Below the pieces are notes generated by a model, which was not told where the DNA came from, did no database searches, and saw only the letters and a list, made by a program, of their open reading frames with translations. Both the position numbers and the translations under genes were made by a program. Shown here piece by piece: positions 1-64,000 of a stretch of DNA of 64,000 nucleotides. Numbering within the stretch: position 1 is the stretch's first letter; each line of letters opens with the position of its first letter. Source of the DNA: Deferribacter desulfuricans SSM1 (GTDB taxonomy: Bacteria; Chrysiogenota; Deferribacteres; Deferribacterales; Deferribacteraceae); assembly GCF_000010985.1 (NCBI RefSeq), contig NC_013939.1:310001-374000 (forward strand), read 5' to 3'.

Positions 1-1
1 T

Positions 2-316
2 GATGAAAACACTAAGATTGGTACAACTGAGATTTGGAGAGTTTCTGTTAGAATGGGAATGCATGGGATGATGGGTGGAGGTAGAAATTCAATAATTCAC
101 AACTTTCATGCTCATGGTGTACTTTTTCAAGTTTTAAAAAGAAATGGAAGGAAGCCTACAGGGCATGAACAGGGTTGGAAAGATACAATCGCTTTAAGAA
201 ATGGTGATACTGTGGATTTGATAATGAACTTCAGGAAAAAGGGTGTTTTTATGTATCATTGCCATATACTTGAACATGAGGATAACGGTATGATGGGTCA
301 ATTTTTAGTAAGTTAG
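2..316 (+). CDS. Multicopper oxidase, C-terminal fragment (cut by window edge)
   Basis: The frame is open from the first bases, so this is the tail of a gene starting outside the window. It encodes the last cupredoxin domain of a multicopper oxidase. HNFHAHG matches the usual HPxHxHG copper-ligand motif, and HCHILEHEDNGM carries the Cys-His bridge to the trinuclear centre, the type 1 copper histidine and the axial Met. Such enzymes act in the periplasm and couple oxidation of Cu(I), other metals or phenols to oxygen reduction. A Met/Gly/His-rich stretch (MGMHGMMGGG) precedes the first motif, which would suit a copper-handling enzyme. It lies 23 bases upstream of an RseC-like gene. Confidence 0.85.
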   Translation, partial: DENTKIGTTEIWRVSVRMGMHGMMGGGRNSIIHNFHAHGVLFQVLKRNGRKPTGHEQGWKDTIALRNGDTVDLIMNFRKKGVFMYHCHILEHEDNGMMGQFLVS

Positions 317-339
317 GAATATGAAAAAAAGGGATTATT

Positions 340-756
340 ATGAGTAAAATAAAGAAAGTTTGTGGAAAAGTGATTGAAGTTAATGGAAATAAAGTTGTTG
401 TTAGTGTTGTTCAATTTGCGGGATGTAGTCATTGTGAATCAAGGGACACATGTGCTGTAGCTTCTGGTAAAAGTTTTCAAGTGGAACTTGTTACTGATAA
501 AGCTGTTAAAGTTGGCGATGTTGTTGAGCTTTATATGATGAAAAGAGAAATATATAAAAACGGGTTTTTAGCATATATTTTACCTGTTGTTGCACTCATG
601 TTTGGTGCAATTATAGGGTCATATATTGATAAAAATTTTGGAAATGGATATATTGCTCCTTTATTATCGTTACTTTTTTTAGCTATCTATTTTGTTGGTT
701 TGAGATATTATATCCGCAACAAAGAAGTTAATTATAAGATTAATAAAATTATCTAA
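340..756 (+). CDS. RseC/MucC-family membrane protein
   Basis: This 138-residue protein has the layout of the RseC/MucC family (also linked to SoxR reduction and Rnf complexes). An N-terminal small domain contains a cysteine cluster (GCSHC, then DTC) near residues 28-39, followed by two transmembrane helices around residues 75-95 and 105-125 and a short basic tail. Family members tune envelope-stress or redox sensing, and the cysteines could bind a metal or cluster. Its place behind the multicopper oxidase suggests an envelope redox role. The exact role is not shown by the sequence. Confidence 0.8.
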   Translation: MSKIKKVCGKVIEVNGNKVVVSVVQFAGCSHCESRDTCAVASGKSFQVELVTDKAVKVGDVVELYMMKREIYKNGFLAYILPVVALMFGAIIGSYIDKNFGNGYIAPLLSLLFLAIYFVGLRYYIRNKEVNYKINKII

Positions 757-771
757 CAGGAGGTAATGAAC

Positions 772-1158
772 ATGAATTATTATTTAAGTAAAAAAGTTAG
801 TTATAGTTTTGATGAAACTGTACTAAAGACAAAAGAACTGTTAAAGGTTGTAGGTTTTGGAGTGCTTTATGAACTTGATATGAAAAGTTTGCTGAAAGAA
901 AAGATTGATGTTGACATTGAAAAATATTTTATATTGGGAGCATGCAATCCTCATTTTGGATACAAAGCATTACAGACGGAGCCAAATATCGGTACAGTTA
1001 TCCCCTGTAATGTGGTAATCAGAAAGATTTCAGATAATGAAACAGAGGTTTCAACTATAAATCCAGTAAAACAGATGAGCATAGTAGAGAATACAGACTT
1101 AGAAGAAATTGCAAATGAGATTTTTTCCAGACTTTCCAATGTTATTTCAAGGTTGTAA
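772..1158 (+). CDS. DUF302-family protein
   Basis: The 128-residue product matches the DUF302 family, a small alpha/beta domain of unknown function. The typical centre GACNPHFGYKAL, followed by a conserved EPNIGTVIPCNVVI stretch, is present. The start at 772 is preferred over an ATG at 766, because AGGAGG at 758-763 sits 8 bases before 772 but only 2 before 766. DUF302 genes often sit beside copper or sulfur oxidation genes, in line with the upstream oxidase. There is no signal peptide, so it is probably cytoplasmic. Confidence 0.8.
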   Translation: MNYYLSKKVSYSFDETVLKTKELLKVVGFGVLYELDMKSLLKEKIDVDIEKYFILGACNPHFGYKALQTEPNIGTVIPCNVVIRKISDNETEVSTINPVKQMSIVENTDLEEIANEIFSRLSNVISRL

Positions 1159-1176
1159 ATGATAAAATTATTGTAT

Positions 1177-1212
1177 TGTGTAAATTTTACACATAACTGT
1201 AACCTTATTACA
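1177..1212. promoter_or_regulatory. Two palindromes, candidate activator binding sites
   Basis: A perfect 17-base palindrome (TGTGTAAA-T-TTTACACA) lies at 1177-1193. A second, similar site (TGTAA, 5 bases, TTACA) lies at 1198-1212. They sit about 90-130 bases before the predicted start point of the sigma-54 promoter downstream, the usual place for enhancer sites of NtrC-type activators. This is inference from position and symmetry. Confidence 0.4.
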
Positions 1213-1278
1213 CAGCTTAAATTGATATTACATTGTCAAGTCCTTTATTTATCAATAAGTTAAGAACATTTGGCACAA

Positions 1279-1294
1279 TGGCACACTATATGCA
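1279..1294 (+). promoter_or_regulatory. Sigma-54 (-24/-12) promoter
   Basis: TGGCACACTATATGCA has the invariant GG and GC separated by exactly 10 bases, and the full TGGCAC half of the sigma-54 consensus. Transcription would start near 1305, about 40 bases before the exported Gly/Met-rich protein at 1345, which has its own good ribosome site. Confidence 0.55.
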
Positions 1295-1344
1295 TATACA
1301 ATAAGTGATTTCGCTTATAAGAGAAAAATATAGGAGGTAGAGCG

Positions 1345-1842
1345 ATGAAAAAACTTTTAATATTAGGAGCAATTGTAGTCTTTGGAGCAACTTTGGCATT
1401 TGCCCATGGTCCAGGATTTGGTAGAGGATATGGTATGATGGGGCCTGGAATGATGGGTTCTGGAATGATGGGGCCTGGATACGGTTATCAGGGTAATGGT
1501 TATGGTCCAGGATTTGGTAGAGGATATGGTATGATGGGGCCTGGATACAGTTATCAGGGTAATGGTTATGGCTCAGGTATGATGAGAGGATATGGCCCAA
1601 ATTATCAGGGTGAAGTGAAGCAGATAACTAAAGAAGATGCTAAAAAAGCAGTGGAAAAAGTATTAAAAGAAAATTTTAAAGGTTATAAGATTAAAGAGGT
1701 AGAAAAGTTTAGAATGCCAATGGGAACAATGTATGAAGTGGATGTGGTTGATGCAGCAGGTAACAAATTTGAATTTCATGTAAATCCATGGGGCAATGTA
1801 ATGGGACCTTTCCCAGATAATTATGATAAGGACAATGATTAG
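1345..1842 (+). CDS. Exported Gly/Met-rich protein with PepSY-like tail
   Basis: A clear signal peptide (MKKLLILGAIVVFGATLAFA) is followed by a low-complexity segment rich in Gly, Met, Tyr and Gln (repeated GYGMMGPG and YQGNGYG) at about residues 21-88. A compact C-terminal domain (about 90-160) follows, whose KxAVEKVL, EVDVVDAAGNKFEFHVNPWG pattern resembles PepSY-like or metal-stress exported proteins. The DNA for the repeat region contains a 96-base direct duplication (copies starting near 1408 and 1504). AGGAGGT precedes the ATG. Met-rich exported proteins often bind copper; with the oxidase upstream, a periplasmic metal-binding role is plausible but unproven. Confidence 0.65.
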   Translation: MKKLLILGAIVVFGATLAFAHGPGFGRGYGMMGPGMMGSGMMGPGYGYQGNGYGPGFGRGYGMMGPGYSYQGNGYGSGMMRGYGPNYQGEVKQITKEDAKKAVEKVLKENFKGYKIKEVEKFRMPMGTMYEVDVVDAAGNKFEFHVNPWGNVMGPFPDNYDKDND

Positions 1843-1844
1843 TA

Positions 1845-1871
1845 AGAGGGGTTAATACCCCCTCTTTTTTT
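1845..1871 (+). terminator. Rho-independent terminator
   Basis: The stem AGAGGGG/CCCCTCT has a 7-base loop and is followed by a run of Ts, just after the stop codon at 1842. Confidence 0.75.
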
Positions 1872-1886
1872 AAAAAGGGGAAGATT

Positions 1887-2132
1887 ATGATGCATGGATA
1901 TGGTGGTTTTGGAGGCTTTGGTTTTATGGGGATATTTAGTATGGTTATTTGGTTAGTTATTTTGATAGTGATAATCTATTTTCTTTTTATGTTTATAAGG
2001 GATTTTGGTTCAAAAAATAGTATTACAAAAACAGGGAAGAATCATGCTCTTAATATTTTAAAAGAAAGGTATGCCAGAGGTGAAATAACAAAAGAAGAGT
2101 ATCTTTCAATGAAAAATGATCTGGAAAATTAA
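1887..2132 (+). CDS. SHOCT-domain small membrane protein
   Basis: The 81-residue product has a Gly/Phe-rich N-terminus and one transmembrane helix (about residues 15-38). It ends with a SHOCT motif (NILKERYARGEITKEEY, about residues 55-71), a short helical module found at the ends of many bacterial membrane proteins. AGGGGAAG lies before the ATG. An ATG one codon later is equally possible. It probably belongs with the exported protein upstream, although a terminator lies between them. Confidence 0.8.
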   Translation: MMHGYGGFGGFGFMGIFSMVIWLVILIVIIYFLFMFIRDFGSKNSITKTGKNHALNILKERYARGEITKEEYLSMKNDLEN

Positions 2133-2140
2133 AATAGGTA

Positions 2141-2217
2141 GTGTTCAAAATTCCGTGTCAACGTGTTATAAAAAAAAAGAGTAAATAAGAAGGAACCTTA
2201 ACGTGGAATTTTGAATA
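2141..2217. repeat. 77-bp inverted-repeat remnant, possible insertion sequence or MITE
   Basis: An 11-base sequence, TTCAAAATTCC (2144-2154), returns inverted at 2203-2213 (GGAATTTTGAA), and partial matching extends outwards. The 48 bases between are an A-rich spacer with no coding capacity. The ends resemble insertion-sequence termini, so this may be a miniature element or an internally deleted copy. Confidence 0.4.
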
Positions 2218-2289
2218 GTCTCGCTTATTATCCCCTTATGAAGTAAATTATAGTTAATTTTTGATTATATTAGCACAATATTAAAATCA

Positions 2290-2452
2290 TTACAGATCTT
2301 CCATAGTAAGATCTACATAATCATTATTCGGTTTGTTTGTTTCATTTATACTATTTTGATTATTGTAATCATCTATTGGCAACCCCCACTTTTTTTCTTG
2401 TCATCAGGTAAATTACCAAAGCAACAATCAAACCAATCAAAATAAAGTCCAT
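2290..2452 (-). pseudogene. Frameshifted small single-helix membrane protein
   Basis: On the minus strand an ATG at 2452 opens a frame with a hydrophobic helix (FILIGLIVALVIYLM) followed by TRKK. After a run of seven As the frame closes early, but the neighbouring frame continues with WGLPIDDYNNQ and ends in an acidic tail, DYVDLTMEDL, at 2290. The total length is 3n+1, so one extra base in the A run explains the break. The original product would be about 54 residues, with one membrane helix and a polar, Asn-rich tail. I do not recognise it, and the ribosome site is weak. Confidence 0.4.
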
Positions 2453-3014
2453 TACATATTCTAATATCTTTTAACTTCTCGTCTTATTATTCTTTGGTAA
2501 GTAAGGGAGGCGGACAATTCTGATTATGTTTTTCTGTTTGCCATCCGTTATAATTAATCTTATTTGTGTTTTCTTTTTGGTGAATAGACCTTGCATATTC
2601 ATATTTCCATGGAAAAATATAAAATATTTTTTTATATAATTCTGTAATTCGGTTGGTTAATTTCAAATAAAAGGCTCTTACAAATGCATATTAAAGCCAA
2701 TAGCCCAAAAGGATACAAAGATGTAAAAATCCTTTCAAAAACTTTTAAAAGGCTTAAGAAAGTTCCTTGTTTTGATTTGTTATGTATAATTGTCAATTAA
2801 TGACCTGTATGGATATAAATATTAAGGCGTTTTAAGATCTTGTATACTTGTTTGTATTAATTAAAGGGAATTTGTTTTTTATTCATGATGGCAAAAATAC
2901 ACCAGCTTTTATTTTTCGTAAAAGTTTTATTTAATGGTTAAAAAAGTCTTTTTAAACTTAATGTTGAAATTATATTAGATAATACTATAGTAACAAATAA
3001 TTAGATGAAAGGAG

Positions 3015-3048
3015 TGGGTAAAATAAAATTGGGTAACATTTTGGGTAA
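3015..3048 (+). repeat. Three direct TGGGTAA repeats
   Basis: TGGGTAA occurs at 3015-3021, 3030-3036 and 3042-3048, about 60-90 bases before a tRNA 3'-end fragment. Closely spaced short direct repeats beside an attachment site can be recombinase arm sites. Here that is only a suggestion. Confidence 0.3.
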
Positions 3049-3104
3049 TGGTTATTTTGGACAGGGTATTATTGTCAGGTTTATCAATGGGATAACTATT
3101 GCTA

Positions 3105-3124
3105 TTCGAGTCCCCCCTCCGGCA
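3105..3124 (+). other. tRNA 3'-end fragment, possible attachment-site relic
   Basis: TTCGAGTCCCCCCTCCGGCA matches the T-loop, the 3' half of the T stem, the 3' acceptor strand and the discriminator base of a bacterial tRNA whose 5' end would be GCCGGAG, as in many tRNA-Leu genes. No 5' half is present. Integrating elements that use tRNA ends leave such 20-base copies at their far boundary. No integrase gene is in the window. Confidence 0.45.
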
Positions 3125-3374
3125 TGCCTCAAGCTTCTAAATTAATTTTCTTCACAGCGAAATAATCTGTTTTAAAATTTACTTTCGAATTAATGAATTT
3201 TTTTAGCTTTTCATAATTTCAAAAGCTAAAAGTTTTTTAAAGTTATTCTTAGCTTTTAAACAATTAAAATTGTCGGGTAATATTTTCTATTTTTTTAATT
3301 TAAATTTTGTAGTTGCAGGATTTTATAATAACTATTAAAAAAGTATATGTTCTTTAATTGAGCAGGAGGCAAAG

Positions 3375-4139
3375 ATGAAACTTTTAAGATTTAAAACTGG
3401 TGAGGTAGAAAAAAAGGGAGTTTTAGTTGATGGGAAGATAAGAAGAGTTTTGGGTACTTTTTTTGATAATTTTACTGTTACAGACGAAATTTATGAAATT
3501 GATGAGGTACATTTTTTACCACCTGTAATCCCTTCAAAAATTGTTTGTATTGGTCGTAATTACGCTGACCACGCAAAAGAGCTTGGTAATGAAGTGCCAA
3601 CAGAGCCATTAATTTTTCTCAAGCCAAATTCTGCAATTAATAATCACGAAGGTTTAATTATTTATCCAGAGCAATCAAATAGGGTAGATTATGAAGCTGA
3701 ACTTGCAATTGTTATTAAGAAAAGGTGTAAAAGTGTAAGTGAAGAAGATGCTCTTGATTATGTTTTAGGTTATACCTGTTTTAATGATATTACTGCGAGG
3801 GATATTCAGAAAAAAGAGGGGAAATTTACAAGGGCAAAGTCTTTTGACACATTTGCACCATTTGGCCCATTTATTGAAACTGAGTTTGAGAGTTTTGACA
3901 ATTTAAGCGTAAAAAGCTTTGTTAATGGTGAAATTAGACAGGATGGAAATACTAAAGATATGATTTTTAAAGTACCCCAATTGATATCATTTATTTCAAA
4001 AGTTATGACCCTTTATCCTGGAGATGTTATTGCTACAGGAACACCTGAAGGTGTAGGGGAATTGAAGCCTGGTGATGTGGTGGAAGTGGAAGTAGAAGGG
4101 GTAGGAAGACTTAGAAATTATGTCACAAAAGAAAATTAA
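3375..4139 (+). CDS. Fumarylacetoacetate hydrolase-family protein
   Basis: The 254-residue product has the FAH fold signature. CIGRNYADHAKELG (about residues 58-71) is followed by the metal-binding acidic set: EGLIIYP, DYEAELAIVI, then NDITARDIQ. The C-terminal GDVIATGTPEGVG loop is also present. Members hydrolyse or decarboxylate acylpyruvates or 2-oxo-acids such as oxaloacetate in the cytosol with Mg2+. The size fits the acylpyruvase (FAHD1/YcgM-like) group, but the substrate cannot be told from sequence. AGGAGG precedes the start. It overlaps the next gene by 20 bases. Confidence 0.85.
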   Translation: MKLLRFKTGEVEKKGVLVDGKIRRVLGTFFDNFTVTDEIYEIDEVHFLPPVIPSKIVCIGRNYADHAKELGNEVPTEPLIFLKPNSAINNHEGLIIYPEQSNRVDYEAELAIVIKKRCKSVSEEDALDYVLGYTCFNDITARDIQKKEGKFTRAKSFDTFAPFGPFIETEFESFDNLSVKSFVNGEIRQDGNTKDMIFKVPQLISFISKVMTLYPGDVIATGTPEGVGELKPGDVVEVEVEGVGRLRNYVTKEN

Positions 4140-4371
4140 GATTGAGTGCTTACAATGTGGTGTGTGTTGTTATTTCTTTGATATATCCACTTTGAATAAA
4201 CCACAGTTTGAAAGATGTAAGCATCTAAGAGATGATGGGAAATGCGCTAATTATGAAAATAGGCCGAAAGTATGTAGAGATTTTCAGCCGGATGAAATTT
4301 GTGTTTTGATTTCTACACTTAGTTTTGAAGATAAAATAAAAGTTTTGAAAAAGATTTATGGTGTAAAATGA
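4120..4371 (+). CDS. YkgJ-family cysteine cluster protein
   Basis: The 83-residue protein carries the CxxCGxCC-type start (CLQCGVCC, about residues 10-17), then CKHL, C and CRDF cysteines that together form the YkgJ/UPF0153 metal- or Fe-S-binding cluster. The start lies inside the end of the FAH gene, and the stop overlaps the coaE start by 4 bases, so the three genes are probably translated together. The biochemical function of the family is not established. Confidence 0.8.
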   Translation: MSQKKIKIECLQCGVCCYFFDISTLNKPQFERCKHLRDDGKCANYENRPKVCRDFQPDEICVLISTLSFEDKIKVLKKIYGVK

Positions 4372-5015
4372 GCTTGTACTTAGGATTAACAGGTAATATT
4401 GCCTCGGGAAAAAGTACTGCAGCCAAATTTTTTGAAGAGTATGGTTGCTACACAATTGATGCCGATGAAATTAGCAGGAAAGTTATGAAAAAAGGTAAAG
4501 ATGCTTATTTTAAAATTGTTGAAGCCTTTGGTGATAATATTTTGCTTGAAGATGGTGAGATAAATAGAGGGAAACTAAAGCAAATAGTTTTTGACGACGA
4601 TAGAAAAAGGGTGATTTTAGAGGATATTGTTCATCCTGCAATTCATGAATATGAAAAAAGATTGGTCTCTGAAATAAAATCAAAAGATGATAAAGCGATA
4701 ATAATTACTCAAGCTGCTTTGATTGTGGAAAAAAAGACGTTTGATAGGTTTGATGGTATTATCGTTGTATATGTAGATTATGATAGTCAGCTTAAAAGAT
4801 TGCTACAAAGAGATAATATCGATTTAAATCTTGCTCAAAAAATTATTTCAGCTCAAATGCCTTATGAAGAAAAATTAAAATATGCAAATTTTATTATTGA
4901 TAATAGCAAAGATTTAAGTCACCTAAAAAATGAAGTAAAAAGGGTTTATGAAGTTTTAAAGATATACCAATACGCTAAAAAACAATTAAAGAAGAGAAGG
5001 GTTACGTTTAGGTAG
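4368..5015 (+). CDS. coaE: Dephospho-CoA kinase
   Basis: The protein phosphorylates the 3'-OH of dephospho-CoA, the last step of coenzyme A synthesis, in the cytosol. The P-loop GNIASGKST is at residues 9-17, followed by the typical CYTIDADEISRKVM substrate region. A central DGIIVVYVD strand and an LKRLLQRDNI lid segment are also present. The length of 215 residues is normal, with a short basic extension at the C-terminus. It is coupled to the upstream YkgJ gene by an ATGA overlap. Confidence 0.93.
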   Translation: MSLYLGLTGNIASGKSTAAKFFEEYGCYTIDADEISRKVMKKGKDAYFKIVEAFGDNILLEDGEINRGKLKQIVFDDDRKRVILEDIVHPAIHEYEKRLVSEIKSKDDKAIIITQAALIVEKKTFDRFDGIIVVYVDYDSQLKRLLQRDNIDLNLAQKIISAQMPYEEKLKYANFIIDNSKDLSHLKNEVKRVYEVLKIYQYAKKQLKKRRVTFR

Positions 5016-5017
5016 AG

Positions 5018-5043
5018 AAAAAAGGGTATTGAAGCCAATACCC
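5018..5043 (-). terminator. Terminator for rpmB (possibly bidirectional)
   Basis: The stem GGGTATTG/CAATACCC has a 4-base loop, at 5024-5043. On the minus strand it is followed by six Ts, giving a good intrinsic terminator for rpmB. On the plus strand the tail is weak but may still help to end the coaE transcript. Confidence 0.75.
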
Positions 5044-5047
5044 ATCT

Positions 5048-5236
5048 TTATGCTTTTTGAACTTTTCCAGCTTTTAAACATTTAGTGCAGACTTTTTTCC
5101 TAACAACCTTGCCATTTTCAATAACTCTAACTTTGTGAACATTAGGATAAAAAACTCTTCTTGAAACATTATGAGCGTGACTAATAGTGTGTCCAAACAT
5201 TGGTCCTTTGCCACATATATCACATCTTCTTGCCAT
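5048..5236 (-). CDS. rpmB: Ribosomal protein L28
   Basis: The 62-residue product matches the L28 family: MARRCDICGKGPMFGHTISHAHN at the N-terminus and KVCTKCLKAGKV at the C-terminus. The four cysteines (CxxC near residues 5-8, CxxC near 54-57) make it the zinc-binding form. A good ribosome site (GGAGGT) precedes the start, and a promoter and terminator flank it, so it is probably monocistronic. Confidence 0.95.
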   Translation of the reverse strand: MARRCDICGKGPMFGHTISHAHNVSRRVFYPNVHKVRVIENGKVVRKKVCTKCLKAGKVQKA

Positions 5237-5267
5237 TATTCTACCTCCATAAAAATAGCGAACAACT

Positions 5268-5296
5268 CATATATATTAAAATTTGAAAATTTGCAA
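5268..5296 (-). promoter_or_regulatory. Sigma-70 promoter for rpmB
   Basis: Read on the minus strand, TTGCAA and TATATG are separated by 17 bases. They are placed about 30 bases before the rpmB ATG. Confidence 0.6.
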
Positions 5297-5392
5297 CGAC
5301 TTTATAAGAAAATTAGTACTATTTTTGAAACCTTTTGGCAATGGATTTTTTAAAGTCTTGGTTATTCTTAGGATATTATAAAAATTCATAGG

Positions 5393-7429
5393 TTATTGTT
5401 TCTTTAAATGTTCTTCGTTTGTAGTATTAAAAGCATCTAAGATGGTCGGTAAATAGATTTTCACTTCTGTACCTTTATTTTCTTCTGAGTCGATAATTAT
5501 ATGCCCATTATGCTGTTTTATAATGCTATATGCAGAATAAAGTCCAAGTCCAAGTGATTCCTTATCTTGTTTAGTTGTATAAAAGGGTTCAAATACTTTA
5601 CTTAAATGCTCTTTTTTTATTCCAAGTCCATTGTCTTTAAAAGTAAATTCTATATAGTTTCTCTCAAAGTCTTGTATTTCTGTTGGCAACGTTTCTGGAG
5701 AAACCTTTTTTAAAGTAATTTTGATATTACCACCGTTTGGCAAAGCCTCAATGGAATTTGTAAAAATATTCCTAAATACTTGAAATATCTGATTATAATC
5801 GGCTTCTATAGCTGGGATATCACTATCGCAGTGAATTTGAAGTGAGATATTTTTGGGAATATTATCTTTGTAAATTTCAATAAAGTCGTTTAATAATTTT
5901 TCTGGAGATACTAGTTTCTTAGCAGATTTTTCTACCATACTGAATTCAAGTACTCTGTTAATTATGTTTGAAGCTTTAAATGCAGAGTCGCTGATTAGTT
6001 TTAATATATTTTTTACCTTAGGGTTAACATCTTTATCACTAAGTAAGTGTGAAGATAATGTGGCAATTGGAGTTAATAAATTATTTATTTCATGTGCAAT
6101 ATTACCAGTAAGTGCATTTATACTTGCTAATTTTTCAGTATTTATCAAATGATTAGCTATTTTACGATGAAAAGTTATATCGTATAAAAAACTATAGATA
6201 TATTTTAGCTCGTCACCCTCAAATTTTCCAACGGCGTTTTCTAAAACAAAGACTTCATTCCCATTTTTATCCAGATATGTCATTTCAATATTTTTAACAA
6301 CCTTTTTGTTTTTTAATAATTTTATAAAGTATTTTCTTTGTTTGTTGTCTTTATAAAAGGATGATGCTGGTGTTTTTAAAACTTCTTCTTTCGATGAGTA
6401 GTTAAAAAGGTTTAAAAAAGCCTGATTGCAATCTATAAATGAACCTTGTGGGGTTGTTATTGCTATAGCAGCTATATTGTTTTCTAGAAATGTTTTAAAG
6501 TTTTCTTCCAATTTATTTAAAGCTAAATTTTGATTTAGTTCAAATATTGTTTTTGCAATTGTATTAAGAATCTCATTGAGTAAAATGTGTTCGAATTTTT
6601 CTAATGTTTTATGCTCTCTTTGAAATGTTATTGATATAAAACCTAATAAATTCTCCTTATATTCTAATCTCTTTAATACTACAAAGTCTCCTCTATTTCT
6701 TTTTGATAAAATACACCCTTTACAAAATGAATATAACTTACCTTTACTTACAACAAGGGTTTTTTTAGCTTTTAGTTGTTGGAAACATCCAGGGAGCTCT
6801 TCGTAAGATTTATTAATATACTTATTAAATAATGACTTTTTCAAATTGTAAGAAGTAAAATTTGTTATATTCTTGTTGTCATCAAATAAGAAAAAGGTAA
6901 AACATGTAATATCAGGATGTTTTGCAATAGATTTTTTTACTATATTTAGTAACTGCTCTTCAGTAAGTACATTTTTCAACTTATTATCAAGCTTGTTTAA
7001 AATGGAAAGTAGTATCGCTTGTTGTTCAAGGTGTTGTTTACTAACTTTTTCTTCGTGGATATCAATAGCAGTTACAAGTCCAGCTGGTCGACCTCTGTAA
7101 ATAGTAGTTCTTCCCTCTAGCAGTACCCATCGCTTTTTTCCGTCCTTCCTTTTGACAAGTACATTGTATTTATGGTGGCTATCTAAACCACGTTGTCTTT
7201 CTAAACCTCTTTTTTTGACTACTTCTTTAAAATTATCATCTACAAGCTCCCAAAAATTCATTCCGATTAATTCGTCATTTTTGTAACCAGTAATTTGGCT
7301 TGTAGCTGGATTAGCAAAAATAATCTTGTTGTCTTGGTAAATTAGTATGGCTACAGTTGTTTTATTTGCTAAATCTGTGAATATGTAAAAAAACTCTTGA
7401 CGTTCTACACTCATAATTAATTTTATCAT
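5393..7429 (-). CDS. PAS-domain sensor histidine kinase
   Basis: The 678-residue protein has an N-terminal PAS domain (about residues 13-130, with FANPATSQITGY). A GAF-like region with several cysteines follows (about 140-300), then a second PAS domain (about 305-420) and a HisKA domain with GNIAHEINNLLTP, where His446 is the likely phosphoacceptor. The C-terminal ATPase domain has an N box (IFTNSIEALPNGG), a G1 box (DNGLGI) and a G2 box (GLGLYSAYSI). No transmembrane helix is seen, so it is a soluble sensor. No response regulator gene is adjacent. Met6 (7414) is an alternative start; neither start has a clear ribosome site. Confidence 0.88.
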   Translation of the reverse strand: MIKLIMSVERQEFFYIFTDLANKTTVAILIYQDNKIIFANPATSQITGYKNDELIGMNFWELVDDNFKEVVKKRGLERQRGLDSHHKYNVLVKRKDGKKRWVLLEGRTTIYRGRPAGLVTAIDIHEEKVSKQHLEQQAILLSILNKLDNKLKNVLTEEQLLNIVKKSIAKHPDITCFTFFLFDDNKNITNFTSYNLKKSLFNKYINKSYEELPGCFQQLKAKKTLVVSKGKLYSFCKGCILSKRNRGDFVVLKRLEYKENLLGFISITFQREHKTLEKFEHILLNEILNTIAKTIFELNQNLALNKLEENFKTFLENNIAAIAITTPQGSFIDCNQAFLNLFNYSSKEEVLKTPASSFYKDNKQRKYFIKLLKNKKVVKNIEMTYLDKNGNEVFVLENAVGKFEGDELKYIYSFLYDITFHRKIANHLINTEKLASINALTGNIAHEINNLLTPIATLSSHLLSDKDVNPKVKNILKLISDSAFKASNIINRVLEFSMVEKSAKKLVSPEKLLNDFIEIYKDNIPKNISLQIHCDSDIPAIEADYNQIFQVFRNIFTNSIEALPNGGNIKITLKKVSPETLPTEIQDFERNYIEFTFKDNGLGIKKEHLSKVFEPFYTTKQDKESLGLGLYSAYSIIKQHNGHIIIDSEENKGTEVKIYLPTILDAFNTTNEEHLKKQ

Positions 7430-7479
7430 TAAATTTAGAATAAATCAAAACATTTTGACTTTTTTAATAACAAAAGTTC

Positions 7480-7508
7480 TTGACAAAAATGAAAGTTAAA
7501 TATATTAA
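7480..7508 (+). promoter_or_regulatory. Promoter of tRNA-Gly
   Basis: TTGACA at 7480-7485 and TATTAA at 7503-7508 have a 17-base spacer. They end 16 bases before the tRNA 5' end. Confidence 0.6.
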
Positions 7509-7524
7509 ATAACGCCTGAGTTAA

Positions 7525-7597
7525 GCGGGTGTAGCTCAGCTGGTAGAGCGTGACCTTGCCAAGGTTGAGGTCGCGGGTTCGAGTCCCGTCACCCGCT
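7525..7597 (+). tRNA. tRNA-Gly (GCC)
   Basis: It folds as a full cloverleaf. The acceptor stem GCGGGTG pairs with CACCCGC. The D arm has GCTCAGCTGGTAGAGC, the anticodon loop CTTGCCAA has anticodon GCC, and the T arm GCGGGTTCGAGTCCCGT is standard. CCA is not encoded. A run of eight Ts follows and probably ends transcription. Confidence 0.96.
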
Positions 7598-7731
7598 TTT
7601 TTTTTATCTCCAAAATAATTCCTTATAATTTATCCCTCTAAACCAATCCATTTCTAAAGGAATTTAATAATTACTATTGTCTATTTTAATATTTTAGTGC
7701 ATATAATTTTGTGATTATTAAGTAAAGGTTG

Positions 7732-7765
7732 TTGCACAATAGGTATTAAAAATATTATCGTGCAA
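7732..7765. promoter_or_regulatory. Inverted repeat upstream of hemE
   Basis: TTGCACAAT (7732-7740) returns inverted as ATCGTGCAA (7757-7765), with one mismatch, about 40 bases before hemE. It could be an operator or overlap the promoter. This is a symmetry observation only. Confidence 0.3.
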
Positions 7766-7801
7766 TATTTATGAATGGTAAAATAGTAAAGGGGATTTTG
7801 T

Positions 7802-8812
7802 ATGAAAAACGATTTATTACTTAAAGTTTTAGATGGTGAAAAAGTCGAAAGACCGCCAATATGGTTGATGAGGCAAGCAGGCAGGTATATGAAGGAATAT
7901 AGAGATGTTAGAAGTAAAGTTACATTTTTGGAGCTTTGTAAAACACCAGAGCTTGCTTGTGAAGTAACCCTACAGCCTATTAGGGCATTTGGACTTGATG
8001 CCGCTATAGTGTTTTCAGATATTTTAATACCAATTGAGCCTATGGGTGTTGAGCTGGATTTTAATCCTGCACCTGTAATAGCTAATCCAATAAGAAGCAA
8101 AACTGATGCTGAAAAGTTAACTCTTGTAGATCCATATAAAGATTTAAATTTTGTTATTGAAACTGTTAAGTTGTTAGTAAGTAAGCTGGATGTTCCGTTA
8201 ATCGGTTTTTCTGGTGCTCCATTTACACTAGCTTGTTATATGGTAGAAGGGAAAGGTTCTAAAAACTTTGATGTAATAAAAACATTCATGAGAAATGATG
8301 AAGACGGTTATAGAATTTTGATGGAAAAATTATCAGATAGTACTATCAAATATTTGCAAGCTCAAATTGATAATGGTTGTCCTGTTGTACAGATTTTTGA
8401 TACATGGGCAGGTGTGTTATCCCCTTATGATTATGAAAAATATGTCTTCCCTTATGTGGATTACATAATAAATAACTTGAAAAATGCAAAAGTAATATAC
8501 TTTGCAAAAAATGGGGCCACATTTTTTAATTCATTGAAAAAATTAAAATGTGATGCTCTTGGGGTCGATTGGAGCGTTAATTTAGAAGATTATGCAAAAC
8601 TAACAGATGATGAGTTTGTTTTGCAAGGGAATATGGATCCAACTTTACTATTTGCATCACAAGATAAAATAAGGGAAATGACTAAGACTATAATAAATGA
8701 AGGGAAAAATATAAAAGGACACATTTTTAATCTCGGGCATGGTATTTTACCACAAACGCCTGTAGAAAATGTGGAATTTTTAGTGAAATTTGTAAAGGGT
8801 GAAGTAGAATAA
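7802..8812 (+). CDS. hemE: Uroporphyrinogen decarboxylase
   Basis: HemE converts uroporphyrinogen III to coproporphyrinogen III in haem synthesis. The 336-residue product has the family signatures PPIWLMRQAGRYMKEYR (about residues 19-35), the catalytic Asp in FSDILIPIEPMG (about 78), GFSGAPFTLACYM (about 137-149), and FNLGHGILPQTPVENV near the end. Its stop codon region overlaps the hemH start by 1 base, so the genes are coupled. AAGGGGAT precedes the start. Confidence 0.96.
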   Translation: MKNDLLLKVLDGEKVERPPIWLMRQAGRYMKEYRDVRSKVTFLELCKTPELACEVTLQPIRAFGLDAAIVFSDILIPIEPMGVELDFNPAPVIANPIRSKTDAEKLTLVDPYKDLNFVIETVKLLVSKLDVPLIGFSGAPFTLACYMVEGKGSKNFDVIKTFMRNDEDGYRILMEKLSDSTIKYLQAQIDNGCPVVQIFDTWAGVLSPYDYEKYVFPYVDYIINNLKNAKVIYFAKNGATFFNSLKKLKCDALGVDWSVNLEDYAKLTDDEFVLQGNMDPTLLFASQDKIREMTKTIINEGKNIKGHIFNLGHGILPQTPVENVEFLVKFVKGEVE

Positions 8813-9762
8813 TGGATTTGCTCTATGTAATGTATATGGGAGGCCCTGATAATATTGATGGTATAGAAGAATTTTTATTTAATCTATTTTCTGATAGGGA
8901 TATTATCGATTTTAAAATTGGGGGGTTGCAAAAGTATTTAGCTAAAATAATTGCAAAAAGTAGGAGCAAAAAGGTTGCTCCAGAATATATTAAAATGGGA
9001 TGTGGTTCTCCACAGACTAAGTATTTGATAAAATTATTAGAAAAGGTGAAAGTTTATTATAAAGAGATAACTAAAAGAGAATTAGAAACTGAAATCGGGA
9101 TGTGTTATTATAAACCTTATATTGAGGAAACTGCCAGCAAACTTCAAAATGGGGATTATGAAAATATTTATATTATGACTATGTATCCTCAATATTCTTA
9201 TACTACAAGTGGAGTTTGTTTTAAAAGGTTGTTTAATGCTACAAATATAAAACCGATTAACAAGAGTTATAAGGTAATCCCTTTTTGGCATTTGAGTGAA
9301 GAATATAATAAGTGTATAGTTAAAAGAATAAAATCGGCATCTGAAAGGTTAGGTGTTGAGTTAGAAAATTGTCATCTGCTTTACTCTGCTCATTCTTTGC
9401 CAGAGTATACATTATCTAAAGGGGATGTTTATGTGGAACAATTAAAAGCACAGATTGACCTAATATGCAGTATGCTTGGCAGTGTAAAAAACTATGAGCT
9501 TGCGTTTCAAAGTAGAACTGGTCCGATAAAATGGTTGGGGCCTGAAACGAAAACGGTTATAGAGTCCTATGTTGAAAAGAGGGTTGATAATATAATAGTT
9601 GTTCCTATATCCTTTGTTTCTGATCATATAGAGACATTGATTGAGCTTGATGAACAATATATTAAATTTGCCAAAGAAAACGGCTTAAATATAGAAAGAA
9701 TAGAAAGTTTAAACGATTCTGATGACTTTGCAAAAGCTGTAGTGAATATTTTAAGGGGGTAG
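8812..9762 (+). CDS. hemH: Ferrochelatase
   Basis: The 316-residue protein inserts Fe2+ into protoporphyrin or coproporphyrin. The active-site histidine lies in LLYSAHSLPEYTL (about residue 187). The later FQSRTGPIKWLGPET and VVPISFVSDHIETLIELD motifs (about residues 227-241 and 262-279), with the conserved Glu, are present. It follows hemE directly. Whether it works on protoporphyrin IX or in the coproporphyrin route cannot be decided from sequence alone. No transmembrane tail is present. Confidence 0.93.
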   Translation: MDLLYVMYMGGPDNIDGIEEFLFNLFSDRDIIDFKIGGLQKYLAKIIAKSRSKKVAPEYIKMGCGSPQTKYLIKLLEKVKVYYKEITKRELETEIGMCYYKPYIEETASKLQNGDYENIYIMTMYPQYSYTTSGVCFKRLFNATNIKPINKSYKVIPFWHLSEEYNKCIVKRIKSASERLGVELENCHLLYSAHSLPEYTLSKGDVYVEQLKAQIDLICSMLGSVKNYELAFQSRTGPIKWLGPETKTVIESYVEKRVDNIIVVPISFVSDHIETLIELDEQYIKFAKENGLNIERIESLNDSDDFAKAVVNILRG

Positions 9763-9764
9763 TT

Positions 9765-10616
9765 TTGGAAAAAGTTATTTCCTTTTTTAGAATGATAAAG
9801 GTTGAGCACACACTGTTTGCTCTCCCTTTTGCATTTACAGGAGCCATAATAGCTGCAAAGGGTATCCCTTCTATTGATAAAATCTTTTGGATAGCTGTTG
9901 CAATGCTTGGTGCGAGATCTGGCGCAATGGGTTTTAACCGTGTAGCCGATGCCGAAATAGATGCAAAAAATCCAAGGACAGCAAATCGTGAAATACCTGC
10001 AGGGAAAATAAGTAAAAAAGAAGCAATTATTTATATAATAATATCCTTTTTACTGTATTTTTTAGCGGCTTACAAATTAAACCCTTTATGTTTTAAACTA
10101 TCCCCAATTCCTGTTATAATTTTTATTTTATATTCATATACAAAAAGATTTACTTTTTTATGTCATCTGATTTTAGGTATTGCTTTGGGACTTGCTCCAA
10201 TGGGCGCATGGGTAGCTATTACAGGAAGTATTGATTTTAGGATAGTTTTGCTTGGTGTAGGTGTTATGTTTTGGGTTGCTGGGTTTGATCTGATTTATGC
10301 TATTCAGGATATAGATTTTGATAGAGAGCATAACCTTTTTTCTATTCCAAGATTTATAGGGATAAAAAATAGTATTTATCTTGCGAGAGCTTTTCATTTA
10401 ATTGCTTTTGTTTTGTTTTTATATGCAAAATTTATATTTAATCTTGGTATTTTATATTTAATTGGTGTTATTTTATGTGGTTTGTTTATGATTTATGAAC
10501 ACTCCATTATAAAGCCAAACGATTTATCAAAGTTAGATATGGCATTTTTTAATCTCAATGCATACATTAGTCTTACGATATTTGTTTTTACATTTTTTGA
10601 TGTGGTGGTTTTATGA
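9765..10616 (+). CDS. UbiA-family prenyltransferase (quinone synthesis)
   Basis: This integral membrane enzyme attaches a polyprenyl chain to an aromatic acid. The first Asp-rich motif, NRVADAEIDAKN (about residues 58-69), and the second, YAIQDIDFDREHN (about 178-190), bind Mg-diphosphate, and about eight membrane helices are visible. The start is TTG, placed after AAGGGGG two bases downstream of hemH. It overlaps ubiX by 4 bases. With UbiX as partner it may belong to the futalosine menaquinone route (MqnP-like), because no menA/ubiquinone genes are nearby. That assignment is inference. Confidence 0.85.
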   Translation: MEKVISFFRMIKVEHTLFALPFAFTGAIIAAKGIPSIDKIFWIAVAMLGARSGAMGFNRVADAEIDAKNPRTANREIPAGKISKKEAIIYIIISFLLYFLAAYKLNPLCFKLSPIPVIIFILYSYTKRFTFLCHLILGIALGLAPMGAWVAITGSIDFRIVLLGVGVMFWVAGFDLIYAIQDIDFDREHNLFSIPRFIGIKNSIYLARAFHLIAFVLFLYAKFIFNLGILYLIGVILCGLFMIYEHSIIKPNDLSKLDMAFFNLNAYISLTIFVFTFFDVVVL

Positions 10617-11200
10617 GAAAAATATTTATTGGGATGACAGGTGCAAGTGGTAGCCTCTATGCTGGGTATTTTTTGCATGAGCTTTGTAAGTTAGATGATG
10701 TTAAATTATTTTTTACCTGTACAGATGATTCTGTAAAAAATATTTATTACGAACATAATAATTTATATAATATTGATGATTTTTTTTCATTTTACAAGAT
10801 TGATAGGTCAAAGTTGACAGTTTACGATTATAGAGATTTTGCTGCTCCAGTTTCAAGCGGTTCGTTTAAAGTGGATGATTATGTCATTATCCCAGCATCA
10901 ATGGGGTGTATTGGTAGAATTGCAAATGGTATCAGCTCAAATCTTATAGAAAGGGCTGCGGATGTGGCACTGAAAGAGAAGAGAAGGTTAACAATACTTT
11001 TTAGAGAAGCACCACTTAACTCTATTCATCTTGAGAATATGTTGAAGTTGTCCAATTTAGGAGCAAATATTATCCCAGCAGCTCCAGCTTTTTATCATAA
11101 ACCAGAAGATATAAAAGATTTAATTTACTTTATTATTGGGAAAATGTTTGATATAATGAATGTAGAGCATAATCTTTTTAAAAGATGGAAAAGCACCTAA
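10613..11200 (+). CDS. ubiX: Flavin prenyltransferase UbiX
   Basis: UbiX makes prenylated FMN for UbiD-type decarboxylases. The 195-residue product shows FMN-binding GMTGASGSLYAG at the N-terminus (about residues 7-18), IPASMGCIGRIANGISSNLI (about 93-112) and ERAADVALKEKRRL. The C-terminal LFREAPLNSIHLENM and PAAPAFYHKPE motifs complete the active site. It overlaps the prenyltransferase gene (ATGA), matching the common ubiA-ubiX pairing in quinone synthesis. Confidence 0.93.
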   Translation: MRKIFIGMTGASGSLYAGYFLHELCKLDDVKLFFTCTDDSVKNIYYEHNNLYNIDDFFSFYKIDRSKLTVYDYRDFAAPVSSGSFKVDDYVIIPASMGCIGRIANGISSNLIERAADVALKEKRRLTILFREAPLNSIHLENMLKLSNLGANIIPAAPAFYHKPEDIKDLIYFIIGKMFDIMNVEHNLFKRWKST

Positions 11201-11217
11201 AAAGATAGGGGGCCAAA

Positions 11218-11619
11218 ATGAAAGCTATATGTAAATCCTGCAATGCTACCTTTGATTTCAAAACAAAAGGGGAAACAAAATGTCCTTCGTGTGGTGCATT
11301 ATATAAAAACACAAAAGAACCCAAGTCTTTTGAGATAAAATTATTGAATGGTACCTTTTTGGATAAATTGTCATATAATGATGTGAAAGATGGTATATTA
11401 AATGCAAAATTTCTCTCTGTTGATTTTGTTTCTTATGAAAATACTCCTTGGATAAAAATCAAAGATTCTATTTTTTCCAAATTTTTAAAAGGTGGTAATA
11501 TTGAGGTAAAATCTGAATCCTCTTCTGGATTTTGGAAAGTAATGTTTTTCATCTCTTTGCTTTTGAATATTGGGATGCTTGCTGTATTATATTATTTTAA
11601 ATTAAAGATTGTAGGATAA
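11218..11619 (+). CDS. Zinc-ribbon protein with C-terminal membrane anchor
   Basis: The 133-residue product begins with a zinc ribbon (CKSCNATFDF, then CPSCGALY, about residues 5-28). A middle domain of unknown type contains VDFVSYENTPWIKI. A single membrane helix near the C-terminus (about residues 108-128) is followed by a short basic tail, so the bulk faces the cytosol. I do not recognise a functional family beyond the zinc ribbon. It sits between ubiX and a coiled-coil gene on the same strand, with 12-17 base gaps. Confidence 0.7.
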   Translation: MKAICKSCNATFDFKTKGETKCPSCGALYKNTKEPKSFEIKLLNGTFLDKLSYNDVKDGILNAKFLSVDFVSYENTPWIKIKDSIFSKFLKGGNIEVKSESSSGFWKVMFFISLLLNIGMLAVLYYFKLKIVG

Positions 11620-11631
11620 AAGGGGGTAATT

Positions 11632-12135
11632 ATGAGTAAAGATAAAAACCTTGACTGGCTTAAGAATACCTTTGAGAAAGGGAAACTTGAGGCTACAAAA
11701 CTTGCAAAAATCAGTAAGTTAAAAATTGAAATAGCTTCTTTTACCAAGAAGAAGGATGAGCGTTTGAAACTTTTAGGGAAAAAGGTTGTTGCATTGTTAG
11801 ATGAAGGTGAGCTGGTAGAGGAAGAAATCAGGGCAGAATATGATGCAATCAAAGAGATAGAAGAGCAAATAGAAGAATTAAATCATAAAATTGAAGAGAT
11901 TAAAAATTTAAAATATGAACCTCAAGAAAAAGATGTGTATGATGCAGATTATGAAGTATACGAATACGAAGAAGATAAAGAAGAAAATCTTGAATCAGAT
12001 AATGAGGAAATAAAACAAGATGAAGTAGATAAAGAGGAAAAATCCTTTGATAATGATAACAATCCTGAGGAAGAGAATGTAGAAGCTGAAAAAAGTGAAG
12101 AGGATAAGACTAAAAAAGAAATGGAGGAAAAGTAG
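11632..12135 (+). CDS. Acidic coiled-coil protein, unknown function
   Basis: The 167-residue protein has a Lys-rich helical N-terminal half (about residues 1-60), a predicted coiled coil (EYDAIKEIEEQIEELNHKIE, about 63-82) and a very acidic, low-complexity tail of Asp/Glu/Lys from about residue 95. There is no signal peptide or membrane helix. The start has a good GGGGG site. The tail looks disordered. Function is unknown, and its tight spacing to the zinc-ribbon and HDOD genes suggests one transcript. Confidence 0.7.
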   Translation: MSKDKNLDWLKNTFEKGKLEATKLAKISKLKIEIASFTKKKDERLKLLGKKVVALLDEGELVEEEIRAEYDAIKEIEEQIEELNHKIEEIKNLKYEPQEKDVYDADYEVYEYEEDKEENLESDNEEIKQDEVDKEEKSFDNDNNPEEENVEAEKSEEDKTKKEMEEK

Positions 12136-12139
12136 TTTT

Positions 12140-12973
12140 ATGAGTAGCGATATTATATCCAAATTAAAAGAATTAGATGATTTGCCTGCATTGCCTCAGA
12201 CTGCTAAAAAGGTTATTGATATATTAAACAAGCCCGATTTTTCTTTTGCAGAATTAGTTTCAGTTATTTCCAAAGATATGAATATAACGGCATCTATTTT
12301 AAAACTTGCAAATTCTGCACTTTATTCACCAAAGAGTGAAATTAGAAACTTAACTCAAGCTATCACATTCCTTGGAGCTACTAATATAAAAAATTTGGTG
12401 ATTGCCCTTTCTACAAAAACATTATTTGAAAACTTTAAGGCGAGTTTGCTTATACAAAAAGTATGGGAGCATTCTGTCGCTGTAGCAATATATTCTAGAA
12501 TTGTAGCACTTAAAATAAGTAACAAGATAAGTGAAGAAGTTTTTTTGATAGGGATGTTACATGACCTTGGTATAATAATAATGAATCAATACATAAAAAA
12601 TTATGAAGAGATGATTAGTGAGATTTATGGGACAGAAGAATCTTTATATGAAAAAGAAAAGGAGCTATTTGATATTACTCATGCTGAGGTTGGAGCAAAA
12701 CTTGTTGAACTATGGAATTTACCAGGTATTTATTCTGATGCTATTAAATATCATCATTCATCAGAAGATTCAAAATATAAGGAATATACAAAAATAGTGG
12801 AATATTCAGACTTAGTCCTAAGTAAAAACAATATGAATATTGTAAGTTTTACCGATGAAAATAGAATTGAGCAACTAAGAAATGAGTTTGGAATAGATGT
12901 TGAAACTAGTGATGAGATTGATGAAATGTTTAATGAAGTTTATCAATATGAAAAGGAGCTTTTTAAATTATGA
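12140..12973 (+). CDS. HDOD-domain signalling protein
   Basis: The protein has an HDOD domain (about residues 8-210), a relative of HD phosphohydrolases without full catalytic residues, found in signalling and motility regulators. LKELDDLPALPQTAKKVIDIL at the start and the ISKDMNITASILKLANSA motif are typical. HDLGIIIMNQY and HAEVGAKLVELWNLP complete the fold. The chosen start, ATG 12140, gives the standard N-terminus. A longer frame from 12095 would overlap the previous gene and lacks support. It overlaps the next gene by 4 bases. Confidence 0.85.
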   Translation: MSSDIISKLKELDDLPALPQTAKKVIDILNKPDFSFAELVSVISKDMNITASILKLANSALYSPKSEIRNLTQAITFLGATNIKNLVIALSTKTLFENFKASLLIQKVWEHSVAVAIYSRIVALKISNKISEEVFLIGMLHDLGIIIMNQYIKNYEEMISEIYGTEESLYEKEKELFDITHAEVGAKLVELWNLPGIYSDAIKYHHSSEDSKYKEYTKIVEYSDLVLSKNNMNIVSFTDENRIEQLRNEFGIDVETSDEIDEMFNEVYQYEKELFKL

Positions 12974-13428
12974 CAAAAAAAATTGGTTTGATGTATCTTT
13001 TTTTAGTGACATTTTTATTATTGTTTGGTTGTTCTTTAAATTTCAATTTTAAATCAAATAAAACATTGCTGAAAGATTATAAATATTCGCAGAAGAATGA
13101 TGATTTTATAATTTACTATAATATTTTGAGAATTGGGGATAAGAAAAAACTCTATTTGGTTTTCAAAAATAGGAAAAATTATGTTATGTCAAATCTTAAG
13201 ATAAGGATTACTGATTCTCGTAAATTTGATCGTTATTTTTATGTAAGCAGATTAAAAGCTTCCAATATAAAAAAATACGAGATTGTAGTACCTTCGAAAG
13301 TTGATTATGTAAAAATAAAGTATGAATATGAAATTGTTGCAGATGATACTTTCTTAAATCCAACAAATACCGGTCAAGATATTAAAAGTTATGAAAAAAA
13401 AGGGTATTTAGAGCTTTTAGTAAAATAA
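12970..13428 (+). CDS. Small lipoprotein, unknown function
   Basis: A lipoprotein signal peptide is present with a lipobox LLFGC, where Cys21 would be lipidated. The remaining 130 residues are basic and mostly beta-like, with no family that I recognise. It overlaps the HDOD gene by 4 bases (ATGA) and ends before a bidirectional terminator. Confidence 0.75.
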   Translation: MTKKIGLMYLFLVTFLLLFGCSLNFNFKSNKTLLKDYKYSQKNDDFIIYYNILRIGDKKKLYLVFKNRKNYVMSNLKIRITDSRKFDRYFYVSRLKASNIKKYEIVVPSKVDYVKIKYEYEIVADDTFLNPTNTGQDIKSYEKKGYLELLVK

Positions 13429-13450
13429 AAAGGGGCTTTTTGAATGCCCC
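13426..13450. terminator. Bidirectional terminator
   Basis: GGGGC/GCCCC stem with a 9-base loop, at 13432-13450. Five Ts follow on the minus strand and a shorter T run on the plus strand. It lies between the convergent lipoprotein and enoyl-CoA hydratase genes. Confidence 0.65.
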
Positions 13451-13458
13451 AATTTTGA

Positions 13459-14172
13459 TTATGCCATAATTTGTAATGATTCTATAATTTCTTTATCTTT
13501 TTCAAAAGCTTCTGAAATATCAACATACATCCTTCTTTTTAGTTCAGCATAAATACTTCTTGCTTTATCAAATGATTTTGCAAATTCTAATGTTGTGGCT
13601 TTTAACTCTTCTAAATTTTCACAAGCTTTGTGTATTCCGTTTAACTGCTCCATCTCTTTTGCGGTAAATCTTTTGCCTGTAAAAACCATCTTTTGAAAAT
13701 TTTGATATGGGATAGCTTTTTTTGCATATGCTATCATTGATGGTAAAAAAGGGATTCTTACATCTACCTCTGGGAAGCAGAAAAATCCTCTATCATTTCT
13801 CATAAACCTAAAATCACAGCAGCAAGAAAGTAATGCTCCATTTCCAAAGGCATGCCCTGTAATTTCTGCTATTGTTGGTATAGGATAGAAAATCAATTTT
13901 TTGAAAAGGTCATTCATTCTGTATAAGAATTTTTTGATTGTATCAAAATCTTTTGATACATAAGCTTTTTGTAGCCACTCCAGGTTTATCCCTTGAGACC
14001 AATTTTTTTCATCATCAGAGGTGATAATGAGAGTTTTTATCTCTTTATCTGCTTCAATATTGTCAAGGGCTTTTATAAATTGGTTTGCAAAATCTAAATC
14101 TTGCTTATTTTCTTTGTTGCACATAATTAAATACGCAACTGTTCCATTTTTTTCTATTTTTACTCTATTCAT
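13459..14172 (-). CDS. Enoyl-CoA hydratase/isomerase-family protein
   Basis: This 237-residue crotonase-fold protein has a weak N-terminal match (KNGTVAYLIMCNKENKQ), the oxyanion-hole regions WSQGINLEWLQ and GHAFGNGALLSCCCDFRFM, and a typical C-terminal helical cap. The second region has an unusual Cys triplet. The usual catalytic Glu positions are not clearly kept (EVDVRIPFLPSM), so activity may differ from classical hydratases. It overlaps the upstream paralogue by 8 bases, and the pair looks like one operon. Confidence 0.78.
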   Translation of the reverse strand: MNRVKIEKNGTVAYLIMCNKENKQDLDFANQFIKALDNIEADKEIKTLIITSDDEKNWSQGINLEWLQKAYVSKDFDTIKKFLYRMNDLFKKLIFYPIPTIAEITGHAFGNGALLSCCCDFRFMRNDRGFFCFPEVDVRIPFLPSMIAYAKKAIPYQNFQKMVFTGKRFTAKEMEQLNGIHKACENLEELKATTLEFAKSFDKARSIYAELKRRMYVDISEAFEKDKEIIESLQIMA

Positions 14173-14974
14173 TGATTACCCCCTTTTTTTGTAGTGACTT
14201 TTGAAAATAATAAGCTACTTCCTCAAAATCTAAAAATGCAGAGTTGTGTGTTGCAATTTTTTCTAATTCTTCTTTTTTGATTTTTTCAGAAAGGTTGTTT
14301 ATGAATTTTTTAGCACCACTTACAGCATCAAATGGATTTTCTGCTATTTCTTTTGCAAGCTCTAAGGTTTTTTTATCAAGCTCCTCTTTGTTTTCATAAA
14401 GTTCGTTTATCAAATGCATCTCTTTAGCTTCTTTTGCTGTAATATCTTTCCCGGTAAATGCTAGGTATTTTGTGTTTGCAGAGCCTATTATAAAAGGCAA
14501 ACGCTGAAGGCTACCAAGATCAGCAATAATAGCTAATTTTGTTTCTCTAAGTGAAAACTTAGCATCCATTGATGCTGTTCTTAAATCACAAGCAGCAATT
14601 AAGTCTAATGCACCACCTATACAGTAACCGTTTACTGCTGCAATGTAGATTTTTTTACCTTCTTCAATCATGTTCATTCCAAGCTGCATTTTTTTGATTA
14701 AATTGTAGAGTTTAACTCTTTTTGCTTTAGTTTCTGTTTTTAAAAGATCTGGCATTTTCTGACCAAGATCAAACACGTCAAGTCCAACAGAGAAGTGCTT
14801 TGCATCACTTCTAAAAATCACAACTTTTACAGAGTCATCTTTTTCAATTTCTTCTACCAATAATGGTAATTCTTCAAAAAAAGCTAAATTCATTGCATTC
14901 ATTTTTTGAGTGTTATTAAAAGTCACTATCAAAATATCATCCTGTTTTTCTGTTTTGAAAAATGCAAAATTCAT
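14165..14974 (-). CDS. Enoyl-CoA hydratase/isomerase-family protein
   Basis: The crotonase fold includes SDAKHFSVGLDVFDLG (about residues 53-68) and AAVNGYCIGGALDLIAACDLR (about 110-130), both oxyanion-hole regions, then KFSLRETKLAIIADLGSLQRLP. The Glu and Asp in ETKLAI...ADLGSLQRLP resemble the dienoyl-CoA isomerase subgroup. The start at 14974 is chosen because GGGAGAAG lies just before it, whereas a GTG four codons upstream would overlap that site. It is likely in fatty acid or aromatic acyl-CoA breakdown, together with the downstream paralogue. Confidence 0.82.
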   Translation of the reverse strand: MNFAFFKTEKQDDILIVTFNNTQKMNAMNLAFFEELPLLVEEIEKDDSVKVVIFRSDAKHFSVGLDVFDLGQKMPDLLKTETKAKRVKLYNLIKKMQLGMNMIEEGKKIYIAAVNGYCIGGALDLIAACDLRTASMDAKFSLRETKLAIIADLGSLQRLPFIIGSANTKYLAFTGKDITAKEAKEMHLINELYENKEELDKKTLELAKEIAENPFDAVSGAKKFINNLSEKIKKEELEKIATHNSAFLDFEEVAYYFQKSLQKKGVINE

Positions 14975-15173
14975 CTTCTCCCTCACTTATTGAATTATGG
15001 CTAATTTTATTGATAACCATGTTTTATTATAAGTAGAGTAAAAAGTCAATATAATATTTCCTTTTACGCAAAGGTAATGTCAGGTTTTGTTATTTAGATA
15101 TTGAGTGATGGAAAAAAGTAAGTTAGTCTAAATATTAGATGGTCAATAATGTGGTATAGGTGAGTTTTTTGTC

Positions 15174-15202
15174 TTGCTTTTGGAAAAATGAGTGTGTATA
15201 TA
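15174..15202 (+). promoter_or_regulatory. Promoter of the msbA/LPS operon
   Basis: TTGCTT and TATATA are separated by exactly 17 bases. The start point would be near 15209, giving a short leader before msbA. No other promoter match stands out in the 238-base gap. Confidence 0.5.
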
Positions 15203-15231
15203 AGTTCACTCCAAAATAAGAAAAAGTGGGA

Positions 15232-16965
15232 ATGTCTGTGAAACTTTTAAAGAGGGTATGGCTTTATTTTAGGCCTTATAAATGGCATATATTCTTTTCT
15301 TTTGTATTCTCTTTATTTGTAGCTGCAAGTAATGGGGCTAGTGCTTATATAATAAAACCAGCTTTGGATGGGATATTTATAAATAAAGAGAAAGAAAAAC
15401 TACTTTTGATGCCATTTGTGATCGTAGGGATCTATCTTATAAAAGGTATTTTTAGGTTTTTACAAAATTTTCTGATGAGAAGGACAGGTCAAAAGGTTGT
15501 ACAGGCTATCAGAAATGATTTGTTTGATAAAATAATAATGTTACCAATCAGATTTTTTAGTGAAAGTTCAACTGGGGTTTTAATGTCAAGGATCACAAAT
15601 GATGTGAATATGGTTCAAAGTTCTATACCATCGTTTGTGACTGCAATTAGAGAGACTTTTTCCATATTGGGTTTAGCTGCTGTTGTGCTATATCAGGACC
15701 CATATCTTGGAAGCTTTGCTCTTTTTGTTTTGCCTCTAGTAGTTTTACCTTTAATAAAAATAGGGAAAAAAATAAAAAAATATAGCAGACGTGGGCAAGA
15801 AAAAATGGGGGATATTTCATCAGTTTTGCAGGAATCTTTTAGTGGAATCAGAGTCGTTAAAGCTTTTGCAAATGAGGATAAAGAAAAGGAAAAATTTAAA
15901 GTACATAATGAAAAATTGGTTAGAAATGAAATAAAAAAGATTGTTTATAACGAGATAAGTTCCCCTATGATGGAGTTAATTGGTGCTATAGGTTTGGCTT
16001 TAGTAATTTATTATGGGGGACTTAAAGTTATAGAAGGGGTTTCAACACCTGGAACCTTCTTTTCATTTATTGCTGCAATTGCTATGATGTACGATCCATT
16101 TAAAAGAATAAATTCTGCTAATAACAATATTCAAAGTGCTATTGCTGCTGCGGAGAGAATTTTTGAGATTATGGATACAGAAAATGAAATTTTGGAAAAT
16201 GATGGGGAATTAGAATGTGATGCAAAAGGGAAAGATGTGATTTTTGATCATGTTTATTTTCGATATAAAGATAATGAAGATTATGTTTTAAAAAATATAA
16301 ATTTATCCGTAAAACCAGGTACAACAGTTGCAATTGTAGGCTCAAGTGGAGCAGGTAAAAGTACTCTGGTGAGTTTAATTCCTAGATTTTATGATGTTAC
16401 CTCTGGAGCCATAAAGATTGGTGAAACTGATATTAGAGATTTTAAAGTTCATTCTTTGAGAAAAAATATTGGGATTGTTTCTCAAGAACCTTTTCTTTTT
16501 AATGATACGGTCTTTAACAATATAGCATACAGTATGAATAATGTGACAGAAGAGGATGTAATAAATGCAGCAAAGGCAGCTTATGCTCATGAATTTATTT
16601 TGGAGCTTCCAGAAGGTTATAATACTGTTATTGGGGAAAGAGGGGTTAGACTATCAGGCGGTCAAAGGCAAAGGATAACAATTGCAAGGGCACTTTTAAA
16701 AAATCCACCAATACTGATTTTAGATGAAGCTACAAGTGCCTTAGATACCGAATCAGAAAAAATTGTTCAGAAAGCTCTTGAAAATTTGATGAAACATAGG
16801 ACAAGTTTTGTAATTGCTCATAGACTCTCTACAGTAATAAATTCGGATGTAATTGTGGTTTTAGATAAAGGGGAAATTGAATCAATTGGAACACATAAGG
16901 AGCTTTTAGTTAAGTCTAAAGTTTATAAAAAGCTTTATCATATGCAGTTTCAAAATGGTGAATAG
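15232..16965 (+). CDS. msbA: Lipid A export ABC transporter MsbA
   Basis: This half-transporter flips lipid A-core across the inner membrane. Six membrane helices fill about residues 15-300. The ATPase domain has Walker A GSSGAGKST (about residue 370), Q loop VSQEPFLFND, signature LSGGQRQRIT (about 474) and Walker B ILILDEATSALD (about 493). ATG 15232 is chosen; a GTG two codons upstream is also open and neither start has a strong ribosome site. It heads the long LPS operon that ends at lpxK, which supports MsbA rather than a drug exporter. Confidence 0.92.
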   Translation: MSVKLLKRVWLYFRPYKWHIFFSFVFSLFVAASNGASAYIIKPALDGIFINKEKEKLLLMPFVIVGIYLIKGIFRFLQNFLMRRTGQKVVQAIRNDLFDKIIMLPIRFFSESSTGVLMSRITNDVNMVQSSIPSFVTAIRETFSILGLAAVVLYQDPYLGSFALFVLPLVVLPLIKIGKKIKKYSRRGQEKMGDISSVLQESFSGIRVVKAFANEDKEKEKFKVHNEKLVRNEIKKIVYNEISSPMMELIGAIGLALVIYYGGLKVIEGVSTPGTFFSFIAAIAMMYDPFKRINSANNNIQSAIAAAERIFEIMDTENEILENDGELECDAKGKDVIFDHVYFRYKDNEDYVLKNINLSVKPGTTVAIVGSSGAGKSTLVSLIPRFYDVTSGAIKIGETDIRDFKVHSLRKNIGIVSQEPFLFNDTVFNNIAYSMNNVTEEDVINAAKAAYAHEFILELPEGYNTVIGERGVRLSGGQRQRITIARALLKNPPILILDEATSALDTESEKIVQKALENLMKHRTSFVIAHRLSTVINSDVIVVLDKGEIESIGTHKELLVKSKVYKKLYHMQFQNGE

Positions 16966-16968
16966 TTT

Positions 16969-18027
16969 ATGAGGGTTCTCCATGTTGACACGGGTAAAGA
17001 GTGGAGAGGTGGACAAAGACAGGCTCTGTTATTGCATACAGGATTACTAGAACAAGGTGTAGAAAGTTTTCTTGCAGCAAACAGCAAAGGTGTTTTAATA
17101 AAAAAATCTGAAAGAAACATTGTTAGTTATGATTTTAAAGGTGAGGTAAGTCCAGTAAGTTTATGGAATATTATTGGGATTATAAAAAAAATTAAACCAG
17201 ATATAGTTCATTCCCATGATGCACATTCTCTTACACCTTTAGTATTAGCAAAAATGGTTGGGTTTAAATTTAAGTTGGTGCATACAAGGAGAGTTGATTT
17301 TTCTATCAGAAAAAACAGATTGAGTAAATTTAAGTATGACAATAGATATATTGATAAAATTGTAGCAATATCAGAAGCTGTAAAAAAGGTTTTAGTGAGT
17401 GATGGGATAGACGAGAGTAAAATAGAAGTTATTTATAGTGGTGTAGAGTTTAAAAATCCAGAAGATTATGAGTGTCCACCTGATTTGAAACCACTTTTAG
17501 ATGGATATAAGGTAATTGGATGTGTAGCAAATTTTGCAGATCATAAGGATCATAAAACATTGATAAAAGCCTTTAATAAAGTCTATGAAATTAGAAAGGA
17601 TGTAAAATTACTGCTTGTTGGGGATGGCCCTCTTTTCAATGAAACTGTAGAATTTGCTAAGAAACTAACATGTTTTAACAATATTGTTTTTACTGGTTTT
17701 AGGGAAGATGTGTATTCTTGTTTGAAATGTATGGATATTTTTACTATGACTTCAAAAGAGGAAGGGCTTTGCACTTCTATTATAGATGCTTTAAGTTTTG
17801 GACTACCCGTAGTTGCTACAAAAGCCGGTGGAATACCTGAAGTTGTTAAAGATGGTGTAAATGGATATCTTGCTGGGGTTAAAAATAGTTTAAAAATAGC
17901 GGAACATTTTTTGTATTCTTTAGATAGTAAATTTAATCAAGAGAATTTAATTAATTCAATTAAAGAGTTTAGTTTCGAACAAATGGTTATTAATTATAAA
18001 AAAATGTATAAAAGGTTTACGGCATAA
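16969..18027 (+). CDS. Glycosyltransferase, GT-B fold (family 4)
   Basis: The 352-residue protein begins with LHVDTGKEWRGGQRQAL, an N-terminal Rossmann motif with the Gly-rich acceptor loop. The GT4 sugar-nucleotide site follows: TGFREDVYSCL, then TSKEEGLCTSIIDALSFGLPVVATKAGGIPE (about residues 260-290), with the E-x7-E motif. It follows msbA by 3 bases. It probably adds a core sugar to lipid A on the cytosolic face; donor and acceptor are unknown. Confidence 0.87.
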   Translation: MRVLHVDTGKEWRGGQRQALLLHTGLLEQGVESFLAANSKGVLIKKSERNIVSYDFKGEVSPVSLWNIIGIIKKIKPDIVHSHDAHSLTPLVLAKMVGFKFKLVHTRRVDFSIRKNRLSKFKYDNRYIDKIVAISEAVKKVLVSDGIDESKIEVIYSGVEFKNPEDYECPPDLKPLLDGYKVIGCVANFADHKDHKTLIKAFNKVYEIRKDVKLLLVGDGPLFNETVEFAKKLTCFNNIVFTGFREDVYSCLKCMDIFTMTSKEEGLCTSIIDALSFGLPVVATKAGGIPEVVKDGVNGYLAGVKNSLKIAEHFLYSLDSKFNQENLINSIKEFSFEQMVINYKKMYKRFTA

Positions 18028-18028
18028 A

Positions 18029-19120
18029 ATGAAAAAGATTGCATATTTAATGGGAAATTTTGGAATTGGTGGAGCAGAGGTTTCAACGCTAACTCTTTTA
18101 AATGGATTCGTTAAATTAGGTTATTTGGTTGACTTAGTCCTTGCTTATGGCAGTAAAGTTGAATGGGATAAACAGTGTGATTTTAATATTATTAAATTGC
18201 AACTTGATAAATACAAAAAACATCCTTTAAGACATATTATTTTAAAGAATAAGTTGGATAAATTTTCTGAAAAAAGCAAATATGATGCAATATTAACAGC
18301 GCAAACATCAAAAAGTTGGGAAAAAATTCTTAATCAATTAGATAAGAAACACAATATTTCCTATATAATTAGAAATTCATTTACAAAAAAAAGAATAGAT
18401 AAAAACGATAACTTATTATTGAAAAGTTTTAAGAGAAAGTATTTAGCTAATATGTATAGAAATAAAAATATAATATGTGTATCAAAGGGTGTTTATAATG
18501 ATTTGGTAAAAAATATTGGTATAAAATCAGATAGTATCATAACAATTTATAATCCTTTTGATACTAATTATATTTTAAATAAGTCTAAAGAACATTTTAA
18601 TCTTCCTGTTGATGACTACATTATACATGTTGGTAGGTTTGATATCAGACATAAAAGACAAGATATTTTATTAAAAGCATATAAAAAAGCAAATTTAAAA
18701 GAGAAATTAATACTTTTAGGTGAAGGTAGTGGCCAGCAATATTTGGAAAAGTTGATTGATGAATTACAATTAAATGGTAAAGTAATTTTGCATCCTATGG
18801 TCACTAATCCTTATCCTTTGATTAAAAATGCAAAACTTTTGGTTTTAAGTTCAGATTACGAAGGATTGCCAAGAGCTTTGATTGAAGCTTTGATATTAAA
18901 GACACCTGTAGTTAGCACAAATTGTGAGAGTGGACCAAGTGAAATTTTGACTGGGGAACTTGCTGATTTTTTAGTTCCTACAGGAGATGTAGATGCATTT
19001 ACTGAGAAAATGCAGCAAGCATTAAGAAGTTATCCTAAAATCAAGGATGAATACATTAAAAAATTTGAGCAATTAAATGTTTGCAGACAATATATAGAAT
19101 TTTTAGGTTTAAATTCATGA
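18029..19120 (+). CDS. Glycosyltransferase, GT-B fold (family 4)
   Basis: The 363-residue GT4 protein has an N-terminal MGNFGIGGAEVSTLTLLNGF motif and a C-terminal donor site, SSDYEGLPRALIEALILKTPVVSTNCESGPSEIL (in two halves around residues 275-308). HVGRFDIRHKRQD is the linker strand. The TGA stop overlaps the next ATG (ATGA), showing coupling. It is one of six GT4 genes in this operon, each quite divergent from the others, so they probably add different sugars. Confidence 0.87.
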   Translation: MKKIAYLMGNFGIGGAEVSTLTLLNGFVKLGYLVDLVLAYGSKVEWDKQCDFNIIKLQLDKYKKHPLRHIILKNKLDKFSEKSKYDAILTAQTSKSWEKILNQLDKKHNISYIIRNSFTKKRIDKNDNLLLKSFKRKYLANMYRNKNIICVSKGVYNDLVKNIGIKSDSIITIYNPFDTNYILNKSKEHFNLPVDDYIIHVGRFDIRHKRQDILLKAYKKANLKEKLILLGEGSGQQYLEKLIDELQLNGKVILHPMVTNPYPLIKNAKLLVLSSDYEGLPRALIEALILKTPVVSTNCESGPSEILTGELADFLVPTGDVDAFTEKMQQALRSYPKIKDEYIKKFEQLNVCRQYIEFLGLNS

Positions 19121-19896
19121 AAAAGATTTCTGTTACTATTATAACTATTAATGAGGAAGACAACATTGAGAGATGTTTAAAATCTCTTGATTTTGCCGAT
19201 GAAATAATAGTAGTGGATTCGGGTAGTAAAGATAAAACAATTGAGATAGCAAAAAAATACACCGATAAGATTTATTTTAAAGATTTTAATGGCTATGGTG
19301 AGCAGAAAAATTATGCTGCAAGCTTGGCAAGAAATGATTTAATATTTTCAATAGATGCAGATGAAGAAGTTTCTGATGATTTAAAAAGATATTTGTTAGA
19401 ACAGTTGGATACAGTTTTTTCAAAAGGTTTTTCAGCAATAGCTATTCCAAGACGAACATATTATCTAGGTAAATTTATTAAAAATAGTGGGTGGTATCCA
19501 GATTATAAAGTTAGAATTTATAATAAAAATAAATGTTACTGGGATAATAAAAAGGTGCATGAATCTTTGAATTGTGAAGGTAAAGTTTTTTATGTGCCTA
19601 AAGGGATGGATTTATATCATTATTCATATAGAGATATTTCAGATCATATAAATAAGGTTAATAAATATACTTCTCTATTTGTTAGTGGAAATAAAGATAT
19701 GGGTTTTATATCTATATGTTTTAAACTCTTTACGAAGCCTTTGCTAAAATTTTTTAAGATGTATTTATTAAAATATGGCTTTTTAGAAGGTAATAGAGGT
19801 TTTATCATTGCAATTATAGGTAGCTTTTACGAATTTTTGAAGTATGCAAAGTTATTAGAAAGAAAAATTTATAACAAAGATTTTAAAGGATATTAA
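19117..19896 (+). CDS. Family 2 glycosyltransferase (WaaE/KdtX-like)
   Basis: The GT-A fold is shown by ISVTIITINEEDNIERCLKS at the N-terminus and SIDADEE (about residues 87-93), the DxD metal site. The GYGEQKNYAASLARND and RRTYYLGKFIKNSGWYPDYK stretches are typical of the WaaE/KdtX group, which adds a glucose to the first heptose of the LPS core. The start at 19117 is chosen over 19081 because it forms an ATGA overlap and gives the standard N-terminus. Confidence 0.88.
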   Translation: MKKISVTIITINEEDNIERCLKSLDFADEIIVVDSGSKDKTIEIAKKYTDKIYFKDFNGYGEQKNYAASLARNDLIFSIDADEEVSDDLKRYLLEQLDTVFSKGFSAIAIPRRTYYLGKFIKNSGWYPDYKVRIYNKNKCYWDNKKVHESLNCEGKVFYVPKGMDLYHYSYRDISDHINKVNKYTSLFVSGNKDMGFISICFKLFTKPLLKFFKMYLLKYGFLEGNRGFIIAIIGSFYEFLKYAKLLERKIYNKDFKGY

Positions 19897-21021
19897 ATGG
19901 GTAGAAAAATTGTTCTATTTATAAGAACTTTTTCAAAATATGGTGGAGTTGAGAACTTTTGTTATAGATTTTATCATTTTTTAGTAGAAAAAGGGTATGA
20001 AGTCAAAGTGGTATGTGGTGAAAATAAAACTGATATCAAAAATGATAGTGTGATTGAATTTGGTTTATGGAGACCAGGAAGGTTTTTGAAAACTTTTAGT
20101 TATTATTTAAAAGCTTCAAAGATTGCAAAAAATAATGATAATTCTCTGAATATAGCTCTTACGAAAGTTAACTTCTGTCATGTAATTAGATCTGGGAGTG
20201 GATCTCATTTGGATTTTTTAATAAACTCTTTAAGAGGTTATAGAGGTTATAGTAAACTTAAGAAGATAATAAAAAGACTTTTTTCACCTGTAAATTACCT
20301 TACTGTATTTATTGAGAAAAAGATGTACAGAGATAATCCTAATTTGAAGTTAGTAGTTTTTCAATCAAATATGGCAAAAAAAGAGTTTTTAAATAGGTAT
20401 AATTTAACAAATTTGAATTATAAAATCATACCAAATAGCGTAAATAAAAATATTTTTAAGTTAATGTATGATGACTATAACTCTTTTTATGAAAAATATA
20501 GTCTATCAAAAGATAAAATTTATGTTGGTTTTGCTGCTTCAAATTTTGAGTTAAAGGGTTTGATTTATTTAATAGATGCTATTAAATACTTGCCTGATAA
20601 TGTAGAATTATTAATAGCTGGAAATAGAAATCCTAAAAAATACATAGAAAAAGCTAAAAAACTTAAAATAGAAGATAGAGTCCATTTTTTAGGTAAAGTG
20701 GAAAATATGAATGATTTTTATAATGTTTTAAATGTGTTTTGTTTGCCTACGTTTTATGATACATGTGCAAATGTTGTATTAGAATCTCTAGCTGCTGGCA
20801 CCCCCGTTATTACCACAACAAATAATGGAGCACAGGACTTTGTTTTAGATGGGAAAAACGGATTTTTGTTATCTGTTGATGAGTTAAGTGGGGCTAAATT
20901 GGCGGATTTAATTGTTAAAGCAATAAAAATTAATAAATATGATGTAATAAGATATTCTAGATTATACACAGATGGAGAAATTTTTAACCAGTACTTAGAG
21001 GGGATAAAAGGGATAATATGA
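19897..21021 (+). CDS. Glycosyltransferase, GT-B fold (family 4)
   Basis: The 374-residue protein has an N-terminal RTFSKYGGVENFCYRF motif, a central VGFAASNFELKGLIYLIDAI strand and a GT4 donor site, PTFYDTCANVVLESLAAGTP (about residues 284-303), then ITTTNNGAQDFV. The PTFYDTCANVVLES form is typical of WaaG-like LPS core glucosyltransferases. The stop codon TGA overlaps the start of the heptosyltransferase gene. Confidence 0.88.
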   Translation: MGRKIVLFIRTFSKYGGVENFCYRFYHFLVEKGYEVKVVCGENKTDIKNDSVIEFGLWRPGRFLKTFSYYLKASKIAKNNDNSLNIALTKVNFCHVIRSGSGSHLDFLINSLRGYRGYSKLKKIIKRLFSPVNYLTVFIEKKMYRDNPNLKLVVFQSNMAKKEFLNRYNLTNLNYKIIPNSVNKNIFKLMYDDYNSFYEKYSLSKDKIYVGFAASNFELKGLIYLIDAIKYLPDNVELLIAGNRNPKKYIEKAKKLKIEDRVHFLGKVENMNDFYNVLNVFCLPTFYDTCANVVLESLAAGTPVITTTNNGAQDFVLDGKNGFLLSVDELSGAKLADLIVKAIKINKYDVIRYSRLYTDGEIFNQYLEGIKGII

Positions 21022-22016
21022 AGGTATTGATAGTTCAATTGTATCAAATTGGAGATGTGGTATTGACTACTCCTATACCAAGAGAAATTAAAAAAAAGTA
21101 TCCAGATACTGAAATTCATTTTCTAACAACTCCATTGTGTTCATCAGTTTTAAAATACGATAAGAATATAGATAAAATAATTACTATTAATAGAGATAAA
21201 AACTTATTAAATACATTAAGACTAATAAATAAAATAAGAAAAGAAAAATATGATTATATCCTGGATTTTCAAAATAATCCTCGTACAATGTGGTTATCAC
21301 TTTTTTCAAAAGCTAAGTATAAAGTAACTTATGCTTACTCAAAAAGGAAATTTGCATATAATAAACTTATAGAACCGGTTAAAGGGACAGCTACCGAGAT
21401 AAAATGTTCTTTATTGAAGGCATTAAATATTTCTGATTATGATATCAGACCTGTTTTATATCCAGGTGAACAAGAAATCGCTAAAGTGAAAAACTATTTG
21501 GATGAAAATAATATTAAAGACTTTGTTGTAATATCTCCAACGCACAAGGGTGATACTAGAAGATGGCCTTTACAATATTTTATAGAACTTGCTGAATATA
21601 TTTATGAAAAAACAGAGCTTAAAATAGTTTTTAATTATGCACCTAATGAAACTGATTATATTGAAAAAATTAGAGAGCATATTTATCATAATAAAGCATT
21701 TTTTACACCACTGTTTAAACTACCAGAATTAATTGCATTATTAAGTTGTTCTAAGTTCCATGTGGGAAATGATTCTTCTCCAAATCATATGGCTGTTGCT
21801 TTAAAGAAACCTTCATTTGTAGTGCTAGGTGCTTCGAGTGAAGGTTGGATTTTCCCTTCAAATGAATACAGGTGGGTAAGAAAAGGGTTAGACTGTCAAC
21901 CATGTAAAAGTAATAAGTGTAAATATGGAGATAAAATACCATGTTTAAAAGAATTAAGTTTTGAAGATATAAAAGATGAATTTGATAAATTTTTAAGTGA
22001 GGTAGTTGGTGTTTAA
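21018..22016 (+). CDS. Glycosyltransferase family 9, heptosyltransferase
   Basis: The protein starts with KVLIVQLYQIGDVVLTTPI, the hallmark of WaaC/WaaF/WaaQ enzymes, which transfer L-glycero-D-manno-heptose from ADP-heptose to the LPS inner core. The second half has ISPTHKGDTRRWPLQYF and the donor site FHVGNDSSPNHMAVALKKPS (about residues 250-269). The C-terminus holds four cysteines (CQPC, CKYG, C) commonly seen in this family. No other heptosyltransferase gene lies in the window. Confidence 0.9.
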   Translation: MKVLIVQLYQIGDVVLTTPIPREIKKKYPDTEIHFLTTPLCSSVLKYDKNIDKIITINRDKNLLNTLRLINKIRKEKYDYILDFQNNPRTMWLSLFSKAKYKVTYAYSKRKFAYNKLIEPVKGTATEIKCSLLKALNISDYDIRPVLYPGEQEIAKVKNYLDENNIKDFVVISPTHKGDTRRWPLQYFIELAEYIYEKTELKIVFNYAPNETDYIEKIREHIYHNKAFFTPLFKLPELIALLSCSKFHVGNDSSPNHMAVALKKPSFVVLGASSEGWIFPSNEYRWVRKGLDCQPCKSNKCKYGDKIPCLKELSFEDIKDEFDKFLSEVVGV

Positions 22017-22974
22017 AAGTGTACCAGTATTATGTTATCACAAAGTATCGTATGTCGGTGGGATTACACCCGAACAGTTTAGAGAACATTTAGAGTTTTT
22101 AGCTTATAACAACTATACCTCTATAACTGCAAACGAGCTTTATGATTTTATGGTTTATAATAAAAAAATTCCAAAGAAATCTGTTGTAATTACTTTTGAT
22201 GATTGTAGTCTTGATAACTGGGTTTATGCGATCCCTCTATTAAATAAATATGGTTTTAAAGCAATATTTTTTGCAATAACAGATTTTATAGGTAAAGGTT
22301 CGAAGCGTTCTCAATATCCTGATAACGATTTACCAAATATTGAAGATGCTACAACATCTTTTGTTAAAGCTCTTAGAGATTCGGATACTTCACAATTTAT
22401 GAATGAGGAAGAGCTTTATTCTGCAGTGTATGATTATGAACACGAGGTTTATAGTCATTCTGCAAGACATCAGATGTGTTTTAAGTCATTAAGATTAAAA
22501 GGTGTATACCCTGAAAAGTGGCATTGGGGTATGTTTGGTATATACGATGAAGTTAAAGAGGGTTCTAAATATTATGATAGAGGTTCTGCGTATGCTTATG
22601 ACGGTTATTGGCCGGTCATTCAAAATGGAGAATTAATATATAAGAAAAGAGAAACTGAAGAAAGGTACAGATTTTGCTTAGAAGATTTTACCAGAAGTAA
22701 AAAATACCTTGAAAACTTATTGGACAAGCCTTTAGACTTTTTTTGCTGGCCATGGGGACATTACGATAAACTGTCTATGAAGGCTTTACAAGAAGCTGGG
22801 TATAAAGGGAGTTTTACTCTTGAACGTTTTCCAAACTCATACGGAACTAATCCTTTTTATATAAACCGAATTGCTGTTGGTGATAAAAAAGATATAAAAT
22901 GGTTAGAAAATAGGTTAAAAATGTATTCTAATAGAATAACAGCGACTATTTTTTTTAAGAAATTCAAAAAATAA
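22009..22974 (+). CDS. Polysaccharide deacetylase (CE4)
   Basis: The CE4 NodB-like fold is shown by VPVLCYHKVS, the catalytic VVITFDDCSLDNW (about residues 61-73), and the metal histidines in EVYSHSARHQMC (about 147-158). Most members remove N-acetyl groups from surface polysaccharide. GTG 22009 is chosen, because AGGTAG of the upstream site sits about 7 bases before it. An insert between the first two motifs (FVKALRDSDTSQF) is longer than in many family members. Its position in the LPS operon points to a core or O-chain sugar as substrate. Confidence 0.87.
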   Translation: MFKSVPVLCYHKVSYVGGITPEQFREHLEFLAYNNYTSITANELYDFMVYNKKIPKKSVVITFDDCSLDNWVYAIPLLNKYGFKAIFFAITDFIGKGSKRSQYPDNDLPNIEDATTSFVKALRDSDTSQFMNEEELYSAVYDYEHEVYSHSARHQMCFKSLRLKGVYPEKWHWGMFGIYDEVKEGSKYYDRGSAYAYDGYWPVIQNGELIYKKRETEERYRFCLEDFTRSKKYLENLLDKPLDFFCWPWGHYDKLSMKALQEAGYKGSFTLERFPNSYGTNPFYINRIAVGDKKDIKWLENRLKMYSNRITATIFFKKFKK

Positions 22975-22985
22975 AGAGGTCCTGT

Positions 22986-24167
22986 ATGATTAATGATAAT
23001 TATTTAATAAAACTTTATAACATATTATTTATATCAACTTCACTTTTAATTGTTTTTTCTCACAAGTGGTTAGGTAATATAAGAATAATATTATTTGCTT
23101 TGTCAATATACATATTTATTAAATATGTGCCAGATAAAAAAAATATTTTTAAGAGTAAAGTTCTTATAAATTTAATATTATTTCTGATATATGTCTTAGT
23201 ATCAGACTTATTATTTTTTGAGCATATTAAAGGAGCAAATAGAATTATAAATTGGATAATTATGTTTTTTAATTCAATTATTTTTATTATTATTAATAAG
23301 AATAAAAAAGAATTAATAAATTATTATTTTTTTATATTATCCATTTCAGTTGTTTCAGATTTTTTAATGAGAAATGGTTTTGCTCAAAGTAGATATTCTG
23401 GTTTTTTAAATTCACCCAATCAATATGCTATTTTAATTGTATTCCCTTTAACTTATTTGCTTGAGAAAATGTTTTATAAACGAGATTTATTAGAACTTTT
23501 AGCAAATATTGTTTTATCTATATTTCTATTTTATATTTTTTTAAAAACTGGTGCTAGAACCACTTTTTTAAGTGCTGTATTAGTATACTCTTTTTATTTT
23601 ATAATTAAAGCTATTAAATATAATTATATGTATTCAATACTATTTTTACTAATTTTGTTAATTTCTGGATATTTTATTGTTCATAACCAGTCATTTAAAA
23701 ATAGATTTGTAGTCACTGTTCTAAATTTTAAGACTGATAGTTCATTTGTTACAAGATTTCCTATCTGGAATAGTGCTATTGAATGTTTCAAGGATAAGCC
23801 TTTAATAGGATATGGTTTTAATAATTTTAGAAAATGCTATGAAAATAAGTTGCCACAATATTTGCAAAAGAATCACAAAGCTTCTCATATAAATACCACT
23901 AATAATGCCCATAATTTCTTTTTGCATTTTTTGGCTGAAACTGGAATTATTGGGACAATACTTATTTCTATGATAATATTTATTGCAATTTATCATGGGA
24001 TGAAAGTTAATTTGCATTTTCTAAGCATTGCATTATTGATATCTATTTGTGGTTTTATGATGAATATGAATCTTTATATTAGAGAAGTATCTTTTTTGTT
24101 TTTTACCTCCATAGGTTTTATCGAAGGATATTATTTGGCTATAAAAAATGAAAAAAGTATTGTTTAG
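22986..24167 (+). CDS. O-antigen ligase/polymerase-family membrane protein
   Basis: The 393-residue protein has about ten membrane helices and the O-antigen ligase (WaaL/Wzy) loop. A periplasmic segment ends in RFPIWNSAIECFKDKPLIGYGF and HINTTNNAHNFFLHFLAETG, where the conserved Arg, GxG and NxHN/H residues lie. In this operon next to core glycosyltransferases it is best read as WaaL, which joins O-antigen to lipid A-core. Wzy and WaaL cannot be separated by sequence alone. A second such protein lies at 59182. Confidence 0.83.
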   Translation: MINDNYLIKLYNILFISTSLLIVFSHKWLGNIRIILFALSIYIFIKYVPDKKNIFKSKVLINLILFLIYVLVSDLLFFEHIKGANRIINWIIMFFNSIIFIIINKNKKELINYYFFILSISVVSDFLMRNGFAQSRYSGFLNSPNQYAILIVFPLTYLLEKMFYKRDLLELLANIVLSIFLFYIFLKTGARTTFLSAVLVYSFYFIIKAIKYNYMYSILFLLILLISGYFIVHNQSFKNRFVVTVLNFKTDSSFVTRFPIWNSAIECFKDKPLIGYGFNNFRKCYENKLPQYLQKNHKASHINTTNNAHNFFLHFLAETGIIGTILISMIIFIAIYHGMKVNLHFLSIALLISICGFMMNMNLYIREVSFLFFTSIGFIEGYYLAIKNEKSIV

Positions 24168-25239
24168 AATTACAAATAACTTAAATATTGGTGGTGTGCA
24201 AAGACGGATATTTGATGTATTGAAAGAGCTTAAAAATGATTATGAATGTCATGTTGTTGTTTATAAAGAAAAAGGGGTACTTGCTGATAAATTTATAAAA
24301 GAAGGTATACATGTTCATTATGTACCTATGGGATCATTTGATCTTTCTGGTATTAAAACACTTTCAAATCTTTTTAAGAATTATAAAGCTGATATCGTTC
24401 ATACACATTCTTATGGGGGAACAATTAGAGGGGTGTTAGCTGCAAAGTTAGCAGGGGTGAGGAAGATATTTTCTCATATTCATGTAAACATGGAAAACCA
24501 TTGGTATGGTAAATGGAGGATTAATAAAAAAAAGAAAGAATTTATTGAAAAATTAATTCATAAAAAATATGTAGATAAAATATTTTTTGTTTCAGATGCA
24601 ATTAAAAAGGAATATTTGCAAGGATTGAATTTCAAAAATCTTAGTGAAAAGTCCGTTGTGCTTTATAATGGTTTTAACCTGGAAAAGATAAAAATTAAAA
24701 AGAATAACATGATAGATGGGGTATTTAATATTGGTATAGCTTGTAGATTAAGTAAAGATAAAAACTTATTGTTTATTGTAGAAGTGATTGAAAAACTTAT
24801 TAAACATGTTCAGAATATAAAATTTCATTTTATAGGAGATGGTAGTTATAAAAAATATTTAGTAAATGAAATAGCTAAAAGAAACTTAAATGATTATTTT
24901 ATTTTTCATGGTATGGTAGAAAATGTTTATGATAAAATTAAAGACTTGGATTTAGTTTTAATGCCTTCTTATAATGAGGGGTTACCTGCTTCTATCATAG
25001 AACCTTTACTGGCTAATATCCCTGTAATTGCAGTAGATAATGAAATTAATAGAGAAATTCTCAATATCGACAAGGGGGGATGGGTTTTACAAAATTCATG
25101 TGAAGTTTTTGTTGAGAAAATACTCCAAATTTATGAAAAATACGGTTATTTATATCAGAATATGACTTTTAATAAATATAAAGAAGTTTTTTCAATGGAA
25201 AACCATATCAATCAACTAAGGTATTATTATGAATCATAA
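24148..25239 (+). CDS. Glycosyltransferase, GT-B fold (family 4)
   Basis: The 363-residue protein has the N-terminal ITNNLNIGGVQRRIFDVLKEL motif and a histidine-rich second segment (IVHTHSYGGTIRGVLAAKLAG). The C-terminal donor site is MPSYNEGLPASIIEPLLANI (about residues 272-291). The start lies 20 bases inside the preceding gene, so they are co-translated. Confidence 0.87.
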   Translation: MKKVLFRITNNLNIGGVQRRIFDVLKELKNDYECHVVVYKEKGVLADKFIKEGIHVHYVPMGSFDLSGIKTLSNLFKNYKADIVHTHSYGGTIRGVLAAKLAGVRKIFSHIHVNMENHWYGKWRINKKKKEFIEKLIHKKYVDKIFFVSDAIKKEYLQGLNFKNLSEKSVVLYNGFNLEKIKIKKNNMIDGVFNIGIACRLSKDKNLLFIVEVIEKLIKHVQNIKFHFIGDGSYKKYLVNEIAKRNLNDYFIFHGMVENVYDKIKDLDLVLMPSYNEGLPASIIEPLLANIPVIAVDNEINREILNIDKGGWVLQNSCEVFVEKILQIYEKYGYLYQNMTFNKYKEVFSMENHINQLRYYYES

Positions 25240-26305
25240 GTTTAGAATATTATTTATTACTGATTCTAAAAAGAAATCTAGTGGTGGTGTTAAACAATTA
25301 CTGTATAATGCCGAAGCACTAAAAGAGTTAGGACATAAAATATATCTATCTGCAAATAAAGAATCATTTGTTGCTAATAAAAAAGATATTTTTGAAGAAG
25401 TTCATTTTATAGATTCAAAAAGTAAATTAAAATCTGGGTTATCTTTAAAAAAATTTATAAGTGAGAAAGATATTGATATTGTACATACTTTTCATAATGG
25501 TGGGCACAAAATTGCATTTTTAGCAAAACTTTTTGGTGGTAAGTTTAAGCTTTTTATAAATAGAGGTGTTTTAAAAGTTCCAACCAATATTTTTATCTAT
25601 AAAAGCTTTATGATAGATGGTTTCATTTGTAACTCTTATGCTTGTAAAAATAGTCTAAAAAGGATTTTTGTTAGTGATAAAAAAATAAATATTATTTTTA
25701 ATTGTATCAAATCAGTTGCTTCTGATAAAAATTTTAATAAAGATGATAATAGATTTACAGTTTTATATATAGGAAATTCGAGTAAAATTAAGGGGTTTGA
25801 TATTTTTAATGAAATTGTAAAGAGAGTTCCTACTAATCTTGATATGGAATTTATAGCTCTTGGAGTAGAAAAAGATAAGCTGAGTATTAATGTTGATGAA
25901 AGAATTAATCTGCCAGGTACTGTAAAAAATGTTTCTGACTATTTAGAAAAAGCACATCTTTTTTTACTGACATCTAGATCAGAAAGTTTTCCTAACTCTT
26001 TATTAGAAGCTATGGCTTTTGGGTTGGGAGTTGTGGCACACAATGTTGGGGCTGTAAACGATTTAATAAAGGATGGGGTGAACGGGTTTAAAATAAATAG
26101 ATTAGCTGTGAGTGAGTTTGTGGATAAATTAATTTATTTATATAACAACAGGAATTTGATAAAAAAAATGGGGCATAAGAACAGGCTTATTGTAGAAAAG
26201 TTGAATTGTAAAAATAAAGCGTTAAAACTACTCAAAGTGTATTCTGGAGATCATTATCTTGATAACTTTGATGTAATTTTAGAGAATAATTGTGATGATT
26301 TTTGA
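25229..26305 (+). CDS. Glycosyltransferase, GT-B fold (family 4)
   Basis: The 358-residue protein has an N-terminal RILFITDSKKKSSGGVKQLL motif and HTFHNGGHKIAFLAKLFGG. The donor site is TSRSESFPNSLLEAMAFGLG (about residues 249-268), followed by VVAHNVGAVNDLI. Its start overlaps the previous gene by 11 bases. Confidence 0.86.
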   Translation: MNHKFRILFITDSKKKSSGGVKQLLYNAEALKELGHKIYLSANKESFVANKKDIFEEVHFIDSKSKLKSGLSLKKFISEKDIDIVHTFHNGGHKIAFLAKLFGGKFKLFINRGVLKVPTNIFIYKSFMIDGFICNSYACKNSLKRIFVSDKKINIIFNCIKSVASDKNFNKDDNRFTVLYIGNSSKIKGFDIFNEIVKRVPTNLDMEFIALGVEKDKLSINVDERINLPGTVKNVSDYLEKAHLFLLTSRSESFPNSLLEAMAFGLGVVAHNVGAVNDLIKDGVNGFKINRLAVSEFVDKLIYLYNNRNLIKKMGHKNRLIVEKLNCKNKALKLLKVYSGDHYLDNFDVILENNCDDF

Positions 26306-26340
26306 TTTAGAATAAAAAATTTTTTTGAGAGGTTGGATAC

Positions 26341-27402
26341 TTGAATATTGCATTTATAACTTCTACTCATAGGTGGGGTGGTGTTAAAAGTTGGATGTTA
26401 AATTTTGCCAAAGAGTTAGAATCTTTAGGGCATAGATGTTTTTTATTCAGCTCTGATAAAAGTTTTTTAAAGAAAGGGTCTAATTTTTCGTTAAAAGGTT
26501 TTTATGTAAAATTTGGGTTTGATTACAACCCATACGTGATTAGTTATTTTTATAAGATGTTTAAAAGTCTAAAAATTGATATTATTATTTGCAATGTTTA
26601 TAAAGAAATAAGAACCGCTGGGGTTGCTGCAAAATTATTATCTCTTCCAGTTGTACACAGGGTGGGATTATCAGGTGATTTTAAAGATAAATTTGACGTA
26701 AGATTGGCTCATAGATTTATTGTGGATAAAATTATTGTTCCTTGTGAAGGGATGAAAAACGATTTGATCAATAATTTTGAATTTATAGAAGATAACGATG
26801 TGGAATTCGTTTATAATGGTAGAAAAGTTATTGGAGAAGTTAAGAATATTAGTAAACCGGTTAAGTTTGTTATAAGTTCTAAAGTACAAAAAACCAAAGG
26901 GCATCTAGATTTATTAATCGTTTTCAAAAAGTTAATAAAAAATGGTATTACTGATTTTACTTGTGAGATATATGGTGAAGGTAATTTGTCTTCATATATT
27001 AATGAAGACATAGTCAAAAATGGGCTTGAAAATTGGATAAAAATAAAAGGGTTTTGTTATAATTTAGAAGATATTTTAAATGATTATCATTTTGGTTTAT
27101 TAACTTCTTATTCAGAAGGATTACCAAATGTAGTGTTGGAATATATGGCGTGTGGTTTGCCAGTTATTGCTACAGATGTTGGTTGTACGAAAGAAATGAT
27201 AGAAGATGGTTCTAATGGTTTTATATACAACGCTGGGGATGTTGAGACTTTATATAAATTGATGTATGAATGTATTAATATGAGTGAAGATATTTATATG
27301 AAAATGGCTGAAAATAGTTTAAAAATGATAGAGGAAAAGTTTAATCTCACAAAAAACGCTAAAACTTTAGAAAATATATTAACAAACTTAATTGAGAGGT
27401 AA
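26341..27402 (+). CDS. Glycosyltransferase, GT-B fold (family 4)
   Basis: It starts with TTG behind GAGAGG. The 353-residue protein has an N-terminal ITSTHRWGGVKSWMLNFAKEL motif and donor site TSYSEGLPNVVLEYMACGLP (about residues 256-275), then VIATDVGCTKEM. It lies 35 bases after the previous glycosyltransferase and 3 bases before the UDP-sugar dehydrogenase gene. Confidence 0.86.
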   Translation: MNIAFITSTHRWGGVKSWMLNFAKELESLGHRCFLFSSDKSFLKKGSNFSLKGFYVKFGFDYNPYVISYFYKMFKSLKIDIIICNVYKEIRTAGVAAKLLSLPVVHRVGLSGDFKDKFDVRLAHRFIVDKIIVPCEGMKNDLINNFEFIEDNDVEFVYNGRKVIGEVKNISKPVKFVISSKVQKTKGHLDLLIVFKKLIKNGITDFTCEIYGEGNLSSYINEDIVKNGLENWIKIKGFCYNLEDILNDYHFGLLTSYSEGLPNVVLEYMACGLPVIATDVGCTKEMIEDGSNGFIYNAGDVETLYKLMYECINMSEDIYMKMAENSLKMIEEKFNLTKNAKTLENILTNLIER

Positions 27403-27405
27403 ATA

Positions 27406-28686
27406 ATGAAAATAGCGGTGATTGGTTTAGGGTATGTGGGGCTACCTTTGGCAGTAGCTTTTGCAAAAGAGTTTGATGTGATAGGTTTTGATATAAAAAG
27501 AGAAAGGGTAGATGAGCTTAAAAACGGTATAGACTCTACAGGAGAAGTTAGTAGTGAAAAATTGAAAAGTGTATCAATAAAATTCACAAATAACCCAGAA
27601 GACTTAAAAGAAGCTTATTTTTATATTGTTACTGTTCCAACCCCTATTGATAATCATAAAAATCCTGATTTAAAACCACTGATTAAAGCGAGTGAAGTTG
27701 TTGGTAAGTATTTGAAAAAAGGTGATTATGTTGTTTATGAATCTACAGTTTATCCTGGAGTTACTGAAGAAATATGTGTACCAATTTTGGAGCAAGAATC
27801 AGGACTTAAATTTATAAATGATTTTAAAGTAGGTTATTCCCCTGAGCGTATAAATCCTGGTGATAAAATTCATACTTTTGAAAATATAATTAAAGTTGTT
27901 TCAGGTTGCGATAAAGAGAGTCTTGAAAGAATAGCGGAGGTCTATGGCAAGGTTGTTAAAGCAGGTATTTACAAAGCTGAAAGTATAAAAGTAGCTGAAG
28001 CTGCAAAAGTGATAGAAAATACCCAAAGGGATTTAAACATCGCACTGATGAACGAGTTAGCGCTCATCTTTGATAAAATGAATATAGATACTAAAAATGT
28101 TCTTGAGGCGGCTGGAACAAAATGGAATTTTTTAAAGTTTGAGCCCGGTCTTGTGGGTGGTCATTGTATAGGTGTTGACCCATACTATTTAACCTTTAAA
28201 GCACAAGAAATTGGTTATCATCCTCAGGTAATTTTAGCTGGGAGAAAGATTAATGATTATATGGGAAAATTTATTGCTGAAAAAACTGTTAAGCTTTTGA
28301 TTAAAAATGATAAGCTTGTTAAAAACGCTAAAATCCTTATTTTAGGTTTTACTTTCAAAGAAAATATTCCTGATATTAGAAATACAAGAGTAATTGATAT
28401 TTACAATGAATTAATCGAATATGGCACAAATCCTATTGTTTATGAACCGGTGGCTTCGAAAGAGGATATTGAAAGTGAATATGAAATAAAAATGTTAGAT
28501 AGTATAAATAATATTAATAAAGAGTTTGATGCAATAATTATGGCAGTTAAACATGATATATTTTTAAAAGAGTTGAAGAAAAAGGTTATTGAAAATTTAC
28601 TGACAGAAAATGGTGTTTTTGTAGATGTAAAAGGTGTTATGAAAGATAAATTGAACGACGCAAGATTTACTTATTGGAGATTATAA
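27406..28686 (+). CDS. UDP-sugar 6-dehydrogenase (WbpO/TviB group)
   Basis: The 426-residue NAD-dependent enzyme oxidises C6 of a UDP-hexose or UDP-HexNAc to the uronic acid. N-terminal [20 protein letters not shown] binds NAD. Further motifs are [25 protein letters not shown], and the catalytic Cys in [17 protein letters not shown] (about residues 246-262). The pattern [15 protein letters not shown]-like ([20 protein letters not shown]) is typical of the UDP-GlcNAc/GalNAc dehydrogenases rather than UDP-glucose enzymes. It would supply an acidic sugar for the LPS made by the operon. Confidence 0.88.
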
Positions 28687-28699
28687 GAGGTGATTAATT

Positions 28700-29299
28700 A
28701 TGGAGAGCTTAAAAAAGGTAGGAGAGTTTGCTTATAATTTGATATGTAAATGGCATGAGGATAATGATTATATGCCTGATTTAAATAATGATAAACTTAA
28801 TTTATTGGTTTTACAACTTACAAGGTACAATTATGACCTTTGGCATGAAGAGGATAAAGCAAGAGATCCAGATGCTACAGATTCCATTATAGCCAATGTG
28901 AAAAGAAAAATTGATAAGCTAAATCAAAGTAGAAATGACACCATTGAAAAATTGGATGAAGAGATTTTAAGCAATTTAAAAGATGTGAAACCACTTGAAA
29001 ATGCGAAAATGAATAGTGAGACACCCGGAAGTATTATTGATAGAATTACAATAAATGCCTTAAAGATATATCACATGGATGAGCAAACAAAAAGGGAAGA
29101 TGCTTCAAGGGAGCATATCGAAAAGTGCAAATATCGATTGTCAATACTTAAAGAGCAGGCTAAAGATTTACAACAGTGTTTAAATGAATTAATAGATGAT
29201 TTATTAAATGGTCGAAAATTTATGAAAGTTTATCGACAGATGAAGATGTATAATGACCCAAATCTAAATCCTGTATTGTATAAGAAAAACAAAAAGTAA
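28700..29299 (+). CDS. DUF4254-family protein
   Basis: The 199-residue helical protein matches the DUF4254 family: NDKLNLLVLQLTRYNYDLWH then EEDKARDPDATD (about residues 27-60), a pattern that repeats its His/Asp/Arg residues across the family. It is soluble with no signal peptide. The function is not established. The family is often found among LPS sugar genes, and here it sits directly upstream of lpxK (no gap), which supports a role in lipid A/LPS assembly. Confidence 0.75.
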   Translation: MESLKKVGEFAYNLICKWHEDNDYMPDLNNDKLNLLVLQLTRYNYDLWHEEDKARDPDATDSIIANVKRKIDKLNQSRNDTIEKLDEEILSNLKDVKPLENAKMNSETPGSIIDRITINALKIYHMDEQTKREDASREHIEKCKYRLSILKEQAKDLQQCLNELIDDLLNGRKFMKVYRQMKMYNDPNLNPVLYKKNKK

Positions 29300-30202
29300 A
29301 TGACTTTGCCAAAGATAGTTTCGATTGGGAATATTTCTTTAGGTGGGACTGGGAAGACCCCGTTTACAATTTTTTTAGCCAATAAACTTATTTCAAAAGG
29401 GTACAATGTAGCCATACTGTCAAGAGGTTACAAAGGGAAAATAGGGTATAATACAAATCTGATATCAGATGGTAAAAATATATTATTAAAGCCACCTTTG
29501 GCTGCAGATGAGCCTTATATGATTGCTGTTAACTGTCAAGGAGCTATAGTAATCACTGGCAAAGATAGAAATAAAAGTTATCAATATCTTATAGAAAACT
29601 TTAAAAATGTAGATTTTGTTTTACTGGATGATGCTTTTCAGCATCGAAAGATGAAAAGGGATCTGGATATTTTACTTTTAGACCATAAAAATTCTATCTC
29701 CACTGGGTTACCATTCCCTTTTGGATATTTGAGAGAATTCCCCTCTGCTATCAAAAGAGCAGATATTGTTGTTTTTACAAGAGCTGATAGTTTTACAATC
29801 CCTGCAAAGGTTGAAAAATATATAAAAGATAAGTCAACATTTTTTTCTAAAACCAAGCCTGTTGGTGTTTTTTATCAAGATAATTTATATGATTTAGAAT
29901 TTTTAAAGGATAAAAATGTAGTTGCCTTTGCAGGTATTGCTAAAAATAGAAATTTTTTCAAGTTGTTAGAATCTCTTGGTGCTAATTTGGTTTATACGAA
30001 AGGTTTTATGGATCATCACCACTATAGAGAGAAGGAAATAAATTTTTTGCTTAAAATAAAAGATAGATACCAAGCAGATTTATTGATTACTACAGAAAAA
30101 GATTTTGTCAAAATGGATGAAAATTTAAAAAATTTAGTTGCTTATTTAAAAATTGGCATGGAAATTAATGATGAAAATAGGTTAATACAGATAGTAGAAT
30201 AA
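29300..30202 (+). CDS. lpxK: Tetraacyldisaccharide 4'-kinase
   Basis: LpxK phosphorylates the 4' position of the lipid A precursor. The P-loop SIGNISLGGTGKTP lies at residues 8-21, followed by AILSRGYKG, DEPYMIA (catalytic Asp) and LLDDAFQHRKMKRDLDI. It lacks the N-terminal membrane helix of about 40 residues seen in E. coli LpxK; a stop codon lies directly before this ATG, so no longer start exists. The C-terminal FMDHHHYREKEI and TTEKDFVKM motifs are present. It closes the LPS operon. Confidence 0.9.
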   Translation: MTLPKIVSIGNISLGGTGKTPFTIFLANKLISKGYNVAILSRGYKGKIGYNTNLISDGKNILLKPPLAADEPYMIAVNCQGAIVITGKDRNKSYQYLIENFKNVDFVLLDDAFQHRKMKRDLDILLLDHKNSISTGLPFPFGYLREFPSAIKRADIVVFTRADSFTIPAKVEKYIKDKSTFFSKTKPVGVFYQDNLYDLEFLKDKNVVAFAGIAKNRNFFKLLESLGANLVYTKGFMDHHHYREKEINFLLKIKDRYQADLLITTEKDFVKMDENLKNLVAYLKIGMEINDENRLIQIVE

Positions 30203-30220
30203 GAGGGTAAAAACCCTCTT
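30201..30220. terminator. Hairpin between convergent genes
   Basis: The stem AAGAGGGT/ACCCTCTT has a 4-base loop. The T tail is weak on both strands, but its place between the convergent lpxK and ferritin-like genes suggests a shared terminator. Confidence 0.5.
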
Positions 30221-30227
30221 GATTAAG

Positions 30228-30737
30228 TTACATTTCTACGGAAAACTCCATGGTATCAAACCAGAATCCATCGTTTCTGATAGTATCAAGCTCAGCCTGA
30301 ATAATGTTGTAATGTTTCTCTTCAACTTCGGCTAATTTTTCAAAAAACTCTTTTACTTCAGGACTGGTTGCTTTTGAAGCTTCTTCTTTATAAAATTCAT
30401 GAGCTTTTTTCTCATGTTCCAATGCAATCTTTAAAGCTTCTTCATCCCCCAATTCTGCTTTATCAACCTTTTGTAAGCTTGCATCACTGGCATCTGGCAT
30501 AAACTTTGACAAACGTCCAGATGGAACATCTATAACTTCCAATGGTTTCCCTTCCATTATTTGATTTGTAAATTTTTCAATCAGTTCCATATGATCTACT
30601 TCATCCAGAGCAAGCTGGATAAACATATTTTTCCCTGATAAAACCTTTGTTTGTTTTGCAAACTTTAAATAAGTCCTCAACCCCTCTTTTTCTGCTTCAT
30701 AGGCTGTTTTAAGTGCTTTTAGTAATTCGTTTGACAT
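30228..30737 (-). CDS. Ferritin-like (rubrerythrin-family) di-iron protein
   Basis: The 169-residue four-helix protein has the di-iron ligand pattern: AYEAEKEGLRTY (Glu, first helix), LDEVDHMELI (ExxH, second helix), LEHEKKAHEFY (third) and EVEEKHYNII (ExxH, fourth). It lacks the rubredoxin domain of full rubrerythrins, so it is a free ferritin-like domain that may act in peroxide detoxification or iron handling. ATG 30737 is chosen because AGGAGG lies 6 bases before it. It is transcribed alone on the minus strand. Confidence 0.85.
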   Translation of the reverse strand: MSNELLKALKTAYEAEKEGLRTYLKFAKQTKVLSGKNMFIQLALDEVDHMELIEKFTNQIMEGKPLEVIDVPSGRLSKFMPDASDASLQKVDKAELGDEEALKIALEHEKKAHEFYKEEASKATSPEVKEFFEKLAEVEEKHYNIIQAELDTIRNDGFWFDTMEFSVEM

Positions 30738-30865
30738 AGCCACCTCCTAATATTTAACATAGTTTTATTATAAACTTTACAAATTTCATTTCAATATAAA
30801 TATTGAGTTTTACTGATTATTGAAGTATGTATAATTGCATTTTACTAAAATTACGGAGGTCTTAA

Positions 30866-32170
30866 ATGAACCCATTAGCTCAAGAATTAAACGAATTGAT
30901 CAAGCAGGATAACCCAGCTGTCATTGATATGTTATCAACTTTAGGTAAAAATTTATTTATGCCAAAAGGGATTTTAACTCAGTCTGCAGAGGCAAAAGAA
31001 AAAGCACATAAATTTAATGCGACAATCGGTATTGCCACAGAAGGTGACAAGCCAATGTACCTTGATTGTATTTATGAAGCTCTTGATGAGTTTAAACCAA
31101 AAGATTTATTCCCTTATGCTCCTGCTACAGGTAAACCAGAGCTTAGAAAAGTATGGAAAGAGAAAATGATTAAGGAAAACCCTTCTTTAGCAGGTAAACT
31201 CATAGGGACTCCTATTGTAACAAACGCTTTAACTCATGGTTTGAGTATAGTAGCAGATATGTTTATTGATGAAGGTGACTATATTGTGACACCTGATAAA
31301 TTCTGGGGTAATTACAGATTGACATTTTGTGTGAGAAGGGGGGGAGAAGTAGCGACTTTTGATACTTTTACTGCTGATGGTGGATTTAATGTGGATGGTT
31401 TATTAGAAAAAGTAAGAGATTGTGGGGCTGCCAAAGGTAAAGTAGTTGTTTTACTTAACTTCCCAAATAACCCATCCGGTTATATGCCTACAGTTGATGA
31501 AGCTAAAAGAATCGCTGATGGTTTGGTAGAAATAGCGGAAGAAGGGGTAAAAATTGTTGCTGTTACAGATGATGCTTATTTTGGGCTATTTTACGAAGAT
31601 TCGATAAAGGAATCACTTTTTGGTCTTTTGGCTAATAGATCAAACAATCTTTTGGCTATAAAATTGGACGGTGCCACAAAAGAAGAGTATGTGTGGGGAT
31701 TTCGTGTTGGTTTTATCACTTTTGCTGCTACAGAGCCAAAGGAGCAAAATAACTTATTAACTGCTTTAGAAAAGAAAGTGGCGGGTTTAATTAGAGGTAC
31801 TATTTCTAATTGTCCACACCCATCTCAAACATTTGTATTAAGAGCGTTAAATCACCCAGATTTTGCTAAACAGAAAGCTGAAAAGTATGAAATTATGAAA
31901 GCAAGAGCTTTAAAAGTGAAAGAAGTTTTAAGTAGTGGTAAATATAGTGATGAGTTTGATTATTATCCATTTAACTCTGGTTATTTTATGTGTTTGAAAT
32001 TAAAAAATGTTGAAGCTGAAGCATTAAGAGTGCATTTGCTTGATAAATATGGAGTAGGAACAATTTCAGTAAACAAAACCGATTTAAGAATTGCTTTTAG
32101 CTGTATTGATGTCAATGATGTAGAAGAGTTGTTTGAGTTGATATATAAAGGTTGTAAGGATTTGCATTAA
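30866..32170 (+). CDS. Class I/II (PLP) aminotransferase
   Basis: The 434-residue enzyme has the fold-type I aminotransferase pattern: NALTHGLSIVADMFIDEGDY near the cofactor site, NFPNNPSGY (about residues 200-208), TDDAYFGLFY, and the PLP lysine in AIKLDGATKEEY (about residues 270-281), followed by the conserved RVGFI. The exact substrate is not readable; a bifunctional aminotransferase acting on branched or aromatic amino acids is possible. GGAGG precedes the ATG. Confidence 0.85.
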   Translation: MNPLAQELNELIKQDNPAVIDMLSTLGKNLFMPKGILTQSAEAKEKAHKFNATIGIATEGDKPMYLDCIYEALDEFKPKDLFPYAPATGKPELRKVWKEKMIKENPSLAGKLIGTPIVTNALTHGLSIVADMFIDEGDYIVTPDKFWGNYRLTFCVRRGGEVATFDTFTADGGFNVDGLLEKVRDCGAAKGKVVVLLNFPNNPSGYMPTVDEAKRIADGLVEIAEEGVKIVAVTDDAYFGLFYEDSIKESLFGLLANRSNNLLAIKLDGATKEEYVWGFRVGFITFAATEPKEQNNLLTALEKKVAGLIRGTISNCPHPSQTFVLRALNHPDFAKQKAEKYEIMKARALKVKEVLSSGKYSDEFDYYPFNSGYFMCLKLKNVEAEALRVHLLDKYGVGTISVNKTDLRIAFSCIDVNDVEELFELIYKGCKDLH

Positions 32171-32172
32171 AT

Positions 32173-32190
32173 GGAGGGGTTTTCCCCTCC
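32173..32190 (+). terminator. Hairpin after the aminotransferase
   Basis: The stem GGAGGGG/CCCCTCC has a TTTT loop, followed by TTTAAAT. It could end part of the transcript; the next gene begins 19 bases later, so some read-through into yedF-selD is likely. Confidence 0.5.
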
Positions 32191-32208
32191 TTTAAATATG
32201 GAGGTTGT

Positions 32209-32802
32209 ATGGTAGTAGATGCAAGAGGAAAAGCTTGTCCAACTCCTGTTATTATGACTAAAAAAGCTCTTGAGAGCATTAAAGAAGGGGTTATTACAGT
32301 TTTAGTTGATAATTTTGCTTCAAAAGAAAATGTATCAAAGTTTGCTGCAAGTCAGGGGTTGACTTGTGAGATTAGTGAAAAAGATGGTTATTTTGAACTT
32401 GTTATAGCAAAAGGCTATACTTGCGATATTGTTAAAAATGAAGAAAAAGATGATAGTAAATCAAAGAGTAAAATAGTGCTGTATGTCGGTAGTGATGCAA
32501 TAGGTAGTGGAAGTGACGAGCTTGGTAAGATATTAATGAAAGGGTTTATTGAAAATATTATAAATCTAGAACTAATGCCATCTACAATCATTTTTGTAAA
32601 TAGTGGTGTATTTCTTACTACTAAAAATGATGATACGGTAAAAGCTTTAAAAGAGCTTGAAGAAAAAGGGGTAGAAATTTTAAGTTGTGGAACATGCTTA
32701 ACCCATTTTGATCTTATGAATGATCTAAAAGTTGGTGAAGTAACTGATGCTTTTAAGGTAATGCAAAGGCTGTTTGATGCTGACAAAGTTATCAGACTTT
32801 AA
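32209..32802 (+). CDS. yedF: YedF, selenium-linked sulfurtransferase-like protein
   Basis: The N-terminal TusA/SirA-like domain (about residues 1-75) has ACPTPVIMTKKAL with Cys10, the likely persulfide or selenium carrier. The C-terminal half (about 88-197) is a DsrE-like domain (SKIVLYVGSDAIGSGSDELG) with a CGTC pair near residue 160. YedF is commonly encoded beside selD and is thought to deliver selenium. Here selD follows after 15 bases. Confidence 0.87.
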   Translation: MVVDARGKACPTPVIMTKKALESIKEGVITVLVDNFASKENVSKFAASQGLTCEISEKDGYFELVIAKGYTCDIVKNEEKDDSKSKSKIVLYVGSDAIGSGSDELGKILMKGFIENIINLELMPSTIIFVNSGVFLTTKNDDTVKALKELEEKGVEILSCGTCLTHFDLMNDLKVGEVTDAFKVMQRLFDADKVIRL

Positions 32803-32817
32803 TATTTTGAGGAAAAA

Positions 32818-33846
32818 GTGATTAAATTAACTCATTTAGCAAAAGCTGCAGGGTGAGCAGCTAAAATAGGTCCGGAGGACCTAAACGAAGCGCTTAATGG
32901 ATTAAAAATATATAGAGATGGCAATGTAATTGTGTCTTTTGAGACGAATGATGATAGTGGTGTTTATAAAATCAATGATGATAAATATTTAGTGCAATCT
33001 GTTGATTTCATTACTCCAGTAGTTGATGATCCATACACTTTTGGAAGAATTGCTGCGATAAATTCTCTCAGTGATATTTATGCGATGGGAGGAGATCCAA
33101 TAACTGCTCTTTCTATTTTGATGTATTCCTGTGAAATAGATAGTGAAATAATAAAAGCTATGATGCAGGGTGCATGTGATGAGCTTGCAAAAGTAAAGTG
33201 CAATCTTGTTGGTGGTCATACGGTAGATGATAATGAAGTAAAATTGGGTTTTTCTGTAACAGGTATGATAACAGGTGATAAGATTTATAAAAATTGTACA
33301 GCAAGAGAAAACGATAAAATTATTTATACCAAGCCTTTGGGGATTGGTGTTTTATCAACTGCTTTAAAAGGTGAGATGACAACAGATGATGAAAATAAGA
33401 TTTTAGAAGATGTAATGCTGTTATCAAATTATGATGCTAGTAAGATTATGAAAAAGTATGATGTTTCTGCTTGCACAGATATCACAGGCTATGGATTAGC
33501 AGGGCATTTATATGAGGTTGCAAAAGGATCAAATAAGACTTTAGTGATAAATTATGAAGATATAAATTTTTTAAGTCCTGCTGTAAAGTATGCAGAGATG
33601 GGTATTATCCCTGCTGGTGCATATTTCAATAAGCAGTTTATTGAATATTTTGTGGATTACTCAAAAGTTGACGAAAAATATAGGATGCTCTTGTTTGATC
33701 CACAGACTTCTGGGGGGCTTGCCATATTTGTATCTGAAGATGATGCTGAAAATCTTTTAAACGACTTAAAAGATAGTGGTTATTCTGATGTAAAGATTAT
33801 AGGTGAAGTGAAAAATTTTAAAGAAAAGTTCCTGATTTTTACCTAA
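32818..33846 (+). CDS. selD: Selenophosphate synthetase, selenocysteine form (UGA at codon 13)
   Basis: SelD makes selenophosphate from selenide and ATP. Reading from GTG 32818, preceded by GAGG, the frame runs V-I-K-L-T-H-L-A-K-A-A-G then TGA (32854-32856) then A-A-K-I-G-P-E-D-L. The position matches the active-site Cys/Sec of SelD in the GxAxK motif, so the TGA is read as selenocysteine, giving 342 residues, a normal size. Downstream motifs are SVDFITPVVDDPYTFGRIAA, VGGHTVDDNE and FDPQTSGGLAIF. A hairpin follows the TGA. A shorter frame from 32932 would lose the catalytic site. Confidence 0.93.
32867..32883 (+). promoter_or_regulatory. Bacterial SECIS element in selD
   Basis: Ten bases after the TGA, TAGGTCC pairs with GGACCTA (7 base pairs) around a GGA loop. 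The spacing and the short stem with G-rich loop fit a bacterial SECIS element recognised by SelB, which directs selenocysteine insertion. Confidence 0.65.
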
Positions 33847-33911
33847 AAGATAAAAAATTTCTTTGATTAGGTTATTTATTTTAAAATTTGAGGGTATTAG
33901 TTTCAAGGTAG

Positions 33912-33940
33912 TTGACAAAAGAATATTTGATATATATAAT
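33912..33940 (+). promoter_or_regulatory. Consensus sigma-70 promoter of rpmH operon
   Basis: TTGACA at 33912-33917 and TATAAT at 33935-33940 have an exact 17-base spacer, a perfect consensus match. The start point would lie near 33947, about 25 bases before rpmH. Confidence 0.9.
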
Positions 33941-33971
33941 CGTGCGCTCTAAAAAATGGAGGTGTGTGTAG

Positions 33972-34115
33972 ATGGCTCAAATGTTGACTATGAAAAAACC
34001 AAGTAACATTAAAAGAAAGCGTAAACACGGTTTCCGTGCAAGGATGAAAACTAGGGGCGGTAGATTGGTATTAAAGAGAAGAAGAGCTAAGGGGCGCAAA
34101 AGATTAACTGTATAA
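33972..34115 (+). CDS. rpmH: Ribosomal protein L34
   Basis: The 47-residue product has the L34 core [37 protein letters not shown] lies 8 bases before the ATG. The N-terminus [12 protein letters not shown] is a few residues longer than usual (most begin MKRTYQPS or similar). It heads the rnpA-yidD-yidC-jag operon. Confidence 0.94.
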
Positions 34116-34118
34116 TGA

Positions 34119-34466
34119 ATGAAATTTACTTTTAAAAAATATGAGCGAATTAGGAAAAAGAAAGAGTTTGAGCATGTTTTTTCTAGTGGCCGATGGCTAA
34201 ATAGCAAATATGTTGATATTTGCTATGCCTTTGGTCAGAGTAGAAAAGCTGGTTTTATAGTTAGCAAAAAGATTAGCAAAAAAGCAGTTATAAGAAATAA
34301 GGTAAAGAGAAAATTAAGAGAAATTTATAGACTCAACAAACATAGTTTACCTGATAATTTACAGTTAATTATAGTGGCTAAAAAAGGGGTAGACAAACTA
34401 AAGTATAGTGATTTAGAAAATGAAATTAAAACACTTTTTAACTACATTTCTGATAAAATTGATTGA
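34119..34466 (+). CDS. rnpA: Ribonuclease P protein component
   Basis: The 115-residue RNase P protein helps RnpB RNA cut tRNA 5' leaders. The RNR signature region is [30 protein letters not shown] (in two halves, about residues 44-75). It begins 3 bases after rpmH, the classical gene order. It overlaps yidD by 47 bases. Confidence 0.94.
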
Positions 34467-34647
34467 TTTTTATCAAATCTTGTTGTCACCTTTCTTAGGT
34501 AGGAATTGTAGATATTACCCAACCTGTTCTCAATATGCTAAAGAAGCTATTGTTAAAAAAGGGATTTTGCGTGGGTTGTTGTTGTCACTTTGGCGAATTT
34601 TACGATGTAATCCATTTAGTAAAGGTGGATATGACCCTGTTAAGTGA
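34420..34647 (+). CDS. yidD: Membrane protein insertion efficiency factor YidD
   Basis: The 75-residue protein contains the family motif [17 protein letters not shown] (about residues 30-46) and [13 protein letters not shown] at the end. A hydrophobic N-terminus and amphipathic helix are visible. YidD assists YidC in membrane protein insertion. The start overlaps rnpA, as in many genomes. Confidence 0.93.
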
Positions 34648-34666
34648 ATTTAGGAGGATATAGATT

Positions 34667-36181
34667 ATGGACAAAAGGACGCTAATTGCTGTTTTACTAA
34701 GTATTTTGGTTTTGATGATTTTTCAGTTTATGTATACACCAAGTCAGGCTCCAGTAGTAAGCGAAAATAAAACTGCTGAGAGCACTCCCAATGTAAACAA
34801 AGAGCCTGAAAAGATTGATTTAAATATTGCTCAAAAAAGTAATGAGAAATCATTTAAACCGGATGTGTTTGAAGTATCTACTGATTATGTTAGTATAAGT
34901 TTCGATAAAAATAGTGGGGATGTTTATTCTGCAGCTATTCTAAAATATAGAAATAAAGATATTGGCAAAGTGGTTTTCAAAGATGGAGAAAAAAATTATC
35001 TTTCAATAGATAATTTAAATTATGATAAAGTAGAGTATAACCTTGAAAAAGGTAAAGATAATACAATAGTAAACTTTAATTGTTTTGTTGGCGATGTTGT
35101 AATTACCAAAAGCTATAGAATTTCTAACAAAAAGTACTTAATCGATTATTATTTAAAGATAAGCAATACTGGCGATAAAACGGTAAAATTACCTCTTACA
35201 ATTACAATCGGCCCTGATTTTGGAGAAGGTTTTGAAAAGAGTAAGTATGCATTTGAGGGGCCTATAATATTTGATGGGAAAAAAGTTTATAAGGAAAGAC
35301 CTGATAAGGTTAAGAAAGATGTAGTTGTAAACAAACCTTTATGGATTGGATATACCACTAAGTATTTTCTCTTTTCTACGGCCACAAACTTTGAAAAAGG
35401 GTTTATTAAGAAATACAAAGATTCTGCCATTGTTGGTGGTGAAATAAATTATATCCTCAATCCAAGAGAAACAAAACAACTAAAACTTGCTTTATTTACT
35501 GGGCCAAAAGAGTACAAACTTTTAAAAAGCTCAGGGTATAAATTTGAAAAAAGTATAAATTTTGGCATTTTTTCATTTCTAGCAATCCCAATGCTTTTAC
35601 TACTCAATATGTTTTATAGTTTTCTTCACAACTATGGGGTTGCGATTATATTACTTACAATAATTATTAAGATAGTTACTTATCCTCTTACATTGAAAAG
35701 TATGACTTCCATGAAAAAAATGCAGCTGATTCAGCCTGAGATTCAAAAAATCAGAGAAAAGTTTAAGGGTGACCCTCAGAAGATGAATGCTGCGATGATG
35801 GAGCTCTATAAAAAATACGGTGTAAACCCTATGGGTGGGTGTCTTCCAATGTTGATTCAGATACCAATATTTTTTGCATTGTACAAGGCGCTTCTTGTAT
35901 CGATAGAGTTAAAAGGTTCACCATTTTTTGGTTGGATTACAGATCTATCTATGAAAGATCCATATTATATTACTCCTATTTTAATGGGTATAACTATGTT
36001 TATTCAGCAGAAAATGACTCCACAGGCTGGTGATCCAACTCAGCAAAAACTATTTATGTTTATGCCTATTATATTCACATTTCTGTTTTTAAATTTCCCA
36101 TCTGGTCTTGTAATTTATTGGCTAACAAATAACATACTCACTATTATTCAACAGTATTTTATTAACAAGAAAACAGTGTGA
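34667..36181 (+). CDS. yidC: Membrane protein insertase YidC
   Basis: The 504-residue insertase has an N-terminal membrane helix, a large periplasmic domain (about residues 30-290) and the conserved five-helix core: GVAIILLTIIIKIVTYPLT (about 325-343), MKKMQLIQPEIQKIREKF and NPMGGCLPMLIQIPIFFALY. The conserved Arg in the core is not at an obvious unusual place. The long periplasmic domain is of the Gram-negative type. GGAGG lies before the ATG. Confidence 0.95.
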   Translation: MDKRTLIAVLLSILVLMIFQFMYTPSQAPVVSENKTAESTPNVNKEPEKIDLNIAQKSNEKSFKPDVFEVSTDYVSISFDKNSGDVYSAAILKYRNKDIGKVVFKDGEKNYLSIDNLNYDKVEYNLEKGKDNTIVNFNCFVGDVVITKSYRISNKKYLIDYYLKISNTGDKTVKLPLTITIGPDFGEGFEKSKYAFEGPIIFDGKKVYKERPDKVKKDVVVNKPLWIGYTTKYFLFSTATNFEKGFIKKYKDSAIVGGEINYILNPRETKQLKLALFTGPKEYKLLKSSGYKFEKSINFGIFSFLAIPMLLLLNMFYSFLHNYGVAIILLTIIIKIVTYPLTLKSMTSMKKMQLIQPEIQKIREKFKGDPQKMNAAMMELYKKYGVNPMGGCLPMLIQIPIFFALYKALLVSIELKGSPFFGWITDLSMKDPYYITPILMGITMFIQQKMTPQAGDPTQQKLFMFMPIIFTFLFLNFPSGLVIYWLTNNILTIIQQYFINKKTV

Positions 36182-36189
36182 GGAGTGTT

Positions 36190-36822
36190 ATGAAATACTA
36201 TGAAGTGGAAGGAAGTAGTGTAGAAGAAGCTTTAAATACATTTTTAATAGAACATGATATCCCAAGAGAGTTTGTAGAAGTAGAAGTTATAGAAAAAGGT
36301 GCAAAAGGGATTTTAGGGTTTGGAAAAAAGAATGCAAAAATAAAAATAAAATTTGATGAAAATGAATATTTAAAAAGGAAATCTAAAATTATTTTGTCAG
36401 AACTCCTTGATAAAGCAGGTTTTAATGAATATCGTATCAATGTTGTTGAGGATTATCCTAATATTATTTTAAATGTAGAATCACCAGATTCTAACCTGCT
36501 GATAGGAAAAATGGGGCAAACTCTTGAAGCACTGCAATATTTAATTGATAAATTATTAAAAATTGATGACAAATCAGAAATAAATGTTATTGTAGATATT
36601 GAAAATTATAGAAAAAGGGTAATTGAAAATCTTAAAGAAAGAGCGATTGAGCTCGCTAAAAGGGTTGTAAAAACAAAAAAGGTGGAAAAGCTGCCTCCAA
36701 TGATACCGATGGTTCGTAAAGAGATTCATAATGCATTAAAAGAGATTCCAGGGGTAAGGACAGAAAGTTATGGTGATGGTAATATAAAAACTATTTACAT
36801 TATACCAGAGGACTTAAAATAA
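36190..36822 (+). CDS. jag: Jag/KhpB RNA-binding protein
   Basis: The 210-residue protein has the three parts of the family: an N-terminal Jag domain (KYYEVEGSSVEEALNTFL), a KH-like domain (SPDSNLLIGKMGQTLEALQY, about 100-120) and a C-terminal R3H domain (PMVRKEIHNALKEIPGVRTES). ATG 36190 is chosen because AGGAG precedes it closely; an in-frame GTG 12 bases upstream is less likely. It binds RNA and is often encoded after yidC. It overlaps the next gene by 1 base. Confidence 0.92.
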   Translation: MKYYEVEGSSVEEALNTFLIEHDIPREFVEVEVIEKGAKGILGFGKKNAKIKIKFDENEYLKRKSKIILSELLDKAGFNEYRINVVEDYPNIILNVESPDSNLLIGKMGQTLEALQYLIDKLLKIDDKSEINVIVDIENYRKRVIENLKERAIELAKRVVKTKKVEKLPPMIPMVRKEIHNALKEIPGVRTESYGDGNIKTIYIIPEDLK

Positions 36823-37061
36823 TGCTAAAATTTTTAATAACAGGACTTTTGATATATTTAGCATTTACATTGTTTCGAAAGAAAAAAGTTGAGAGTGAGC
36901 AGAAGGAAATTTCAGATTCTGTTGATTTGGTAAAAGATGAGATTTGCGGAACTTATGTGGAAATAACTTCTCCATATAAAGTGAAATATTATGATAAAAT
37001 TTATTATTTTTGTTCAAAGGAATGTATGGACAAATTTATAGAATCCAAGAAAAATAATTAA
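36822..37061 (+). CDS. Membrane-anchored YHS/TRASH-type metal-binding protein
   Basis: The 79-residue protein has an N-terminal membrane helix ([18 protein letters not shown]), a basic/acidic linker, and a YHS-like domain: [27 protein letters not shown]. The Cys residues in CGTY and FCSKEC fit the YHS/TRASH metal site. Here it is the first gene after jag, where mnmE often stands in other bacteria. A role in metal transfer is a guess. Confidence 0.72.
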
Positions 37062-37071
37062 GAGGTGTAAG

Positions 37072-37716
37072 ATGAAAATATTTCTTGATACAGCAAATAT
37101 TGATGAAATTAAGGAAGCGGTTTCTTATGGGATTGTAGATGGAGTTACAACAAACCCAAGTTTAATAGCCAAAGAAAAGAGAGATTTTAAAGAAACAATA
37201 AAAGAGATTTGCGATATTGTTAAAGGGCCTGTTAGTGCTGAGGTGATAGCTACAGATTACGAAGGGATGGTAAAAGAGGCAAAGGAATTAGCTTCAATTA
37301 GTGAATATGTAGTAGTAAAGATCCCTTTTACAGAAAATGGGTTAAAAGCTACTTACACACTTAATCAAGAGGGGATTGATGTAAATATGACTCTGATTTT
37401 TTCTGCAAATCAGGCACTTCTTGCTTGTAAAGCTGGTGCAAGATATATCAGCCCTTTTGCAGGAAGACTCGATGATGTAGGGCATGATGGAATGGATATA
37501 GTTTTGGATTGTCAAGAAGTTGTGTTGAATTATGATTTTGATACAGAGGTTATTGCCGCAAGTATCAGGCATCCACTTCATGTGCAAATAGCTGCATTGA
37601 ATGGTGTTGATATAGCAACAATCCCATTTAAAGTTCTAAAACAGCTATTTAAACACCCTTTAACTGATATAGGTTTAGAAAAGTTTTTAGCTGATTGGAA
37701 AAACGCTAATAAGTAG
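37072..37716 (+). CDS. tal: Transaldolase (FSA/TalA-like short form)
   Basis: The 214-residue TIM-barrel enzyme has the short transaldolase/fructose-6-phosphate aldolase pattern. [20 protein letters not shown] is at the N-terminus, then [12 protein letters not shown] (about residues 24-35). The Schiff-base Lys lies in [11 protein letters not shown] (about residue 84), and [15 protein letters not shown] is typical of the group. It moves three-carbon units between sugar phosphates in the pentose phosphate pathway. Confidence 0.93.
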
Positions 37717-37743
37717 TGGGTTTTCTATCCCCACTACTTTTTT
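37711..37743 (+). terminator. Rho-independent terminator of tal
   Basis: The 10-base stem AAGTAGTGGG/CCCACTACTT is followed by a T run. The TAG stop of tal lies within the 5' arm. Confidence 0.85.
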
Positions 37744-37862
37744 GAAAAAGTAAACGTTTATATCTTTAAAAATAAACACTTAAAATTTTTTTGAGAAGTC
37801 ACACAGTTAAAAGACGACTTTTTAAGGTTGCATAGCTGACACTAGCAGTAACTAATTTCCCT

Positions 37863-37967
37863 GTCATTGCGAGGAGCAAAAGCGACGAAGCAATCTATTA
37901 ATTGAGGGTATTGCACAAAAACAATTGCTTAGACCCTCAGATTGCTTCGCTAACGCTCGCAAAGACG
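37863..37967. repeat. Long palindromic repeat (REP/MITE-like)
   Basis: The left arm (from GTCATTGCGAGGAGC, including GACGAAGCAATCT) and the right arm (AGATTGCTTCG to GCAAAGACG, 37939-37967) are inverted copies. A nested GAGGGT/ACCCTC pair lies inside. The arm sequence belongs to a widely seen 'ATTGCGAGGAGCGAAGCGACGAAGCAATC' type of dispersed palindrome (recalled, not checked). A partial copy lies at 41090. The surrounding 37744-38210 region has no gene. Confidence 0.7.
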
Positions 37968-38210
37968 GCATTTTTGGGTCATTGCGCCCCGCCATTTAGC
38001 GGTAGGTTTTTAATTTAAAGTTTTGTTTCATCTATGTTTATAAAAGTAAACTATTAAAATGCTAACGTAAATGGCGGGGAAACAATCTCAAAACTACTTT
38101 GTTAGCAAAACTTACTTTATTATCAAACAGTCTCAAACAGAGCAATCTTTCAACCCCTTTACAAAAACTTCTGATGTTATATAATGATAAAAAACTAAAT
38201 GGGTGATATC

Positions 38211-39749
38211 ATGAAAAAGCTTCCAGTAGGAATACAGTCGTTTCGAAAAATCAGAGAAGAAAATTATATCTATGTTGATAAAACTAAAGAAGCATATGAA
38301 TTAGTCAATAATTTTACTTATGTTTTTCTTTCTCGCCCTCGTAGATTTGGTAAATCACTTTTCCTAGATACACTAAAAGAGCTTTTTGAAGGGAATAAAA
38401 AGCTTTTTGAAGGTTTATACATTTATGATAAATGGGACTGGGATGAAAAGTACCCGGTAATTAAAATAAGCTGGGCAGGTGATCTAAGAACACTTGAGAA
38501 AGTTGAAGAGAGAGCAATAGATATTTTAAAAAGCAATCAAAAAAGAATTGGTATTGAATGTGAAAATCTAGAAAATCCTTCATCCTGTTTTAATGAATTA
38601 ATACAAAGAGCATATGAGAGATACAATCAGAAAGTAGTAATTTTGATAGATGAATATGACAAGCCTATTCTTGATGTGATAGAAGATATTGAGCAAGCAA
38701 AGTTGCATAGAGAATTTTTAAGAGGTTTATACTCTATAATCAAAGATAATGATGCTTATGTCAAATTTGCATTTTTAACTGGTGTGAGTAAATTTTCTAA
38801 AGCATCGATATTCAGTGGACTAAATATGCTTACCGATATTTCGCTAAATCCAAGGTTTGGTAATATTTGTGGTTATACTCAGTATGACCTTGAGACAACT
38901 TTTGAACCATATTTAGAAAACGTGGATATGGAAAAAATAAAAAGGTGGTACAATGGCTATAATTTCTTAAAAGATAATGTATATAACCCGTTTGATATTT
39001 TACAATTTATCAGTAACGGGTATTTGTTTAGAAACTATTGGTTTGAAACAGGCACGCCATCTTTTTTGATTAAATTGATAAAAGAGAGAAATTATTTTCT
39101 ACCAAATTTAAGTAATTTAGTAGTTGATGATAAGATATTATCAAGTTTTGATATAGAGCAAATGGATTTAGAAGTATTACTTTTTCAATCTGGTTATTTA
39201 ACCATAGATAAAGTGATACAAAATGAACTTTTGCAGTCAATAGAATACAGTCTCAGAATACCAAACTTGGAAGTTCAGATATCTTTAAATGATTATATTA
39301 TTCGTTATCTTTATCATGGTGATACAAAGATTAAAGAACCACTTATAAAATCACTTTATTTTGGAAATCTAAATGATTTTAAAGATGCTTTAATGAGGCT
39401 ATTTTCATCAATACCATATACCAATTATGTGAAAAATGAATTAAATTTGTACGAAGGTTTTTATGCCAGTGTAATTTTTGCTTATCTTTCTTCACTTGGT
39501 ATAAAGATTATAGGCGAGGATGTGACGAATAAGGGTAGGATCGATTTGACATTATTTGTCAATGATAAGATTTATATAGTTGAATTTAAGGTTGATGGTA
39601 AAAAAGGTGAAGCATTAAGACAGATTAAAGAGAAAAAATATGCAGAAAAGTATTTAGATAAATCAAAAGAAATTTACCTTGTAGGTATAGAATTTAGCTC
39701 TGAAGAGAAAAATATTGTTAATTTTGAATGGGAGAAGATAGAACGATAG
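38211..39749 (+). CDS. AAA-ATPase with C-terminal PD-(D/E)XK nuclease domain
   Basis: The 512-residue protein belongs to the AAA-ATPase-like/DUF1703 group, abundant in accessory regions. IREENYIYVDKTKEAYELV and the Walker A FLSRPRRFGKSLFLDTL (about residues 38-54) and Walker B VVILIDEYDKPI (about 142-153) are clear. The C-terminus has a PD-(D/E)XK pattern: GRIDLTLFVNDKIYIVEFKV (about 441-460). ATG 38211 follows GGTGAT. Function is not established; a defence or mobile-element role is often proposed. Confidence 0.85.
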   Translation: MKKLPVGIQSFRKIREENYIYVDKTKEAYELVNNFTYVFLSRPRRFGKSLFLDTLKELFEGNKKLFEGLYIYDKWDWDEKYPVIKISWAGDLRTLEKVEERAIDILKSNQKRIGIECENLENPSSCFNELIQRAYERYNQKVVILIDEYDKPILDVIEDIEQAKLHREFLRGLYSIIKDNDAYVKFAFLTGVSKFSKASIFSGLNMLTDISLNPRFGNICGYTQYDLETTFEPYLENVDMEKIKRWYNGYNFLKDNVYNPFDILQFISNGYLFRNYWFETGTPSFLIKLIKERNYFLPNLSNLVVDDKILSSFDIEQMDLEVLLFQSGYLTIDKVIQNELLQSIEYSLRIPNLEVQISLNDYIIRYLYHGDTKIKEPLIKSLYFGNLNDFKDALMRLFSSIPYTNYVKNELNLYEGFYASVIFAYLSSLGIKIIGEDVTNKGRIDLTLFVNDKIYIVEFKVDGKKGEALRQIKEKKYAEKYLDKSKEIYLVGIEFSSEEKNIVNFEWEKIER

Positions 39750-39789
39750 AACGTTTCAACGTTACAACGTTTGAATGATATAACATGAG
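39742..39789. repeat. Octamer tandem array (AACGTTNN type)
   Basis: Six units of 8 bases start with AAC; the best fit AACGTTNN. The array begins inside the last codons of the ATPase gene and runs into the gap. Similar arrays are found at 63108-63155 and 63227-63250. Confidence 0.7.
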
Positions 39790-39859
39790 TATATGAAATA
39801 AAATTGTAAGGCTACTTTTGAAAAGCGGGTTTCAGATTATAAATTAATTGGGGTAAAAT

Positions 39860-40150
39860 TTGAAAGTGAGATTGGATGAAAAAGAGATTACTATAATTAA
39901 AGAGATTATAAAAAAATATGATCCTGATGCCAAAATATTGATTTTTGGAAGTAGAGCTGATTTATCAAAAAAAGGTGGGGATATAGATATTTTAGTTATA
40001 TCACAAAAGATTGATTATAAAACAAAAAGAAATATCAGGGTTGAGTTAATTCTTGCATTGGGAGAAAGAAAAATAGATATCGTATTTACTGATGATGTAG
40101 AAAAAACAGAATTTATTAAATATGCTTATGAAACTGGTGTGGAAATATGA
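39860..40150 (+). CDS. MNT-type nucleotidyltransferase (antitoxin-like)
   Basis: The 96-residue protein begins with TTG and has the minimal nucleotidyltransferase motif ILIFGSRADLSKKGGDIDIL (about residues 26-45), with Gly-Ser and the DxD pair, and a third Asp in KIDIVF. In MNT/HEPN systems this protein neutralises the HEPN toxin, in known cases by adding AMP to it. It overlaps the partner gene by 4 bases. Confidence 0.82.
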   Translation: MKVRLDEKEITIIKEIIKKYDPDAKILIFGSRADLSKKGGDIDILVISQKIDYKTKRNIRVELILALGERKIDIVFTDDVEKTEFIKYAYETGVEI

Positions 40151-40629
40151 ATACAGAAAGAGCTATAAAAATTTTATGTGATAATATATATCTTTTGATA
40201 AAGAACGTAGAATGGTTACAAAAATCTTATAATAAAGCCTTGAAGTTAAATCTCAATAAAGAAAATTTAGGAGAAGAAGATTTGGAAATTCTAGAGACAT
40301 TATCAAATCGCTTTGGTAGGACGGTGGATATTTTAATAAACAAAGTGTTGCGCAGTCTTGATGTAGTAGAATTAGAAGATATTAGTAGAAAACTTGATAT
40401 TGTTATTAGAGCTGAAAAAAGAGGATTTGTAGATGATTATAGGCTGTTAATTGCTTTGAAAGACTTGAAAAATGAATTTGCTCATGAATATATACAAGAA
40501 AATTTAATTAAAAAATTTAAAGAGATAATTGAGCAAACACCTTTTTTGATGGATGTTGTTGAAAAAGTTTATCCTTATGTAAATATAAAGAAATATTGCG
40601 AGCAAAATGATAAAGTGATAAAATATTAG
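40147..40629 (+). CDS. HEPN-domain protein (toxin-like), partner of MNT
   Basis: The 160-residue all-helical protein has the HEPN-type C-terminal motif KNEFAHEYI (about residues 111-119). The canonical RNase motif is R-N-x-x-x-H; here Lys replaces Arg, so RNase activity may be reduced or lost. The gene starts within the MNT gene. Known HepT/MntA systems act as toxin-antitoxin or defence modules. Confidence 0.8.
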   Translation: MNTERAIKILCDNIYLLIKNVEWLQKSYNKALKLNLNKENLGEEDLEILETLSNRFGRTVDILINKVLRSLDVVELEDISRKLDIVIRAEKRGFVDDYRLLIALKDLKNEFAHEYIQENLIKKFKEIIEQTPFLMDVVEKVYPYVNIKKYCEQNDKVIKY

Positions 40630-40704
40630 CATGACAACAGTTATTCGGTAAACGATTATCGAGTAACGATATTATTGGGGGGCTAAATAAAATAGGGGGA
40701 TGCT

Positions 40705-40959
40705 ATGAAGAAACTATTATTTCTAATGATTTTCATCTTTATTACATCTGTTTTATTTGCAAAAATAAACATAAATACTGCAACAAAAGAGGAGTTGATG
40801 AGTTTAAAAGGTTTAGGGGAGAAAAAAGCTGAGGCTATCATAGAGAGGAGGGAGAAAAAACCTTTTGATAGTATTGAAGAACTATTAGAGATAAAAGGTA
40901 TAGGTAAGAGGTTTTTGGAGAAGAACAAAGACAATATTTGCGTAGGCTCTGATTGCTAA
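40705..40959 (+). CDS. comEA: ComEA-like DNA-binding protein
   Basis: The 84-residue protein has a signal peptide or N-terminal anchor (MKKLLFLMIFIFITSVLFA) and two helix-hairpin-helix motifs, NINTATKEELMSLKGLGEKKA (in two parts, about residues 22-42) and LLEIKGIGKRFLEKN (about 61-75). ComEA binds double-stranded DNA during natural uptake. Two Cys residues near the end (NICVGSDC) are unusual. GGGGG precedes the start. Confidence 0.85.
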   Translation: MKKLLFLMIFIFITSVLFAKININTATKEELMSLKGLGEKKAEAIIERREKKPFDSIEELLEIKGIGKRFLEKNKDNICVGSDC

Positions 40960-41089
40960 TTTCATAAAAAGAGCCCCCCATTTTTTATAACTTTGGATTA
41001 AAAATGATCGAAGAAAAGATAAATTTAATTAAAAATGAGTTGAGGATGTTGCACAATAGATTAACATGTTGATAATTATCACAATCAAG

Positions 41090-41121
41090 AGATTGCTTCG
41101 TCGCATTCGCTCCTCACAATG
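41090..41121. repeat. Partial copy of the 37863 palindromic repeat
   Basis: AGATTGCTTCG, then GCTCCTC and CAATG, match one arm of the palindromic element at 37863-37967. The other arm is missing. Confidence 0.6.
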
Positions 41122-41197
41122 TTCAATGTTGATAGTTGTATAGGTTGTAGAGGTTGAAGAGGTTAAAGATGTTGTAGAGGTTGAAGAGGTTATATAG
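41121..41197 (+). repeat. Tandem array of 7- and 9-base units beginning with GTT
   Basis: Two heptamers starting at 41121 are followed by seven nonamers from 41135 to 41197 (consensus GTTGAAGAG). A 27-base higher-order repeat (three nonamers) is seen at 41144-41170 and 41171-41197, with the third nonamer diverged. The array ends 9 bases before the split four-helix-bundle gene. Confidence 0.75.
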
Positions 41198-41363
41198 GGT
41201 GAAGGATGAGTAAAGGGTGGAATGGTTTAATAGTTTGGCAGAAGAGCCATTCTATTGTTTTGGAAATTTACAAATTGATAAAAAGTTTTCCAAAAACTGA
41301 AACTTATTCTTTAGTGGATCAAATCAAAAGAGCAGCCTATTCAATACCTACTAATATTGTTTG

Positions 41364-41659
41364 CCCTGTGGAATAAGATGTTTTATTATGTATATGTATT
41401 ACAAAGTGAGAAAGATAAAAAGTTTTATGTTGGATATACATCTAACTTAAAAGAAAGAATTAAAAAATATAATGCTGGTGGTGTGAAATCAACGCAAAAT
41501 AGAAGACCATTAAAATTGATCTATTTTGAAGGATGTTTAAACATAGATGATGCTTTGAGAAGAGAAAAGTATTTGAAAACTACTTATGGTAAGAGATATA
41601 TAAAGAAAAGATTAAAAAATTATTTAATTGATATTTTTTAGTATTTTTATTCCACAGGG
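41364..41659 (+). mobile_element. 296-bp element: GIY-YIG nuclease between 13-bp terminal inverted repeats
   Basis: CCCTGTGGAATAA at 41364-41376 is exactly repeated in inverted form (TTATTCCACAGGG) at 41647-41659. The only content is a GIY-YIG gene whose ATG starts 1 base after the left repeat and whose stop ends 5 bases before the right repeat. The element sits within the conserved NIV-EGKG stretch of the four-helix-bundle gene. No target duplication is obvious. There is no transposase or space for a catalytic intron. Confidence 0.7.
41378..41641 (+). CDS. GIY-YIG nuclease-domain protein
   Basis: The 87-residue protein is a single GIY-YIG domain: YYVYVLQSEKDKKFYVGYTS (with YVYV and YVGY as the two strands), then LKERIKKYNAGGVKSTQNRRP with the catalytic Arg, and LIYFEG with the catalytic Glu further on. 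It belongs to the small stand-alone group once labelled UvrC-like or YhbQ-like. ATG 41378 is chosen over a TTG 21 bases upstream that lies in the disrupted host gene. It is probably the cutting enzyme that moves the element. Confidence 0.85.
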   Translation: MFYYVYVLQSEKDKKFYVGYTSNLKERIKKYNAGGVKSTQNRRPLKLIYFEGCLNIDDALRREKYLKTTYGKRYIKKRLKNYLIDIF

Positions 41660-41870
41660 TAAAGGACATTCAAAAAATACAAAAAAAGAATTTTTAAGAT
41701 ACCTTTATATAGCTCGTGGTTCTTTGGAAGAGCTAAGATACTTCCTTTTACTTTCAAGAGATTTAGGTTTTATAACTGATGTAAATTATGTATATTTTGA
41801 AGATAAGTTGACTGAGATAAGCTACCTTCTCAATAAACTTATCAAATCCTTATCTTCTAAAAACCATTAG

Positions 41871-42296
41871 CCCTTCTACAACCTCTAAAACTTTTACATT
41901 GAAACGTAGAACGTAGAACCTTTATTTGTTAATTCCTGCTTGACATTTTTAATAATGTTTTTATAAACTCAAACTGTTATTTCATGATTGGGTTGTATTG
42001 GGGAGGAATTTGTTATATTATATACACAAGTAAGCTAAACAGTAAAATTATATGTTAGAAATGTGTTATTGTACTCTAATCAGATACTTTTTTAAGCCAC
42101 TCTGAGAGGTGGCATTGGCGGTAGCCTGCCCTGAGAGGCCGTGAATGGGTGAACAGTGAATAGTGAACGGTGAGTAGTTTAGTAGTGGAGTGATATAGTA
42201 GTGAAACTCAACTACTTGCCCACTCACTCCATAACTCTCCTACTCTACCACTAAACTAGTAAACCACTACGCCACATAGGTGGTGGGAGATAGAGT
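41871..42296. other. Non-coding gap with repeats
   Basis: It contains three heptamers of AACGTAG type (41903-41923) and a GTGAACA-like heptamer array (42141-42176). Short hairpins (such as GCCAC...GTGGC near 42104) and an imperfect inverted repeat around GTTTAGTAGTGG and CCACTAAAC (42177-42260) are also present. The first 30 bases match the sequence after the relic at 63194. No gene is seen. Confidence 0.55.
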
Positions 42297-42724
42297 ATGA
42301 ATATTATAAGAATGGAAAAAATTGAAGATTTAATCATTGAAATTAGAGGTGAGAAAGTATTATTAGATAGCGATGTTGCTAAAATTTATGGAGTAGAGAC
42401 TAAAAGAGTTAACGAGGCTGTAAAAAATAATCCAGAAAAATTTCTAAAGGATATATTATAGAACTTACGGAAGAAGAAAAAAAGTATGTGGTCGAAAATT
42501 TCGACCATCTTTCTCAATTGAAGTTTTCCCCTTATGTCCCTAAAGCTTTTACCGAAAAAGGGCTTTATATGCTTGCAACTATTTTAAAAAGCAAAAGAGC
42601 GACAGAAGCTACAATTGCCATAATTGAAACTTTTACGAAAATAAGGAATTTAACCAAAAATCTTAAAGCCCTTTCAATAATTACGGATAAACAAATATGG
42701 GATAAGAAAAAATTAAAAAAGTAG
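42297..42724 (+). pseudogene. ORF6N-domain (phage-type DNA-binding) protein, frameshifted
   Basis: From ATG 42297 the product reads MNIIRMEKIEDLIIEIRGEK, LLDSDVAKIYGVETKRVNEA, a standard ORF6N domain, and reaches NPEKF. There the frame shifts near 42444-42447 and stops within 8 codons. The other frame continues with KGYIIELTEEEKKYVVENFD, then FSPYVPKAFTEKGLYMLATI, the rest of the domain, and ends at 42724. One missing base (a proline codon CCT reduced to CT) explains it. ORF6N proteins occur in phages and integrated elements. Confidence 0.8.
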
Positions 42725-42789
42725 TTAATTATTGGTTAGTTTGTAGTTAGTTTTGGTTAGTTGATTGTTAGGTGGTGATTGGGGAATGT

Positions 42790-42924
42790 ATGAGTAGAAA
42801 TTGGAATGAGCTGGTTGCTTGGCAAGAGAGCCATAATTTTATTTTAGATATTTATAAATTAACATCAAAACTTCCTAAAGAAGAAGTTTATGGATAGGTT
42901 TCCCGAATACGCAGAGCTGCAAAC
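42790..42924 (+). pseudogene. Decayed four-helix-bundle protein gene (5' part)
   Basis: ATG 42790 begins MSRNWNELVAWQESHNFILD, then IYKLTSKLPKEEVYG, a close relative of the gene at 41206. A TAG stop follows, then VSRIRRAAN, which is the next conserved block, and a second stop. The rest is not recognisable. It is a second, degenerated copy of the family. Confidence 0.72.
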
Positions 42925-43165
42925 TAACAATTAACTAGTGATGAACTAACCTCATGACTAATTTCACATTTTTATGATGAACCAGGACATTCTCCATTGT
43001 TTTACGGACTTGCAACAGTAGTATATATAGATATATTAAAAAGTGATTGCATTGGAATTCAGAATGCAAGGCCATCCATTTAGCTTGTTTATATTTATAG
43101 GATTAGAAACTTCAAGTCCAGTTTACAGACAGAGTGCGTCTATTGGTAGAGGAGGAGTTAAATAA
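42925..43165. other. Gap with fragmentary coding remnants
   Basis: A short frame near 42970-43080 (product with FYDEPGHSPLFYGLATVVY) is open but ends in a stop, and no family is recognised. A ribosome site, GAGGAGG, lies before the gene at 43166. Confidence 0.4.
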
Positions 43166-43447
43166 ATGGGTATTTACTGGAATATCAAGAAAAACAGTGA
43201 TATTGATGAGGCCACCATGATAGAACACACACTGAAATACGGTGATCTTGATGATATAATAGAGTTGTTTAAAAGAATTAATAATAACAAAATAAAGGGA
43301 ATTTGGCTAAAAACAATGGCTCCTGACAAGAGGTTTTTAAAACTTAACCTTATGGTAGCAAGAATCTTTTTTGATATGGATGTTGAAAAGGATTATTTTG
43401 AAGGCTTGGATAATGCAAGGTTTAAAGTTAGAGTGTCTGTTAAATAG
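43166..43447 (+). CDS. Small protein upstream of AbiEii-like gene (possible antitoxin)
   Basis: The 93-residue protein has a strong ribosome site (GAGGAGG). The sequence IYWNIKKNSDIDEATMIEHT, with YGDLDDIIELF, LKTMAPDKRF and LNLMVARIFF, is similar in style to small proteins that precede AbiEii-type toxins. Its end overlaps the next gene by 35 bases. I do not assign a named family. Confidence 0.65.
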   Translation: MGIYWNIKKNSDIDEATMIEHTLKYGDLDDIIELFKRINNNKIKGIWLKTMAPDKRFLKLNLMVARIFFDMDVEKDYFEGLDNARFKVRVSVK

Positions 43448-44042
43448 TACGAAGGAAATTTTGTTAGAACTCATAAAAAACGATTATATGAGAAATTTTG
43501 TTTTGGTGGATGGTAGTGCGTTAACATTATATCTTTGTCACAGGTTCAGTGAGGATTTGGATTTTTTTACTTATCAAGATAACAACTTCCAAATAGAAGA
43601 AGTGTTCAAGATTATCAATAATTTTAACAACAAAGAAATAGTAAATATTAGCAACGATCAGATTGATGTAATGATTAATGGTGTAAAAGTTACTTTTTTT
43701 AATGCGAAGTGGCACTTTTTAAAACCAAAAGAGATAAGGAACTTCAATGTAGCCACACTGGAGCAGATCGCAATAATGAAGATAAATACACTTTTTTAAA
43801 GGGCGAAATATAGAGACTATTATGATTTGTATTTCTTAGCACACCATTTTAGTTTGAAGCAAATCTTTGAACTATCAAAAGATATTTTAAACGGTATAAA
43901 CTTGAAGCTTTTTATAACGGCTTTAACTTTTATTGATGATATAGAAGACGAAAAATTGGACTATCTAAAACCGGTAAAAAAGCTTTCATTGAAAGAAATC
44001 AGGGATTTTTTTGAAGAAAAGATTAAGAAAGAATTTCTATAA
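43413..44042 (+). pseudogene. AbiEii-like nucleotidyltransferase toxin, in-frame stop
   Basis: From ATG 43413 the protein has the nucleotidyltransferase motif FVLVDGSALTLYLCHRFSED, then LDFFTY (about residues 29-54). It reaches EQIAIMKINTLF, then TAA at 43797-43799, and continues in the same frame with RAKYRDYYDLYFLAHHF to the end at 44042. The stop replaces what is probably a Lys codon (AAA to TAA) at a conserved R-A-K-Y-R-D-Y-Y-D block of the family. Without it the product is about 209 residues. It is part of an AbiE-type pair with the preceding gene. Confidence 0.78.
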
Positions 44043-44276
44043 ATGAAAGGCTCTTAGTGATAAAAATTTGCTTGAAAGCAAAAGTATGAAAGTAAAAGAT
44101 AAAAGCACAAAAGATGGTTTTTGTAATAACTTTATTTTGATGAGAGTTTAAAGAATAAAATGATTATAAATGTTGCTCAGAATATCACTTCAAATGGACA
44201 TTGTTATAACAAGCATGTGCAGAAAGTTTTTTAAGACGATAAAAATAGAATTTATAAATTTATACAGTTTTCAAGA

Positions 44277-44423
44277 TGTGAGTCGTGGAATGAGATAAAA
44301 AATGGTATTTTTGAGTATATTGAGTGTTTTTATAATAGAAAGAGACTGCATTCAAAAATAGGTTATCATACTCCAAATGAAAGATATGAAAGGTTTTATG
44401 AGTTAAATAAAAATATTGCTTAA
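44277..44423 (+). pseudogene. IS3-family transposase, C-terminal relic
   Basis: The frame encodes ESWNEIKNGIFEYIECFYNR, then KRLHSKIGYHTPNERYERFY and ends at 44421-44423. This is the conserved C-terminus of IS3-family OrfB (the last part of the DDE domain, with the final catalytic Glu lost). No 5' part is seen upstream. The 44043-44276 stretch has no other gene. Confidence 0.7.
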
Positions 44424-44468
44424 CTTAATGTCTACAAAAAGGTTGCAATTCCACTTAACACTAATATA

Positions 44469-44503
44469 GAACATTGAACATTGAACCTTGAACCTTGAAC
44501 TTT
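44469..44503. repeat. Heptamer tandem array (GAACNTT)
   Basis: Five 7-base units (GAACATT twice, GAACCTT twice, GAACTTT) lie directly before the glmS ribosome site. This is a short-period array of the same kind as those at 41903 and 39742. Confidence 0.75.
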
Positions 44504-44519
44504 TTCTGAGGAGTTTCAA

Positions 44520-46334
44520 ATGTGTGGTATAGTTGCTTATAAAGGTGTAAGAAATGCAATTGATGTGTTATTTGAAGGGTTAAAACGATTAGAATATAGG
44601 GGTTATGATTCTGCAGGTTTAGCTTTTTTTGATAATAATTCTTTGTAAAGTATTAAAAGTGTCGGAAAATTAGTTAATTTGGGTGAGAAAATAAGCAATA
44701 TAGGTGTAAATTGCTCATTAGGTATAGGGCATACAAGATGGGCGACACACGGTAAGCCATCAGATGAAAACGCTCACCCACACAAATCCAAACGAATTGC
44801 TCTTGTCCATAATGGTATAATAGAAAATTACTTACAGTTAAAAAATGAGCTTATCGACAAAGGTTATGAATTTTCCTCTGAAACTGACACTGAGGTAATA
44901 GCTCATCTAATTGATAGCCTATATAAAGATAACCTTTTTGAAGCTGTCAAAAACGCAATAAAAAAATTAAAAGGCTCCTATGCAATAGCCGTAATTTCTG
45001 AAAATGAACCAGATAAAATAGTCGTGGCAAGATATGATAGCCCACTTGTCATAGGGGTTGGCGAAAATGAGATGTTTGCAGCAAGCGATATCCCTGCTGT
45101 GTTGAGTTATACAAGAAAGTTTATCTTTTTGGAAGAAGGGGATGTGGCAACACTCACAAAAAACTCTGTCTATATTGAAAATAACGGCAAAGAGGTAAAA
45201 AGGGAGATAAAGGTTATAGACTGGAATCCTGTGATGGCAGAAAAGGCCGGATACAAACACTTTATGCTAAAGGAGATTTATGAGCAGCCAAGAGCAATCA
45301 TAGATACAATAAGAGGGAAATACTCATTAGAAGAAGGTGAAATCTATTTCGGTGAAGTGGATTATGAAACAATAAAAGATATAGAAAAGATAACTATTGT
45401 GGCCTGTGGTACTAGCTGGCATGCAGGTCTTGTTGGTAAATTTTACATCGAAAATTTTGCAAAGATACCAGTAGAAGTAGATATAGCATCAGAATTTAGA
45501 TATAGAAACCCTATCGCTACAAATAAAACCCTTTTGATCCCCATATCTCAATCAGGGGAGACTGCAGATACAATAGCAGCTCTCAGGATGAGTAAAAAGA
45601 TGGGTGCGAAAGTTGTATCTATTTGCAATGTGGTGGGCTCCACAATAGCAAGGGAATCAGATGGAGTAATTTATACCCATGCTGGTCCAGAGATAGGTGT
45701 AGCATCAACAAAAGCTTTTACCACCCAGCTTGCTTCATTATTTCTTTTTGCATTATTCCTTGGTCAAAAGAAAGGGGTATTAGAAAAAAGTGAAATAAAA
45801 TCTATTTTAAACGATTTGATACAACTACCAGAAAAGATTGAAGAAGTTTTAAAACATGACAAACAGATAGAGGATATAGCAAAAGAGTTTGTAAGATATA
45901 AAAACTTTTTATATCTTGGAAGACATTACAATTATCCAATAGCCCTTGAAGGGGCTTTAAAATTAAAAGAGATTTCGTATATTCATGCTGAGGGTTACCC
46001 TGCAGGAGAGATGAAACATGGCCCAATAGCTCTGATAGACAAAGAGATGCCAGTATTTGTGTTGGGGACAAAATCCAGGGTATATGACAAGATACTTGCA
46101 AATGTTGAAGAGGTAAAGGCAAGGGATGGGATTGTGATATCCACTGTTACTAAAGGGGATAAAGATATCATATCCAAATCTGATTATAGTTTTATACTGC
46201 CAGTCACATTAGAAGAGCTTACCCCATTTTTAAACTCAATAGTAATTCAGCTTTTTGCATACCATGCGGCTAATCTGCTTGGGCTTGATGTGGATCAGCC
46301 AAGAAATCTTGCTAAAAGTGTGACGGTAGAATGA
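44520..46334 (+). pseudogene. glmS: Glucosamine-6-phosphate synthase, interrupted by TAA
   Basis: GlmS turns fructose-6-phosphate and glutamine into glucosamine-6-phosphate. ATG 44520, preceded by GAGGAG, encodes [20 protein letters not shown] with catalytic Cys2. In-frame TAA (44646-44648) falls after DNNSL, followed by SIKSVGKLVNLGEKI in the same frame and the complete remaining protein (LGIGHTRWATHGKPS, SIS domains, C-terminus QPRNLAKSVTVE). The stop probably replaces AAA (Lys). A frame restarting at TTG 44679 would lack the glutaminase Cys, so only ammonia-dependent activity could remain. Total length, 604 codons, is normal. Confidence 0.88.
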
Positions 46335-46394
46335 AAAAATTAAATGTTATTGAAAGTTAGTGATTAATATTTTATATAAAAGTAAGGAGAAAAA

Positions 46395-47582
46395 ATGAAT
46401 ATTTTAGAGTTGATTGGAAGAGATTCTGAATTATTTAAAGTAGATATAGAAAAAAATGAAAAGGAACTAGCAAATATTATAGGATTTTCATCATTTTTAG
46501 TAATAGGAGGAGCTGGAAGTATTGGTAGTGCGGTAGTAAAAGAGATTTTTAAAAGAAATCCTAAAAAACTTCATGTTGTTGATATAAGTGAAAATAATTT
46601 AGCAGAACTCGTAAGAGATATAAGAAGTTCATTAGGATATATAGATGGAGAGTTTAAAACTTATACAATAGATGTAGGAAGTGTTGAATATGATGCACTT
46701 ATAAAAGCAGATGGAAAATATGATTATGTATTAAACTTAAGTGCTTTAAAGCATGTAAGAAGTGAAAAGGACCCATTTACTTTAATGAGAATGATTGAAG
46801 TTAATATATTAAATACGGAAAAGACTTTAATTCAATCTATTGAAAATGGTGTAAAAAAATATTTTTGTGTATCAACTGATAAAGCTACAAATCCTGTTAA
46901 TATGATGGGTGCTAGTAAAAGAATTATGGAGCTTTTCTTAATGAGAAGAAGTTTAGAAATACCTGTTTCTACTGCAAGATTTGCAAATGTAGCGTTTAGT
47001 GATGGAAGTTTACTTTACTCTTTTAATAAAAGGCTTGAGAAACAACAACCGATTGTAGCTCCAAAAGATGTAAAAAGATATTTTGTAACACCAAAAGAAA
47101 GTGGTGAGCTTTGTTTAATGAGTACTATTTTTGGTGAAAATAGAGATATATTTTTTCCAAAATTAAGCGATAAACTTCATTTAATAACATTCGCTGAAAT
47201 TGCAATAAAGTATCTTAAAATGAAAGGATATGATCCTTATATTTGTGAAAGTGAAGAAGAAGCAAGAAAACTTGTAAAGACTCTTCCAAAAAAAGGAAAA
47301 TGGCCTTGTCTATTTACAATTAGTGATACAACAGGAGAAAAAGATTTTGAAGAGTTTTATACAAATGATAATATCATTGATTGGGATAGATTTGAAGGAA
47401 TTGGTATTATAAAAAACAAACCGATTTACGAGAAAGAAAAATTGAATTATTTTATAAAAAGAGTTGAAGAAATGAAAAAAAAATTAGAATGGAGCAAAAG
47501 AGAGATTGTAGAACTTTTTGAATATATGTTGCCAGAATTTTATCATCTTGAGAAAGGAAAGTATTTAGATGATAAAATGTAA
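46395..47582 (+). CDS. UDP-sugar 4,6-dehydratase-like SDR (CapD/FlaA1 group)
   Basis: The 395-residue extended SDR has a Rossmann motif, FLVIGGAGSIGSAVVKEIF (about residues 34-52), with VSTDKATNPVNMMGASKRIM (about 158-177), the site replacing the usual YxxxK. This group dehydrates UDP- or GDP-HexNAc at C4/C6, the first step to bacillosamine-type and nonulosonic acids. Its stop overlaps the aminotransferase start. The N-terminal 30 residues form a helical extension that is soluble, unlike membrane-bound PglF. Confidence 0.85.
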   Translation: MNILELIGRDSELFKVDIEKNEKELANIIGFSSFLVIGGAGSIGSAVVKEIFKRNPKKLHVVDISENNLAELVRDIRSSLGYIDGEFKTYTIDVGSVEYDALIKADGKYDYVLNLSALKHVRSEKDPFTLMRMIEVNILNTEKTLIQSIENGVKKYFCVSTDKATNPVNMMGASKRIMELFLMRRSLEIPVSTARFANVAFSDGSLLYSFNKRLEKQQPIVAPKDVKRYFVTPKESGELCLMSTIFGENRDIFFPKLSDKLHLITFAEIAIKYLKMKGYDPYICESEEEARKLVKTLPKKGKWPCLFTISDTTGEKDFEEFYTNDNIIDWDRFEGIGIIKNKPIYEKEKLNYFIKRVEEMKKKLEWSKREIVELFEYMLPEFYHLEKGKYLDDKM

Positions 47583-48714
47583 AAAGATTATAACTTTTAT
47601 AAAAGAGTTGTATAAAAAAGATGTTGTAGGTCTTCATGAGCCTGTTTTTGTAGGTCATGAAAAAAAATATGTTTTAGATACAATTGAATCTACTTTTGTT
47701 TCTTCTGTAGGTGAATATGTAAACGAATTCGAAAGAAAAATTGCAGAATATACAGGAGCAAAATATGCAATAGCAACTGTTAATGGAATTTCTGCCTTGC
47801 ACATAGCCTTACTTTTATCTGGAGTAGGAGAAAATAGTGAGGTAATAACACAACCTATTACATTTGTGGCTACCTGTAATGCTATAAGATATTGTGGTGC
47901 TGAGCCTGTCTTTGTAGATGTTGATTTAGACACTCTTGGTATGTCTTCTGAAAGTTTAGAATATTTTCTGAAAAAATTTGTTGAATTTGATAAAAATGGA
48001 AATCCAATAAACAAAGAAACAAAAAGAAAAATAACAGCTTGTGTTCCTATGCATACATTTGGACATCCTGTTAAAATCGACCAAATAGTTGAACTATGTA
48101 AAAAATATAACATACCGGTAGTTGAAGATGCAGCCGAAAGTCTTGGAAGTTTTTATAAAAGTAAACATACAGGAACGTTTGGTAAATTAGGTATTTTAAG
48201 TTTTAACGGAAACAAAATTATAACAACTGGTGGCGGAGGAATGATTTTAACTAATGATGAAGATTTAGCAAAAAGTGCAAAACATCTTACAACAACAGCA
48301 AAAGTCCCCCATCCTTATGAATATTTTCACGATGAAGTTGGATACAATTACAGAATGCCAAATTTAAATGCTGCTCTTGGGCTTGCTCAAATGGAAAAAC
48401 TTGAAATGTTTATAAATATAAAAAGAAAAATAGCACATGAATATAAAAACTTTTTTGAAAATTTAGGGATACAATCTTTTACAGAACCTGAATATAGTCG
48501 CTCTAACTACTGGCTCAATGCAATATTTTTGAAAAGTAAAACCGAAAGAGATAAATTTTTAGAAATAACAAATAAAAATAAAGTTCAAACAAGACCTGTA
48601 TGGACATTGATGTATAAACTTCCTATGTATGAAAATTGTTTTAAAATTGATACTACAAATGCTGAGTATATAGAAGAAAGAGTTGTAAATATACCAAGTG
48701 GAGTTAATGTATGA
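47569..48714 (+). CDS. legC: LegC-type PLP aminotransferase
   Basis: The 381-residue DegT/DnrJ-family aminotransferase puts an amino group at C4 of the keto-sugar. ATVNGISALHIALLLSGV (about residues 67-84), EDAAESLGSFYKSKHTGTFG and the PLP Lys in SFNGNKIITTGGGGM (about 212-226) are standard. The LegC subgroup fits the N-terminal FIKELYKKDVVGLHEPVFVG. It overlaps the dehydratase gene by 14 bases. Confidence 0.87.
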   Translation: MIKCKKIITFIKELYKKDVVGLHEPVFVGHEKKYVLDTIESTFVSSVGEYVNEFERKIAEYTGAKYAIATVNGISALHIALLLSGVGENSEVITQPITFVATCNAIRYCGAEPVFVDVDLDTLGMSSESLEYFLKKFVEFDKNGNPINKETKRKITACVPMHTFGHPVKIDQIVELCKKYNIPVVEDAAESLGSFYKSKHTGTFGKLGILSFNGNKIITTGGGGMILTNDEDLAKSAKHLTTTAKVPHPYEYFHDEVGYNYRMPNLNAALGLAQMEKLEMFINIKRKIAHEYKNFFENLGIQSFTEPEYSRSNYWLNAIFLKSKTERDKFLEITNKNKVQTRPVWTLMYKLPMYENCFKIDTTNAEYIEERVVNIPSGVNV

Positions 48715-49376
48715 AAAAAGTAGCAATCTTTGCAAAAAAAAGAATAGGTTTAATAGATATCATTAACCATATTAAATTATATACAAAAGAAATTGATTTA
48801 TTTATAGGTGATATTAATAACCCTTTTCCTGAAGAAGCTAAAAGAAAAATTTATGATTTGGTAATTTCATATTCTTCTCCTTGGATAATTCAAAAAAAGG
48901 TTTTAACTAACACGAGGGATTATAATATAAACTTTCATCCTGGGCCACCTGAGTATCCAGGTATAGGTTGTTATAACTTTGCTTTATATAATAATGAAAA
49001 ATTATATGGAGTAACAGCTCATATTATGGAAGAAAAAGTTGATTCAGGAAGAATTATTAAAGTTAAAAGATTTCCTATTTTTGAGGAAGATGATGTCGAG
49101 TCTTTAATAAATAGAACATATATATTTATGCTAGAATTGGCAAAAGAGGTAATTGATGATTATTTTGATGATTATTCTTTAAATTTTACAGATGAAAATT
49201 GGAAAAGAAAACCCTATACAAGAAAAGATTTTGAATTTTTAAGAAAAATAGATATTTCAATGGATAAGGGGGAAATAATAAGAAGATTAAAAGCAACTAC
49301 ATATAAAGATTATCCATCTATTTACATAGAACATCATGGATTTATCTTTGAATATAAAAATAAAGCAAAGAGGTAA
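48711..49376 (+). CDS. Sugar N-formyltransferase
   Basis: The 221-residue protein is a formyltransferase of the Met-tRNA formyltransferase fold. NINFHPGPPEYPG (about residues 71-83) has the catalytic Asn and His, and EEKVDSGRIIKV (about 107-118) has the catalytic Asp. It would move a formyl group from 10-formyl-tetrahydrofolate to a sugar amine. Between LegC and NeuB its likely target is the C4 amine, giving a 7-N-formyl nonulosonic acid. Position supports that; the substrate is an inference. Confidence 0.82.
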   Translation: MKKVAIFAKKRIGLIDIINHIKLYTKEIDLFIGDINNPFPEEAKRKIYDLVISYSSPWIIQKKVLTNTRDYNINFHPGPPEYPGIGCYNFALYNNEKLYGVTAHIMEEKVDSGRIIKVKRFPIFEEDDVESLINRTYIFMLELAKEVIDDYFDDYSLNFTDENWKRKPYTRKDFEFLRKIDISMDKGEIIRRLKATTYKDYPSIYIEHHGFIFEYKNKAKR

Positions 49377-49382
49377 TATGTA

Positions 49383-50399
49383 ATGAAAACCTTCATTATA
49401 GCAGAAGCAGGTGTCAATCATAACGGAAAACTAGATTTAGCTAAAAAACTTATAGATGTAGCTGTTGAAGCAGGGGCTGATGCTGTCAAGTTTCAAACAT
49501 TTAAAACTGAGGAAGTTATTAGCGAAATTGCACCTATGGCAGAATATCAAAAGAAAAATATAGGTGAAGAAAAACCCCAAATAGAAATGGTAAAAGAACT
49601 TGAGCTTTCATTCAATGATTTTGAAGAGCTTAAAACTTATTGTGATAGAAAAGGAATAAAGTTTTTATCTACTCCTTTTGATATAGAAAGTGCAGGATTT
49701 TTAAAAGATTTAGGACTAGAAATATTTAAAATACCATCAGGAGAAATAACAAATTATCTCTTATTAAGAGAAATAGGAAGTTATAGAAAAAAAGTTATAC
49801 TTTCTACTGGTATGGCAGAATTAGGAGAGATTGAAGATGCTTTAGATATTTTAATGGAGAATGGAACAAAAAGAGAAGATATAACTGTTTTACATTGTAA
49901 TACCGAATACCCTACACCTATGGAAGATGTAAATTTGAAGGCTATGCTTACTATAAAAGAAGCATTTAAAGTAAATATTGGATACTCAGACCATACACTT
50001 GGAATAGAAGTTCCAATTGCGGCTGTAGCTCTTGGGGCTTCAGTTATAGAAAAACATTTTACACTTGATAAAAATTTACCTGGACCAGACCACAAAGCAA
50101 GTTTAGAGCCAAATGAATTAAAAGCTATGGTCAAAGCAATAAGAAATATAGAAAAAGCATTAGGAAATGGAATTAAAAAACCTTCAAAAAGTGAGTTAAA
50201 AAACAGAGATATAGCAAGGAAATATATAGTTGCAAAGCGAGATATGAAAAAAGGAGAAATATTATCAGAAGAAAACTTGACAGTTAAAAGAACAGGAAAA
50301 AAAGGCATATCCCCTATGAGATGGGGTGAAATAATTGGCTTAAAAGCACCAAGAGATTTTAAAAAAGGTGAAATTATTATGGAAGGAGGAAAAGAGTAA
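49383..50399 (+). CDS. neuB: N-acetylneuraminate/legionaminate synthase
   Basis: The 338-residue enzyme condenses phosphoenolpyruvate with a six-carbon N-acetylated sugar to give a nonulosonic acid. The TIM barrel begins IIAEAGVNHNGKLDLAKKLI and includes GADAVKFQTFKTEEV. The conserved HCNTEYPTPMEDVNL and GYSDHTLGIEVPIAAVALGA are present. The C-terminal SAF antifreeze-like domain (residues about 280-335) follows. With LegC and the NeuC homologue it is more likely the LegI type than the sialic acid type. Confidence 0.9.
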   Translation: MKTFIIAEAGVNHNGKLDLAKKLIDVAVEAGADAVKFQTFKTEEVISEIAPMAEYQKKNIGEEKPQIEMVKELELSFNDFEELKTYCDRKGIKFLSTPFDIESAGFLKDLGLEIFKIPSGEITNYLLLREIGSYRKKVILSTGMAELGEIEDALDILMENGTKREDITVLHCNTEYPTPMEDVNLKAMLTIKEAFKVNIGYSDHTLGIEVPIAAVALGASVIEKHFTLDKNLPGPDHKASLEPNELKAMVKAIRNIEKALGNGIKKPSKSELKNRDIARKYIVAKRDMKKGEILSEENLTVKRTGKKGISPMRWGEIIGLKAPRDFKKGEIIMEGGKE

Positions 50400-50701
50400 T
50401 GCAAGATAGGATACAAGATATTATTATTCATTCATTGAAAGAATTAAACGAGGAATTAGAAAAAGTAGAATTAGAAAATCCAACAATTGAGACAAGATTG
50501 TATGGGGTAGATGGAGTATTAGATAGTTTGGCATTAGTAACATTGATAACAGATTTAGAAGAAAAAATATCCGAGGAATTTGGGAAAAATATAACTTTAG
50601 CTGATGAAAGAGCTATGAGCCAAAGAAGATCACCATTTAGGGATGTAAAGAGTTTAGTAGAGTATATAGAAATTCTTTTGAAAGAGGAAAATGATGAGTA
50701 A
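50399..50701 (+). CDS. Acyl carrier protein
   Basis: The 100-residue helical protein carries the phosphopantetheine motif DGVLDSLALV with Ser43 as the attachment site. It overlaps the neuB stop by 1 base and the following SDR start by 11 bases. A stand-alone ACP in a surface sugar locus implies that an acyl group is activated here and handed to a sugar. Confidence 0.85.
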   Translation: MQDRIQDIIIHSLKELNEELEKVELENPTIETRLYGVDGVLDSLALVTLITDLEEKISEEFGKNITLADERAMSQRRSPFRDVKSLVEYIEILLKEENDE

Positions 50702-51395
50702 AGTTTTTATAATTACAGGTACAAGGAAAGGGATAGGAAGAGAGTTAGCAAATTATTATCTGGATAAAGGATATGTCGTAGTTGGATGTAGTAGAGGAGA
50801 GAGTTCAATAGAACATAAAAACTACAGGCATTATTCATTAGATGTTTCAGATGAGAGTAAAATTATTGAGATGATAATAATGACGAAGAAAGAATTTGGG
50901 AAAATAGATATTTTGCTTAATAATGCAGGGATTGCATCAATGAATCATATAATAACAACACCATATAAAACAGCTCAGAACATATTTTCAACAAACTTTT
51001 TTGGGACATTTCTTTTTCTAAGAGAAGTTGCAAAAGTGATGGTAAAACAAAGGTGGGGAAGAATAGTAAATTTTACAACAGTTGCAACTCCACTTAGATT
51101 AGAGGGTGAAGCGATGTATGCAGCAAGTAAAGCTGCTATAGAAAACTTAACGCAAATAACAGCCAGAGAATTAGCAGATTTTGGTATAACAGTGAATGCG
51201 TTAGGCCCAACACCAGTTCCAACAGATTTGATAAAAAATGTTCCAAAAGAAAAGATGGATGCTTTACTTAATAGACAAGCTATAAAAAGATTTGGTGAAT
51301 TCAAAGATATAGTAAATGTTATAGATTTTTTTATTGATGAAAGGAGTGATTTTATTACAGGACAGATTATATATTTAGGTGGGGTAAATGGGTAG
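50691..51395 (+). CDS. Short-chain dehydrogenase/reductase (FabG-like)
   Basis: The 234-residue SDR has an NAD(P) motif, FIITGTRKGIGRELANYY (about residues 6-23), LLNNAGIASMNHII, and the catalytic YAASKAAIENL (YxxxK, about residues 143-153). It is close to FabG-like 3-oxoacyl reductases, which fits the neighbouring ACP and acyl ligase. A role in reducing an ACP-bound acyl group or a keto sugar are both possible. Confidence 0.82.
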   Translation: MMSKVFIITGTRKGIGRELANYYLDKGYVVVGCSRGESSIEHKNYRHYSLDVSDESKIIEMIIMTKKEFGKIDILLNNAGIASMNHIITTPYKTAQNIFSTNFFGTFLFLREVAKVMVKQRWGRIVNFTTVATPLRLEGEAMYAASKAAIENLTQITARELADFGITVNALGPTPVPTDLIKNVPKEKMDALLNRQAIKRFGEFKDIVNVIDFFIDERSDFITGQIIYLGGVNG

Positions 51396-52737
51396 TTGGC
51401 TAATAGAAAAGTTCAAAGATTTTGATTCAAAAATTGCAATTTTATACAATGATAAAAAATATACTTATAGAGAACTTTATGAAAAAATAAGGGAATTTCT
51501 AAGTTTTTTTCAGGGAAAAAATATAAAAAAAGGTGAAGTAGTAGCATTATTAGGAAATTATTCATTTGAAAATTTAGCTTTACTTTTAGCTCTAAAAGAG
51601 AACAAAAATATTATTGTTCCTATAACTTCAACTAAAGAACATGAAATTCAAGAAAGACTTAAAGAAGGAAATGTTGATAAAGTATTAAAAATAGAAAATA
51701 GTTTAATAAAAGTTCAAGAATTAGATAGCAATGAAAAACATCTACTAATAAAAAAACTACAAGAAAAAGGAAAATCAGGACTTATTTTGTTTAGTAGTGG
51801 AAGCACAGGGAAGCCAAAAGCAATGATCCACGATTTTGATAACTTAGTAGATAGCTATGAAGGAAGGAAAGAAAAGAACATAAATACATTAATTTTCCTA
51901 TCCTTTGATCATATTGGAGGAATAGACACCATCTTTAGACAGTTTTCTATAGGTGGAACCATTACAATTCCCTATAGTAGATCTCCAGATGCAATTTGCA
52001 AAGTAATAGAGAAACATCAAGTAAATGTATTGCCAGCATCTCCAACTTTTTTAAACTTACTTTTGATAAGTGGAATATATAAAGAGTACGACTTAAGTTC
52101 ATTAAACATAATTGCTTTTGGTGCAGAACCAATGCCAGAATATTTATTGAAGGAATTAAAGAAAACTTTTCCAAAAGTTAATTTTCAGCAAAAATATGGA
52201 ACAAGTGAAACAAATGCTGTAAAAGTGATTAATAAAAATAATAATGGGTTATATATAAAAATAGATGACCTAAACATAGAGTATAAAATAGTTGATGATG
52301 AATTATGGCTAAGGAGCAAAACTCAGATATTAGGGTATCTAAATGCACCAATGGATAGTTTTACAGAAGATGGGTGGTTTAGGACAGGGGATTTAGTTGA
52401 GGTTAAGCAAGATGGATATTTAAAAATAATAGGTAGAAGTAAAGAAATTATCAATGTAGGTGGAGAGAAAGTATTACCACAAGAAGTAGAGAATGTTATT
52501 TTAGAATTAGATGAAGTTGTAGATGTAATGGTTTACGGAGAAAGTAATCCAATTACAGGGCAGACAGTAGTAGCAGATATAGTATTAAAAGACGGAATAG
52601 ATAAAAAAGAAGCCAAAAAATTGATAAGAAAACATTGCCGAAGTAAGTTAGACAATTATAAAGTACCTACAAAGATTAATTTTGTAGAAAAAATTAGTTT
52701 TGGAGATAGATTTAAAAAAATTAGGAGAAAAAGTTGA
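51388..52737 (+). CDS. AMP-dependent acyl-activating enzyme
   Basis: The 449-residue adenylate-forming enzyme has the AMP-binding motif GLILFSSGSTGKPKAMIHDF (residues 131-150), YGTSETNAVK, the GWFRTGDLVEVKQDGYLKIIGR stretch (in two halves) and a C-terminal hinge with KIINVGGEKVLPQEVE. It would activate a carboxylic acid with ATP and load it on the ACP encoded two genes upstream. It overlaps both its neighbours by a few bases, so the module is tightly coupled. Confidence 0.85.
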   Translation: MGSWLIEKFKDFDSKIAILYNDKKYTYRELYEKIREFLSFFQGKNIKKGEVVALLGNYSFENLALLLALKENKNIIVPITSTKEHEIQERLKEGNVDKVLKIENSLIKVQELDSNEKHLLIKKLQEKGKSGLILFSSGSTGKPKAMIHDFDNLVDSYEGRKEKNINTLIFLSFDHIGGIDTIFRQFSIGGTITIPYSRSPDAICKVIEKHQVNVLPASPTFLNLLLISGIYKEYDLSSLNIIAFGAEPMPEYLLKELKKTFPKVNFQQKYGTSETNAVKVINKNNNGLYIKIDDLNIEYKIVDDELWLRSKTQILGYLNAPMDSFTEDGWFRTGDLVEVKQDGYLKIIGRSKEIINVGGEKVLPQEVENVILELDEVVDVMVYGESNPITGQTVVADIVLKDGIDKKEAKKLIRKHCRSKLDNYKVPTKINFVEKISFGDRFKKIRRKS

Positions 52738-53552
52738 TAACTTATATGTTATTAACAAAAATAGAAGATAAATATAAAATAAAAGGATTTTTTCAAGAGT
52801 TTTTTTATAAGGTTTATTCAAAGATTTTAGATGACTCCATTTGGGAACATCAATTCATTCACTCTCCATATGATGATTCGCCTTTATTTTTAGCTTTTGA
52901 TGATAAAAAAATAGTAGGCTCTGCTCTTATGATAAAACATAAAATTCTATTGAATAACAAAATATATAATTATTATCTTTTTACAACATCTGCAATAGAT
53001 CCAAATTATAGAAATAAAGGAGTTTATTTAGAACTATTAAATATGCAAAAAAAATATGCAAAGGACACAAAAAAGGATTTTATTTTAGCCTTTCCTAATA
53101 AAATAGCATATAATGCTATTAAGATACTCGGTGGATTTAAAGATGTTTCACAAGAAAAGATAGTAAAAACAAATATTAATAATATAAATTTAAATAGCTT
53201 TTGTAACCATATTATAGAAGATAAAGAATTTTTAAGATGGAGATTTGAACATAAAAATTATAACTTTATAAAAATAGATGAAAAAATATTGGTAGTAAAA
53301 AAATATAAAGATTCCTTTGATATATTGTCTTCACTTTATATAGATAGTATAAATAATGATGTGATACCAAGTAATAAATTTATTAATATAAATAACTTAA
53401 AAAGCTGTCATGTATTAGAGAAACATACTATTAATAAGAACTTAAACCAGTTTATAAATTATTATAATGCAACTATTTATTTGATAAATAATAAAATTGA
53501 CTTTAATAAAAATAAAATGTGTATTAATTTGTTAATGTCGGATGTGTTCTGA
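52734..53552 (+). CDS. GNAT-family acyltransferase (putative)
   Basis: The 272-residue protein has a GNAT-like core: LFTTSAIDPNYRNKGVYLEL (about residues 83-102) with the pyrophosphate-binding R/K-N-K-G-V loop, then FILAFPNKIAYNAIKILGGF. It starts with TTG behind GGAG and overlaps the ligase gene by 4 bases. It may transfer the ACP-bound acyl group to an amino sugar. The second half (about 150-272) is not recognised. Confidence 0.68.
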   Translation: MITYMLLTKIEDKYKIKGFFQEFFYKVYSKILDDSIWEHQFIHSPYDDSPLFLAFDDKKIVGSALMIKHKILLNNKIYNYYLFTTSAIDPNYRNKGVYLELLNMQKKYAKDTKKDFILAFPNKIAYNAIKILGGFKDVSQEKIVKTNINNINLNSFCNHIIEDKEFLRWRFEHKNYNFIKIDEKILVVKKYKDSFDILSSLYIDSINNDVIPSNKFININNLKSCHVLEKHTINKNLNQFINYYNATIYLINNKIDFNKNKMCINLLMSDVF

Positions 53553-54742
53553 TGAAAAAGAAAAAAGTTTTAGCTTGTACATCTATAAGATCAGATTATG
53601 ATTTATTAAGTCCTTTATATAAATTACTACATGAAGATAATGAAATAGACTTTAGAATTTTAGTTAGTGGTGCACATTTATCTCATCAACATGGATACAG
53701 TATTGAACAAATAAGAAAAGATGGGTTTGAAATATTGTTAGAAATAGAAACATTACTAAGCTATGATACTAAAATATCAAGAGTTAAAACTGCTAGTTTG
53801 CTTTTACAAAATAGCTTAGAAACTATTGCTAAATTTAATCCAGATTTAATTATATATGCTGGGGATAGGGAAGATACATTAGTTTATGCTATGATTGGAG
53901 GATATTTAAGAATTCCTACTATTCATTTTTATGGTGGAGATCATGTGAAAGATGGATACATAGATAATCCTGTAAGACATGCAGTTTCTAAATTATCAAC
54001 AGTTCATTTTGTAGCTATTCAAGAACATAAAAAAAGGTTAATTAGAATGGGAGAACATCCAAAAAGAATATTTGTAGTAGGAAATATAGCATTAGATAGA
54101 TTCCTTTTTTTCAAGGAATTAAGTAAAGCTCAAATAAAAGATAAATTTAATATAAAATTCGGATTTGATAAATTTGCTTTAGTTATTTTTCACCCTATTG
54201 TCCAAGAAGAAGATAAATCCCATATTTATTTTGAAAATATTTTAAAAGTATTGAAAGAAAAAAATATATGTGCTTTTGTTAGTTATCCGAATACAGATCC
54301 AAATAATCATAAATTGATAAATATTATTAATCAATATAAACAACATCCTAATTTTATATTTTATAATAATTTGGAAAGAGATTTATTCTTAAGTATATAT
54401 AAGAATGCAGAGTTTATAATAGGTAATTCATCTTCAGGAATTTACGAAGCAGCAAGTTTTAAGATTCCCGCAATAAATATAGGAATGAGGCAAATTGGTA
54501 GATACTGTAAAGAGAATGTTATATTTTCTAAAGGTGATTTGTATAGCATAAAAAAATCTATTGAGAAAGCCACTTCTGAAAATTTTTTAAAGATTGTAAG
54601 AAAAATTTCAAATCCTTATGGAGACGGTAAAAGTGCATTTAAAGCATATAATTTAATTAAAAATATAGATTTTAAAACTATAGTTGACAAAAAAGAGGAT
54701 CCTTTGGAAATACCTATGGAGGATAACGCATTTTATGAATAA
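53552..54742 (+). CDS. neuC: Hydrolysing nucleotide-sugar 2-epimerase (NeuC/LegG)
   Basis: The 396-residue GT-B-fold enzyme hydrolyses the nucleotide sugar and inverts C2, giving the free 2-epimer for NeuB. ACTSIRSDYDLLSPLYKLL at the start, DLIIYAGDREDTLVYAMIGG (about 96-115), TIHFYGGDHVKDGYIDNPVRHAVSKLS and FIIGNSSSGIYEAASFKIP (about 290-308) are conserved in the NeuC/LegG group. Whether the donor is UDP- or GDP-linked is not clear from sequence. Confidence 0.88.
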   Translation: MKKKKVLACTSIRSDYDLLSPLYKLLHEDNEIDFRILVSGAHLSHQHGYSIEQIRKDGFEILLEIETLLSYDTKISRVKTASLLLQNSLETIAKFNPDLIIYAGDREDTLVYAMIGGYLRIPTIHFYGGDHVKDGYIDNPVRHAVSKLSTVHFVAIQEHKKRLIRMGEHPKRIFVVGNIALDRFLFFKELSKAQIKDKFNIKFGFDKFALVIFHPIVQEEDKSHIYFENILKVLKEKNICAFVSYPNTDPNNHKLINIINQYKQHPNFIFYNNLERDLFLSIYKNAEFIIGNSSSGIYEAASFKIPAINIGMRQIGRYCKENVIFSKGDLYSIKKSIEKATSENFLKIVRKISNPYGDGKSAFKAYNLIKNIDFKTIVDKKEDPLEIPMEDNAFYE

Positions 54743-55397
54743 TATTTTAATTATTTCCCCACACCCTGATGATGAAACTTTAGGTGCTGGAGGGAGTTTG
54801 CTTAAGCATAAGGATAATGGAGATATTATATACTGGATAAATATAACAAATATAAAAGAAGAATATGGGTATTCAAAAGAAAAAGTAAAAAAGCGAAATG
54901 AAGAAATAAAAAAAGTAATTGAATCTTATGAATTTAATGATTTTTTCGATTTATCATTAAAGCCAACTTCTTTAACAGAAAATGATATACCATTTATTGT
55001 AACTAAGATATCTTCTATTTTGGATAAAATAAAACCTAATATACTATATATTCCTTTTTGGAATGATGTACATTCAGATCATAGGGTAGTTTTTAATGCT
55101 TTACAACCATTTTTTAAATCTTTTAGATATCCTTTTATAAAAAAAGTATTAATGATGGAAATAATAAGTGAAACTGATAACCAATTTAAAGAAACATTTA
55201 AGCCAAATGTTTTTGTTGATATATCAGATTTTATAGATAAAAAAATTGAGATTATGAACATTTACCAAAGTGAACTGGGAGAACATCCATTTCCAAGAAG
55301 TATAGACAATATACTGAATCTTGCATTTTACAGAGGAAGCCAATGTAATTATCAATATGCTGAAAGTTTTATGCTTTTAAAAGAGGTTTTAGATTGA
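54735..55397 (+). CDS. PIG-L family deacetylase
   Basis: The 220-residue protein has the PIG-L/LmbE metal motif ISPHPDDETLGAGGSLLKH (about residues 7-25) and the second histidine motif FWNDVHSDHRVVF (about 111-123). These zinc enzymes remove N-acetyl groups from GlcNAc-type sugars. ATG 54735 is chosen, as it lies at the standard N-terminus; it overlaps neuC by 8 bases. It may clear an acetyl group so that formyl or another acyl group can be put on. Confidence 0.86.
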   Translation: MNNILIISPHPDDETLGAGGSLLKHKDNGDIIYWINITNIKEEYGYSKEKVKKRNEEIKKVIESYEFNDFFDLSLKPTSLTENDIPFIVTKISSILDKIKPNILYIPFWNDVHSDHRVVFNALQPFFKSFRYPFIKKVLMMEIISETDNQFKETFKPNVFVDISDFIDKKIEIMNIYQSELGEHPFPRSIDNILNLAFYRGSQCNYQYAESFMLLKEVLD

Positions 55398-56485
55398 AAA
55401 ACTTAGAGAAAGTATTGATAGAAAAAAAATCAAGTGCAATATCAGCTTTAAAACAATTGAATGAAAGTTCAACAAAAGTTTTAATAGTTATTGAGAATTT
55501 AAAAAGTAAAAAGTTAGTGGGGACAATTACTGATGGGGATATAAGAAGGCATATTTTAAAAGCCGGTTTTATAGAAGGAAATGTTTATGATGTATGTAAT
55601 AAAAATCCAATTTATATAATCAAGGATAAGTTAGATAAAGAAATAATAAAAAATCTAATCTTAAATAAAAAATTAGAACTTATTCCCGTGGTTAATGAAA
55701 AAAACGAGGTTATAGATTATATAGAATGGTCTGATTTTCTTAAAGAGAAAGATTTCATAGATATTCAACAGATAGATGAAAAAATTCCTGTAGTCATAAT
55801 GGCAGGTGGTAAAGGGACAAGAATGAAGCCATTTACAGAAGTCCTACCAAAACCGTTAATACCTGTGGGGGATAAAACAGCTGTAGAGTTAATAATTGAT
55901 GAGTTTAGAAAATTTGGATTAGATAATTTTATTTTTACATTAAATTATAAAGGGGAAATTATTGAAGCATATTTTAATACAATAGAGAAAGACTATAAAA
56001 CTGATTTTATTTGGGAAAAAGACTTTTTAGGAACAGCAGGAAGTTTAAAATTTTTAGAAAATAAAGATATAAAAGATGATTTCATTGTATCTAATTGTGA
56101 TATTTTGATAAAGGCAAATTTTAAAGAAATACTAGATTTTCATAAAAAAAATAAAGCAGTTTTAACATCAGTTACATCAATCCAACACTACAAAGTCCCT
56201 TACGGAGTTGTTGAAATAAATAGTGGTGGTAAGATAAAAAAAATAATTGAAAAGCCTGAATATACATTTCAAATAAATACAGGAGTTTATATTCTAAATA
56301 AAAAAGCATTAAAATATATACCTGAAAATAAATATTTTGATATGCCCCAGCTTATAGATAAACTTATAGAAAACAAAGAAACAGTTTTAGCGTATCCAAT
56401 AAAAGAAAAAGATTATATTGATTTAGGACAATGGGAAGAGTACAAAAAAGCATTAAAAATATTTGAGGAATTTAGAAATGTATAA
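55394..56485 (+). CDS. Nucleotidyltransferase with CBS domains (PtmE-like)
   Basis: The 363-residue protein has two CBS modules (about residues 1-125) and a sugar-nucleotidyltransferase domain: PVVIMAGGKGTRMKPFTEVLPKPLIPVGD (in two parts from about residue 136). This is the layout of Campylobacter PtmE, a glucosamine-1-phosphate guanylyltransferase in the legionaminic acid pathway. It starts with TTG, overlapping the previous stop (TTGA). It suggests a GDP-sugar start for this pathway. Confidence 0.85.
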   Translation: MKNLEKVLIEKKSSAISALKQLNESSTKVLIVIENLKSKKLVGTITDGDIRRHILKAGFIEGNVYDVCNKNPIYIIKDKLDKEIIKNLILNKKLELIPVVNEKNEVIDYIEWSDFLKEKDFIDIQQIDEKIPVVIMAGGKGTRMKPFTEVLPKPLIPVGDKTAVELIIDEFRKFGLDNFIFTLNYKGEIIEAYFNTIEKDYKTDFIWEKDFLGTAGSLKFLENKDIKDDFIVSNCDILIKANFKEILDFHKKNKAVLTSVTSIQHYKVPYGVVEINSGGKIKKIIEKPEYTFQINTGVYILNKKALKYIPENKYFDMPQLIDKLIENKETVLAYPIKEKDYIDLGQWEEYKKALKIFEEFRNV

Positions 56486-57164
56486 AGATAAAACAATTTT
56501 AGCTATAATTCCTGCAAGAGGTGGAAGTAAAAGGTTACCAAATAAAAATATTCTTCCTTTGGCAGGTAAACCTTTAATATCGTGGACTATAGAGGCTAGC
56601 TTAGGTAGCAAATTTTTAGATAAAATCATAGTAACAAGCGATAGTGATAAAATTTTGGATATAGCAAAAGAATATGAAGTTTTGACTATAAAAAGACCAA
56701 CGGAATTAGCAACAGATACTGCTTCTACTATAGAGGTTGTAGAACATGTTTTATCAAATATTGATAAAAAGTTTGATTTTATAGTTCTTCTGCAACCAAC
56801 TTCTCCACTAAGAACTGCTAAACATATAGATGAAGCTATAGAATTTTTATTTGAAAAAAATGCAGATGCAGTTATAAGTGTTTGTGAAGTTGACCATTCC
56901 CCGTTATGGTGTAATACTTTACCTGAAGGTCTTGATATGTCCAATTTCCTTTCAGATGATATAAAAGGTAAAAGAAGTCAGGACTTACCTAAATTTTATA
57001 GAATAAATGGGGCTATTTATATTTGTAAAACAGAGAAATTTTTAGAAGAAGATACATTCTTTATAAAAGATAATATTTATGCTTATATTATGGATAAAAT
57101 GAGTTCTATTGATATAGATGATGAGTTTGATTTAAAATTGGCCGAAATCCTGATGGAAGGATAA
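56478..57164 (+). CDS. neuA: CMP-nonulosonate cytidylyltransferase
   Basis: The 228-residue enzyme activates the nonulosonic acid with CTP. ILAIIPARGGSKRLPNKNIL (residues 7-26) is the CTP-binding loop, and QPTSPLRTAKHIDEAIE, then RINGAIYICKTE, are conserved. ATG 56478 is chosen over TTG 56463 as it follows GAGGAA and gives the standard start. It closes the precursor pathway; the flippase gene follows after 16 bases. Confidence 0.9.
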   Translation: MYKDKTILAIIPARGGSKRLPNKNILPLAGKPLISWTIEASLGSKFLDKIIVTSDSDKILDIAKEYEVLTIKRPTELATDTASTIEVVEHVLSNIDKKFDFIVLLQPTSPLRTAKHIDEAIEFLFEKNADAVISVCEVDHSPLWCNTLPEGLDMSNFLSDDIKGKRSQDLPKFYRINGAIYICKTEKFLEEDTFFIKDNIYAYIMDKMSSIDIDDEFDLKLAEILMEG

Positions 57165-57180
57165 AGAAGTTGCTCATCTG

Positions 57181-58461
57181 ATGAATTTAGCTTATAAAAT
57201 TCTCAACTCTTCTCTATTTAAGGCTTCCGGTATTTATACAATTGTATCTATTATAAATGCCGTTATTCCGTTTTTCCTTTTACCGGTTTTGACAAGATAT
57301 CTTTCTCCGGAAGACTATGGAATTGTTGCTATGTTTTCATTGATTGTTTCTATCATTGGAGTTTTTACCGGACTAAGTGTTCATGGAGCCATAAACAGGG
57401 TATATTTTGAGAAAGATATAAATTTCAAGGAGTATGTAGCAAATTGTATATTTATACTCTTTGGTAGTTCTGTTTTAACATTTTTAATTGTTTTTTTTAT
57501 AAGGGATTTTATATCAAATATTTCCGGTGTTCCTGAAAATTGGATTTTAATAGCAGTTTACGTATCTTTTTTTCAATTTTTGATTTTATCCAATTTAGTA
57601 ATTTATCAAGTAAGAATGAAAGCCAAAGAATATAGTTTTATTCAAATAGGACGAAGTTTATTAAATGTTATACTTACAATATTTCTGGTTGTAATAATTG
57701 GACTAAAATGGGAAGGAAGATTATCAGCTCAAATATTAGCTACTTTTATTTTTGGAATTTTTTCGTTTATAATACTACATAAGTCTTGGACTGAGTGGAA
57801 AATCAATAAATATTATATTAAACATGCTTTAAAGTTTGGGGTACCTTTAATTCCCCACACGATAGGTGGAATGTTAATAGTAGCGACAGATAGATTTGTA
57901 ATTATGAATACGTTAGGATTGAAAGAAGCTGGTATCTATACGGTGGGGCTTCAAATAGGTATGATTATACAACTTTTTACAGATGCTTTTAACAAAGCTT
58001 ATGTTCCATGGCTTTTTGAGAAATTAAATCAGAATGATTATAAAGCGAAAATTAAAATAGTCAAATTTACTTATTTTTATTTTGTGGCTATTATTTTGTT
58101 TGCTTTAGTTGTTGGCTTACTGGCTCCTTTTTTGATTAAGATTTTAGTTGGAAAGTCTTTTTATGAGTCTTCATCCGTTGTTTTATGGATAGCGTTAGGA
58201 GGAGCGTTTAAGGGAATGTATTATATGGTTACGAATTACATATTTTATTCATATAAGACGTATATTCTTACTTGGATAACACTTTTTTGTGGATTGATAA
58301 ATATACCTATAACTTTTTCTCTTACAAAAAATTTTGGTATTATAGGAGCCGGCATGTCTTATAGTTTAGTACTTTTTTTATTTTTTATATTAACTTTTAT
58401 TATTTCTATTAAGGTTTATAAAATGCCGTGGATGTTGTTATTTATTAGATTGCGTAGATGA
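57181..58461 (+). CDS. Oligosaccharide flippase (Wzx-like, MATE/MOP)
   Basis: The 426-residue membrane protein has about twelve helices and the MOP superfamily pattern, with KASGIYTIVSIINAVIPFFLL at the N-terminus. It would flip the lipid-linked repeat unit across the membrane. The base composition and codon use resemble the genes around it. The start ATG has a poor ribosome site. Confidence 0.87.
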   Translation: MNLAYKILNSSLFKASGIYTIVSIINAVIPFFLLPVLTRYLSPEDYGIVAMFSLIVSIIGVFTGLSVHGAINRVYFEKDINFKEYVANCIFILFGSSVLTFLIVFFIRDFISNISGVPENWILIAVYVSFFQFLILSNLVIYQVRMKAKEYSFIQIGRSLLNVILTIFLVVIIGLKWEGRLSAQILATFIFGIFSFIILHKSWTEWKINKYYIKHALKFGVPLIPHTIGGMLIVATDRFVIMNTLGLKEAGIYTVGLQIGMIIQLFTDAFNKAYVPWLFEKLNQNDYKAKIKIVKFTYFYFVAIILFALVVGLLAPFLIKILVGKSFYESSSVVLWIALGGAFKGMYYMVTNYIFYSYKTYILTWITLFCGLINIPITFSLTKNFGIIGAGMSYSLVLFLFFILTFIISIKVYKMPWMLLFIRLRR

Positions 58462-58532
58462 AAATTTTTATGGAAATATGGAAGAATTTGGTATTTCAAA
58501 TATTTTGATGAAATTGGGAAAAAGGAGATTAA

Positions 58533-59195
58533 ATGTCTACTTTAATTTTGGGATCTAAACCAAATCCTCAGATAACAGTTAAAAATTATAAAAATATTAT
58601 ATATATTAATGGAAGTATAGAGAATGATTTAAATCTTAAAGGATCTAAAATTTATCATATATTGAGCAGTATGATTTTATTTGAAAATACAGAGTTGGCA
58701 GTATTAGCTAGAAATAGATTAAAAAATAAGACTGTGGATTATATTATAATGTTAGATATATATAATTTTCCTATTGAACAATATAAAAAAAGGTTAGATG
58801 ACTTAAATTATATTTATCAGTATTTTGAATTTTATAGTATAAAAGATTTTGAAAAATGTTTTTCTCCTTTTAATGATATTCAATATTGGAAAATGTTCTT
58901 ATTAAAACTATTTGACAAAGAGTATAGCTTTAAAGAAAAAATAGAAACTTTAAAATATTATCTCCGAGGAAGAAAACATCTATCGAGTGGGTTTTCTGCT
59001 ATAATGTATGCAATAAATAATTTTAATTTTCCTATATATGTTGCAGGATTTTCTAGGAAAAAAGGAGGGTATAAGTATAAAAGGAATAATGTTAGGAGAG
59101 GACATGAACTGCAAGATTTTATTTTTTTTTCGCTTTTACAACAAAGTAATTTTAAAGAAAAATTAATTTTTTTGGATTATAATGATGAATATTAG
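58533..59195 (+). CDS. Putative sialyltransferase-like enzyme (GT42/GT29-like)
   Basis: The 220-residue protein begins TLILGSKPNPQI, in place of the G-x-G-P-S loop of sialyltransferases. Its C-terminal part has RKHLSSGFSAIMYAI (about residues 150-164) and FPIYVAGFSRKKGGY (about 170-184), followed by a His (RRGHELQDF). The order SSG, I-Y-x-x-G-F, His parallels the CstI/CstII pattern, with SG, IYLSGIDFY and a His. In a nonulosonic acid locus it could transfer the CMP-activated sugar. This is a remote-similarity claim. Confidence 0.5.
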   Translation: MSTLILGSKPNPQITVKNYKNIIYINGSIENDLNLKGSKIYHILSSMILFENTELAVLARNRLKNKTVDYIIMLDIYNFPIEQYKKRLDDLNYIYQYFEFYSIKDFEKCFSPFNDIQYWKMFLLKLFDKEYSFKEKIETLKYYLRGRKHLSSGFSAIMYAINNFNFPIYVAGFSRKKGGYKYKRNNVRRGHELQDFIFFSLLQQSNFKEKLIFLDYNDEY

Positions 59196-60420
59196 ACAAG
59201 TTCATTTATATTATATACTAGCTATAATTTTTTTTATTTCTTTTTTTCTGCAAAGGTTTGCTTTTAAAATAGGATTTTCTCTAAAATGTTTTATGATTAT
59301 AGCTATTTGGTATAGCGTATTATTTTTAAAAAATATTAAAATAAGCTTTAATACTTTTGAAAAAATATTGTTTTTATTTTTTATTTATTCTATTACAATA
59401 ACTGTATTTACATCTTATTATATTGAAAATAGTATAAGATTAATTTTGGGTATTATATTAATTTCTGTAATATATATTCTTTCCAAAAACATATTGTGTT
59501 TTCTTTTGCAAAAAGGAATTTCTTTTAAGAAAGTTATAATTATAACAGCTTTGATTATTAATTTGGTTGCATTAATTCTTTATATTATAGGAATTTATGA
59601 AATTGGTAATAATTTTATTTTGTATGAAAGAGAAAGAGTATATGGAGTATTAATAGACAGAGCAATACCAAGATTAATAGGTACCTTTAGTGATCCAAAT
59701 TTTTTTGTATTAGCTAATACTTTTTTTTTCTATTATCTTTTATTTATGAAAAAAAATTTATTTGAAAAATTAACTTTTATAATTATAGTTATAAATATAA
59801 TATTGACGTTTTCTAGGGGAGGAATTATATCATTAAGTATCGTTTTAATTATTTATTTTGTTGTTAACTTAATAATAGTTATTATAAGAAATTTTAAAAT
59901 TAAAAAATTTTTTTTAAAACATTTGTTTTTTTTTATTTTTTTAGTTGGAATAATTGTATTTTTAATAAATGAGGATACTCTTTTCAAGGAAATGTTTATT
60001 AAAAGAATAAACTCATTATCAGAAGGAAGTGGAAGACTTGAAATATGGTTGCATGGTTTGAATTTTTTTTATAATAATTTTTTATTGGGGATAGGTTTGT
60101 ATAATTTTTTACCTTATAATATACATTATTATAATAATTATCATTATATGCATAATACTTATTTAGAAGTATTAGTTGAAACTGGAATAGTAGGATTTAT
60201 ATTATATATCTTATTTCATATTTTTTTATTAATTCATATATTAAAAATGTATAAAATTAATAAAAATTATATTATTATATTGTTAAGTTATTTTTCATTA
60301 TTTTTGCAGATGTTTTTTTTATCTTCATTAATAAATGAAATATGGTTCTTATTTATAGCTTATATAAGTGTAAAATATAAATATTTATCAAAAATAAAAA
60401 ATGAAAATGAAAGTAGATAA
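59182..60420 (+). CDS. O-antigen polymerase-like membrane protein (Wzy)
   Basis: The 412-residue protein is almost entirely membrane helices (about eleven), with a periplasmic loop near residues 260-330 that holds GSGRLEIWLHGLNFF and YMHNTYLEVLVETG, the ligase/polymerase motif with HNTYLE. Next to Wzx and the glycosyltransferases it is best read as the polymerase. The start may be either of two adjacent ATGs (59182/59185). Confidence 0.8.
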   Translation: MMNIRQVHLYYILAIIFFISFFLQRFAFKIGFSLKCFMIIAIWYSVLFLKNIKISFNTFEKILFLFFIYSITITVFTSYYIENSIRLILGIILISVIYILSKNILCFLLQKGISFKKVIIITALIINLVALILYIIGIYEIGNNFILYERERVYGVLIDRAIPRLIGTFSDPNFFVLANTFFFYYLLFMKKNLFEKLTFIIIVINIILTFSRGGIISLSIVLIIYFVVNLIIVIIRNFKIKKFFLKHLFFFIFLVGIIVFLINEDTLFKEMFIKRINSLSEGSGRLEIWLHGLNFFYNNFLLGIGLYNFLPYNIHYYNNYHYMHNTYLEVLVETGIVGFILYILFHIFLLIHILKMYKINKNYIIILLSYFSLFLQMFFLSSLINEIWFLFIAYISVKYKYLSKIKNENESR

Positions 60421-61231
60421 AATAAAAAAAAGTTTAGTAGAATGTGATATACAGTCTAAATTTAAAATTTTAGTTTCTACTACTGATGATAAATTTTTAG
60501 AAAGAAAAAACACTCCTGATAGCAAGTATCTAATAATTAATCAGTTAATAAAAAAAAATAAAAGTCAGTATAATTATGATAATATGTTTATTTTTAAAGA
60601 AAAGGGTTTATCTAGAAGTCGTAATAGTGCTATTGAATTATGTGATAGTGAGATAGTCTTAATAAGTGATGATGATGTTCAATTTATAGAAAATATAGAA
60701 GAAATTGTAGCAAAAGCTTTTATGGAAAACCCTGATGCTGACATAATAACATTTCAAGTACTGACTCCTGATGGAAAGTTATTTAAAAATTACTCCCATC
60801 ATAAATATTGGCACAACATTAGAACATTAATGAAAGTATCCTCAATAGAAATTGCTTTTAAAGCAAAAAAAATTAAAAATCTGGGTATTAAATTCGATGA
60901 GAATTTTGGACTGGGAAGTATTTTTCAAACAGGGGAAGAATTTATCTTTTTAACGGATGCATTAAAAAAAGGCCTCAAAATCTTATATTTACCTATTCCT
61001 ATAGTTATTCATCCAAAAGAGAGTTCAGGTGGTCGTTTTAATGATGAAAATCTTATTAAAGCAAAAGGAGCAATGTTTTATAGAGTATTTGGTTTTTGGT
61101 CTTATTTAATTTCTTTATTATTTGCAATAAAAAAACATAAATTATCCGATAAAAGTATATTTGAATTTTATAAAATAATGCTCAATGGTATAAAAGAATA
61201 TAAATATTTAAAGAATAATAATGAAATATAA
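60401..61231 (+). CDS. Glycosyltransferase, GT-A fold (family 2-like)
   Basis: The 276-residue protein has KGLSRSRNSAIELCDSEIVL (about residues 68-87), the DDDV metal site at about 89-95 (ISDDDVQF), and FGLGSIFQTGEEFIFLTDAL (about 167-186), which is typical of GT2-type capsule transferases. Start is ATG 60401 (an ATG two codons later is also possible), 20 bases inside the previous gene. The sugar is unknown. Confidence 0.8.
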   Translation: MKMKVDKIKKSLVECDIQSKFKILVSTTDDKFLERKNTPDSKYLIINQLIKKNKSQYNYDNMFIFKEKGLSRSRNSAIELCDSEIVLISDDDVQFIENIEEIVAKAFMENPDADIITFQVLTPDGKLFKNYSHHKYWHNIRTLMKVSSIEIAFKAKKIKNLGIKFDENFGLGSIFQTGEEFIFLTDALKKGLKILYLPIPIVIHPKESSGGRFNDENLIKAKGAMFYRVFGFWSYLISLLFAIKKHKLSDKSIFEFYKIMLNGIKEYKYLKNNNEI

Positions 61232-61973
61232 TAATTTAATTTCAATAATAACTCCATCATATAATTCAGAAAAATTTATATCTGAAACAATTAAATCAGT
61301 ATTAACCCAAACTTATCAATATTGGGAGATGATAATAGTAGATGATTGTTCTCCTGATAATTCGAATAAAATTATAGAAAAATTTTGCAGAAAAGATAAT
61401 AGAATAAAGTTAATAAAATTAGAAAGAAATAGTGGGCCAGCTATAGCAAGAAATAGAGGGATACAAGAAGCGAGGGGGAGATATATAGCATTTTTGGATG
61501 CAGATGATTTATGGAAACCTGATAAGTTAGAAAAGCAGTTAAATTTTATGGCAGAAAATAAGTTATCTTTTACATATAGTTCTTATGATTTAATAGATGA
61601 AGATGGCAGATTTTTAGGTACATTTAAAACCAAAGAAACAATAAGTTATGAAAGTATGTTAAAAACTTGTAGTGTCGGATGTCTAACTGCAATTTATGAT
61701 ACAAAAATTTTAGGCAAGATGTTTATGCCAAATATATTGAAACGACAAGATTACGGACTTTGGTTAAAAATACTGAAAAAGATAAGAACTACAAAAGGTA
61801 TTATTGAACCTTTAGCGATTTATAGAATCAGAAAGGATTCAGTCTCTTCAAATAAATTAAAGGCTGCTCTATATCAATGGAAAATATATAGAGATGTTGA
61901 AGAGTTAAGTTTATTTAAAAGTTTGTATTACTTTATAAACTACGTATATTATGGTATTAAAAAGTATAAATAA
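61221..61973 (+). CDS. Glycosyltransferase family 2
   Basis: The 250-residue GT-A enzyme begins LISIITPSYNSEKFISETIK with IIVDDCSPDNSNKII, the nucleotide site, then NSGPAIARNRGIQEARGRYI and FLDADDLWKPDKLEKQLNFM, the DxD and acceptor loop. The C-terminal YGLWLKILKK motif is typical of the group that adds galactose or GlcNAc-type sugars. It overlaps the previous gene by 11 bases. Confidence 0.87.
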   Translation: MKYNNLISIITPSYNSEKFISETIKSVLTQTYQYWEMIIVDDCSPDNSNKIIEKFCRKDNRIKLIKLERNSGPAIARNRGIQEARGRYIAFLDADDLWKPDKLEKQLNFMAENKLSFTYSSYDLIDEDGRFLGTFKTKETISYESMLKTCSVGCLTAIYDTKILGKMFMPNILKRQDYGLWLKILKKIRTTKGIIEPLAIYRIRKDSVSSNKLKAALYQWKIYRDVEELSLFKSLYYFINYVYYGIKKYK

Positions 61974-62013
61974 TTTATATAATTTAAATTATTTGAAATA
62001 AGGTATTTAACAA

Positions 62014-63099
62014 ATGGTTAAAATTATTTTAGGTGCTTTTTTTATTTCGTTAATAGTTAGTGTTTTAATAATTTTGTTATTTCAAAAAAGTTTTAATATT
62101 GGTGAGGATTACTTTGAGGGGCCGCAGAAGTTTCATGATAGGCCGACGCCAAGGATTGGTGGAGCTGGTATATATATGGCTTTTTCAATTGTAATTTTCT
62201 ATTTATTGATTTCAAAAAATTCAAATATTTATTTGAAGTTTTTTATCTCTTCATTACCTATTTTCTTTTTTGGTTTGTTAGAGGATATTACGAGGAAAGT
62301 CTCACCAAAAGTTAGGCTTTTTGCAGCGGTTTTATCTGGATTATTGGCTTATTTTTTGATTGATGCTTATTTGCCAAGAATTGGGATACCTTATATTGAT
62401 AGTATTTTTCAAATTAAGCTGATTGCTATTGTTTTTACTATTATTGGCATAGCTGGTGTGGTAAATGCTATAAATATCATTGATGGTTATAATGGCCTTG
62501 TATCAGTAGTATCAGTCATTATTTTTTTAGCACTTGCTTATGTTGGGTATAAAGTACATGATAAGTTTGTATATACTATTTGTTTTTTGATGATAGGTGC
62601 TATTGCTGGTTTTTTCTTTTGGAATTATCCTTTTGGGAAGATATTTTTGGGGGATGGGGGTGCATATTTTATAGGATTTACTATTGCTGTTTTATCTGTA
62701 ATGCTTGTCAAAAATCACCCTCAGGTATCACCATGGTTTCCACTTTTAGTTGTAATTTATCCAGTCTTTGAAACTATTTTCTCTTTTTACAGGAAGAAAA
62801 TTTTAAGAAATCAATCTCCATTTAAACCTGATGGTTTTCATTTTCATATGTTAATTTATAAAAGAGTTGTACCATTTGTATTTGATATCCATCGCAGTGA
62901 AAAACTTATGCGTAATTCTGCCACATCCCCTTTCCTCTGGCTCATTTGCTCTCTTGGAGCTATTCCAGCTGTTTTCTTCTGGCAAAATACACCTGTTCTC
63001 ATAATATTTACCATTCTTTTTTGCATTTTTTATATCTGGCTTTATAGAAGTATTGTAAGGTTTAGGTTTGGGAAAATAATAAAAATGTTGAAACGTTGA
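62014..63099 (+). CDS. WecA/WbpL-like polyprenyl-phosphate sugar-phosphate transferase
   Basis: The 361-residue protein of the MraY/WecA family has about ten membrane helices. HDRPTPRIGGAGIYMAFSI (about residues 41-59), VNAINIIDGYNGLVSVVSV (about 150-168), and FLGDGGAYFIGF (about 212-223) form the DDxxD-type and NxxNxxDGxxGL active site. It attaches the first HexNAc-1-phosphate to undecaprenyl phosphate and so starts the repeat unit. A 40-base gap precedes it. Confidence 0.87.
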   Translation: MVKIILGAFFISLIVSVLIILLFQKSFNIGEDYFEGPQKFHDRPTPRIGGAGIYMAFSIVIFYLLISKNSNIYLKFFISSLPIFFFGLLEDITRKVSPKVRLFAAVLSGLLAYFLIDAYLPRIGIPYIDSIFQIKLIAIVFTIIGIAGVVNAINIIDGYNGLVSVVSVIIFLALAYVGYKVHDKFVYTICFLMIGAIAGFFFWNYPFGKIFLGDGGAYFIGFTIAVLSVMLVKNHPQVSPWFPLLVVIYPVFETIFSFYRKKILRNQSPFKPDGFHFHMLIYKRVVPFVFDIHRSEKLMRNSATSPFLWLICSLGAIPAVFFWQNTPVLIIFTILFCIFYIWLYRSIVRFRFGKIIKMLKR

Positions 63100-63107
63100 A
63101 AAGTTTA

Positions 63108-63155
63108 AACGTTAGAACGTTGGAACGTAATAACGTTAGAATGTGCGAATGTTTA
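63108..63155. repeat. Octamer tandem array (AACGTTNN) and smaller copy at 63227-63250
   Basis: Six 8-base units (consensus AACGTTNN, last two AATGTNNN) lie right after the WecA-like gene; an AACGTT is also inside its last codons. A second block of three octamers lies at 63227-63250. The period is exactly eight in both. Confidence 0.75.
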
Positions 63156-63158
63156 GTT

Positions 63159-63194
63159 CAACTTATAAAATCTTTAGCCTCTAAAAACCGTTAG
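63159..63194 (+). pseudogene. 3' relic of a four-helix-bundle protein gene
   Basis: The sequence encodes QLIKSLASKNR then TAG, almost identical to the end of the gene at 41206 (KLIKSLSSKNH then TAG). The match continues about 30 bases beyond the stop. No upstream part is visible, only the octamer array. The rest of the 63195-63473 gap holds a promoter but no gene. Confidence 0.55.
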
Positions 63195-63359
63195 TCCTTC
63201 TACAACCTTTAAAACTTCTAAATCAGAACGTTGAAACGTTAGATCGTGTGAACCAGAAAACAAGGCACTTTAGGTCAGATCAAGTTGGTCAATAACAAAA
63301 AATTTATACTATCCACCAAGAATTACTTAACAGAAACTTAAAAATAATATTTTAAACAC

Positions 63360-63388
63360 TTGCATTTAGCTGTTTAAGAAAATATACT
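63360..63388 (+). promoter_or_regulatory. Promoter of the toxin-antitoxin pair
   Basis: TTGCAT and TATACT are separated by 17 bases, about 85 bases before the antitoxin ATG. Confidence 0.5.
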
Positions 63389-63473
63389 ATAGATAACTAT
63401 TGTGTTCTTATAACTGATATTTAAAATTATATAATTTTACTATTTGTAAAAGCTAAATGTTTAGAGGTGCAAT

Positions 63474-63689
63474 ATGAAAACTGAAAAGTTGTTTTCAGAA
63501 ATCGAATCTCTTCCCTTAGATTTAAAAGTAAAATTGGTAGAGAAGATATTATTAAGTATAAATCCAATAGAAAAAGATATTGATAAATTGTGGGCAGAAG
63601 AAGCTGAAAAAAGATTAAAAGAGATCGAAACTAAGAAAGAAAAACTCATTTCAGAAGAAGATATTTTTAAAGAGATTTATAAAAAATAA
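63474..63689 (+). CDS. Addiction module antitoxin component
   Basis: The 71-residue protein begins KLFSEIESLPLDLKVKLVEK, then ILLSINP and LWAEEAEKRLKEIE, the pattern of the putative addiction module component family that precedes RelE/ParE toxins. AGAGGTG lies before the ATG. It is followed after 1 base by the toxin gene. Confidence 0.85.
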   Translation: MKTEKLFSEIESLPLDLKVKLVEKILLSINPIEKDIDKLWAEEAEKRLKEIETKKEKLISEEDIFKEIYKK

Positions 63690-63690
63690 A

Positions 63691-63982
63691 ATGAAAGTAT
63701 CTTTCCATCCTGAGGCTAAGAAAGAGCTTTTAGAAGCGATAAATTATTATAACGAGTTTAATGACCAGTTAGGATTGGAGTTTGTTAAAGAGTTTTATTC
63801 AGCAACAGAAAGAATAAAGTTGTTTCCTGGTGCATGGTCAAAACTTTCAAATAACACAAGAAGGTGTCTATTAAATAGATTTCCGTATGGCATTATCTAT
63901 ACTGTTAAAGATGAGCAAATTATAATATTGGCAGTTATGCAGTTAAACAAAAAACCAAAATTATTGGAAAAACAGGGAATAA
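63691..63982 (+). pseudogene. RelE/ParE-family toxin, frameshifted near the C-terminus
   Basis: The protein reads MKVSFHPEAKKELLEAINYY, then FVKEFYSATERIKLFPGAWS, CLLNRFPYGIIYTVKDEQII and AVMQLNKKP, as in this family. The usual end P-N-Y-W-K-N-R-E-stop is present in the neighbouring frame (stop TAA at 63980-63982). In the toxin's own frame the sequence instead runs KLLEKQG and stays open to the window end. One extra A in the AAAA run at 63957-63960 explains it. The last conserved residues are lost in the present frame. Confidence 0.75.
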
Positions 63983-64000
63983 TAGCCTTTTATTTAATAT

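Follow-up and report, generated by a model that had tools for sequence, protein, structure and literature searches.

How a nuclease gene held between two short inverted repeats came to interrupt a protein-coding gene is the question raised by one small segment of the window, by which is meant the whole 64,000-nucleotide stretch of Deferribacter desulfuricans DNA that was analysed. The reading favoured here, at a probability of roughly two in three, is that the segment is an intron-less, target-specific element of the homing type whose arms are cis signals common to non-autonomous copies, homing-type spread being the likeliest route of its dissemination. The window element belongs to a broad family that has several targets and includes ORF-less relatives. 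Made up of one gene of ~260 bases and a pair of short arms, it would rank among the smallest autonomous mobile elements, and would be a case of a nuclease gene that spreads through protein genes without a splicing device to conceal it.

The layout of the element is given in Table 1. From arm to arm it measures 296 bp, and an exact 13-bp inverted repeat arose by chance in 1 of 2000 trials of flank shuffling. The preliminary description had exact repeats bracketing a single nuclease gene, with the ATG 1 base past the left arm and the stop 5 bases short of the right arm, and its coordinates and spacings are confirmed. Its assignment of the product to the GIY-YIG nucleases also holds (PF01541, E 1.3e-17): the best-matching solved structures are UPF0213 proteins (1zg2, E 2e-7), R27, E51, R62 and E63 are among the residues kept in at least 93% of 70 homologues, and the domain, with its conserved catalytic residues, belongs to the UPF0213-like GIY-YIG proteins. 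The flanks, taken earlier for one four-helix-bundle gene, both match the Pfam profile PF05635 (23S_rRNA_IVP, hereafter IVP) and are the two halves of a gene split by the element. Likewise upheld is the idea of a minimal mobile element in which the nuclease is the sole gene, since the element holds no transposase of the DDE, HUH, tyrosine or serine type and no intron RNA was matched in Rfam for the two loci scanned (L001 and L010). A classical insertion sequence is rejected on the lack of such a transposase and of a target-site duplication, and a group I or II intron or an intein on the empty Rfam scan and the host-frame stop in the left arm.

Table 1. Features of the interrupted IVP gene and its insert, in window coordinates.
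Feature	Position	Strand	Basis or remark
IVP gene, N-terminal part (...SIPTNIV)	41206..41361	+	PF05635 profile 3-46; genome match 351206-351361
TG, insert bases outside the 13-bp left arm	41362..41363	+	comparison with empty orthologues L124-L126 and with L091/L096
Left terminal arm, CCCTGTGGAATAA	41364..41376	+	contains the in-frame TAA ending the N-terminal IVP frame
GIY-YIG nuclease ORF, 87 aa, UPF0213-like, intact	41378..41641	+	PF01541
Right terminal arm, exact inverse of the left	41647..41659	-	inverted-repeat match
TA, right junction	41660..41661	+	T belongs to the insert; A replaces G of the empty-allele GAR
IVP gene, C-terminal part (KGHSKNTKKEF...)	41661..41870	+	PF05635 profile 49-106
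Second IVP fragment, degraded, with internal TAG, ~1 kb downstream of the element	42790..42924		

The limits of the insert can be read from uninterrupted IVP orthologues of the same order as the window (L124-L126, ~60% amino acid identity). With slashes marking the junctions, these empty orthologues read ...AAT ATA GTT/GAG GGG CAT where the window reads ...AAT ATT GTT/TG CCCTGT...ACAGGG T/AAA GGA CAT, so that beyond the arms the insert takes in 2 bases at its left end and 1-2 at its right, and one target G has been lost or altered. Because these outer bases are absent from the empty orthologues, the insert is slightly longer than 296 bp; the left arm reaches TTGCCC... if the last host T is counted. 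The earlier proposal that uninterrupted relatives would rejoin therefore stands to within a few bases, but not at the exact arm edges, where rejoining the window flanks yields one surplus codon; the arms as exact insertion boundary must be given up in favour of a true junction lying a few bases outside them. The element invades a conserved IVP codon (between N-I-A/V and E-G), and in two relatives of the same order, L091 and L096, an element with near-identical arms occupies that same codon. The IVP frame runs into the left arm as GTT TGC CCT GTG GAA TAA, and because it stops one base before the nuclease ATG, translation of the nuclease is probably coupled to that of the interrupted gene; the C-terminal IVP frame is open backwards through the right arm (IPQGK). 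Same-ended copies, a search for which had been suggested, are present in other genomes, and no second copy occurs in the D. desulfuricans genome itself (2,542,933 bases in two contigs).

A genome scan returned 117 encoded relatives, of which 80 were kept, and with further searches 111 nuclease loci were examined. Arms of the form TTYACCCYGTknAATAA...TTATTnmACRGGGTRAA flank the nuclease at 70 loci from many phyla. Of 85 close homologues, 52 score 11 or more for an inverted repeat, compared with 6 for the reversed control and 0 for the shuffled one. That there is a mobile family of these nucleases with conserved ends is very likely, and the family is apparently undescribed so far, no report of GIY-YIG genes joined to such arms having been found in the literature searched. 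The interrupted genes, assigned to classes by eye from translated flanks (the IVP class alone being Pfam-tested, in the window), encode IVP, XerD-like and other integrases, NAD-epimerases, IS91 transposase, RHS, YhcG-like and GxxExxY proteins. Insertion falls at TGGAGF in NAD-epimerases and at RYTH/KVAISN in the IS91 transposase, and several inserts are placed exactly between codons of conserved motifs; a single fixed frame-join at 3 outer bases misfit some loci because junctions shift by a few bases from locus to locus. Nuclease lineages track the target gene, with 19 label changes against 37.7 after shuffling on a tree built from few alignment columns. Sister nucleases have dN/dS values of 0.03-0.33, and judged by these ratios the nuclease is under selection. 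Plasmid and phage records gave weak GIY-YIG matches only, and the IMG/VR protein scan gave one genuine element, L010; a further 12 IMG/VR loci picked up with the two-arm pattern were discarded as chance matches, a recognisable GIY-YIG ORF being present in 0 of the 12.

Mobility of the element is well supported by comparison of alleles. The elements of L010 and of L050 (Chryseobacterium) are 99.7% identical within IS91 flanks that are ~82% identical, the shift being abrupt at the element ends. An empty IS91 allele of L050 is provided by L275, whose flanks are 94.3% and 98.3% identical to it and which reads GATACACGCA/C/AAAGTGG where the filled allele reads GATACACGCA/TTCACCCC...GGGGT/AAAGTGG. 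For the Salegentibacter IVP gene, the empty GC/GG/AAGG corresponds to GC/TTGCCC...GGGTTA/AAGG in the filled L044. In these filled and empty pairs 1-3 target bases are usually replaced, no target-site duplication was seen, and a specific conserved site occurs in both empty and filled form, as is required of a homing gene. In Galbibacter two different epimerase genes each contain a copy, the pair being 95.8% identical, and these epimerase-type elements (L058:1434-1860 and L061:1434-1860) supply a replacement 5' gene end, such that a full-length frame follows the element.

Under the homing-type reading, the nuclease would be the mover of the element and would cut the empty allele at its conserved site, after which repair would copy the element in with a very short tract, swapping the few target bases and leaving no duplication, as at the junctions observed. 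The arms would probably serve as cis signals recognised by the nuclease at the DNA level, perhaps in the form of a single-stranded hairpin. Common ends, the IVP codon shared with L091 and L096, filled and empty pairs, the two Galbibacter copies, target specialisation, selection on the nuclease and the recurrence of the arms as a unit in ORF-less copies all support this reading. Homing often leaves an extended co-conversion tract, and none was seen at the junctions. It also counts against homing that the D. desulfuricans genome has a single copy, and that a nuclease reading the arms should attack its own copy too, which classical homing avoids. Part of the pattern could stem from vertical inheritance combined with infrequent transfer, because elements of the same class are mostly found in diverged hosts.

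The same ends are also found without an ORF, in mini-elements of a ~30-60 bp class and a ~80-105 bp class. The short pattern gave 88 matches in 64 genomes against 1 match for the reversed control, and the longer class 28 in 43 genomes against 2. Where the inner part measures 20 bases or more, 40 of 47 fold with exactly two inner hairpins in the outer stem, which amounts to a three-way junction, and the inner folds have a mean z of -3.8; most of the short mini-elements thus form perfect three-way junctions. The inner hairpins are often closed by three-base loops, for example GAA or AAA, of the type typical of stable DNA mini-hairpins. In most autonomous elements and mini-elements one end carries TTTA and the opposite end TTCA (Fisher p 4e-4 and 2e-3, respectively); the arms thus behave as a unit, present with the same asymmetry in the mini-elements. 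This TTTACCC/TTCACCC asymmetry does not depend on the orientation of the ORF. Terminal inverted repeats are therefore common to nuclease elements and ORF-less derivatives, as in transposons, and nested and tandem copies occur.

Several mini-elements lie within conserved protein genes, including polA, dnaE, priA, atpG, rsmI and PEPCK, where they read [HY]PVK...FNRV or TPLN...LTGF; host genes were named from translations, with atpG, dnaE and rsmI also compared with solved structures. In 13 of 45 sampled mini-elements a frame is open over a long stretch through the element, and 12 of these 13 are 1 mod 3 in length. The RsmI homologue 5hw4 is continuous at the position of two mini-elements, and E. 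coli-type DnaE is ~19 residues shorter across the stretch concerned. In-frame mini-elements L255-L265, from genomes G183, G190, G180 and G003, add ~17-20 residues each. The mini-elements are in these respects in-frame palindromes in unrelated conserved genes, as are Rickettsia palindromic elements (RPEs), and their sharing of ends with nuclease elements offers a testable answer to the question of how palindromes enter protein genes.

Evidence that one nuclease serves both kinds of element is divided. In G190 the autonomous element L322 has uncommon arms, CCCCGTCAAAT...ATTTGACTGGG, that are identical to those of the local mini-elements, and in G180, G165, G182, G174 and G017 the arm core agrees between nuclease and mini-elements. 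The arm variants of the two are mostly mismatched in G177, G183, G192 and G193, and no close nuclease was found in G003 and G005 although mini-elements are present there. For the association of mini-elements with the nuclease, the counts are 14 among 53 genomes reached via element loci and 8 among 147 background genomes, part of the background cases being chance-like. Mini-elements are probably moved through the same end signals; that the nuclease mobilises them is plausible, at a little short of an even chance. Also somewhat less likely than not is the proposal of a new class of mobile DNA, in which armed GIY-YIG elements would also drive three-way-junction mini-elements, in frame, into essential genes. 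If true, it would provide a mover for protein-coding palindromes and would account for the intron-less GIY-YIG inserts seen in CPR bacteria.

An alternative is a genuine transposable element whose GIY-YIG protein acts on both arms by excision or copy-out and moves autonomous and mini-elements alike in the manner of IS200/605 or RAYT systems. Such an element would account for arms conserved across targets, for the enrichment of ORF-less same-ended copies over the control, for nested and tandem copies and for the arms that L322 shares with the G190 mini-elements. It is nonetheless unlikely, given the absent target-site duplication, the strong clustering of target class on the nuclease tree and the differing arm variants in four genomes; moreover, GIY-YIG enzymes act by hydrolysis and are not known to carry out strand transfer. 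REP/RAYT and MITE systems, which are moved by a Y1/HUH or DDE transposase, similarly combine an autonomous gene copy with ORF-less hairpin copies that have shared ends, but the family described here has a GIY-YIG nuclease as its only gene.

Far less probable is an RNA-level intervening element, whose arms would pair in the transcript and bring both junctions together, so that production of the host protein continues once the insert is removed or bypassed. Inserts lying exactly between codons of conserved motifs would suit such an element; the lack of any intron-family match in Rfam for the two loci scanned, the left-arm stop that ends the host frame and the replacement gene start carried instead by the epimerase group would not. 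Between the arms there are, in addition, 8 C.A mismatches against 3 tolerable U.G pairs, and because the former outnumber the latter the arms look, on these small numbers, like signals in DNA and not like stems in RNA. That a chance insertion or domesticated nuclease merely adjoins a bidirectional terminator, as the single copy in D. desulfuricans and the ability of a stem beside an ORF to work as a terminator might suggest, is scarcely credible when the arms stand at the insertion boundary in many host genes, are common to several phyla and are accompanied by filled and empty allele pairs.

Several known systems resemble the present family in part. Ssn proteins are reportedly site-specific single-strand GIY-YIG nucleases, described in Neisseria transformation; they too are small GIY-YIG nucleases tied to a repeated target sequence, and work on them may cover part of the present family. 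The sections drawn on here of a report on free-standing or mORF homing endonucleases in fungal mitochondria (Allomyces atp6, Glomus atp6/atp9) describe endonuclease ORFs without an intron in coding genes, some of which supply a substitute gene end, much as the epimerase group does at the 5' end; mORFs differ in having duplicated C-terminal gene ends, and those sections mention neither conserved short inverted arms nor same-ended ORF-less relatives (PMC3630166). GIY-YIG inserts unlike either intron group are held in CPR rRNA genes, with many ORF-less inserts alongside, and were judged to lie outside a homing context (PMC11270868). Compared by description, they resemble the present elements in their GIY-YIG ORFs without intron similarity and differ in their rRNA gene location, and the terms 'inverted repeat' and 'palindrom' are absent from that text; the family offers a testable answer to the nature of these inserts (PMC11270868). 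RPEs, according to the parts of a review used here, are in-frame palindromes in unrelated protein genes of Rickettsia for which no mover is named; by description they are ~150 bp long and are discussed there without reference to GIY-YIG, whereas the mini-elements are shorter and have nuclease-element ends (PMC10969869).

Further inverted repeats accompany related genes. Distant GIY-YIG clades (L332, L335, L341, L344, L346, L119 and L100) have the repeats ACCCCCACACC, ACCCAGCACTAA, TCCGCCCAAC and CCCCGCACC, and a CPR subgroup (L067, L075, L085, L086 and L090) has long arms of another kind, CCCAGTAATACAACTTCCAG...CTGGAAGTTGATATACTGGG. The genomes G180, G183, G190, G192 and G193, of ~1 Mb each, hold 5 to 12 GIY-YIG genes of the family type per genome, and at L026:1996-2301 a second armed stretch of 306 bp, CCCTGTGTAAT...ATTACACGGGG, adjoins the first element.
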